From NCBI GenBank assembly GCA_946544235.1, contig CAMNMC010000098.1, positions 1 through 36,073 on the forward strand: 36,073 nt of DNA, in the 5' to 3' direction. The DNA is from an uncultured Lachnospiraceae bacterium (lineage in GTDB: Bacteria > Bacillota > Clostridia > Lachnospirales > Lachnospiraceae). The position numbers and the translations under genes are program-made. Under the pieces are notes generated by a model. The model did no database searches and had not been told where the DNA came from. It saw only the letters and a program-made list of their open reading frames with translations. Below are positions 1 through 36,073 of the stretch, one piece after another. Each line of letters begins with the position of its first letter. The first letter of the stretch is position 1.

Positions 1-144
1 CTTACGGTAACAAATACCAGACAGGGTGTCATCCCTACCGGAATAGAGACATGTGTCTTTGAACTTATTGGTCTGTCCATACTGTTTATTCTGATGATAA
101 TTCTGTTCATAAGACGTAAGAACAGATATTGTGAAGAGGAATAA
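1..144 (+). CDS. C-terminal end of a membrane-anchored surface protein (partial)
   Basis: The open frame enters from outside the window and ends at a TAA. The visible 47 residues consist of a short polar stretch containing VIPTG, a hydrophobic segment of about 20 residues rich in L, I and F, and a basic tail (FIRRKNRYCEEE). A PTG-like motif, one membrane helix and a positive tail is the layout of cell-wall sorting signals or simple C-terminal membrane anchors in Gram-positive surface proteins. The motif is not a standard LPXTG, so sortase attachment is only a possibility. The rest of the protein, and hence its function, is not visible. A strong terminator follows directly. Confidence 0.6.
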   Translation, partial: LTVTNTRQGVIPTGIETCVFELIGLSILFILMIILFIRRKNRYCEEE

Positions 145-152
145 CTAAAACT

Positions 153-187
153 AAAGCGATGCATCGATTGTGGTGCATCGCTTTTTT
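153..187 (+). terminator. Rho-independent terminator of the partial surface-protein gene
   Basis: A perfect 11-bp inverted repeat (AAAGCGATGCA / TGCATCGCTTT) with a 10-base loop runs into a T tract nine bases after the stop codon of the partial gene. Confidence 0.9.
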
Positions 188-276
188 GTTGAATGATGCA
201 ATAGAACCGGTGCATCGTTTTTGAGTTTCAATATGTACATTTTTCCTCAGCAGTTATTTTTTCTTTGGTATTCAGA

Positions 277-408
277 TTATTCCGAAATCGCATCATCCTG
301 TTTATGCTTGTCCCAGAAAATGAATCCCAGCAGGAAAACATAAATTGCTACTGAATAGAAAAATGTGAATGCCAAAAGGGGAACTGATACTTCGTTTTTG
401 TTTTTCAT
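277..408 (-). CDS. Small single-span membrane protein, 43 residues, unknown
   Basis: This small minus-strand frame encodes MKNKNEVSVPLLAFTFF... followed by more hydrophobic sequence and a charged tail ending DKHKQDDAISE. One long hydrophobic stretch (about residues 9-32) would cross the membrane once; the basic start and acidic end suggest the N-terminus is inside. An AAGGTG ribosome binding site lies nine bases before the ATG. The gene stands alone between two plus-strand units. I recognise no family. Small proteins of this shape often act as subunits or modulators of larger membrane complexes, but nothing nearby names a partner. Confidence 0.6.
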   Translation of the reverse strand: MKNKNEVSVPLLAFTFFYSVAIYVFLLGFIFWDKHKQDDAISE

Positions 409-523
409 TGATCATAACACCTTACTTTATTTGTTATTTATGTAGATTACGCTCTGATTTGTAATGCAATTATAGCATTAAAACGCTGTTTCTACCAATG
501 GATTATCTTGAATATTTTACCAC

Positions 524-552
524 TTGTTATAATACGTTGTATAAAGTATAAT
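524..552 (+). promoter_or_regulatory. Predicted sigma-A promoter
   Basis: A TTGTTA -35 element and a perfect TATAAT -10 element are separated by 17 bases. The predicted start near 559 would transcribe the hairpin region and then the short frame at 672-746. Confidence 0.55.
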
Positions 553-558
553 CAATTC

Positions 559-650
559 ATAAGGTTGTATGTGCGGCGGAAGAGCGAATATCTGAGGCAC
601 AGGCAGGGTGTTACTGTGATCTGCGAACACCGTGCCAGGGGTTATTTTTT
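559..650 (+). ncRNA. Possible small structured RNA, unassigned
   Basis: Downstream of the predicted promoter, GGCAC (596-600), a six-base bulge and GGTGTT (607-612) pair with the contiguous AACACCGTGCC (626-636), giving an 11-bp interrupted stem with a 13-base loop. A T-rich tract (641-650) follows after four bases. An alternative GCAG/CTGC pairing inside the hairpin is also possible. The element could be a small RNA with its own terminator or a leader for the short downstream frame. I could not match it to a riboswitch class, 6S RNA or SRP RNA. Confidence 0.3.
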
Positions 651-671
651 ATAGAAAGTGGCGTGTTTTCT

Positions 672-746
672 ATGGGCAAATTTGTTATCAAGGAAGCAAA
701 GACAGAGATGGAGAATAAAATATCATTAACAGGGTCTGATAAATAA
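672..746 (+). pseudogene. 24-codon frame resembling the start of a DUF1508/YegP-like protein
   Basis: The frame begins MGKFVIKEAKT. From memory this is close to the N-terminus of small DUF1508 (YegP-like) proteins of Firmicutes, but it stops after 24 codons, well short of a functional domain of roughly 50 residues. Only a weak AAAGTGG ribosome binding site precedes it. It is most simply a decayed gene fragment. A short translated leader peptide behind the upstream hairpin is the alternative. The DUF1508 resemblance rests on about ten residues. Confidence 0.3.
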
Positions 747-750
747 GACT

Positions 751-790
751 AGCCGTTCCTTTATTTGTAAAAATGTCAGGGCGGCTTTTC
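751..790 (+). terminator. Predicted terminator after the short DUF1508-like frame
   Basis: AGCCGTTC (751-758) pairs with GGGCGGCT (779-786), including two G-U pairs, and is followed by TTTT. It starts five bases after the stop codon of the short frame. Confidence 0.5.
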
Positions 791-872
791 CTATATATAT
801 GAATCTGAGTTTCTTATTATATAAAAAACTTCGCGGATGCGTTGCAGCACTAGTTGCTGCTTGACGGATGTC

Positions 873-932
873 TGCTGTGTGATGTATGGCAGCTATCTGC
901 TGTTTAGATGCTGTGTGATGTATGGCGGCTAT
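873..932 (+). repeat. 24-bp imperfect direct repeat upstream of the response regulator gene
   Basis: TGCTGTGTGATGTATGGC followed by R-GCTAT occurs at 873-896 and again at 909-932 with one difference. The start-to-start distance is 36 bases. The copies lie just upstream of the two-component regulator, so they might be binding sites for it, or only a local duplication. Confidence 0.6.
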
Positions 933-972
933 TTACTTTGGGGACATTGTGTGATTCGGAAAGGGATTGGAT

Positions 973-1644
973 ATGGTACATATTTTAGTAGTTGAAGATG
1001 ATGAAAGATTAAATAAACTTGTCTGTACATTTCTTTCAGATAATGGGTTTTCCGCGACGGGCTGTATGACTGTAAATGACGCCTACGACGAGATGTATAA
1101 CAATCTGTATGAAATGATCATATCGGATATCATGCTGCCGGGTACGGACGGGTATGAATTTGCCAAAACCATCAGAGGTATAAATAAGACCATACCGATA
1201 CTTTTCATGTCCGCAAGGGATGATCTTGCATCTAAACAGAGGGGATTCCAGATAGGTATAGACGATTATATGGTAAAACCGATAGAACTGGACGAACTTC
1301 TGATGAGGGTAAATGCTCTTCTCAGAAGAGCAAATATTGAGCAGGAAAGAAAAATAACCGTTGGAAACCTTACGCTTGATGCCGATGCGATGACTGCAGA
1401 GATAGACGGTGAGGAGATTGCGCTTACAACAAGAGAATTCAATATCATATTTAAGCTTCTTTCTTATCCGAAGAAGACCTTTTCGAGAGCGGCACTTATG
1501 GATGAATTCTGGGGGATCGATTCTGATACGAGTCTCAGGGCGGTTGATGTATATGTTACCAAGCTGCGTGATAAGCTGTCGGATTGTGACGGATTTGAGA
1601 TAAAGACTGTGCGTGGATTGGGATATAAGGCGGTTTATATTTGA
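973..1644 (+). CDS. OmpR-family response regulator
   Basis: This is a DNA-binding response regulator of 223 residues, the usual family length. The receiver domain (about 1-118) shows the acidic pair D9/D10, the phosphoacceptor D52 in SDIMLPG, S80 and the conserved K102 in VKP. A winged-helix domain (about 128-222) ends with the typical VRGLGYK motif. The ATG at 973 is chosen because AAAGGGA lies about seven bases upstream; an in-frame TTG six bases earlier would sit on top of that site. The histidine kinase gene starts 22 bases after the stop, so the two form a standard pair. The ABC genes downstream are the likely targets. Confidence 0.95.
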   Translation: MVHILVVEDDERLNKLVCTFLSDNGFSATGCMTVNDAYDEMYNNLYEMIISDIMLPGTDGYEFAKTIRGINKTIPILFMSARDDLASKQRGFQIGIDDYMVKPIELDELLMRVNALLRRANIEQERKITVGNLTLDADAMTAEIDGEEIALTTREFNIIFKLLSYPKKTFSRAALMDEFWGIDSDTSLRAVDVYVTKLRDKLSDCDGFEIKTVRGLGYKAVYI

Positions 1645-1666
1645 ACTTGGTAAGGAGCGGCAGATA

Positions 1667-2839
1667 GTGGTGAAACGTAAATATATAAGTCTGTCCGGAG
1701 ATGAGCATATTGTTATTTCAAGAAATAAAGCCTCCGGGGATGAAAAAAGAGAAGATGAAAAAAAGAGCGGCGGTGCGATCGAAAATGCCTTCGGAGTCGG
1801 TAAGGTCAGGGAGTCCCGTTTTCCGCTGTCGCTTTTCTGGATAATCCTGGGGTCCTTACTTGTGCTTGCCGGAGTTCATATCGGAATCATTTTACTGATG
1901 CAGAAGTTTGAGTGGCCGGCGATCATTCAGGCACATGTAATGGTATTTTACTGGCTTTTCGTTGCCGGGCTGCTGACGTTATATGTCAGAAATACCATCA
2001 GGAAGATATATGATGTACCGCTTCAGGAATTGTCGGATGTTACGAAAGAAGTGGCCAAGGGTAATTTTGATATCAGTATAGAGCCGATTCATACAGCTGA
2101 GGATAAGATTGATTATCTGGATGTGATGATAAATGATCTGAATATCATGATCGAGGAGCTGGGGAGCATAGAGACCCTGAAACAGGACTTCATATCGAAT
2201 GTGTCACATGAACTGAAGACACCAATGGCAGTTATCAAAAATCATGCCGAGCTTATGCAGACGCCGGGATGTACGCCGGAAAGGATGAAGGAATATGCCG
2301 GTATCATAGAGGAGGCGTCAGTCAAGATGACGGAGCTCGTCTCAAATATCCTGAGGCTCAATCGTTTAGAGCATCAGAGGATAGCTCCGGAACTGTCCGA
2401 GGTTGATATCTCAAGAAATCTATGCGATTCAATAATTCAGTTTGAGGACCGTTGGGAGAAGAAAAATATAGAAGTTGACGTGGATGTTGAGGATAGAGCG
2501 GTGATTCGTTCCGATCCTGACATGCTGGAGCTTGTCTGGAATAATCTTCTTTCAAATGCAATCAAATTTACGCCTGAGGGCGGACATATAGGTGTCAGAC
2601 AGTACAGCACAGATAAATGCATAACAGTCACCGTTACTGATGACGGATGCGGGATGACGGAGGAAACAAGGAAGCATATATTTGACAAATTCTATCAGGG
2701 AGATACGTCCCATGCTACAGAGGGGAACGGTTTGGGCCTCGCTCTGACATTAAGGATAATCAGGCTTCTTGACGGAGAGATAAGCGTTGAGAGTGAACCC
2801 GGAAAAGGCAGCTGTTTTACAGTAAGATTAAAGAAATAA
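1667..2839 (+). CDS. Sensor histidine kinase with minimal extracellular domain
   Basis: This is a membrane histidine kinase of 390 residues. A charged cytoplasmic N-terminus (1-51) is followed by two membrane helices (about 53-78 and 88-107) with only about ten residues between them. Then come a HAMP-like linker, the dimerisation helix with H181 in NVSHELKTP, and an ATPase domain with N-box N297, G1 box DDGCGM (325-330) and G2 box GNGLGLAL (353-360). The near absence of an extracellular sensor is typical of intramembrane-sensing kinases that work with ABC transporters in envelope or peptide-antibiotic responses. The GTG at 1667 is chosen because AAGGAG lies nine bases upstream. The frame stays open to 1613 inside the regulator gene. 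Confidence 0.92.
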   Translation: MVKRKYISLSGDEHIVISRNKASGDEKREDEKKSGGAIENAFGVGKVRESRFPLSLFWIILGSLLVLAGVHIGIILLMQKFEWPAIIQAHVMVFYWLFVAGLLTLYVRNTIRKIYDVPLQELSDVTKEVAKGNFDISIEPIHTAEDKIDYLDVMINDLNIMIEELGSIETLKQDFISNVSHELKTPMAVIKNHAELMQTPGCTPERMKEYAGIIEEASVKMTELVSNILRLNRLEHQRIAPELSEVDISRNLCDSIIQFEDRWEKKNIEVDVDVEDRAVIRSDPDMLELVWNNLLSNAIKFTPEGGHIGVRQYSTDKCITVTVTDDGCGMTEETRKHIFDKFYQGDTSHATEGNGLGLALTLRIIRLLDGEISVESEPGKGSCFTVRLKK

Positions 2840-2858
2840 AAAGAAATAGAAAAAAGAG

Positions 2859-2899
2859 GACCGGAAAGTCAGGATGAAAAATGGCTTTTCGGTCTTTTT
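2859..2899 (+). terminator. Terminator after the histidine kinase gene
   Basis: GACCGGAAA (2859-2867) pairs with TTTTCGGTC (2886-2894) with one G-T pair and is followed by a T tract. It separates the two-component genes from the ABC genes, which would need their own promoter in 2900-3080. A TTGTTA at about 3000 with an AT-rich -10 region is a weak candidate. Confidence 0.8.
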
Positions 2900-3098
2900 A
2901 TTTTGCACCGTTCCGTAATGATTTATAAATATGTCTAAATGTGCGGGTTCGTCCGAAAAAACGGTGAAATTAACAAAACAGAAACAAAACTCAAACATTT
3001 GTTAAAAAAACCTTGTGTATATTTATGCCAATGAAAGATGAAAAGGACAGACGGTAAGTTTACCGGTGACGCAAAGGAATGTAAGGAGGATGAACAGA

Positions 3099-4100
3099 AT
3101 GCAGAAATATGATGATAAAGAAAGGCAGAACGGACCGATAGAGGTAAAGGAACTTACAAAGGATTACGGACACGGAAGAGGTGTATTTGACGTAAGCTTC
3201 TGTGTCGGCGAAGGAGAGACGCTTGGTTTTCTCGGACCGAACGGAGCCGGAAAATCAACAACGATGAGGCATCTGATGGGATTTTCAAAGCCTCAGAAGG
3301 GCCTGGCCTTGATAAATGGTCTGGACACCTGGAAGAAGCACAGCAGATTGATAAGAGATGTCGGATATCTTCCCGGAGAAGTAAATCTTCCCGATGGTCT
3401 GGATGGATACGGGTTCATAAATATGATGAGAGGTCTTAAGGGCATTGACGGAAGTGATGAGTACGCCTGCAAAAGACTTAAGGAATTGCTGGATATATTT
3501 GAGCTTGATCCGTCAGGAAGTGTAAAAAGGATGAGTATAGGCGAGAAAAGGAAGCTGGCTGTTGTAACTGCATTTATGGATGATCCGAAGATACTGCTTC
3601 TGGATGAGCCTACATCGGGACTGGATCCTGTAATGCAGGAAAGATTTACGGGATTCATCCGGGATGAGAAGAAAAGAGGGAAAACCATACTTCTCTCGAG
3701 CCATATTTTTTCGGAGGTTGAAGCTCTTTGTGACAGGATAGCGATCATTAAGGATGGGCGGCTGGTTTCAACACTTGACTCGGCAGACGTTAAGCACGGG
3801 CTGAAAAATGTATTTACAGTGTATTTTGCAGACGAAGGAAGTATGAAGGAATTTACGGAAAGCAGTGCTAAGGTTCGGGGATTTACCGGTGATCGAAGCA
3901 GCCTGGACCTGGGAAATACTATACAGAGTGTGGACATGGGAAACTGTTCGTGCAGCGTATCGGTGGATGACGGAAATATAAATACATTCATAAGACTGCT
4001 GTCATCCTTCAGGATCAAGGGTTTCAAGGAACATTCGGTCAGTCTGGAAGAGTTTTTCATGCATTTTTATAAAAATGATAAAAGCTTTGCACTGGGATAA
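3099..4100 (+). CDS. ABC transporter ATP-binding protein 1
   Basis: This cytoplasmic ATPase of an ABC-2 type exporter has 333 residues. It shows Walker A GPNGAGKST (46-54), signature MSIGEKR (145-151, degenerate relative to LSGGQ), Walker B ILLLDEP (165-171) and the switch histidine H202 in SSHIF. About 100 residues after the ATPase core form an accessory domain, as in BcrA-type proteins. The ATG at 3099 has AAGGAGG nine bases upstream. The frame is open to 3066, but an earlier start would ignore that site. A second, related ATPase follows after a tandem repeat; the shared DYGHGRGVFD at both N-termini shows that the two arose by duplication. Confidence 0.9.
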   Translation: MQKYDDKERQNGPIEVKELTKDYGHGRGVFDVSFCVGEGETLGFLGPNGAGKSTTMRHLMGFSKPQKGLALINGLDTWKKHSRLIRDVGYLPGEVNLPDGLDGYGFINMMRGLKGIDGSDEYACKRLKELLDIFELDPSGSVKRMSIGEKRKLAVVTAFMDDPKILLLDEPTSGLDPVMQERFTGFIRDEKKRGKTILLSSHIFSEVEALCDRIAIIKDGRLVSTLDSADVKHGLKNVFTVYFADEGSMKEFTESSAKVRGFTGDRSSLDLGNTIQSVDMGNCSCSVSVDDGNINTFIRLLSSFRIKGFKEHSVSLEEFFMHFYKNDKSFALG

Positions 4101-4106
4101 TACGAT

Positions 4107-4186
4107 GATAAAAAGCCGGAACGTACAGTGAATGGAAGAGAGAACGGATAAAAAGCCGGAACGTAAAGTTAACGGAAGGGAGTAAA
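4107..4186 (+). repeat. Two tandem copies of a 40-bp unit between the ABC ATPase genes
   Basis: GATAAAAAGCCGGAACGTA starts at 4107 and again at 4147, and the rest of each 40-bp unit is also similar (for example GTGAATGGAAGAGAG versus GTTAACGGAAGGGAG). The second copy supplies the GGAAGGGAG ribosome binding site for the next gene. The first copy holds a parallel site with no gene behind it. The array is non-coding. Confidence 0.9.
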
Positions 4187-4190
4187 GATA

Positions 4191-5135
4191 ATGGGTTTGG
4201 ATGATAAGAGGACCATGGATCACTCTGAGGAAGTCATTAGGGTAGATCATATAACAAAGGATTACGGACATGGAAGAGGTGTATTTGATTTTGATTTTTC
4301 AATCAGAAAGGGCGAGGTTTACGGACTTGTAGGGACCAATGGCAGCGGGAAGACTACGACTATGAGGCAGCTTATGGGATTTCTGAAACCTGACAAGGGT
4401 CAGTGCAGTATACTTGGCATACCGTCATGGAAGACATCTCACAAATATATGAACAGAGTCGGCTATGTTCCGGGAGAGATTGATTTTCCGGATGTCGGGA
4501 GCGGAAGTGATTTCCTGAGGCTTCAGGCACAGTTCCTTGGAATTAAGGATATGGAATATATAAATGAATTGATAGATATGTTTAAGATAGATGTAAGTGC
4601 AGGACTCAGGAGAATGAGCAAGGGCATGAAGCAGAAGACCGCACTGGTCGCAGCTTTTATGGGTAAACCGGATGTTCTGCTGCTGGATGAACCATCTACG
4701 GGGCTTGATCCTTTGATGAGAGATACGCTTATAGAACTTATATTACGAGAGAAAAAAAGAGGATGCACCGTATTTATGAGCAGTCATATTTTTAAGGAGC
4801 TTGATGATACCTGCGACAGAGTCGGTTTCATCCATAACGGGAGATTTATAGAGGAGATCAACAGCAGCGTTTACTCTGACAGGGAGGAGAAGAGATACCG
4901 GATAGGCTTCGAGACGGATGAGAAGTTCAGAAACTTCATGGAGGCGAATCCTTTCGAGGTTGAGAGCTTTAGCCGGGAGCATCGACACGTGATCATAAAG
5001 GTGGCTTCAGGCCGGGCGGCTGATGCCAATACACTTATGAAAATACTGGCCGGATACAGCGTGAGATATATGAAGTATATGCCTTACACACTTGAAGATT
5101 ATTATATGGAAAATATAGAAAGCAAAGTCAGCTAA
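4191..5135 (+). CDS. ABC transporter ATP-binding protein 2
   Basis: This second ATPase has 314 residues. Walker A is GTNGSGKT (48-55), signature MSKGMKQ (142-148), Walker B VLLLDEP (162-168) and the switch histidine H199 in SSHIF. It resembles the upstream ATPase along most of its length but keeps different catalytic-motif variants, so the two may form a heterodimer with one permease. The ATG has GGAAGGGAG about eight bases upstream. The permease gene starts 16 bases after the stop. The export substrate cannot be read from the sequence; context with an intramembrane-sensing kinase suggests a peptide antibiotic or lipid-related compound. Confidence 0.9.
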   Translation: MGLDDKRTMDHSEEVIRVDHITKDYGHGRGVFDFDFSIRKGEVYGLVGTNGSGKTTTMRQLMGFLKPDKGQCSILGIPSWKTSHKYMNRVGYVPGEIDFPDVGSGSDFLRLQAQFLGIKDMEYINELIDMFKIDVSAGLRRMSKGMKQKTALVAAFMGKPDVLLLDEPSTGLDPLMRDTLIELILREKKRGCTVFMSSHIFKELDDTCDRVGFIHNGRFIEEINSSVYSDREEKRYRIGFETDEKFRNFMEANPFEVESFSREHRHVIIKVASGRAADANTLMKILAGYSVRYMKYMPYTLEDYYMENIESKVS

Positions 5136-5151
5136 ATGAGGAGGATGAAAA

Positions 5152-5910
5152 ATGTTCAGTTTACCGCTTTTTAAACAATCAATTAAATCAAACTGGGTTA
5201 TCTGGTCGGCAATGACGGGGGTAATGACTATACTCTGTATACAGTTTGCTGCACTGGAAATGACACAGCCTATGCTGTTTACGATATTTTACGGGATGAT
5301 GACAACGATACTTCCGGGCATCTATGTTCTGGTGACATCAAATAAACTTATAGCCGGTCAGGTTGACAAGGGCTCCATGGCATATGTATTATCAACATCC
5401 GTCAGGCGTGAAGCAGTTGCTTTTACACAATCGGTATTTATGATCACGTCACTGGCGCTTATGTTCGGAATTGAAACGCTTGCACATATTGCAATCAATT
5501 CATCGAACCCGATAAGCATGGCAACGATCGGATATACAGGTCTTGCAGGAAATATAACAACAAAGATGATCATAGAAGTAAATATCTCGGCCTTTGTAGT
5601 GTGTCTCACGCTTGCGGCAGTGTGTATGGCTTTTTCGGGAATCTTCAATTCTTCGAAGTATTCACTCGGACTCGCCGGAGCATTTGTGGGAGAATCAATA
5701 CTTGTAAATATGCTTTCAATGTTTGGAAGGCTGGGAGTTGACGGCCTTAAGGATATGAAATATGCCACAATATGTTCCTTCTACGATTATGAATCGGTTC
5801 TTTTCGGTAAGGCTGACTGGGCAGAACATCTGATAATCCCTTCAGTTATAGCTTTGGCAGCTTTCGTGACAGGCGCAGTGGTATTTAAGAAGAAGGATCT
5901 GCCGCTGTAA
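5152..5910 (+). CDS. ABC-2 type transporter permease
   Basis: This integral membrane protein of 252 residues has about six hydrophobic segments (near residues 15-35, 42-62, 95-115, 140-160, 170-190 and 225-245). The segment order, and the motif around AGQVDKGSMAYVLSTSVRR in the first cytoplasmic loop, match ABC-2 permeases that work with BcrA-like ATPases. It is the only permease in the cluster and follows the two ATPase genes with a GAGGAGG ribosome binding site. It probably forms the membrane channel for both ATPases, either as a dimer or with a partner encoded elsewhere. No clear terminator follows before the trp promoter. Confidence 0.85.
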   Translation: MFSLPLFKQSIKSNWVIWSAMTGVMTILCIQFAALEMTQPMLFTIFYGMMTTILPGIYVLVTSNKLIAGQVDKGSMAYVLSTSVRREAVAFTQSVFMITSLALMFGIETLAHIAINSSNPISMATIGYTGLAGNITTKMIIEVNISAFVVCLTLAAVCMAFSGIFNSSKYSLGLAGAFVGESILVNMLSMFGRLGVDGLKDMKYATICSFYDYESVLFGKADWAEHLIIPSVIALAAFVTGAVVFKKKDLPL

Positions 5911-5975
5911 GAGAAATACAGGGCACTACTAAGCCGTATCATCAAGCAAACAAATATCTTTTTGTAAGAAAAAAA

Positions 5976-6003
5976 TTGACAGATACCTTGAAATGTGTAT
6001 AAT
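5976..6003 (+). promoter_or_regulatory. Consensus promoter of the trp operon
   Basis: A perfect TTGACA and a perfect TATAAT are separated by 16 bases. The predicted start near 6010 begins the T-box leader. Confidence 0.9.
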
Positions 6004-6009
6004 TTAATT

Positions 6010-6394
6010 CATCTGAATAAAGTAAACCGATGACGTGGAGATAACGGTGAAAGATGTGCACCCAGAGATCGAACCCGGAGCATCAGGCAGTGACATAGTT
6101 ATTGCGAGGATGTGAGGCTGGAAGGTTCGTTGTAACAGTTCATCAAATGGACCACCGAGGGAACAGGGAAAGCCTTTGATCTATTGCCGAATGGCAGAAA
6201 GGTAAGTATCATGTTACGTGTGCGAGCGTTAATCGCTGGGGATATGATGGTATCCCGACAGAGTGCAGTAAGCTTATATAAGCCGAAGCTTTATCAAGAG
6301 CTGAGAAGGCCGGTATAGGTAAACTGAAATAAGGTGGCACCGCGAATGATTTTTCGTCCTTAGTCTGACTTAGAGTCGGACTAAGGACTTTCTT
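6010..6394 (+). promoter_or_regulatory. Tryptophan-specific T-box leader
   Basis: This riboswitch-like leader senses uncharged tRNA and controls read-through into the trp operon. The hallmark T-box element AAGGTGGCACCGCG is at 6331-6344 and is followed by a terminator that would compete with the antiterminator. The likely specifier is UGG at 6148-6150 (context AAA-UGG-ACC) on the 3' side of stem I, which would pair with the CCA anticodon of tRNA-Trp; this matches the downstream genes. The roughly 380-base length allows stems I, II and III. When uncharged tRNA-Trp accumulates, the antiterminator is expected to form and the operon to be transcribed. The T-box call is very firm; the exact specifier is inferred. 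Confidence 0.95.
6356..6394 (+). terminator. T-box-controlled terminator of the trp leader
   Basis: GTCCTTAGTC-T-GAC (6356-6369) pairs with GTC-G-GACTAAGGAC (6375-6388), giving 14 pairs with one U-G, a five-base loop and then a T-rich tract. Its 5' flank overlaps the T-box region, as needed for mutually exclusive folding. Confidence 0.92.
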
Positions 6395-6443
6395 TATGTT
6401 TATGACGAGCGTGCAACATAAAATGACTCCGGAGGAGTCATTA

Positions 6444-6494
6444 ATGAAATGCAGAAGGAGGAGTGAGGTCGATGATGATCACAGAAAAAAGTAA
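6444..6494 (+). CDS. Possible 16-codon leader peptide overlapping the trpE start
   Basis: A short frame (MKCRRRSEVDDDHRKK) begins seven bases after GGAGGAG and ends inside trpE in another frame. Its ribosome binding site is part of a hairpin: ATGACTCC (6423-6430) pairs with GGAGTCAT (6434-6441). It has no tryptophan codons, so it is not a classical trp attenuator peptide. It could be chance, or could couple translation into trpE. Confidence 0.2.
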   Translation: MKCRRRSEVDDDHRKK

Positions 6495-7959
6495 ACTGAA
6501 ACAATATGCGCAGGATTACAGAAGAGTTCCTGTTGCGAAGGCTGTGCTTTCCGATGCGGCAACCCCGATCGAGGTTATGCGTAGACTGAAAAAAGTCAGC
6601 AGGCACTGCTTTATACTTGAAAGCGTGGAGAGTCAGAAATACTGGGGACGCTACACCTTCCTCGGCTATGATCCTTCTCTGGAGATAAGCTGCAGTGATT
6701 ACAAGATGAATATAAAAAATGTTCGCAGCGGAGAGAATGAAGAGATTGTACTCGGTAAGGACAGTGAATACGAAAAACCTGAGGATTATCTGAGACATCT
6801 CATAGCTGAGAACAAAAGCCCGAGAGTTGAAGGGCTGCCGACCTTTACAGGTGGGCTGGTAGGGTATTTTGCATATGACTATATCAAATATGCAGAGCCT
6901 CGATTAAAGCTTGATGCGAAAGATGAGGACGGCTTCAAGGATATGGATCTTATGCTTTTCGATAAGGTTATAGCCTTCGACAATATCATGCAGAAGATAA
7001 TCATGATCGTGAATATTTCGACCGACGATCTTGATAAGAATTATGAGCTGGCTGTGAGTGAACTGAATGAGATGGAGGCGCTTGTCACATCCGGTGAGAA
7101 GGCTGACATTCCTAAAGGAAAGCTTCTTTCAGATTTCAGAGGACTCTTCAGCAAGGAAGCCTACGAGGCAATGGTTGAGAAAGGAAAATACTACATCCAC
7201 GAGGGTGACATCTTCCAGGTGGTTCTTTCAAACAGATTTGAGGCGGATTTCTCAGGAAGCCTCTTCGATACCTACAGAGTGCTTCGTTCAACCAATCCAT
7301 CACCATACATGTTCTACTTCGGAAGTGATGATATGGAGCTTGCGGGAGCATCTCCGGAGACTCTGGTTAAGGTGGACAACAGAGAAACCTACACCTTCCC
7401 TCTTGCGGGAACGAGACCGAGAGGCGCAAATGATGCAGAGGACAAGGCGCTTGAAGAAGAATTACTTGCGGATGAGAAGGAACTGGCAGAGCACAATATG
7501 CTGGTCGACCTCGGAAGAAATGATATCGGAAGGGTCGCAGAGTTCGGCAGCGTTAAGGTTGAGCATTATATGGATGTTCAGAGGTATTCACACGTAATGC
7601 ATATCGGTTCAACGGTTCACGGAACACTGAGAGAAGATAAGGATGCACTTTCTGCATTATCTGCAATCCTTCCGGCAGGAACACTTTCCGGAGCACCGAA
7701 GATAAGGGCCTGTGAGATAATAAATGAGCTTGAGGACAGCAAGCGAGGCGTTTACGGCGGAGCGGTCGGATATATTGATTTCACAGGAAATCTTGATACA
7801 TGTATAGCCATAAGGCTGGCTTTCAAAAAGGGCGACAAGGTATTTGTCAGAGCAGGCGCAGGAATTGTTGCTGACAGCGTTCCAGAGAAGGAATACCAGG
7901 AGACGATCAATAAGAGTAAGGCAGTCATGAATGCTCTTCATGAAGCGGATGAGATGTAA
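6472..7959 (+). CDS. trpE: Anthranilate synthase component I
   Basis: This enzyme makes anthranilate from chorismate and ammonia supplied by TrpG, the first step of tryptophan synthesis. The 495-residue length is normal. The N-terminal domain has the tryptophan-binding LES motif (49-51) with the downstream GRYTFLGY, so feedback inhibition is expected. The chorismate-binding domain contains LPAGTLSGAPK and DTCIAIRLAF, and ends with RAGAGIVADSVPEKE. The ATG at 6472 is ten bases after AAGGAGG; the frame is open to a GTG at 6463 that lies too close to this site. It is the first gene of the operon behind the T-box leader, and trpG follows after about 100 bases. Confidence 0.97.
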   Translation: MMITEKSKLKQYAQDYRRVPVAKAVLSDAATPIEVMRRLKKVSRHCFILESVESQKYWGRYTFLGYDPSLEISCSDYKMNIKNVRSGENEEIVLGKDSEYEKPEDYLRHLIAENKSPRVEGLPTFTGGLVGYFAYDYIKYAEPRLKLDAKDEDGFKDMDLMLFDKVIAFDNIMQKIIMIVNISTDDLDKNYELAVSELNEMEALVTSGEKADIPKGKLLSDFRGLFSKEAYEAMVEKGKYYIHEGDIFQVVLSNRFEADFSGSLFDTYRVLRSTNPSPYMFYFGSDDMELAGASPETLVKVDNRETYTFPLAGTRPRGANDAEDKALEEELLADEKELAEHNMLVDLGRNDIGRVAEFGSVKVEHYMDVQRYSHVMHIGSTVHGTLREDKDALSALSAILPAGTLSGAPKIRACEIINELEDSKRGVYGGAVGYIDFTGNLDTCIAIRLAFKKGDKVFVRAGAGIVADSVPEKEYQETINKSKAVMNALHEADEM

Positions 7960-8057
7960 ACTGGTCATGAAAAATGCCGCTTCACAAAAACAAAGTGGCA
8001 GAATGATGAGATCATGGCGTGATGATATATAAAGTTAGTTAGAAAGGATGTGGAAAA

Positions 8058-8744
8058 ATGATACTCCTTATAGATAATTACGACAGCTTTTCGTATAATC
8101 TCTATCAGTTGATCGGAAGCATAAATCCGGACATCAGGGTTATAAGAAATGATGAAATGACTGTCGAAGAAATAGAAGATCTGGCACCGAGCCACATAAT
8201 CCTCTCACCGGGACCGGGCAAGCCGTCCGATGCGGGAATATGCGAGGATGTAGTAAGAAAACTGGCAGGAAAGATACCTATCCTCGGCGTATGCCTCGGA
8301 CATCAGGCGATATGTGAGGTTTACGGGGCGAATGTAACCTACGCGAAGCGTTTGATGCATGGTAAGCAGTCAATATGCTCGATAGAGGATGATGACATAT
8401 TTGACGGAGTCGGTCACAGAACAGCTGAGCTCGCTGATTATGGCAGCACTATCACGACGGCCGGAATGACCGGTGAAGCCGGCGCATCAGGGAATGGGGC
8501 GGCAGGAAGATCAGCCGGCTCAGAGAATGATAAAAAGAGAAAACTCAGAGTTGCGAGATATCATTCACTTGCAGCAAAGGAAGAGGGCTTCCCGGAGGAG
8601 CTTAAGGTTATAGCTGTTGCGGATGATGACGGCGAGATAATGGCAGTAAGGCACAGGAATTACATGGTTTATGGATTGCAGTTCCACCCGGAATCAATCC
8701 TTACGCCTGAGGGAATGATGATACTTGCGAATTTCCTGAGATAA
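8058..8744 (+). CDS. trpG: Anthranilate synthase component II, glutamine amidotransferase
   Basis: This subunit hydrolyses glutamine and passes ammonia to TrpE. The class I amidotransferase triad is visible: C79 in GVCLGHQ, and H210 and E212 in QFHPES. The oxyanion motif SPGPGKPSDAG is also present. At 228 residues it is longer than the usual 185-200. The extra length is an Ala/Gly/Ser-rich insertion of about 40 residues (roughly 120-163) placed just before the conserved ARYHSL strand, so it would form a surface loop. The ATG has AGAAAGGATG upstream. There is no PabA-specific context; location within the trp operon supports trpG. Confidence 0.95.
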   Translation: MILLIDNYDSFSYNLYQLIGSINPDIRVIRNDEMTVEEIEDLAPSHIILSPGPGKPSDAGICEDVVRKLAGKIPILGVCLGHQAICEVYGANVTYAKRLMHGKQSICSIEDDDIFDGVGHRTAELADYGSTITTAGMTGEAGASGNGAAGRSAGSENDKKRKLRVARYHSLAAKEEGFPEELKVIAVADDDGEIMAVRHRNYMVYGLQFHPESILTPEGMMILANFLR

Positions 8745-8920
8745 AGGAAAAATATGAGTATCTGCCTGATGCAACAAGATGCGAAGGTAAGAGCAATACA
8801 GTGATCATACGTGATGAATGAAGTGATGGTTATCATTCGGAATCGTGAACCGAAAATTATTTGATTGTTAATGCTAAGATATAAATCATAAAAATGTATT
8901 GAATACGGAGGAATAATAAG

Positions 8921-9940
8921 ATGATCAAGGAAGCAATCGAGAAGATAGTTAATAAGCAGGACCTTACATTTGATGAGGCATACACAGTAATGAACGAGAT
9001 AATGAGCGGCGAGACAACGCCTACACAGAACGCAGCATTTCTTTCAGCTCTTTCAACCAAGAGTGCAAAGGCTGAGACAACAGATGAAATCGCCGGTTGT
9101 GCAGCTGCCATGAGAGCACATGCAACACAGGTAGAGACAGGCATGGAGATTTTTGAGATAGTCGGTACAGGCGGAGACAATGCGCAGAGCTTCAATATTT
9201 CAACAACATCTGCTATAATCGCTGCAGCAGGCGGTATGAAGGTTGCTAAGCATGGTAACAGAGCTGCTTCTTCAAAATGCGGAACAGCTGACTGTCTTGA
9301 GGCTCTCGGTGTAAATATCCAGCAGGACCCTGAGAAGTGTATTGAACTTCTGAACGAGGTTGGAATGTGCTTCTTCTTCGCTCAGAAATATCACAGCTCA
9401 ATGAAATATGTTGGTCCGATCAGAAAGGAACTTGGTTTCAGAACCGTATTTAACATTCTCGGACCGCTTACCAATCCCGGAAAGCCACAGATGCAGCTTC
9501 TTGGTGTATATGATGAATATCTTGTTGAGCCGCTTGCACGTGTACTTGTAAGTCTCGGCGTTAAGAGAGGAATGGTTGTATATGGACAGGATAAGCTGGA
9601 TGAAATATCACTCAGCTCACCGACAACTATCTGCGAGATCAAGGACGGATGGTACAGATCGAGTGTGATCAGACCTGAGGATTTCGGATTCACAACCTGC
9701 GACAAGAGTGAGCTGGTCGGCGGTACTCCTGAAGAAAATGCAGCTATCACAAGAAGAATTCTCGGCGGTGAGGAGAAGGGTGCAAAGAGAAATGCAACTC
9801 TCATGAACGCAGGTGCTTCACTTTATATCGGTGGTAAGGCTGATTCAATCGCAGATGGAATCAAGCTTGCTGCAGAGCTTATCGATTCAGGCAAAGCGCT
9901 TGAGACACTCGAGAAGATGATTGTTGTAAGTAATCGATAA
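8921..9940 (+). CDS. trpD: Anthranilate phosphoribosyltransferase
   Basis: This enzyme transfers the phosphoribosyl group of PRPP to anthranilate. The 339-residue length is standard. The PRPP-binding loop [17 protein letters not shown] (about 85-101) and the anthranilate/PRPP-site segment [20 protein letters not shown] (about 107-126) are typical of the family. The ATG is preceded by GGAGGAATAATAAG. It is preceded by a 176-base spacer in which I see no gene beyond a doubtful 16-codon frame, and is followed by a 208-base AT-rich spacer with no clear feature. Confidence 0.97.
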
Positions 9941-10148
9941 TATATTTATAAATGATTTATTTGTTTATTCTGAGTTGCAAAGCACAAAATACTTGAAATT
10001 GTCAATAACAGAGTGAATGTTAAATATAAATAACTGGGTTGCGTGATGAAATAATATTATGAAGTTTGAATTAATGATTTGTTCTTGATATTGTATTTCA
10101 GTATGTGACATCTCAAAATTGAGTTATTGTTGAGCAGAGGTATAAAAA

Positions 10149-10979
10149 ATGATTCTTGATGAGTTAGCCGCATCAACGCGAAAAAGAATAGAAAAGGAAA
10201 AAGAGATAATTCCATATGACACCCTGAAGGAGCAGGCTGAGGCTGTAGCAAGAGCAGAGTGTGAGGCATTAAAGAAGGAAGACCGCTCTGAAATTAAGGC
10301 AGACAGATACGAATTTGCCTTTGAGAAAGCACTTTCAAAGGAAGGCCTTTCAATCATATCGGAGGTCAAGAAGGCTTCTCCTTCCAAGGGAGTTATTGCT
10401 GAGGATTTTCCTTATGTCAGAATAGCTGCTGAGTATGAAGAGGCAGGGGCAGATGCGATCAGCTGCCTCACTGAGCCGGAACGTTTCAAGGGCAGTGATC
10501 TATATCTGAAGGAGATAGTGAAGAACGTTAAGATTCCTGTACTCCGTAAGGATTTTACAGTTGATAAATACATGATCTACCAGGCAAAGCTCATGGGTGC
10601 ATCTGCAGTACTTCTTATTGCTGCTATACTTTCAGATAAGGAACTGCAGGACTATTATGAGACAGCCGATGGTCTGGGTCTCTCATGTCTCTTTGAGGCT
10701 CATGATGCCGAGGAGGTCAGGAGATGTCTGGCTGCCGGCGCGAGAATAGTCGGAGTGAATAACCGTAACCTTAAGGATTTTACGGTTGATATAAAAAACA
10801 GTATCAGACTGAGAGATATGGTTCCGAATGACAGAATATTTGTTTCTGAAAGCGGAATGATGGTTCCTGAGGATGTTATAAGGCTCAGAGAAAATGGTAC
10901 CGATGCGGTTCTGATCGGCGAGATGCTGATGAGAAGCAGCGACAGAAGAGGACTGATTAAAACGCTGAAGGCCAGATAA
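10149..10979 (+). CDS. trpC: Indole-3-glycerol phosphate synthase
   Basis: This enzyme closes the indole ring from carboxyphenylamino-deoxyribulose phosphate. The protein is a 276-residue TIM barrel with ISEVKKASPSKG (catalytic E72 and K74), CLTEPERFKGS, VLRKDF with the general-acid K134, NNRNL and a C-terminal phosphate-binding DAVLIGEM. The N-terminal ILDELAASTRKRI helix is typical. The AGCAGAGG before the ATG is a modest ribosome binding site. trpF starts 15 bases after the stop, so the two are probably translated together as separate chains rather than the fused enzyme of enteric bacteria. Confidence 0.97.
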   Translation: MILDELAASTRKRIEKEKEIIPYDTLKEQAEAVARAECEALKKEDRSEIKADRYEFAFEKALSKEGLSIISEVKKASPSKGVIAEDFPYVRIAAEYEEAGADAISCLTEPERFKGSDLYLKEIVKNVKIPVLRKDFTVDKYMIYQAKLMGASAVLLIAAILSDKELQDYYETADGLGLSCLFEAHDAEEVRRCLAAGARIVGVNNRNLKDFTVDIKNSIRLRDMVPNDRIFVSESGMMVPEDVIRLRENGTDAVLIGEMLMRSSDRRGLIKTLKAR

Positions 10980-10994
10980 TAGAAGGTTATATTT

Positions 10995-11684
10995 ATGATT
11001 AAAAATACAACTAAAATAAAAATCTGCGGTCTTACACGCGAAGAGGATATCGAGGTTGTCAACAGATTCCTTCCGGAGTATATCGGTTTTGTTTTCTGGC
11101 CAAGGAGTAAACGTTTTGTCGACAGAGAGAAAGCGGCGGCTCTGAAGTCAAAGCTTGATAAGAGGATTGAAGCGGTCGGTGTCTTCGTTGATGAAGATAT
11201 TGAGGTTGTTGCAGGACTTCTGAAGGATGGAATCATTGATATTGCTCAGCTTCACGGAAACGAGTCTGAAGAGTATATCAGTGAGCTGAAGAGGATCTCC
11301 GGGAAGGAAGTTATCAAGGCATTCAAGGTGCCTAAAAACAGCGAGAATTCGGTTGAACATGGATCGGCAGATAATAAGAGCATAAGTTTGGCGGAGGCTC
11401 AGAACGAGCTGAGACAGAGAATCATGGATTCACCTGCAGATCATATTCTTCTTGATTCCGGTATGGGTTCGGGCAAAACCTTTGACTGGAGCAGCATCGG
11501 AGATTTCGGAAGACCATATTTTCTTGCCGGAGGACTGGATACGGAGAATGTTCGTGAGGCCGTGGAAAAGCTGAGTCCCTATGCGGTTGATGTAAGCTCC
11601 GGAGTCGAGACAGACGGACGGAAGGATGCCGGGAAGATAAAAAGATTTATTGAATCGGTTCGATGGCGTCGGGAGGATTTGTAG
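10995..11684 (+). CDS. trpF: Phosphoribosylanthranilate isomerase
   Basis: This enzyme isomerises phosphoribosylanthranilate in the tryptophan pathway. The barrel shows the catalytic cysteine C11 in KICGLT, the general-acid D154 in ILLDSGMGSGKTFDW, and the phosphate-binding LAGGL and DVSSGVE motifs. At 229 residues it is longer than the usual 195-210. A polar insertion (about 113-145) lies before the DHILLD strand. The final seven residues (RWRREDL) and the stop codon are encoded inside the first copy of a 40-bp tandem repeat, so the C-terminus was probably remodelled by that duplication. Functional motifs are intact. Confidence 0.96.
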   Translation: MIKNTTKIKICGLTREEDIEVVNRFLPEYIGFVFWPRSKRFVDREKAAALKSKLDKRIEAVGVFVDEDIEVVAGLLKDGIIDIAQLHGNESEEYISELKRISGKEVIKAFKVPKNSENSVEHGSADNKSISLAEAQNELRQRIMDSPADHILLDSGMGSGKTFDWSSIGDFGRPYFLAGGLDTENVREAVEKLSPYAVDVSSGVETDGRKDAGKIKRFIESVRWRREDL

Positions 11685-11755
11685 ATCTGTCGAGGCTGTT
11701 CGATGGCGTCGGGAGGATTTGTAGATCTGTCGAGGCTGTTTGATGGCGTCGGGAG
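11659..11755 (+). repeat. 40-bp tandem repeat, 2.4 copies, overlapping the trpF 3' end
   Basis: The unit beginning TTCGATGGCGTCGGGAGGAT is perfectly repeated at 11659-11698 and 11699-11738, followed by a partial third copy to about 11755 with one change. The first copy contains the end of trpF and its TAG. The identity of the copies implies a recent duplication. Each copy contains a GGGAGGAT ribosome-binding-like sequence without a suitable start. Confidence 0.97.
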
Positions 11756-11842
11756 AAATAATTATTTCGAAATATTCAGGAACAGGGATTATTTATTGTT
11801 TAGATATATAATTAACCATATGATTATGTTGAAAAACTAAAT

Positions 11843-11878
11843 GTTATCTTCAATTATCGATTATAATCAATAGATAAC
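11843..11878 (+). other. AT-rich stem-loop upstream of trpB
   Basis: GTTATCT (11843-11849) pairs with AGATAAC (11872-11878), and an inner ATTAT pairs with ATAAT. No T tract follows, so it is not a clear terminator. It lies 38 bases before trpB and could be an mRNA processing or stability element. Confidence 0.4.
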
Positions 11879-11915
11879 GATATATAGAATACGAGTTACA
11901 AATAAGGAGATTGAG

Positions 11916-13109
11916 ATGGAAGAGAGTAAAAAGGGAAGATTCGGAAAGTTCGGTGGACAGTACATTCCGGAGACTTTGATGAATGAGATAAAGAAGCTTG
12001 AGAAGGCGTATGAGCACTATAAGAATGATCCGGAGTTCATAGCTGAGCTGGATGATCTCTATAAGAATTATGCAGGCAGACCGTCTATGCTTTACTATGC
12101 AGAGAAGATGACAAAGGATCTGGGCGGTGCGAAGATTTATCTGAAGAGAGAGGATCTGAACCATACAGGTGCGCACAAGATAAATAATGTTCTCGGACAG
12201 ATACTTCTTGCCAAGAAGATGGGCAAGACCAGAGTTATCGCAGAGACAGGTGCCGGTCAGCATGGTGTTGCAACTGCAACGGGAGCTGCACTTTTCGGAA
12301 TGGAATGCGAGATATTTATGGGTGAGGAGGATACTAAGCGCCAGGCTCTGAACGTATACAGAATGGAGCTTCTCGGTGCAAAGGTTCATCCGGTAAAAAC
12401 CGGTACAAGAACTCTTAAGGATGCCGTTAACGAGTGCATGAGAGAGTGGACCAAGAGGGTTGATGATACACTGTATGTTCTCGGTTCGGTTATGGGACCT
12501 CATCCTTTCCCGACGATCGTAAGAGATTTCCAGTCGGTTATTTCCAAGGAAGCAAGAGAGCAGATCCTTGAGAAGGAAGGCAAGCTTCCTACAGCTGTTG
12601 TTGCCTGTGTAGGCGGCGGAAGCAATGCAATGGGTATGTTCTACAACTTTATAAATGACAAGGACGTAAGGCTTATCGGCTGCGAGGCTGCCGGCCGTGG
12701 CGTCGATACCTACGAAACTGCAGCAACCATAGCTACAGGAACCATGGGCATCTTCCACGGTATGAAGTCGCTTTTCTGCCAGAATGAATATGGTCAGATC
12801 GCACCGGTTTATTCTATTTCTGCCGGACTTGATTATCCGGGAATCGGACCTGAGCATGCATATCTCAACGATATCGGACGTGCGGAATATGTTCCGGTTA
12901 CTGATGAAGAGGCTGTAAATGCATTTGAATACATCGCTAAGCAGGAGGGAATCATTGCGGCGGTTGAGTCGTCACATGCCATCGCTCACGTGATGAAGAT
13001 CGCTCCAACTATGAGTAAGGATGATGTTATAATCGTCTGCCTTTCAGGACGTGGAGATAAGGATGTTGCCGCAATCGCAAGATACCGCGGTGTTGAACTG
13101 TATGAGTGA
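11916..13109 (+). CDS. trpB: Tryptophan synthase beta chain
   Basis: This subunit condenses indole and serine using pyridoxal phosphate. The PLP lysine K88 lies in [11 protein letters not shown], the phosphate-binding loop is [12 protein letters not shown], and the N-terminal [14 protein letters not shown] is a TrpB hallmark. The 397-residue length is standard and corresponds to the TrpB1 type that works with TrpA. An AAGGAG ribosome binding site precedes the ATG. It follows the repeat and stem-loop spacer of about 230 bases after trpF. Confidence 0.98.
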
Positions 13110-13253
13110 TGCAAAATAAGTGAATTGATTGTGAGAAAATACTATAGAATTGCTGGCTGATTGCTGCTGTTTGAACAGGTAAAAATGATGTTTTACAAGT
13201 GGCATTGACCAGTATGAAAACAGTATGATTTTATTGAAAGAAGAGGCTGTGAT

Positions 13254-14024
13254 ATGAGTAATATTTATAAAGCATTTGAAAATAAAAAAGCATTTATCGC
13301 ATTTCTGACTGCCGGCGATCCGGACTTTGAGACAAGCGTAGAGTGCTTCAAGGCTGTTGCAAGAGCCGGAGCAGATCTGATCGAGGTTGGCATTCCTTTC
13401 TCTGACCCGATAGCTGAGGGACCTGTAATTCAGGAGGCTGATCTCAGGGCGCTTGACAGCGGAATGACAACAGATAAGGTATTTGAACTGGTAAAGGAAG
13501 TTAGAAAAGAGACTGATGTTCCGATGGTATTCATGTCTTATATTAATCCTATTTACCACTATGGTGCAGAGAAATTCTTTGAGAAGGCAGCTGAGGTCGG
13601 AATCGACGGAGCCATCATTCCTGATATGCCTTATGAAGAGAAGGATGAGCTGGCCGGTGCGGCTAAGAAGTTTGGACTGGATATCATTTCGATGATCGCT
13701 CCAACATCTGAGGAGAGAATTAAGATGATCGCAAAGGAAGCTGAAGGCTTCATCTACGTAGTATCGTCACTTGGAGTTACAGGCGTAAGAAGCGAGATCA
13801 ACACTGATCTTGGCTCGATGATGAACCTTGTTCGCGAGGTGACAGATGTTCCTGCAGCAATCGGATTCGGTATCAGCACACCTGAACAGGCACGCAAAAT
13901 GGCGGGATATGCAGATGGTGCGATTGTCGGTTCTGCTATGGTTCGTATTGTTGCCGCAGAAGGAAAGAATGCTCCTCTGAAACTGTATGAATATGTGAAG
14001 AGTATGAAGGAAGCACTCGCATAA
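13254..14024 (+). CDS. trpA: Tryptophan synthase alpha chain
   Basis: This subunit cleaves indole-3-glycerol phosphate and channels indole to TrpB. The barrel motifs AFLTAGDPDFETS, DLIEVGIPFSDP and SSLGVTGVRSE are present, as is the phosphate-binding region near GFGIS and GSAMV. Catalytic E44 aligns with E49 of the Salmonella enzyme. The residue aligning with the catalytic D60 is glutamate here (E55 in SDPIAEGP). I believe this variant also occurs in other Firmicutes, so it is likely functional. The length of 256 residues is normal. A strong terminator follows, making this the last gene of the operon. Confidence 0.97.
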   Translation: MSNIYKAFENKKAFIAFLTAGDPDFETSVECFKAVARAGADLIEVGIPFSDPIAEGPVIQEADLRALDSGMTTDKVFELVKEVRKETDVPMVFMSYINPIYHYGAEKFFEKAAEVGIDGAIIPDMPYEEKDELAGAAKKFGLDIISMIAPTSEERIKMIAKEAEGFIYVVSSLGVTGVRSEINTDLGSMMNLVREVTDVPAAIGFGISTPEQARKMAGYADGAIVGSAMVRIVAAEGKNAPLKLYEYVKSMKEALA

Positions 14025-14060
14025 TTTCATAAGACTCATGATTAAATAATGACTTTAGAA

Positions 14061-14106
14061 AACCGGCGGAGCAGCTGTACAGGCGCTCCGCCGGCTTATT
14101 ATTTTT
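14061..14106 (+). terminator. Terminator of the trp operon
   Basis: CCGGCGGAGC (14063-14072) pairs perfectly with GCTCCGCCGG (14085-14094), followed by CTTATTATTTTT. It begins about 40 bases after the trpA stop codon. Confidence 0.92.
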
Positions 14107-14141
14107 AATCGAGAAATGCCTGAATATATACTTACAGTTTA

Positions 14142-14170
14142 CTGACAAAACAGCGTGTTTGTGTTATAAT
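14142..14170 (+). promoter_or_regulatory. Near-consensus promoter of the tRNA-like RNA
   Basis: CTGACA and a perfect TATAAT are separated by 17 bases. The predicted start is near 14177, just before the closing stem of the tRNA-like RNA. Confidence 0.8.
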
Positions 14171-14176
14171 TATTAT

Positions 14177-14306
14177 GTTGCCGGCAGCTATATATATTTA
14201 CTTCTTCAGGTCACGATGGTGGTCGCGGGTTCGAGTCCCGTCAGCCTGTTTCAGGCTGTAGCTCAGCAGGTTAGAGCACCATGAATAATGTGTCGATGTC
14301 GCCGGT
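14177..14306 (+). ncRNA. Circularly permuted tRNA-like RNA, YrlA/Y-RNA-like
   Basis: The sequence reads as a tRNA with its 3' half first. Variable loop TGGTC (14220-14224) leads into a T arm (GCGGG-TTCGAGT-CCCGT). The acceptor strand CAGCCTG (14242-14248), a TTT loop and the acceptor strand CAGGCTG (14252-14258) follow, then TA and a D arm (GCTC-AGCAGGTTA-GAGC). CACCAT (14277-14282) pairs with ATGGTG (14216-14221) at the anticodon-stem position, so the ends leave there. Positions used for the tRNA tertiary fold are all conserved: U8-A14, G15-C48, G18G19 with U55C56, and A58. A 5' GGUC-A-CGAUGGU resembles the Ro60-binding strand of Y RNAs. GCCGGC (14180-14185) can pair with GCCGGT (14301-14306). 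It cannot be charged because the acceptor end is closed. The fold is seen directly; the Y RNA relation is from family knowledge. Confidence 0.8.
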
Positions 14307-14413
14307 CCTTTACATGCACAGCTATTGTCACTTACTTCCGAGGGATTTAAACAGCCACTGGCTGTATATTGTAGTAGCGGCAAGATATTTAGTGTTAAAG
14401 AAAGGGGAAGAGT

Positions 14414-16456
14414 ATGAAGAGTATTTACGCAGATTATCTTTTTGACAAGTACATATTTGTTTCAAATGGCGAAACAGGAACTGATCAGTTTGAAACACTG
14501 TTTGCTCTGGCGAATCTCTTCAATATCAGGATTATTGAAGGTGAGAAGCTGGTCTCAGGGGATATGATTAAATATGCAGCTTCCCGTCTGGGGCAGAATG
14601 TTCCTGAACCTTTTTACAGAGGATTCCCGCAGTCTGTAAGGGAATTATCGCCTGACAAGCTTCTGTTTGATCAGCTTGTTCATTATACGATTACCTATGG
14701 TTTTGGCAATTTCTCTGAAGCAGGGCATTCACTCTTTGAGGAAAACTTTGAGAGAACTGCATTTAAGGAGAATGCGGACATCAGGGAGTTCAGGATCATA
14801 ACTGAAGAAGAGGCGGTATACGCGCTGGCGGAGATTGTAAATGATCTTCTTGCGGGGACCAGACCTCTCAGTGAAGGCCAGTATAATCTGGTTAAAGAAT
14901 ATATTACCGATCACGGTTTCATGCCTGAAAGCATTGCATCCAAGAATACGGCTGTGAAGCTTCTTATGGATACGAGAAAGCCTGAATTTGCCGATTTTAT
15001 TATGATGTCTGATGTGATAAAGCTGGTTGATGAGATCAATTATAATCTTTATCAAAGTGAGAATATCAAAAAGCTTAACCTGAAGAATCAGGACAGAAAG
15101 TTCATCACAAATGTTATGAACAGGCTTTTTGAAGCAGGCAGGGTTGATATAAGAAGCTGTTTTGAAAAGAAAAAAATATGGAGCGGACTGCTTCATCATA
15201 TTCATTATACCTCTGGTTCCGATGTGGCAAAGCAGTTTGTCGATGCCATGAGAGGGAAGGAAAACCGGTCGGTTTATTCAGAGTTTGAAAGAGCCATGGC
15301 TGAGAAGAATATTACCGATGCAGTGGATAAACTGAAAGCCGGCAAGGGTTCGGCAGCGGTTCTGAGAAATCTGAACTACCTTATCAGCAGATGCGAAAAC
15401 GTTCAGGATATGGAATATGTCATAAACAGCATCGACAGTGATAATGTGATCGTTCTTCTTCAGCTACTGCTCAGCTATTCGCAGTATAAGCAGGGTAATG
15501 AACCACGAACCTTCAAATTTACAAAATATAATATGATGAAGGTACATCCGGAAACCGAAGAAGAGCAAAAGAAGAGAAAGTCTGTTATTACAGTTGGACA
15601 GGCAAACATGCTTGCTGCTAAGATAAAGGAAAAGCTTGTACCGACTCTGAGGAATCGACTCGGAAAGGTTTATATAGATCCTGATATGACCAGTTATGCG
15701 CTGCCGCTTCAGGAAACTGCAACGCAGGGCGGAATAGGAGTCCTTACAAAAGGTTCAAGGCTAAAACTTCCTGAAACAAAGAAGCTTCGTGCATTCACTT
15801 ATTGGGAAAAGGCAGATGATATCGATCTTTCTGTATTCGGAATAGATGAAGACGGCTTGAGGCGTGAGTTCTCATGGAGAACCATGAGCGGAAATCAGTC
15901 AGAGGCTATAACCTATTCGGGTGATGAAACCAGTGGCTATAATGGAGGCTCGGAGTATTTCGACATAGATCTTGATAAAGTAAGAGAACTCTATCCGAAT
16001 ATGCGATATATGATCTTTTGCGATAATGTATTTTCAGGGCTCAACTTTGATGAATGCTTCTGCAAGGCGGGTTATATGACGAGAGACCTTATTGATTCAG
16101 GTGAAGTGTATGAACCGAAAACCGTGAAGTCATCGTTTATTATCAATTGCGGCAGCAGATTTGCATATCTGTTCGGTCTGGACCTTAAGTCCAATGAATT
16201 TGTCTGGCTCAATTTTGCCGTGAACAGCAGGGCAAATGTTGCCGGAACGACGAATATGGATTTTGTGCTGGATTACTTCGGTATTACGAATATCATAAAT
16301 GTATATTCATTCTTTGAAATGATGGCTGAAGAGGTTGTTTCGGACATTGCTGAGGCTGAGATAATCGTGACGAATAAGAATGTCGAATGCGCCGAAGGAC
16401 AGACGGTTGTCAGAGAATATGATATCGAGAAGATGATGGCTTACATGAATATGTAG
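14414..16456 (+). CDS. TerD-domain protein with helical, possibly TROVE-like N-terminal region
   Basis: This is a soluble 680-residue protein. Residues about 440-625 match the TerD fold: VLTKGSRLKL, DIDLSVFGIDEDG (469-481), the calcium-site-like TYSGDETSGYNGG (500-512) and FDIDLDKV. Residues 1-435 are mostly alpha-helical. Parts resemble the end of the Ro60 TROVE domain: KIWSGLL, VLRNLNYLI (317-325), LLLSYSQYKQG and then GKVYIDPDMTSYAL, where Ro60 has its metal-binding DxSxS motif. This similarity is by eye and weak. No signal peptide or membrane segment is seen. A GGGGAAG ribosome binding site precedes the ATG. The tRNA-like RNA lies about 110 bases upstream with no terminator between, so it may be processed from this gene's leader. 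A role as a protein partner of that RNA is inferred. Confidence 0.65.
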   Translation: MKSIYADYLFDKYIFVSNGETGTDQFETLFALANLFNIRIIEGEKLVSGDMIKYAASRLGQNVPEPFYRGFPQSVRELSPDKLLFDQLVHYTITYGFGNFSEAGHSLFEENFERTAFKENADIREFRIITEEEAVYALAEIVNDLLAGTRPLSEGQYNLVKEYITDHGFMPESIASKNTAVKLLMDTRKPEFADFIMMSDVIKLVDEINYNLYQSENIKKLNLKNQDRKFITNVMNRLFEAGRVDIRSCFEKKKIWSGLLHHIHYTSGSDVAKQFVDAMRGKENRSVYSEFERAMAEKNITDAVDKLKAGKGSAAVLRNLNYLISRCENVQDMEYVINSIDSDNVIVLLQLLLSYSQYKQGNEPRTFKFTKYNMMKVHPETEEEQKKRKSVITVGQANMLAAKIKEKLVPTLRNRLGKVYIDPDMTSYALPLQETATQGGIGVLTKGSRLKLPETKKLRAFTYWEKADDIDLSVFGIDEDGLRREFSWRTMSGNQSEAITYSGDETSGYNGGSEYFDIDLDKVRELYPNMRYMIFCDNVFSGLNFDECFCKAGYMTRDLIDSGEVYEPKTVKSSFIINCGSRFAYLFGLDLKSNEFVWLNFAVNSRANVAGTTNMDFVLDYFGITNIINVYSFFEMMAEEVVSDIAEAEIIVTNKNVECAEGQTVVREYDIEKMMAYMNM

Positions 16457-16593
16457 ATTCCGAGGTGCGTTAAAAGCAGTTGGAAGATATTGCCAGGCCG
16501 GTAATCATGTTTGGGCATACAGAATGTCAAATAATGACTGTATTTTTTACAGATAATTCTTATAGACTGAAAACCTAAATACCTATAAAATAG

Positions 16594-16626
16594 AATCAGG
16601 GAAGGAAAAGCTCCCTGATTTTATTA
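16594..16626 (+). terminator. Terminator of the TerD-domain gene
   Basis: AATCAGGGA (16594-16602) pairs perfectly with TCCCTGATT (16612-16620), followed by TTATT. With the promoter at 14142 it delimits a two-part transcription unit. Confidence 0.85.
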
Positions 16627-16733
16627 TGCATAAAACAATTAACTGTTATTTTGCGGTGGTTCTGTGACGGAATCTGACGTGATAACAGCTATGAATGAGA
16701 TGCTTTAATGTGAGATTATAAGAGAGGTTTTAT

Positions 16734-18299
16734 ATGAATGTTCAGAAATTAAAAATTGATACAAGTGGGTTCAGCATGGATGAGGTTACAAAGATAAACA
16801 GAGTAAAGCTTACACCTGCTAAGGTTGCGCTTGACCTGGGAGACGGAAGCGAGAGAGGAGAATACGTTGATCAGGATTACATCATAAACAGACTTGGAAG
16901 GCCGCACAGAAATGTGGGACTGATGTACACGTATTATCCGAATGATAAGGAGTGGCCGAAGAGAAGCAGCGAGGCGTATCCGGAGATGGAGATTCGCAGC
17001 CAGTGGGAATACCCTTATGATGATTATTTTGTTTATGAAGGCGGCGCAGGCGGAAGTCTTGACGGAAAGCCTTTTGCCGAGATGAGAGATATTCGTCGAC
17101 ATGGTCAGGATGTTACACTCACTCTTACCATTGACTGCAGCTGCAGTGATGAACAGCTTATTGCGATAGCAAAGGATCTCAGGACCTTCGGAAGGATGAG
17201 ACTTCGTATCAATCACGAATGTTCAGGAAGATGGTTTACACATAATCAGAGATTCAGCTATGAGGAAATAGGGGCATTCTTTGTTAAATTCCATAATATT
17301 ATCAAGGAACACGCTCCGAATGTGGATACAGTCTTCTGCTCAGGCTTCGCTGATCAGGAGGAAGGCAGAATGGAGCAGGAGGATGCTTTCCTTGAGGCAT
17401 TCAAGGCGGCCGATGTGTGGTCTTCGGACAGATATCTTGCACTGCATTTCGGATGGCCTTTCGATATCTGTGAGAATGGGGATTTGTCTTATGCGATAAA
17501 TCCGCTTGATGGTTATATCAAGGGAATAGACGGAACGATCAAGCGCCTCAGAGAGATAAATGGTGGTAAGAAGAAACCATTTTCAGCGACTGAGTTCAAT
17601 ACGGATGGAGATGTTACGGGACCAAAATGCCAGGGACTTGGGCTTCTCAAATTTGCAAAGTATCTGAAGGAGAATGAGCCTGACTGGAATTATAGTATGG
17701 CCATGTATCAGTTCAGAGACAGAGGCCGTCTCGGACTTGAGATTGAGGATCCGAACAATCCGAATGTGGGAATCGAGCAGCCACTTATGGATGATTACAA
17801 GGTGCTGCTTAATGATCCTTTCTTCCAGCCGGGGCTTAATGTTGTGGATACGATATATGTTAAAAACAGTGAAAAAACCGCCGTTGATCCGGAAACAGCG
17901 GATAGTTCAGAGAAGAAGATAGAAGTTGGTAATATACCTCTTCGCTGGGGTGGTGCGGAGGATTCCGAGGGCGTAGAGTTTAAGATTAAGCTTGAGAAAA
18001 CTCCTGTATTTTTTGATATTGAATTACCGGAAGAGATGAATCTCATGTTTTCCGTAAATGATAAGTGGTTTTATAAAAAGCCTGGTGTTAAGATAATTGA
18101 TGTTATGTCTGCATTCTTCAGTAAGGATTCCAAGCCTGTTGTTCCGGGCAGTGAAATATCAATGGTCGTATTTGCACCGCCTGCAAATGGTGAGAATCCG
18201 GAAACTGATAAGGAAGACTGGGCTGTAAATTATTACACTGAGATGAAGATGCTTCCCAAGTTCAGAATACGTTATGAGGCTTGCGGACCTGTGCGTTAG
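16734..18299 (+). CDS. TIM-barrel glycoside-hydrolase-like protein, cytoplasmic
   Basis: The 521-residue protein has barrel-like segments with two candidate catalytic glutamates: E162 in RINHECSGRWF and E287 in PFSATEFNTDGD. An Asn/His-Glu site on one strand and a second Glu about 125 residues later is the pattern of clan GH-A retaining glycosidases; the Trp/Phe-rich surroundings fit sugar binding. A C-terminal region (about 390-521) looks like a beta-rich accessory domain. There is no signal peptide, so it would act inside the cell on imported oligosaccharides. I do not recognise a specific GH family. The next gene encodes a carbohydrate esterase, which supports a role in glycan breakdown. 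AGAGAGG precedes the ATG. Confidence 0.55.
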   Translation: MNVQKLKIDTSGFSMDEVTKINRVKLTPAKVALDLGDGSERGEYVDQDYIINRLGRPHRNVGLMYTYYPNDKEWPKRSSEAYPEMEIRSQWEYPYDDYFVYEGGAGGSLDGKPFAEMRDIRRHGQDVTLTLTIDCSCSDEQLIAIAKDLRTFGRMRLRINHECSGRWFTHNQRFSYEEIGAFFVKFHNIIKEHAPNVDTVFCSGFADQEEGRMEQEDAFLEAFKAADVWSSDRYLALHFGWPFDICENGDLSYAINPLDGYIKGIDGTIKRLREINGGKKKPFSATEFNTDGDVTGPKCQGLGLLKFAKYLKENEPDWNYSMAMYQFRDRGRLGLEIEDPNNPNVGIEQPLMDDYKVLLNDPFFQPGLNVVDTIYVKNSEKTAVDPETADSSEKKIEVGNIPLRWGGAEDSEGVEFKIKLEKTPVFFDIELPEEMNLMFSVNDKWFYKKPGVKIIDVMSAFFSKDSKPVVPGSEISMVVFAPPANGENPETDKEDWAVNYYTEMKMLPKFRIRYEACGPVR

Positions 18300-18446
18300 T
18301 TTGTGCATGATGGCGAGCGGAAGAACGGTAAATAATTAATTGTCAGTATGACAGTGAATGGAAGAACTGTAACTGAGAATATGTATATATAAATCTGTAC
18401 AGAAGAGTGTTCTGCGCATATAAATAGCAGAATGATGGAGATGAGT

Positions 18447-20306
18447 ATGAAATTCAGGGTTGCTTCGATTTTTTCGGATAATATGGTTTTGCAGAGAGAT
18501 AAGAAGGTCTGTATTTTCGGCGAAGCTGAAGATAACGCACTTATCACTGTGAATTATTCAGACTATGCCGCAAGCGTTGTCGCATCAAATGGACGCTTCA
18601 AGCTGTGGCTTCCGGCGATGCCTGCGACGATATATGATAGTGATGATGTCATGAGCTGCGGAAGCGATATGACTATCACTGCACAGTTTCCTTCTGATCG
18701 GGGCGAAGCCGGATCAGAGAGTTCTTCGGTTGCCGGCGGTTCTGTCGAAGAAAGCTTATACAGGCCTGAGACAGCTGAGGTTATTTTTAAAAATGTTGTA
18801 GTCGGCGAGGTATGGCTGGCCGGCGGACAGTCCAATATGGAATACGAGCTTCAGAATATGACCGGAGCAGAGGAAATATTTGAAGGCCGTGATGCCGGAT
18901 CGGCATATAACGATCATGTAAGATTTTATTATACCCAGAAGAAGAGCTACATCGATGAGGACTTCCTTAAGTCGGAAAGCGAGACAAGGTGGGAGGTTTT
19001 CACGGATGATGGCGTTAAAGCGTGGTCAGCTGCAGGCTTCCTTTTCGCAAGACAGCTTGCGGAGAAGCTTGGCGTTGTCGTAGGTGTTGTCGGCTGTAAC
19101 TGGGGTGGAACGTCTGCTTCTCACTGGATCGACAGGGAGAGCATATTATCGAATGAAGAGACACGCATCTACGTTGATGAATATGATGAGAAGACCAAAG
19201 ATAAAACTCCGGAGGAGCAGAAAGAGGAATACGATAAATACGTTGAACATATAACCTGGTGGGATGCTGAGGCGAAGAAGATATGGGCTGTCAGGCCTGA
19301 TGCAAGCTGGGATGAGCTGATCGAAAAGCTTGGACCGAACCAGTGGCCGGGACCTGTATGCATGTTTACACCTTTCAGACCTGCCGGACTGTATGAATGT
19401 ATGATCAGCCGTATCATGCCATATACTCTGCGTGGAGTGATTTATTATCAGGGTGAGAGCGATGACCACAGACCGGACAGCTATCATGCTCTTTTCAGCA
19501 TACTGATAAGAAAGTGGAGAGAATATTTTGAGGATCCTGAGCTGCCGTTTATTCATGTTCAGCTTCCTTGCTGCAGATACGCTGTTGATCCGGACTGGAA
19601 GAACTGGCCGCCTATAAGAGAGGCTCAGATGAAGGTATTTAAGGAAGGTCTGGCTGATGGTATTGCAGTAGCGATAGACTGCGGCGAGTTTAATGATATT
19701 CATCCGAAGGATAAGAGAGTGGTTGCCGACAGACTTGCAAAGCAGGCACTTTATAAGGTTTACGGGCTGATCCCTGAGAGAGAGGCTTTTGGACCGATAC
19801 TTGATAAGGCTGTTGATGCGGAAGAGTATTACGGTATGATGAGAGAGATGACAGACGGTACGGCAGTTGACAAAGTTGCTGCCAATTCTGGCGATAATCC
19901 TGCTCCGGATAGTAATGATAATCGACTTTATCTTATATTTGATCATGCTGGACAGGGCTTTGTCATAAAGAATTACAATCAGTCTGATCTGCCGGGGGCT
20001 CATGAGACAGATATAATCAACAATGACGGAATCGTCGGTTTTGAGATAGCCGGGGAGGATAAGGAATTTGTGCCGGCTCATGTTGAGATACCTGGAATGA
20101 TAACTGAGAAAAAGATGGTAATCGATAATCATATGGTTTCCGACAGTAACGTAATAAATGATGAGCAGAAGAATGTAATCATTCTTTCTTCAGATAAGGT
20201 TCCCGAGCCGAGGTACGCCCGCTATATCTGGACCAATTACGGAACGGCGTCTCTTTATGGCGCAGCTTCGGATATCCCGATGGCACCGTTTAATACGGCT
20301 ATCTGA
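18447..20306 (+). CDS. Sialate O-acetylesterase-like carbohydrate esterase
   Basis: This 619-residue protein belongs to the SGNH-type sialate O-acetylesterase family, which removes acetyl groups from sugars. The nucleophile S129 lies in AGGQSNMEY; GVVGCNWGGTSASHWI, YYQGESD and DIHPKDK supply the remaining blocks, the last probably holding the Asp/His pair. The N-terminus (FSDNMVLQRDKKVCIFGEAE) is a family hallmark. No signal peptide is present, unlike many secreted members, so it likely acts in the cytoplasm on imported acetylated sugars with the upstream glycosidase-like protein. The ATG at 18447 is six bases after GGAG; three earlier in-frame ATGs (18432, 18435, 18441) have no better site. 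Confidence 0.88.
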   Translation: MKFRVASIFSDNMVLQRDKKVCIFGEAEDNALITVNYSDYAASVVASNGRFKLWLPAMPATIYDSDDVMSCGSDMTITAQFPSDRGEAGSESSSVAGGSVEESLYRPETAEVIFKNVVVGEVWLAGGQSNMEYELQNMTGAEEIFEGRDAGSAYNDHVRFYYTQKKSYIDEDFLKSESETRWEVFTDDGVKAWSAAGFLFARQLAEKLGVVVGVVGCNWGGTSASHWIDRESILSNEETRIYVDEYDEKTKDKTPEEQKEEYDKYVEHITWWDAEAKKIWAVRPDASWDELIEKLGPNQWPGPVCMFTPFRPAGLYECMISRIMPYTLRGVIYYQGESDDHRPDSYHALFSILIRKWREYFEDPELPFIHVQLPCCRYAVDPDWKNWPPIREAQMKVFKEGLADGIAVAIDCGEFNDIHPKDKRVVADRLAKQALYKVYGLIPEREAFGPILDKAVDAEEYYGMMREMTDGTAVDKVAANSGDNPAPDSNDNRLYLIFDHAGQGFVIKNYNQSDLPGAHETDIINNDGIVGFEIAGEDKEFVPAHVEIPGMITEKKMVIDNHMVSDSNVINDEQKNVIILSSDKVPEPRYARYIWTNYGTASLYGAASDIPMAPFNTAI

Positions 20307-20324
20307 TATATTCTGTAAATTTTA

Positions 20325-20354
20325 TTGTATTTTCTTGTTTTTCTGTTATATAAT
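20325..20354 (+). promoter_or_regulatory. Predicted promoter of the prepilin-like gene
   Basis: TTGTAT and a perfect TATAAT are separated by 18 bases, about 50 bases before the prepilin-like start codon and just after the esterase gene. Confidence 0.5.
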
Positions 20355-20405
20355 TGCGTCAAGAAGAGGTGAAGTAATTAAGCATTTATCAAAGAGGGTG
20401 ATTTG

Positions 20406-21089
20406 ATGAGATTATATAATAAGAAGAAAGGTACAAATACCGGTTTCACGTTAGTGGAGATTATTGTCGTACTTGTGATCCTTGCAATCCTTGCGGCAAT
20501 TCTTCTTCCTAATTTGGTTGGATTTATTGACAGGGCGAAGCAGAAGAAATATCTTCTGAATGCCAAGAACTGCCTTACGGCTGCCCAGGCTGAACTTACG
20601 GAATTATATGCGAAAAGCAGCGATGATCTGAAGGTAAATGATTATCTGATAACTGATTATAAAAAGAAGTTTGATGGTAAGAATGGTGATTGCGATGCAC
20701 GTGATTCGGAGCTTGCCAAAAAGATACTCAGCACTGCTGACAGGAAAGGTAATCAGCCATATGTCTTTATGATAGCTGTTGGCGGAAACTGGGAAAAACA
20801 AGGCGGTAAGAGCAATACTTCAAAGCATGAGAAGTATACTGTTCTGTATGCTTTTTATATGGAAACATCTGATCTTGAATCACGCTGCTATTATTATGAC
20901 GGACGCTGGACAAGAACCAATCCGAGAGTGCATAATACCGACTACTATTTTAGTACATACAATAAGATTCTGTCAGGCCCGATGAAGGACAAGAGAGTTC
21001 AGTATTATGTTATAGCGGATAATACAAATAAGGCTCATGGCGATGTCTTATCATCAGCATGGTGGGAATGGCTCAGAAGTATGGAGTAA
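20406..21089 (+). CDS. Type IV prepilin-like protein
   Basis: This 227-residue protein begins with a 13-residue basic leader ending in G, followed by FTLVEIIVVLVILAILAAIL. That is the class III signal cleaved by prepilin peptidase between G13 and F14, with the conserved E at mature position 5. The rest is a polar globular domain with several Tyr and Trp residues and no recognised fold. It would be a pilin or pseudopilin of a type IV pilus, competence or type II-like system. No assembly ATPase, membrane platform or peptidase genes are nearby, so it depends on a system elsewhere. AGAGGGTG precedes the ATG; a TTG one codon earlier is possible. Confidence 0.85.
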   Translation: MRLYNKKKGTNTGFTLVEIIVVLVILAILAAILLPNLVGFIDRAKQKKYLLNAKNCLTAAQAELTELYAKSSDDLKVNDYLITDYKKKFDGKNGDCDARDSELAKKILSTADRKGNQPYVFMIAVGGNWEKQGGKSNTSKHEKYTVLYAFYMETSDLESRCYYYDGRWTRTNPRVHNTDYYFSTYNKILSGPMKDKRVQYYVIADNTNKAHGDVLSSAWWEWLRSME

Positions 21090-21096
21090 CAGGTAC

Positions 21097-21130
21097 AAAA
21101 AAATCAGCTCATTATGGGCTGATTTTTTTG
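21097..21130. terminator. Bidirectional terminator between convergent genes
   Basis: AAAAAAATCAGCTC (21097-21110) pairs with GGGCTGATTTTTTT (21116-21129) around a five-base loop. The A tract on one side and the T tract on the other make it work for both the prepilin-like gene and the minus-strand aminotransferase gene. Confidence 0.9.
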
Positions 21131-21213
21131 GTGGATGAACCAATTGATTTTATACACAGTTAACGGATTGTATTGAAATGCCGTGTACTGTCTGGTATAT
21201 GTATCGGATATAT

Positions 21214-22266
21214 TTATACAATCTCAAGTATTGTATTTACCATAAGGTCATTCTGCTTTGGATTCATGAAGCAGAAGCGAACGTATTTATTGCTGAGACC
21301 TGTGATATCGTCACATTTTCTGATGATGACGCCACGCTGTCTGCAGTGATCATAAACATCACTTGCCGTCACATCATCCTTGAGTATCTTCATAAGCATG
21401 AAGTTTGCATCCGGACGGACAAGCTTGATGGTCTTGCAGGTTGACATCGCAAGATAAACAAGTGAACGCTCTGTATGCATCATGCTCTTGGACTCTTCGA
21501 TGTAGGCTGAGTCTCTGAACATTACCGAAGCTGCTATGGCTGAAAGTGCTGAGATACCTGACTCGCTGGAAGCCATTCTTGCAAGTTTTACATATTCAGG
21601 GTTGTTCATTATCGCATAGGCGATACGAAGTCCCGGTACGGCGAAGAATTTTGTCACACTTCGAAGAACAGCGATGCGAGCGTATCTTTCCGTAAGAGGA
21701 ACAGCAGTATAATCACGTTCATTATCTATAAATTCAATATACATCTCATCGATAACGAGGAAGATTCCAAGATCATCGCAGGCCTTTGCGATATCCTCAA
21801 TATCATCGCGCTCAAGCTTACGTGAAGTAGGATTGTTCGGATTGCCGATTATGAGCATATCATAGGAAGAATCCAGTTTGCCGAGAAAATCAACGGTATC
21901 AAGTGTATAATCACTGGCTTCATCAAGATGATAATACTCGGTCTTACAGCCGTAAGCCTTAAGAGCCTTTTCGTAGCCGAGACTTCCCGGAACGATCACG
22001 AGAGCCTTCTTAGGCATGATAAGTGCAGTAAGAAGCTTGATAAGATCGACAGAACCGCTGCCGAGGATTATGCTTTCCTCCGGGGCAGAGATATATTCTG
22101 AAATAGCTGTACGAAGGTTGCCGTAATAAGCTTCCGGGTAGTTGTATACCGAAGAAATATTCTCTGCAAGAGCAGTTTTAACGGTATCTGGTATACCCAG
22201 AGGGTTTACGTTCGTATCAAAATGAACTGTATCATATTGTTTGATCCTGAGAGGTGTTTTAGCCAT
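21214..22266 (-). CDS. PLP-dependent aminotransferase, HisC/CobD-like
   Basis: This 350-residue fold-type I PLP enzyme has the N-terminal FDTNVNPLGIPDTV motif, GNPNNPTS with the cofactor-contacting N145, D173 in FLVIDEMY, the Schiff-base lysine K206 in RSVTKFFAVPGLRIAY, and a downstream Arg in that motif. Histidinol-phosphate aminotransferase (HisC) and threonine-phosphate decarboxylase (CobD) both show this pattern. The xNPLG start is often seen in CobD-like members, but no cobalamin or histidine genes are nearby, so the substrate is open. An AGGAGA ribosome binding site precedes the ATG on the minus strand. It stands alone and is divergent from the large unknown operon. Confidence 0.88.
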   Translation of the reverse strand: MAKTPLRIKQYDTVHFDTNVNPLGIPDTVKTALAENISSVYNYPEAYYGNLRTAISEYISAPEESIILGSGSVDLIKLLTALIMPKKALVIVPGSLGYEKALKAYGCKTEYYHLDEASDYTLDTVDFLGKLDSSYDMLIIGNPNNPTSRKLERDDIEDIAKACDDLGIFLVIDEMYIEFIDNERDYTAVPLTERYARIAVLRSVTKFFAVPGLRIAYAIMNNPEYVKLARMASSESGISALSAIAASVMFRDSAYIEESKSMMHTERSLVYLAMSTCKTIKLVRPDANFMLMKILKDDVTASDVYDHCRQRGVIIRKCDDITGLSNKYVRFCFMNPKQNDLMVNTILEIV

Positions 22267-22297
22267 TGTCTTCTCCTGAATGTTTTGACGGATTGCG

Positions 22298-22326
22298 TTG
22301 CAAACACTAAAGTATTTTGCTATAAT
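22298..22326 (+). promoter_or_regulatory. Predicted promoter of the DUF5717-DUF5716-TPR operon
   Basis: TTGCAA and a perfect TATAAT are separated by 17 bases, giving a leader of about 80 bases before the first gene. Confidence 0.65.
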
Positions 22327-22412
22327 GTAACAGATTGTTGTTTAATATCTCATGCTGATATTTTACAACAAACAGGAAGCTAATATCAATATTTTTTTTG
22401 GGAAAAGTAAAA

Positions 22413-25400
22413 ATGAAGGCTATAGTTGAGCAGTATGCAAAGGGCGAGTTCAATGTCGACAGACCTCTTGTCGCTATATCTGAGCAGAGCTTCAAACTTA
22501 ATATAGAAGCAGGAACAACCTACGAGGGCAGTTTTAATGTTGAGAGTAAGAATGATATCCCTATAAAGGGTATGGTTTACGACAGCAGATATCTGCTCCG
22601 TTTTGAGACACATTCTTTTGTCAGCAGAAAATTTGAGGTTAAATTTTCGTTTAATGCAACCTGCCTTGAGGCAGGACAGACATTCCGCGGACATATAAAT
22701 GTTATTACCGACGGCGGCGAGAAGAGGATTCCTTACGATATCAGCATCGTGCAGCCATATGTAAAATATAAAGATGATAAGATAGATGATCTCTTTAAAT
22801 TTGCTGCGCTTGCCGAAAAGAGCTGGAAGGAAGCCGCAAGACTTTTCACTACGGACGAATTCAGAAGAACCTTTATTGATAATGATGATCATACAAGGCA
22901 GATCTATGAGAGTCTCCTGGCAAGCCATTCCGTTGATCAGGCGATGGAAGAATTCCTCGTTATGGTTCATAAGAAGAGGACTGTCACACTCTCAGTGTCA
23001 AAGTCAGAGATAGATACACATATGCCTGACGAGACCATGCAGATCGCAATAGAGATCAACAAGAATACCTGGGGCTATACCATGTCCGAGATAAGCAGCA
23101 ATGCAGAGTTTATAATCCCAGGCAGAAAGACCATAACAGGTGATGATTTTACAGGCAATATCTGTGAGCTTCCGGTTTACATATCTCCTGAACATGTTCC
23201 GGAGGGTGAGAACAGAGGAAGCATAATAATAGAAAATATATATCAGCGCATCGAAGTGGATATTCACCTCACAAAGCCGCTTAAGGATCGCCCGAATCAG
23301 GAGAACAGAAACAAGAGACATCTTCTGAAGCAGAGCAATATCAAGCTGACTCAGGCCTATCTCGATTTTCGTATGGAAAGGCTTTCTCTTACTGAGTATG
23401 TCAGCACCTCGATAGATGCCCTTAAGACTCTCGTTGAGCTTGAGCCGGAGGAGGATCTTTACAGGCTCGGCATCATGCATATGAATATCCTTGCGGGTGA
23501 TTTTGCAAAGGTTGAGCAGGAATTCCTCAGGATAGAGGCGGATGTTGACAGAAGTCTCATGAGCAACCAGCAGAGATGCTACTACAGTTATCTCAGATCC
23601 ATGGTGCTCCGCGATGAGGAGACCATTGAAAAAACCGCAAATATGATAAGGCGCAACTTCCGTACTCAGGAGCCGAAGATGTTTTATTTCTGGCTTCTTC
23701 TTTTCGTTGATGATGAGATGATAGAAGACAGCAGTACGCTTTATCGAGAGCTTTCTGCCATGTTTGAAGATGGCGAGAACAGCCCTATCATATATTTTGA
23801 ACTCTGCGAGATATTTAACTCCAATCCGCTTCTTTTGAAGAAGCTTACTCCGTTTGAAATAACGGCGATCAAATGGGGCATAAGACATAAATACATCTCC
23901 GACGAGGTTCAGAGTGAGTTTGTCAAGCTTGCCGGAAAGAACGCAGATTTTAATCAGCAGATATTTGATGTTTTAAAACAGATTTATGATAAGAATGAAA
24001 ATATCCTGAAGAAGGAACGTATCCGCAGGATGGACAGGAAGGATGAATTCCTTAAGTACTCCAAGTCCGAGAAGAAGGATAAGAGTAAAGCTCCTGAGGA
24101 TAAGATACTTGCCGACGGACTGAAGGACAGGCAGACTGATTATGATGAGAGTCTGTCCGAGGAGTTCGGCATCAAGTTTATGGATGAGGAGCCGGAAGGA
24201 GCACAGGGTACGGCAGAGGGTGCTTCTGCAGCTGAAACAGCAGGAGGCGGTGCAGTATCCGGAGACGTTTCAAAGGAACAGGCGGATGACGCTGATACCA
24301 CAGGAAGCTCTGCACATACAGTTAAGGCAGAGAGCACGAAGAAGGCTCCCGAGCTTTCATCGGCAGCGGAATTTGCTGAGCATTATCATTCTGTCGGAAC
24401 TCTTGAGGAACGTGCGGAGAGTACCGAGAATTATATGCGCCGCGAGCAGGAGAATGAGGAGGTGCTTCACAGCCTCTGTTCCATGCTTATTTCCGCAAAC
24501 AAGCTCGATCATAAATATCACCGCTTCTATAAGGCAGCGGTTCTTAAGTCCATGAAATTCATCGGACTCAATGAATGTTACATCAGGAGCATGAATCACT
24601 CACGCTACGATCTGATCCCTGCGTCCGTTCTGATGTATCTTAATTACAAGAATACCCTTAATGAGGAGGAACTTGCATATCTCTATGCAAATGTCATCTT
24701 CAATAAGGCTGAACATATGAAGATATACCATGAGTATGCTCCGACCATGGAGGATTTCATGGAAAATATGATCATAAAGGGCAAGGTTAATGATGACCTT
24801 ACCGTGATCTATGATGAGTTCCTTGAGCCTGAAAGCGTAAGCAGCCTCTTCGCAGGCAAGCTTATCAATATTATTTTCAGGCGTAAGATAGTCTGCCTCA
24901 ACAAAAATGTCAGAGCAGTCATCGTAACTCACGAGGAGCTGAGAAACGAAGAGAGAGTTCCACTTGTGAACGGCGAGGCTTACGTCGAGATACTTTCCGA
25001 CGGCGCATCGATAATCTTCGAGGACAAGTCCGGCAACCGTTATGCGGGTTCTATTCCATATCACTTTGAGAGGATAGTGGATGAGAAGGCATATATGCAT
25101 ATCTGCCGAGAATACAGTCCGAGAGACTACAGGGTGCTTCTCTTCAACTACAAGAGTATCGGCGAGTTCACCTACAAGAATGCTCGCGAGGTTAATGCTG
25201 CAAGAGAGATAATCAACTGCGATGAGATCTCTTACCATTACAAGCAGCAGGCATGCATGAATATAATCGAGTATTATCATGAGAATCTCGATACCGACGT
25301 TCTCAGAAAATACCTCTCAAGACTTGATATAGAATACCTGACACGTGCAAATACAAGCACCATTATTTCGTATCTCATCGATATGAATATGTATGACAAG

Positions 25401-26429
25401 GCTTTTCAGGCTGTTAAGCTTTATGGCTTCAACGAGCTTGAGATTGACGAGCTTTACAGACTTGCGGATTATGGTGTCAAGGATTCTGACGGCTTCATCA
25501 ATGAAGACCTTATGAGTATCTGTCTCAACCTTTACAAGACAGGTACCGTTAATGCAAATATACTTACTTACATCATCAATCATTTCAACGGCAGTATCGA
25601 TGAGCTTGCAGCTCTCTTTAAGCTGGCGAAGGACAGAGTTACAGATACCGCACTTCTTGCGGAAAATACTCTTGCGCAGATGATGTTTGTGAATGGCTAT
25701 CTGGAATATATTTACGACATATTTGCAACTTATTATTCCGGACGCAGCCGTGGGCTTGTTGTGAAGGCCTTCCTCAGGATGGTTGCCCATAATTATCTGA
25801 TCCATGATATTCAGGTTCCGAATTATATCTTTGAGAGCATATATCATGAGGTGATAAAGGAAAATATAGATGACGAGATCTCCAAGATGGCACTGCTGTT
25901 GTTCTTCAGCAGGCTTGAGAGATATTCGGATGATCAGAAGGTATGGATAGCCGATACCGTGGAGAAATTCATGGATGCCGGCAAGTGCCTGCCGTTCTAC
26001 AAGAGCTTTGCCAAATTCATCAGGCTTCCGCAGGACATCTTCCTTAAGACCTACCTTATTTATAAGGCAGAGAGCGGAGAGCAGGTATTTGTAAGATACA
26101 GCTTTGATACCGGTTCGAGAAACAAGAGCGTTACCAAGAATCAGCGTATGGAAGAGGTTGTTCCGGGACTTTATGTCATGGAATTCGTGGTATTCCATGG
26201 CGAGAGACTTATCTATGAGATAGAAAGCGGCAGTAACGGTAAGGCCAAGATCATCGAGAGCGAGAGCCTTAAGACCAAGGCCTACAGCAATAAAGAGAGA
26301 AACAGATTCGAGACGATCAACAGTATGCTCGTCAAGCAGGAGATGCGCGAGGACAGAGAGCTGCTCGAGGATCTGGATGTGTATATCAATACTTTACACT
26401 TATTCGAGGAAAATTTAAGCGTGCTTTAG
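22413..26429 (+). CDS. Very large protein of unknown function, DUF5717-like
   Basis: This 1338-residue protein is, as far as I recall, a member of DUF5717, found mainly in Lachnospiraceae. Residues about 10-115 and 190-290 are beta-rich with an Ig-like alternation. Residues 310-560 and 680-1230 are helical-repeat-like, with Tyr/Leu-rich pairs. A charged, Ala/Gly/Ser-rich linker lies near 565-665. A beta-rich stretch containing YVMEFVVFHGERLIYEI lies near the end. No signal peptide or membrane helix is seen, so it is cytoplasmic. It looks like a scaffold. The ATG at 22413 follows GGGAAAAG; an earlier TTG has only a T tract before it. Two more unknown genes follow. Confidence 0.75.
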   Translation: MKAIVEQYAKGEFNVDRPLVAISEQSFKLNIEAGTTYEGSFNVESKNDIPIKGMVYDSRYLLRFETHSFVSRKFEVKFSFNATCLEAGQTFRGHINVITDGGEKRIPYDISIVQPYVKYKDDKIDDLFKFAALAEKSWKEAARLFTTDEFRRTFIDNDDHTRQIYESLLASHSVDQAMEEFLVMVHKKRTVTLSVSKSEIDTHMPDETMQIAIEINKNTWGYTMSEISSNAEFIIPGRKTITGDDFTGNICELPVYISPEHVPEGENRGSIIIENIYQRIEVDIHLTKPLKDRPNQENRNKRHLLKQSNIKLTQAYLDFRMERLSLTEYVSTSIDALKTLVELEPEEDLYRLGIMHMNILAGDFAKVEQEFLRIEADVDRSLMSNQQRCYYSYLRSMVLRDEETIEKTANMIRRNFRTQEPKMFYFWLLLFVDDEMIEDSSTLYRELSAMFEDGENSPIIYFELCEIFNSNPLLLKKLTPFEITAIKWGIRHKYISDEVQSEFVKLAGKNADFNQQIFDVLKQIYDKNENILKKERIRRMDRKDEFLKYSKSEKKDKSKAPEDKILADGLKDRQTDYDESLSEEFGIKFMDEEPEGAQGTAEGASAAETAGGGAVSGDVSKEQADDADTTGSSAHTVKAESTKKAPELSSAAEFAEHYHSVGTLEERAESTENYMRREQENEEVLHSLCSMLISANKLDHKYHRFYKAAVLKSMKFIGLNECYIRSMNHSRYDLIPASVLMYLNYKNTLNEEELAYLYANVIFNKAEHMKIYHEYAPTMEDFMENMIIKGKVNDDLTVIYDEFLEPESVSSLFAGKLINIIFRRKIVCLNKNVRAVIVTHEELRNEERVPLVNGEAYVEILSDGASIIFEDKSGNRYAGSIPYHFERIVDEKAYMHICREYSPRDYRVLLFNYKSIGEFTYKNAREVNAAREIINCDEISYHYKQQACMNIIEYYHENLDTDVLRKYLSRLDIEYLTRANTSTIISYLIDMNMYDKAFQAVKLYGFNELEIDELYRLADYGVKDSDGFINEDLMSICLNLYKTGTVNANILTYIINHFNGSIDELAALFKLAKDRVTDTALLAENTLAQMMFVNGYLEYIYDIFATYYSGRSRGLVVKAFLRMVAHNYLIHDIQVPNYIFESIYHEVIKENIDDEISKMALLLFFSRLERYSDDQKVWIADTVEKFMDAGKCLPFYKSFAKFIRLPQDIFLKTYLIYKAESGEQVFVRYSFDTGSRNKSVTKNQRMEEVVPGLYVMEFVVFHGERLIYEIESGSNGKAKIIESESLKTKAYSNKERNRFETINSMLVKQEMREDRELLEDLDVYINTLHLFEENLSVL

Positions 26430-26439
26430 CAGGATGCAA

Positions 26440-26574
26440 CGATAAGAATAGACGAACAGATGACTGTTCACAGGCAGATGTTCGTATACTCTTATCGGTA
26501 TATCCGGCTTTGCCGGATATCGTCGAACAAAAGCCCTGTAGGGGCGGCTGACTACGCAGTCGGCAGGTTCGACG
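26440..26574 (+). repeat. Strongly palindromic intergenic element inside the operon
   Basis: Consecutive stem-loops fill this spacer. CGATAAGAATAGACGAACA (26440-26458) pairs with 26479-26497 at 17 of 19 positions. ATATCCGGC (26500-26508) pairs perfectly with GCCGGATAT. CGTCGAAC (26521-26528) closes with GTTCGACG (26567-26574) around two inner hairpins, GCCC/GGGC and GCTGACT/AGTCGGC. There is no T tract, so it is not a simple terminator. It could be a dispersed palindromic repeat that entered the operon, or an RNA processing or stability element that adjusts expression between the two genes. Confidence 0.8.
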
Positions 26575-26611
26575 GTAGCAGCCTGCATGTAATATAACAG
26601 GAGAAAAAAGA

Positions 26612-27889
26612 ATGGCGGAAGCATTTTACATAGGCATGGACCTGTGTACGGATTTCACCCAGATGAGTTATTACAACGATATCAAACGTGAGCCGGAATC
26701 AATAAGCCAATTGAATAACAAGGAAACCTACATGATGCCAAATATCCTTTTCTACAGCAGGGATACGGAGCACTGGTATGTGGGCGGCGAGGCTTCGGAA
26801 GCCAGATTCAGTGAGGACGGTATCATAGTGGATGGGCTCTTCGAGAACCTTCACAGTACCGAGCCGGTTGAGATAGCAGGGAAGAAATACACCTACAAGG
26901 AGCTTTTTCTCATGATGATCAAGCTGCATGTGGATTCCTTCCTGTACAGATATGAGCAGGCTGTCGTGAAGAAGCTTGTGATCACTACGCCGGAATATAA
27001 CAGGGATCTTCACCTGATACTTTCCGGACTCTATGAGATCATGGGCGTTCCTGAGGAAGCGATAGAGATAACGAGTCATATGGACAGCGGACTATACTAT
27101 ATCTTCAATCAGGAGCAGGAACTCTGGGTCAACAGTGTTGCACTCTTTGATTACAATGCCGATGGTCTGAATTATTACAGAGTTGATATCACAAGGAACA
27201 GAAAACCTGAGATAATCAGTGTTATTCACGAGGATTATTCGAGTCAGATGAATCTTGCCAAATACGGTACCGATACCTTCTCGATGGACAATGATTTCGC
27301 GCGCATAGCCGATTATGAGGTTAAGGAGGCCTATATTTCATCTGTATTTTTGACAGGAATAGGCTTCTCAAATAAATGGATGAAGAAATCCACAAATGTA
27401 CTCTGTCAGGGAAGGCGAGTCTTCGTCGGACAGAATATTTACACCAAGGGTGCCTGCTACAGGGCAGTCGGCGGTGAGTATAAGGATTTCTATGATCGCT
27501 TCTTTATAGAGACCAAGGAAAATGTACTCTTTGATGTCGGAATATCTCTCGGAGACGAGAAGGATACCTTCGTTCCGATAGCTGAGGGCGGAAAACAGTG
27601 GTATAACACCCATGGTCATATTGAAGTGATCCTTGATGACACCGATAAGGTTACACTTATTTATAAAGGAAGACATACAGGTTTCGAGGCCAGGGAGACC
27701 GTGAAGATCCATGGTATTCCAAAGAGGCCTAACAAGACTACCAAGCTGCTTATTTCGGTCGAATTTGAGAATCCGTCCGAGGGAGCAGTCATTATAAAGG
27801 ATATGGGCTTCGGGCGGCTTTTCCCGACGACCAACAAGATTTACAGGAAAGAATTCAGTTATGTCAAAGATAATAGTCTGTACAACTAA
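26612..27889 (+). CDS. Degenerate actin/Hsp70-fold protein, DUF5716-like
   Basis: This 425-residue protein corresponds, as far as I recall, to DUF5716. Its start YIGMDLCTDFTQMSYYN has the place and shape of the phosphate-1 loop of actin/Hsp70-type ATPases (normally DxGTxxS). VALFDYNADGLNYYRV fits phosphate-2, and VFLTGIGFSNKW fits the adenosine motif. Several consensus glycines are replaced, so nucleotide binding may be weak or lost. A beta-rich C-terminal part (about 290-410) resembles the substrate-binding sandwich of Hsp70-like proteins. It is flanked by a giant scaffold-like gene and a TPR-like gene, with which it overlaps by 29 bases. AGGAG precedes the ATG. Confidence 0.7.
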   Translation: MAEAFYIGMDLCTDFTQMSYYNDIKREPESISQLNNKETYMMPNILFYSRDTEHWYVGGEASEARFSEDGIIVDGLFENLHSTEPVEIAGKKYTYKELFLMMIKLHVDSFLYRYEQAVVKKLVITTPEYNRDLHLILSGLYEIMGVPEEAIEITSHMDSGLYYIFNQEQELWVNSVALFDYNADGLNYYRVDITRNRKPEIISVIHEDYSSQMNLAKYGTDTFSMDNDFARIADYEVKEAYISSVFLTGIGFSNKWMKKSTNVLCQGRRVFVGQNIYTKGACYRAVGGEYKDFYDRFFIETKENVLFDVGISLGDEKDTFVPIAEGGKQWYNTHGHIEVILDDTDKVTLIYKGRHTGFEARETVKIHGIPKRPNKTTKLLISVEFENPSEGAVIIKDMGFGRLFPTTNKIYRKEFSYVKDNSLYN

Positions 27890-28700
27890 AAAAGCAAGCG
27901 TGCCCTTTACCTTCCTTAACACGAAGGTGGAGATATATACTTATGAAGAACTGTGCTTTTACATCTATAACAATACGGTTCTGATCAGCAAATCGTCTCT
28001 TTCTGAGAAGCTCTTTGACTGGATCAGGGACGAGCTTGAGATGCCGGCACTTGCTGACAGGCTGACAGGGCTTGCCAACAAAACCGCTTATGCACAGGAT
28101 CTTCTTCTTGAGATACTTTCTGCGGGTAATTATTATACCCAGGAGGAGGTTCGAGTCTACGCTGAGGCGTGGCAGAAGTATAAAAAACTATCACCTGTTC
28201 AGAGGCTTAAGCTGAAGGCGGATGGATATCTGGGCTACAGGAGATATATCAAGGCAGCGACGATCTATGATGATATCATTGATATGGCAGAGGAGATAGA
28301 TAATAATGTCTTCTTAGGAAATGTATATCATAACAGGGCTGTTGCGGCGGCAAGTAATTTTGATATGTCTGTCGCAAAAGAATATTTCCTTAAAGCTTAT
28401 GAGCTGAACGGCAATCCGGAATCACGTAAGGGGTATTTCTTCGTTGTCGCAATGACGGAGGATACGGAAACCCTGAGGCAGGAGATTCACAGAAGTGATA
28501 TTGATGATGAGGAAGCCTTCTTTGAGGAGATCATGCTGGAGATCGGTGATTCAAAGGATGACGTCAGAGAGATGACCATCTTCTCGATGCTTCAGAGGGC
28601 CGTCTATAACAAGCTGAACAAGGACATGAATGATTACGATAAACGTATGGATATAATACTTGCGGAGCTTAAGGATAACTTCCGCGAGGAGAGCATCTGA
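27861..28700 (+). CDS. TPR-like helical repeat protein
   Basis: This 279-residue protein starts inside the previous gene, with AGGAAAG nine bases before its ATG, so translation is coupled. The first 80 residues are of unknown type. Residues about 120-200 show TPR-like helix pairs: GYRRYIKAATIYDDIIDMA followed by NVYHNRAVAAASNFDMSVAKEYFLKAYEL. The rest is acidic and helical. TPR proteins bind partner proteins, so it is a likely adaptor for the two upstream gene products. No signal peptide or membrane segment is seen. A housekeeping gene with its own ribosome binding site follows after 113 bases. Confidence 0.75.
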   Translation: MSKIIVCTTKKASVPFTFLNTKVEIYTYEELCFYIYNNTVLISKSSLSEKLFDWIRDELEMPALADRLTGLANKTAYAQDLLLEILSAGNYYTQEEVRVYAEAWQKYKKLSPVQRLKLKADGYLGYRRYIKAATIYDDIIDMAEEIDNNVFLGNVYHNRAVAAASNFDMSVAKEYFLKAYELNGNPESRKGYFFVVAMTEDTETLRQEIHRSDIDDEEAFFEEIMLEIGDSKDDVREMTIFSMLQRAVYNKLNKDMNDYDKRMDIILAELKDNFREESI

Positions 28701-28813
28701 TATTGTATGCTCTAAGAATTGAGGCGATAAGCAGATATTCTCAGAGTTGTAATGATTTGCGGAAACTGAACAATTCGTAATACTGTATTTTAATTAAGGA
28801 GATATAGATAAAA

Positions 28814-31462
28814 ATGAGTGAACTTGAGAAAACTTATAATCCTTCCGAGATTGAGAAGAGACTTTATGAGAAATGGGTAGAAAAGGGATATTTCCATGCA
28901 GAGGTTGACAGGTCCAAGAAGCCTTTCACCATCGTTATGCCGCCACCAAACATTACGGGACAGCTTCACATGGGTCATGCCCTTGACAATACAATGCAGG
29001 ACATCCTTATCCGTATGAAGAGGATGCAGGGCTACAATGCACTCTGGCAGCCGGGAACTGACCATGCAGCCATCGCTACAGAGGTTAAGATCACGGAAAC
29101 ACTTAAGGAGCAGGGCATAGACAAGGCTGAGCTCGGAAGAGAGAAGTTCCTTGAGAGAGCCTGGGAGTGGCGTAAGGAATATGGCGGACGTATCATCAAT
29201 CAGCTTAAATCACTTGGTTCTTCGGCTGACTGGGACAGAGAACGTTTTACCATGGATGAAGGCAACAACAAGGCCGTAAATACCGTATTTAAGAAGCTCT
29301 ATGACAAGGGCTGGATATATAAGGGATCACGTATCGTTAACTGGTGTCCGGTCTGCCAGACATCCATCTCCGATGCAGAGGTTATTCATGAGGAGCAGCA
29401 GGGACATTTCTGGCATATCAAATATCCTGTTGCAGGAGAAGAGGGACGCTTCGTAGAGATCGCTACAACACGTCCTGAAACAATGCTCGGAGATACTGCG
29501 GTTGCAGTAAATCCTGATGATGAGAGATACAAGGATATTGTTGGCAAGATGCTTATCCTTCCGCTTGTTAATAAGGAGATCCCTGTTATCGCGGACAGCT
29601 ATGTTGATAAGGAATTCGGAACAGGCTGCGTTAAGATCACACCTGCTCACGACCCTAACGATTTTGAGGTAGGTAAGAGACATAACCTTCCTGAGATAAA
29701 TATAATGAATGATGATGCGACCATCGCAAATATCGGAACAAAGTATGACGGAATGGATCGTTACGAGGCAAGAAAAGCTATTGTAGCTGACCTTGACGAA
29801 CTCGGACTTCTTGTTAAGATAGAGCCGCATACTCACCAGGTTGGTACACATGACCGCTGCAAGACTACGGTTGAGCCGCTTATCAAGCCACAGTGGTTTG
29901 TTAAGATGAGTGAGATGGCCATCCCTGCCAAGAAGGCAGTTGAGGAAGGAAAGCTTCGTCTCGTGCCTGAGAGAATGAACAAGGTTTATTATAACTGGCT
30001 TGATAATATCCGTGACTGGTGTATCAGCCGTCAGCTCTGGTGGGGTCACAGAATCCCTGCATATTACTGCGAGCAGTGCGGCGAGACAGTGGTTGATTTC
30101 GAGATGCCGGGCGTTTGCCCTAAGTGCGGATGCACACACTTCAAGCAGGACGAGGATACACTTGATACATGGTTCTCATCAGCACTCTGGCCTTTCTCAA
30201 CAGTTGGCTGGCCTGATACAGATAATGAGGATTACAAGTATTTCTTCCCTACAGACGTACTCGTAACTGGTTATGACATCATCTTCTTCTGGGTTATCAG
30301 AATGGTATTTTCTTCCATCGAGCAGACCGGAGAGCTTCCGTTCCATACGGTTCTCTTCCACGGACTTGTAAGAGATGACCAGGGACGTAAGATGAGTAAG
30401 TCTCTCGGAAACGGTATCGATCCTCTTGAGGTTATTGAGAAATACGGTGCCGATGCACTGAGATTCACTCTTATCACCGGAAATGCACCTGGTAACGACA
30501 TGCGTTTCTACTGGGAGAGAGTTGAGGCAAGCCGTAACTTCGCTAACAAGATATGGAATGCTTCAAGATTTATCATGATGAATGAAAAGGACGGCTCTGA
30601 TCCTAAGTTCGAGGATGTTAAGAGCAGTCTTACTACAGTTGATAAATGGATCATCAGCAAGATGAACACCCTTGTTAAGGATGTTACCGACAATATGGAG
30701 AAATACGAGCTCGGTATCGCTGCTGACAAGATCTACAACTTCCTCTGGGAGGAGTTCTGCGACTGGTACATCGAGATGGTTAAGCCTCGTCTCTGGGACG
30801 AAGCAGATACCACAAGAGCGGCAGCTATGTATACACTGAAGACAGTTCTTGCTAACTGCCTGAAGCTGCTCCATCCATATATGCCATTTGTTACAGAGGA
30901 AATATACTGCACACTTACAGGTGAAGAGTCTGTTATGATCTCTGACTGGCCGGTCTTTAAGGATGAACTGAGCTTCCCTGCTGAGGAGAAGGACATTGAT
31001 GTTATCAAGGAAGCTGTAAGAGGCGTAAGAAATATCCGTACAGAGATGAATGTACCGCCAAGCAGAAAGGCTAACACCTTTGTAGTTTCAGAGAAGTCTG
31101 AGATAAGAGATATCTTCGAGGAAAGCACAAAGCTCTTCGAGAAGCTTGCTTACTCTGATCAGGTTACTGTTCAGGCTGACAAGACAGGCATCGCAGATGA
31201 TGCGGTTTCCGTAGTCATCCATGATGCAGTTATCTATATACCATTTGCAGAGCTTGTTGATATCGACAAGGAGCTTGAGCGACTTAACAAGGAGAAGACC
31301 CGCCTCGAGTGTGAGATCAAGCGCTGCGAGGGAATGCTCTCAAACGAGCGTTTCATCAGCAAGGCTCCTGCCGCAAAGGTTGAGGAAGAGAAAGCCAAGC
31401 TCACTAAGTATAAAGAGACTTACGAGCAGGTTTGTGAGCGTATCAACGCACTTGTTAAATAA
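28814..31462 (+). CDS. valS: Valyl-tRNA synthetase
   Basis: This class I aminoacyl-tRNA synthetase charges tRNA-Val. The 882-residue length is standard for bacteria. The HIGH-type motif is HMGH (52-55) within PPPNITGQLHMGHAL, and the KMSKS motif is present in GRKMSKSLGNG (near 528). The editing domain with its TTRPETMLGDTAVAVNP motif and the C-terminal coiled coil (last about 65 residues) are intact. No T-box leader precedes it, although T-boxes often control valS in Firmicutes. AAGGAG lies unusually far (about 12 bases) from the ATG. Confidence 0.98.
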   Translation: MSELEKTYNPSEIEKRLYEKWVEKGYFHAEVDRSKKPFTIVMPPPNITGQLHMGHALDNTMQDILIRMKRMQGYNALWQPGTDHAAIATEVKITETLKEQGIDKAELGREKFLERAWEWRKEYGGRIINQLKSLGSSADWDRERFTMDEGNNKAVNTVFKKLYDKGWIYKGSRIVNWCPVCQTSISDAEVIHEEQQGHFWHIKYPVAGEEGRFVEIATTRPETMLGDTAVAVNPDDERYKDIVGKMLILPLVNKEIPVIADSYVDKEFGTGCVKITPAHDPNDFEVGKRHNLPEINIMNDDATIANIGTKYDGMDRYEARKAIVADLDELGLLVKIEPHTHQVGTHDRCKTTVEPLIKPQWFVKMSEMAIPAKKAVEEGKLRLVPERMNKVYYNWLDNIRDWCISRQLWWGHRIPAYYCEQCGETVVDFEMPGVCPKCGCTHFKQDEDTLDTWFSSALWPFSTVGWPDTDNEDYKYFFPTDVLVTGYDIIFFWVIRMVFSSIEQTGELPFHTVLFHGLVRDDQGRKMSKSLGNGIDPLEVIEKYGADALRFTLITGNAPGNDMRFYWERVEASRNFANKIWNASRFIMMNEKDGSDPKFEDVKSSLTTVDKWIISKMNTLVKDVTDNMEKYELGIAADKIYNFLWEEFCDWYIEMVKPRLWDEADTTRAAAMYTLKTVLANCLKLLHPYMPFVTEEIYCTLTGEESVMISDWPVFKDELSFPAEEKDIDVIKEAVRGVRNIRTEMNVPPSRKANTFVVSEKSEIRDIFEESTKLFEKLAYSDQVTVQADKTGIADDAVSVVIHDAVIYIPFAELVDIDKELERLNKEKTRLECEIKRCEGMLSNERFISKAPAAKVEEEKAKLTKYKETYEQVCERINALVK

Positions 31463-31563
31463 ATCATATCATTAATAATACAATGTTATAAATATGTCGG
31501 CGAGTATGCATTTGTCTGCAAATGAGACGATATATCCATATATGACAGAATTGGTAAAAGGTT

Positions 31564-33606
31564 ATGAGTAAAGAACGATCTCTAAAGCGTGAAATTAAAT
31601 ATCTTCTGATAGTTCCGATGATACTCGCACTGCTTCTTCTGGCAGTTGTATTTATCACGATGGGTGTCGGAAGCAAGGAAAGCTATATCGCAATAGGCAT
31701 CATACTTTTGTATGCCCTGATCGTGACCATAGCTTATCTGAAGCTGCGGCCGATGCTTAACGCAACGCTTGTGGATTATGCGCTTGAGCAGGGGAAGATA
31801 CAGAAGGAACTCCTCAAGAATCTTGCGGTTCCTTATGCGATACTGGATACTTCGGGAAGGATACTCTGGGCCAACAGGATGTTCAGACATGGCATCTGCA
31901 ATGGCGAGAAGCATGTAAAAAAGCGTATCGAGTATTATCTTCCGGAGCTGACGGATGATATATTTAACGGCGTTGATGACATCTCGATGGAGATATCGCA
32001 GGGGGACAAGATATACGAGGCAGTCATCAAGAAGGTGGATCTTACAAGGGTTTTCAATAAGGAAGCCGAGGAGAGAAAGAGCGACGACATAGTTATCGCA
32101 TTTTATCTCTTTGATAAGACCGATCTTAAGAGATATATGCAGGAAAATGCAGACCAGAAGCTGATCGCGGGACTTCTTTACATCGATAATTACGATGAAG
32201 TTATGGACAGTACCGAAGAGGTTAAGCATTCGATCCTGAACGCACTTGTAGACCGCAAGATCAACATGTATCTTGCAAATATAGATGCGATCACCAAGAG
32301 GCTTGAGAATGATAAATATTTCTTCGTTTTCAGGCAGAAATATATGCAGACTCTGAAGGATGACAAGTTCTCGCTGATTGACGAGATCAAGAATATCAAC
32401 GTCGGCAACGAGATACCGGTTACTCTCAGTATGGGTATCGGTTCGGGAACCGATTCCTTTGCGGATTGTTATGAATATGCCAAGGTTGCTATCGGCCTTG
32501 CTCTCGGACGTGGCGGTGATCAGGTTGCTGTAAAATACGGTGATAAGGTTACCTATTTCGGCGGCAAGAGCGCCGGAACCGAGAAGACAACGAGAGTTAA
32601 GGCGAGAGTTAAGGCTCAGGCCTTCGAAGAACTTCTGGCAAGCAAGGACAAGGTTATCATCATGGCTCATCAGAGACCGGATGCGGATGCTTTCGGTTCT
32701 GCGGTGGGTATTTACAGACTTGTTACGACTCTCGGCAAGAAGGGCTATATCGTATTAAATGAGGTTACCTCTGCGATAAGACCTGTTGTAAACAGCTTTA
32801 AGACAGGCGGTGCCTATAACGACCTGCTTATTTCAAGCCAGCAGGCGATAAATATGGTGGATGATGACACCATGCTTGTGGTCTGTGACGTTAACAGACC
32901 TAGCATCACGGAGTGCGAGGAGCTTATAAACCTCTGCAAGACCGTGGTTGTATTTGACCATCACAGGCAGTCAAATGAGGCGATAACCAATGCGACTCTT
33001 TCTTATATCGAGCCGTTTGCCTCTTCGGCATGTGAGATGATCACGGAAATGTTCCAGTATATCAGCGTTAAACCAAGAATGAAATCGGTTGAGGCTGATG
33101 CAATGTACGCCGGAATACTTATAGATACAGATAATTTCCTTAACAAGACAGGCGTTCGTACATTTGAGGCGGCTTCTTACCTCAGAAAGAATGGTGCAGA
33201 TGTTGTCAGAGTGAGGAAGATGTTCAGAAGCGGCATAGAGGAGCTGAAGGAGAGAGCTCAGGGTATCAGCAATGCTGAGGTTTTCATGAATGTATTTGCC
33301 CTGTCCTTTATCATTGCAGATCCGAATTCGACTGAGGCACCGACGGTTCCGGTTGCCAAGGTTGCAAATGAACTCCTGAACGTTGAGGGTATCAAGGCAT
33401 CCTTCGTAGTGACCGAGGCGAACGGCACGCTTTATGTTTCCGCAAGAAGCATCGGCGATGTCAATGTTCAGATAGTTATGGAACGCTTCGGCGGCGGAGG
33501 CCATGCAAATATAGCGGGAGTGCAGCTGAAAAATGTAGATAAGGACGACTTCTTCGCAGAGCTAAGGAGTGTGCTTTCGGAGATGTACGCGGAAGGAGAT
33601 ATTTAA
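31564..33606 (+). CDS. gdpP: Cyclic-di-AMP phosphodiesterase GdpP
   Basis: This membrane protein hydrolyses c-di-AMP and so affects cell wall and potassium balance. Two N-terminal helices (about 12-35 and 40-60) are followed by a PAS domain (about 80-190), a degenerate GGDEF domain (about 195-335) and a DHH/DHHA1 phosphodiesterase. The DHH motifs are H369, D373 and D375 in MAHQRPDADAFG, VVCDVNRPS, VFDHHRQSN and GGGGHANIAG. The length of 680 residues matches the family. The rplI start codon directly follows its stop codon. The ribosome binding site (AAAAGG) sits only two bases from the ATG, which is unusually tight. Confidence 0.96.
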   Translation: MSKERSLKREIKYLLIVPMILALLLLAVVFITMGVGSKESYIAIGIILLYALIVTIAYLKLRPMLNATLVDYALEQGKIQKELLKNLAVPYAILDTSGRILWANRMFRHGICNGEKHVKKRIEYYLPELTDDIFNGVDDISMEISQGDKIYEAVIKKVDLTRVFNKEAEERKSDDIVIAFYLFDKTDLKRYMQENADQKLIAGLLYIDNYDEVMDSTEEVKHSILNALVDRKINMYLANIDAITKRLENDKYFFVFRQKYMQTLKDDKFSLIDEIKNINVGNEIPVTLSMGIGSGTDSFADCYEYAKVAIGLALGRGGDQVAVKYGDKVTYFGGKSAGTEKTTRVKARVKAQAFEELLASKDKVIIMAHQRPDADAFGSAVGIYRLVTTLGKKGYIVLNEVTSAIRPVVNSFKTGGAYNDLLISSQQAINMVDDDTMLVVCDVNRPSITECEELINLCKTVVVFDHHRQSNEAITNATLSYIEPFASSACEMITEMFQYISVKPRMKSVEADAMYAGILIDTDNFLNKTGVRTFEAASYLRKNGADVVRVRKMFRSGIEELKERAQGISNAEVFMNVFALSFIIADPNSTEAPTVPVAKVANELLNVEGIKASFVVTEANGTLYVSARSIGDVNVQIVMERFGGGGHANIAGVQLKNVDKDDFFAELRSVLSEMYAEGDI

Positions 33607-34053
33607 ATGAAAGTTATACTTATACAGGACGTTAAGAGTCTCGGTAAGAAGGGACAGATAGTTGAGATAAATGATGGTTATGCGAGAAATTTCGTGCTTC
33701 CTAAGAAGCTCGGAGTTGAAGCTACACCTAAGAATCTTAACGATCTTAAGCTTAAGAAGCAGAATGACGAGAAGGTTGCTGCAGAGAATCTGGCTGAGGC
33801 TAAGGCTATGGCTGAGAAGCTTGCAGGTCTTACTGTTAAGACGGCTGTAAAGGTCGGTGAAGGCGGCAAGACCTTTGGTTCGGTTTCTTCAAAGGAAATC
33901 TCTGAGGAGCTTGAGAAGCAGTATAACGTGAAGATTGACAAGAAGAAGATTGTTGTTAAGGATCCTATCAAGGCTGTAGGAAGCTATACGGTTGCTGTTA
34001 AGCTTCATCCTGAGGTTACTGGTGAGCTGAAGGTAACTGTTGCAGGTATTTGA
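33607..34053 (+). CDS. rplI: 50S ribosomal protein L9
   Basis: This 148-residue large-subunit ribosomal protein has the N-terminal rRNA-binding domain [20 protein letters not shown], the diagnostic [17 protein letters not shown], a long central helix and a C-terminal domain with [11 protein letters not shown]. It starts at the base after the gdpP stop, with a GGAAGGAG ribosome binding site inside gdpP, so the two are translationally coupled. dnaB follows after 16 bases, the common Firmicutes order. Confidence 0.98.
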
Positions 34054-34069
34054 TAATCAGGTAAGAAAT

Positions 34070-35740
34070 ATGAGTGATAACGAGATGTTTCAGGATGAAA
34101 CATATGAAAATATAGGATATGTAGATGTAAACGCTGTTTTTAATGACAGTGTTTCTTCTGATGCGGCTGACTCTGCAGGAACTGCTGAGATGACTTATTC
34201 GGCTGACGGAGGAGCTGCTGATGCGGTTTATTCATCTGCCGGGAGCGCTTATGATCAGTATGCTATGGACGAGGCGGACGGCTCAGACAATGCAGATACG
34301 TTGGGAGCAGGTGCATCATATTCGGGAGAAACCGGATATTCAGGAGCATCGTCATATAGAGGGGCGGGAGGCGCAAAAGGCGGTCAGGCCGGCAGAAACA
34401 GACAGAGTACCGGTACATCGGTAGTCAGGAAGGTCCTTCCTCATGATACAAATGCCGAGAAGGCAGTTGTTGGTTCCATGATGATGGACAGGGAGGCAAT
34501 CACCGATATTGCAGATCTCCTGCTTCCTGAGGATTTTTACAATGCATCTTATGGAGTAATATTTGAGACTATCTGTGAGCTTTATCAGGGCAAGAGGATG
34601 GTGGATATCGTTACTTTGATGGATGGGCTGAAGAAGAAAAACATCCCCGAAGAGATCAATAACGTAAGCTTCCTCGGTGATATAATCAATTCGGTTCCTA
34701 CGACCGTAAATGCCAAGCAGTATGCGGAGATCGTAAGGGATAAGGCTATTCTCAGAAGGCTGATAAAGCTTTCTGATGATATTTCAACGGACTGCTATCA
34801 GCAGCAGGATTCTGTTGAAAATATACTTGAACGTGCTGAGCAGGATGTATTTCGTCTTGCACAGACCAGAAACGGCTATAATGATTTTGCAGGAATGAGC
34901 AGTATCGTTCTTGAGGTTATAGACGGAGTTGACAAGGCGGCGAGAAATAAGGGCAAGATCAACGGACTTTCGACAGGCTTTATCGATCTTGACGAGAAGC
35001 TGACCGGACTTCATGGCGGCGAGCTTATTATAGTTGCAGCCAGACCTTCAATGGGTAAGACCGCTCTGGTGCTGAATATAGCACATAGTGTTGCGGTAAA
35101 GCAGCATATACCGGTGCTTTTCTTCTCACTTGAAATGGGTAAGAAGGAGCTGGGTGACAGAGTTGTTGCCCAGGATGCCATGATAGATGCCAAGGCGATG
35201 AAAACAGGTGATCTGGCCGATGAGGACTGGGTCAAACTTGCCGAAAGCGTCGGGGTTGTTGGAGATGCACCTCTTTTCGTAGATGATAATTCAGCGGTTA
35301 CGGTAGCTGAGATGCGTTCAAAATGCAGAAAATTCAAGCAGAAGAACGGCCTCGGGCTTATCATAATCGACTATCTGCAGCTGATGACTCCAAACCGTGC
35401 GGTTGAGTCACGTCAGCAGTTTATTTCCGATGTGTCAAGATCCCTCAAGGGTCTTGCAAGAGAGCTGAATGTTCCGATCATCGCACTTTCACAGTTGAAT
35501 CGTGCGGTTGACTCGAGAACGGATCACAGACCGGTGCTTGCCGACCTGCGTGAGTCCGGTGCCATCGAGCAGGATGCGGACGTTGTAATGTTCATCTACA
35601 GGGATGAATTCTACAACCCTGAGACCGAAAAACCGGGCATAGCAGAGATCATCGTGGCTAAGCAGAGAGCCGGTTCTACGGGTAAGGTTGAGCTTATCTG
35701 GCAGGGTAAATATACAAGATTCGCGAACTGTGCGAGATAG
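34070..35740 (+). CDS. dnaB: Replicative DNA helicase with a long N-terminal extension
   Basis: This hexameric helicase unwinds DNA at the replication fork. The canonical protein begins near residue 118 (RKVLPHDTNAEKAVVGSMM), with Walker A ARPSMGKT (324-331), Walker B IIIDYLQLM and the C-terminal AKQRAGSTGKVEL region. The total is 556 residues against about 440-450 for typical members. The excess is an N-terminal stretch rich in Asp, Ala, Gly, Ser and Tyr, probably disordered. The ATG at 34070 follows AGGTAAG. The frame is open back to 34040 inside rplI, but a start there has no site. Codon use and frame continue smoothly, so the extension looks real and translated. Confidence 0.96.
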   Translation: MSDNEMFQDETYENIGYVDVNAVFNDSVSSDAADSAGTAEMTYSADGGAADAVYSSAGSAYDQYAMDEADGSDNADTLGAGASYSGETGYSGASSYRGAGGAKGGQAGRNRQSTGTSVVRKVLPHDTNAEKAVVGSMMMDREAITDIADLLLPEDFYNASYGVIFETICELYQGKRMVDIVTLMDGLKKKNIPEEINNVSFLGDIINSVPTTVNAKQYAEIVRDKAILRRLIKLSDDISTDCYQQQDSVENILERAEQDVFRLAQTRNGYNDFAGMSSIVLEVIDGVDKAARNKGKINGLSTGFIDLDEKLTGLHGGELIIVAARPSMGKTALVLNIAHSVAVKQHIPVLFFSLEMGKKELGDRVVAQDAMIDAKAMKTGDLADEDWVKLAESVGVVGDAPLFVDDNSAVTVAEMRSKCRKFKQKNGLGLIIIDYLQLMTPNRAVESRQQFISDVSRSLKGLARELNVPIIALSQLNRAVDSRTDHRPVLADLRESGAIEQDADVVMFIYRDEFYNPETEKPGIAEIIVAKQRAGSTGKVELIWQGKYTRFANCAR

Positions 35741-35788
35741 TTTTTTCGGAATAATACATATTGGTTATGAATTATGAATTTATACATG

Positions 35789-35832
35789 GCGGTTATGATT
35801 TTGAGGAATCAATCTTATAACCGCTATTTTTT
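35789..35832 (+). terminator. Terminator of the gdpP-rplI-dnaB group
   Basis: GCGGTTAT (35789-35796) pairs with ATAACCGC (35817-35824), followed by TATTTTTTG. It lies about 50 bases after the dnaB stop. Confidence 0.75.
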
Positions 35833-36073
35833 GTTGTGCATTTAATGACGATAAAAAATATTGGCGAGAAATGGACGTTTGACTGTATTATTCAATGATA
35901 ATGTGTTAAAATTACAAACAGGAATGCTCTTTTAAAGGGATTTTTGGAGATTATATATGACACGGATCAATTCGTGATCGATCGATAGTGTCAAATGATC
36001 TATGAAAACTTAGGTTTTCGTAATCGATACACTTCCAAAAGAATAATTAAGGGGAAAGCACCTGTTTGGATGC
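35833..36073 (+). other. Structured leader region of a gene that continues outside the window
   Basis: No long gene lies here. GGAG (35946-35949) precedes a six-codon frame, MTRINS and stop (35957-35977). Over it, TGACAC (35958-35963) pairs with GTGTCA (35988-35993), with an inner GATCA/TGATC pair. A second hairpin, GAAAAC (36004-36009) with GTTTTC (36014-36019), follows. AAGGGG (36049-36054) near the right edge looks like the ribosome binding site of the next gene, whose start (TTG 36066 or ATG 36070) is at the limit of the window. Confidence 0.4.

Follow-up and report, generated by a model that had tools for sequence, protein, structure and literature searches.

Why would a small RNA that contains an inside-out tRNA lie directly in front of a gene for a TerD-type protein? 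TerD is known for tellurite resistance and phage exclusion. The arrangement occurs in a contig of an uncultured Lachnospiraceae bacterium (GenBank assembly GCA_946544235.1, contig CAMNMC010000098.1, positions 1 to 36,073 of the forward strand), and we refer to this whole stretch of 36,073 nucleotides as the window. A sequence-only reading had recognized a permuted tRNA mimic of the YrlA type here and had named the TerD gene as its neighbor. YrlA is described in PMC8394870 as an RNA that mimics tRNA and has D, T and acceptor arms, and that paper and PMC7790460 present bacterial Y RNAs as Ro60 partners. We asked what kind of RNA this is and which protein is its likely partner.

Results

A structured RNA with a permuted tRNA

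Positions 14179-14307 of the forward strand are a real structured small RNA with an inside-out tRNA (unit 1). Its plan is a two-part outer stem with an internal loop (AGCUA/GAUGUC), then UUACUUC, and then a T arm, a closed acceptor and a D arm; the core comprises 14179-14198 and 14287-14307. All features given here and below lie on the forward strand. The outer stem GCCGGC/GCCGGU (14180-14185 and 14301-14306) was read from the sequence. The 5' internal loop AGCUA (14186-14190) is supported by the recurrence of GCUA at this position in flanking units (see below), and the upper stem is followed by UUACUUC (14198-14204), of which the form UU(A/C)CUU recurs in 12 of 16 modules found by their T and D arms alone. 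On the 3' side, core analysis assigns 14287-14307 to the upper strand, the internal loop GAUGUC and the lower strand. A junction stem, AUGGU (14216-14220) with ACCAU (14278-14282), was assigned from covariation in a four-pair register. Inside it are the T arm (14225-14241; stem GCGGG/CCCGU, loop UUCGAGU), which is supported by relatives as well as by the sequence, the closed acceptor CAGCCUG-UUU-CAGGCUG (14242-14258; seven pairs, UUU loop), a UA linker, and the D arm (14261-14277; stem GCUC/GAGC), with the same two lines of support as the T arm. The bases C48, A14, G15, G18G19, U54 U55 C56 and A58 occupy their tRNA positions. The sequence-only reading is confirmed as an observation. Its proposal that GGUC-A-CGAUGGU is a Ro60-binding strand is not supported: AUGGU is one side of the junction stem, and the CGAAU found in the stems of two Ro60-linked RNAs (L073 and L074) is missing from the Y stem of the window.

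A sigma-70-type promoter, as judged by consensus match, lies at 14142-14170 (CTGACA, a spacer of 17, TATAAT, and TG ahead of the -10 box). It matches the consensus at 11 of 12 positions, in keeping with the strong promoter reported earlier just upstream, and the stretch holds 2 such sites compared with 1.0 in shuffles. Transcription would be predicted to start near 14177.

The fold energy of unit 1 is -43.4 kcal/mol (z = -1.92), and 10 of 200 shuffled sequences were equally low, so energy alone lends the fold weak support. What sets unit 1 beyond chance is covariation among relatives together with a match to the Rfam YrlA model (RF02553; 47.3 bits, E = 1.2e-9 in 401 bases). The Rfam search proposed with the sequence-only reading thus did return YrlA, at a score under the gathering score of 69. 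That reading had covered unit 1 and had missed both the arrays found in relatives and a second unit in the window, unit 2 (14313-14396), a short form without a D arm. Unit 2 scores 28.2 bits (E = 8.7e-4) against our model R1, which was built with unit 2 included.

The TerD-type protein and its homologues

The gene at 14414-16456 encodes a protein of 680 amino acids, a distant relative of the MXAN_6230/SCO0854 family. The match to NCBIfam NF041916 covers residues 283-607 (E = 1.1e-24) at 86.7 bits, compared with a cut-off of 600 for this RING family; a Streptomyces member that is so annotated also carries a unit (L066). Neither Pfam nor PADLOC identified a domain in the window protein. An AlphaFold model built with a 17-sequence alignment (pLDDT 78.9, pTM 0.53; single-sequence pLDDT 34.2) is mostly helical over residues ~1-415 and beta-rich and TerD-like over ~420-640. 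A profile search of the PDB gave four matches, with a weak one between the C-terminal part and TerD (2KXT, E = 0.013) the only one of note. The "TerD" label of the sequence-only reading is supported by this weak profile match for one part of the protein, and the significance of the neighbor was understated. A Foldseek search with the full model found phage proteins, including a viral "putative tellurium resistant like protein" (E = 1.5e-39). Against the PDB, Foldseek gave 660 matches at E up to 10 and none at 0.001; the 50 matches listed of these 660 include Pumilio and helical toroids, and neither Ro60 nor TerD is among them.

We collected relatives through the neighboring protein because the Rfam YrlA model is unspecific and responds to tRNA arrays: 7 of 14 control genomes gave a match, and so did a tRNA array in the window's own genome. 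One genome scan with the 680-residue protein yielded 10 loci. Homologues were found in 9 of 299 sampled genomes of the family, including one decayed copy and two distant relatives, and the MXAN_6230/SCO0854 placement led to copies in two genomes of the same phylum (G364 and G403), both perhaps Paenibacillus-like. Protein alignment added 12 IMG/VR loci. One distant member led to 10 phage and 31 plasmid records, 10 of which (of 41) were examined.

Comparison with YrlA RNAs and Ro60 loci

The window RNA shows the same order of parts as YrlA, namely outer stem, junction stem, T arm, closed acceptor and D arm. It differs from YrlA in its company, in that TerD-linked units form arrays in which most units have no tRNA module, and in its stem motifs. 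TerD-linked stems mostly read GCUA where the Ro60-linked L073 and L074 read GACGAAUGC. These two RNAs contain GNCGAAUG, which we take to be the Ro60-type motif of the Y-stem 5' strand. CGAA(U/G) was missing from the Y stem in all 16 TerD-linked modules, and GCUA was present there in 15 of them. However, the motifs do not separate the two groups cleanly, since two further Ro60-linked RNAs, L071 and L072, have neither CGAAU nor GCUA and do have UUACUUC. For the same reason, the TerD-linked and Ro60-linked groups are probably related, and the clearest difference between them is the protein partner. No YrlA match at the gathering score was found in 17 relative loci. The threshold also misses Ro60-linked RNAs, as L071 and L072 score 39.9 and 39.8 bits.

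The loci resemble the Ro60/Rsr-Y RNA RNP and the rsr-yrl-rtcBA operon in that Y-type RNAs adjoin the gene of one protein, and RtcB, RtcR or WYL genes lie near some TerD-type copies. RtcB adjoins the gene or lies a few genes off in 4 of 21 mapped loci (its identity was taken from Pfam for L035), and the window gene has no RtcB nearby. An rtcR gene lies four genes from the Variovorax copy (L065). A WYL gene is found near the copy in L036 (over the cut-off) and probably L039 (under the cut-off). Of the Ro60 loci used for comparison, two have rtcR and rtcB, and two have a WYL gene together with a YrlA match. As a side observation, RtcB and the TerD-type gene are accompanied in L036 (7534-9818) and L039 (6097-8449) by two related proteins, and one member of the L036 pair has a WYL domain over the cut-off.

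Could the partner be Ro60 after all? The window RNA might be an ordinary YrlA that serves an undetected Ro60, or the TerD-type protein might itself be a very diverged Ro60. Among the alternatives this one survives best, and we consider it unlikely. It would account for the similarity to YrlA and for the UUACUUC that L071 and L072 also have after the upper stem, and the mostly helical N-terminal part of the protein would suit HEAT repeats. Yet TROVE was detected in none of the 299 family genomes and gave no hit in 17 of 19 protein-bearing genomes, some of these genomes being incomplete; none was found in the window's own genome, which is 82% complete. Pfam found no TROVE or Ro60 similarity in the window protein, and a profile comparison with one TROVE protein gave a probability of 0.5%. 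The C-terminal part is TerD-like, whereas the two Ro60 proteins that we scanned match vWA_Ro60 (one of them under its cut-off). The RNA would work like a Y RNA; because our tests for a TROVE protein came back negative, we did not class the proposed TerD-linked RNP as a Ro60 RNP. The two protein-bearing genomes with TROVE are G364 and G403, from which L071 and L072 come and in which TROVE lies at another place than the TerD-type genes.

Linkage of the units to the TerD-type gene

A general scan for a motif and two stems found at least one unit in 37 of 40 loci (two of them doubtful), so that the TerD neighbor is not incidental. The scan left out three duplicates (L004, L048 and L052) and one locus with a decayed gene (L040). 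Its motif was learned on 30 of the 40 loci, and the flanks of the other 10 had been read ahead of the final scan. The doubtful loci, L010 and L011, owe their positive count to probably spurious hits at 633-661 bases upstream, while visible units nearer the start codon fell under the scan threshold. L005, L037 and L041 were missed, yet units were identified there by other analyses. Same-strand flanks held 81 units in 54 kb (1.50 per kb), some of which may be chance hits with long loops, such as that of L064 at -526; the opposite strand held 3 (0.056 per kb), and 14 and 28 units were found elsewhere in 251 kb. The last 10 loci, which were chosen by protein similarity, were all positive, with 21 units and none on the opposite strand. 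Carrier loci span Bacillota, Actinomycetota, Pseudomonadota, Deinococcota and phages. In one faecal phage locus (L061, 710-1611), the units and the gene are directly preceded by a match to tmRNA (94.2 bits) and by several tRNAs.

We also surveyed the 299 family genomes with R1, an RNA model of the unit cores. It matched three genomes, all protein carriers with units in R1, and gave no match in the 290 non-carriers; with 20 candidates scored per genome, it missed the other six of the nine protein-bearing genomes, that of the window included. On the window's own genome, where 150 of 553 candidates were scored, R1 likewise gave no match, the window units included, so that further copies may exist there. 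The survey therefore speaks for specificity only, as the units of the matched genomes are in the model and six carriers were missed. The sole new match is L060 (G294:C19:11857-11915), a lone unit just behind a TATAAT box. It is flanked by two unrelated genes, metabolic by eye, and the protein gene lies on the same contig about 87 kb away.

The last unit often lies directly 5' of the start codon (at 18 bases in the window, L005 and L006), as would be expected if the units were leaders acting in cis on the gene that follows, for instance by tRNA-like or riboswitch-like control of translation. We regard this as improbable. The units lie 3' of the gene in ten loci (L039, L041, L054, L055, L056, L062, L064, L065, L067 and L069), L060 stands alone with its own promoter-like box, and arrays consist of several units that differ in sequence and share one plan. 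Given L060 and the ten loci with downstream units, we take the units to be RNA genes and not leaders only.

Covariation of the Y stem and the tRNA module

In its first half, the common plan of the units has a lower stem, a 5' internal loop (often AGCUA or GGCUAU) and an upper stem of about seven pairs; in its second half, UUACUU(C/U) or UUCCUUCU, a variable loop, the upper strand, a 3' loop and the lower strand. Alignment A4 comprises 39 of 41 UUACUU-type units, omitting one duplicate and one unit with a 9-base upper strand. These units were found by a search that demanded GCTA and T(T/C)(A/C)CTT, and the invariance of GCUA and UUACUU in A4 is thus by construction. Among the 39 cores, 88.6% of cells are paired compared with 54.1% after shuffling, and the covariation score is 0.919 compared with 0.251 shuffled and 0.12-0.17 in slid registers; the shuffling control leans towards structure, because the cores were picked by motif and best pairing. 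As partners had been chosen by pairing, we ran a further control in which 5' strands were swapped between units. For the UUACUU type, the mean was 29.2 for the own partner and 17.8 (sd 3.4) for swaps, with the own partner beating all swaps in 25 of 40 units; for other units it was 27.7 compared with 17.8 (sd 3.9), with 19 of 25 beating all swaps. The two window units are among the weaker ones, as 3 of 39 and 6 of 38 swaps equal or exceed the own partner. When GCUA was not required, a scan still recovered it at the loop position in 51 of the 60 same-strand flank units from the first 30 loci. It was seen in 0 of 55 control hits, which lay on the other strand, within the gene or elsewhere; the last 10 loci, however, have it in only 2 of their 21 units. 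GCUA is hence the mark of one large group and not of the whole.

The tRNA module is present in 15 units, the window included, or 16 with L062. Alignments A6 and A8 were divided manually into stems, with the acceptor and D loops excluded; A8 omits L012 (degenerate) and L055 (D arm broken) and adds L062. Across 15 sequences, 99.2% of module positions are paired, with covariation of 0.745 compared with 0.187. The acceptor pairs at every position in all 15 sequences, and each of its seven pairs changes on both sides somewhere. The junction stem shows covariation of 0.794 compared with 0.257 in 14 sequences with the register fixed after inspection; with a free register the result is not convincing (10.5 compared with 9.2, sd 2.05; in 1 of 16 units the own partner was best). 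Covariation was seen in the three stems where the sequence-only reading had proposed to look for compensatory changes (acceptor, junction and outer), and the refutation tests set by that reading did not refute it; its permuted mimic of YrlA type is both conserved and covarying in relatives. Judged from these alignments, the permuted tRNA module is demonstrably under selection. A chance juxtaposition of two decayed tRNA genes, which the sequence-only reading had already doubted, has a vanishing probability: the sequence is tRNA-like and tRNA arrays occur near some phage copies, but order, closed acceptor and compensatory changes are kept in 15 modules from bacteria and phage contigs, the modules sit inside a similar outer stem, and we excluded decayed halves because of the complete acceptor pairing and its two-sided changes.

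Two modules have unusual acceptor loops. In a phage unit, L045 (2835-2960), the loop contains ACCA, as if a permuted tRNA had kept its 3' CCA, and in L037 (480-588) it has an insertion of about 55-60 bases.

Discussion

We conclude, with a probability of roughly 0.75, that unit 1 is a Y RNA of the YrlA kind with its own likely promoter, and that its partner is the downstream TerD-type protein and not Ro60. Stem and loop motifs are conserved, stems covary, and the units are linked to the gene on the same strand across phyla and phages. By analogy with the Y-RNA RNP, we infer that the TerD-type protein would stand in Ro60's place, in binding as in function. The helical/TerD protein may bind each unit at its internal loop and along its UUACUUC side, in the way that Ro60 binds the Y stem. 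A partner that reads tRNA, such as an exonuclease (for instance PNPase), the RtcB ligase or a tRNA enzyme, could be tethered by the tRNA-like module, and the particle might then sort, decay or repair damaged tRNA. Units that lack the tRNA module may occupy or gate the protein, and phage copies may counter host nucleases that cut tRNA.

On balance, we lean towards a broader reading, in which these loci would represent a second widespread lineage of Y-RNA-like RNPs, found in at least four bacterial phyla and in large phages, whose scaffold is the helical/TerD protein and whose RNAs are often tandem, consist of a two-part stem followed by UU(A/C)CUU(C/U), carry a permuted tRNA in some cases and read GCUA in the loop in the Bacillota-side group. 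A non-Ro scaffold with a tRNA-like RNA may have a precedent: in 2016, Burroughs and Aravind reportedly described a Band-7/SPFH scaffold with a tRNA-like RNA in RNA-repair loci, a system which is built on a different protein from the TerD type. Here, a Y-type RNA is linked, across phyla and in phages, to a protein family that looks unrelated to Ro60. If our reading is right, the tether that mimics tRNA has been combined with more than one scaffold, TerD is tied to tRNA damage and repair, and there is a concrete lead on the role of many "TerD family" and "MXAN_6230/SCO0854 RING" proteins. Our literature search found no paper joining TerD with Y RNA and YrlA, none joining the TROVE domain with TerD and none naming MXAN_6230 or SCO0854; for TerD together with RtcB it found PMC7824862 alone.

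Some copies of the protein gene are interrupted. In L040 (G092, contig C278), the gene is fragmented and two unrelated ORFs, perhaps a transposon, lie between the pieces; both upstream RNA units look intact despite this. In three phage contigs, L050 (3001-5066), L051 and L053, the frame breaks off near residues 343-363, after the helical part and ahead of the TerD-like one. L050 has a second, overlapping ORF for the TerD-like part, and two genes or a frameshift may be the cause.
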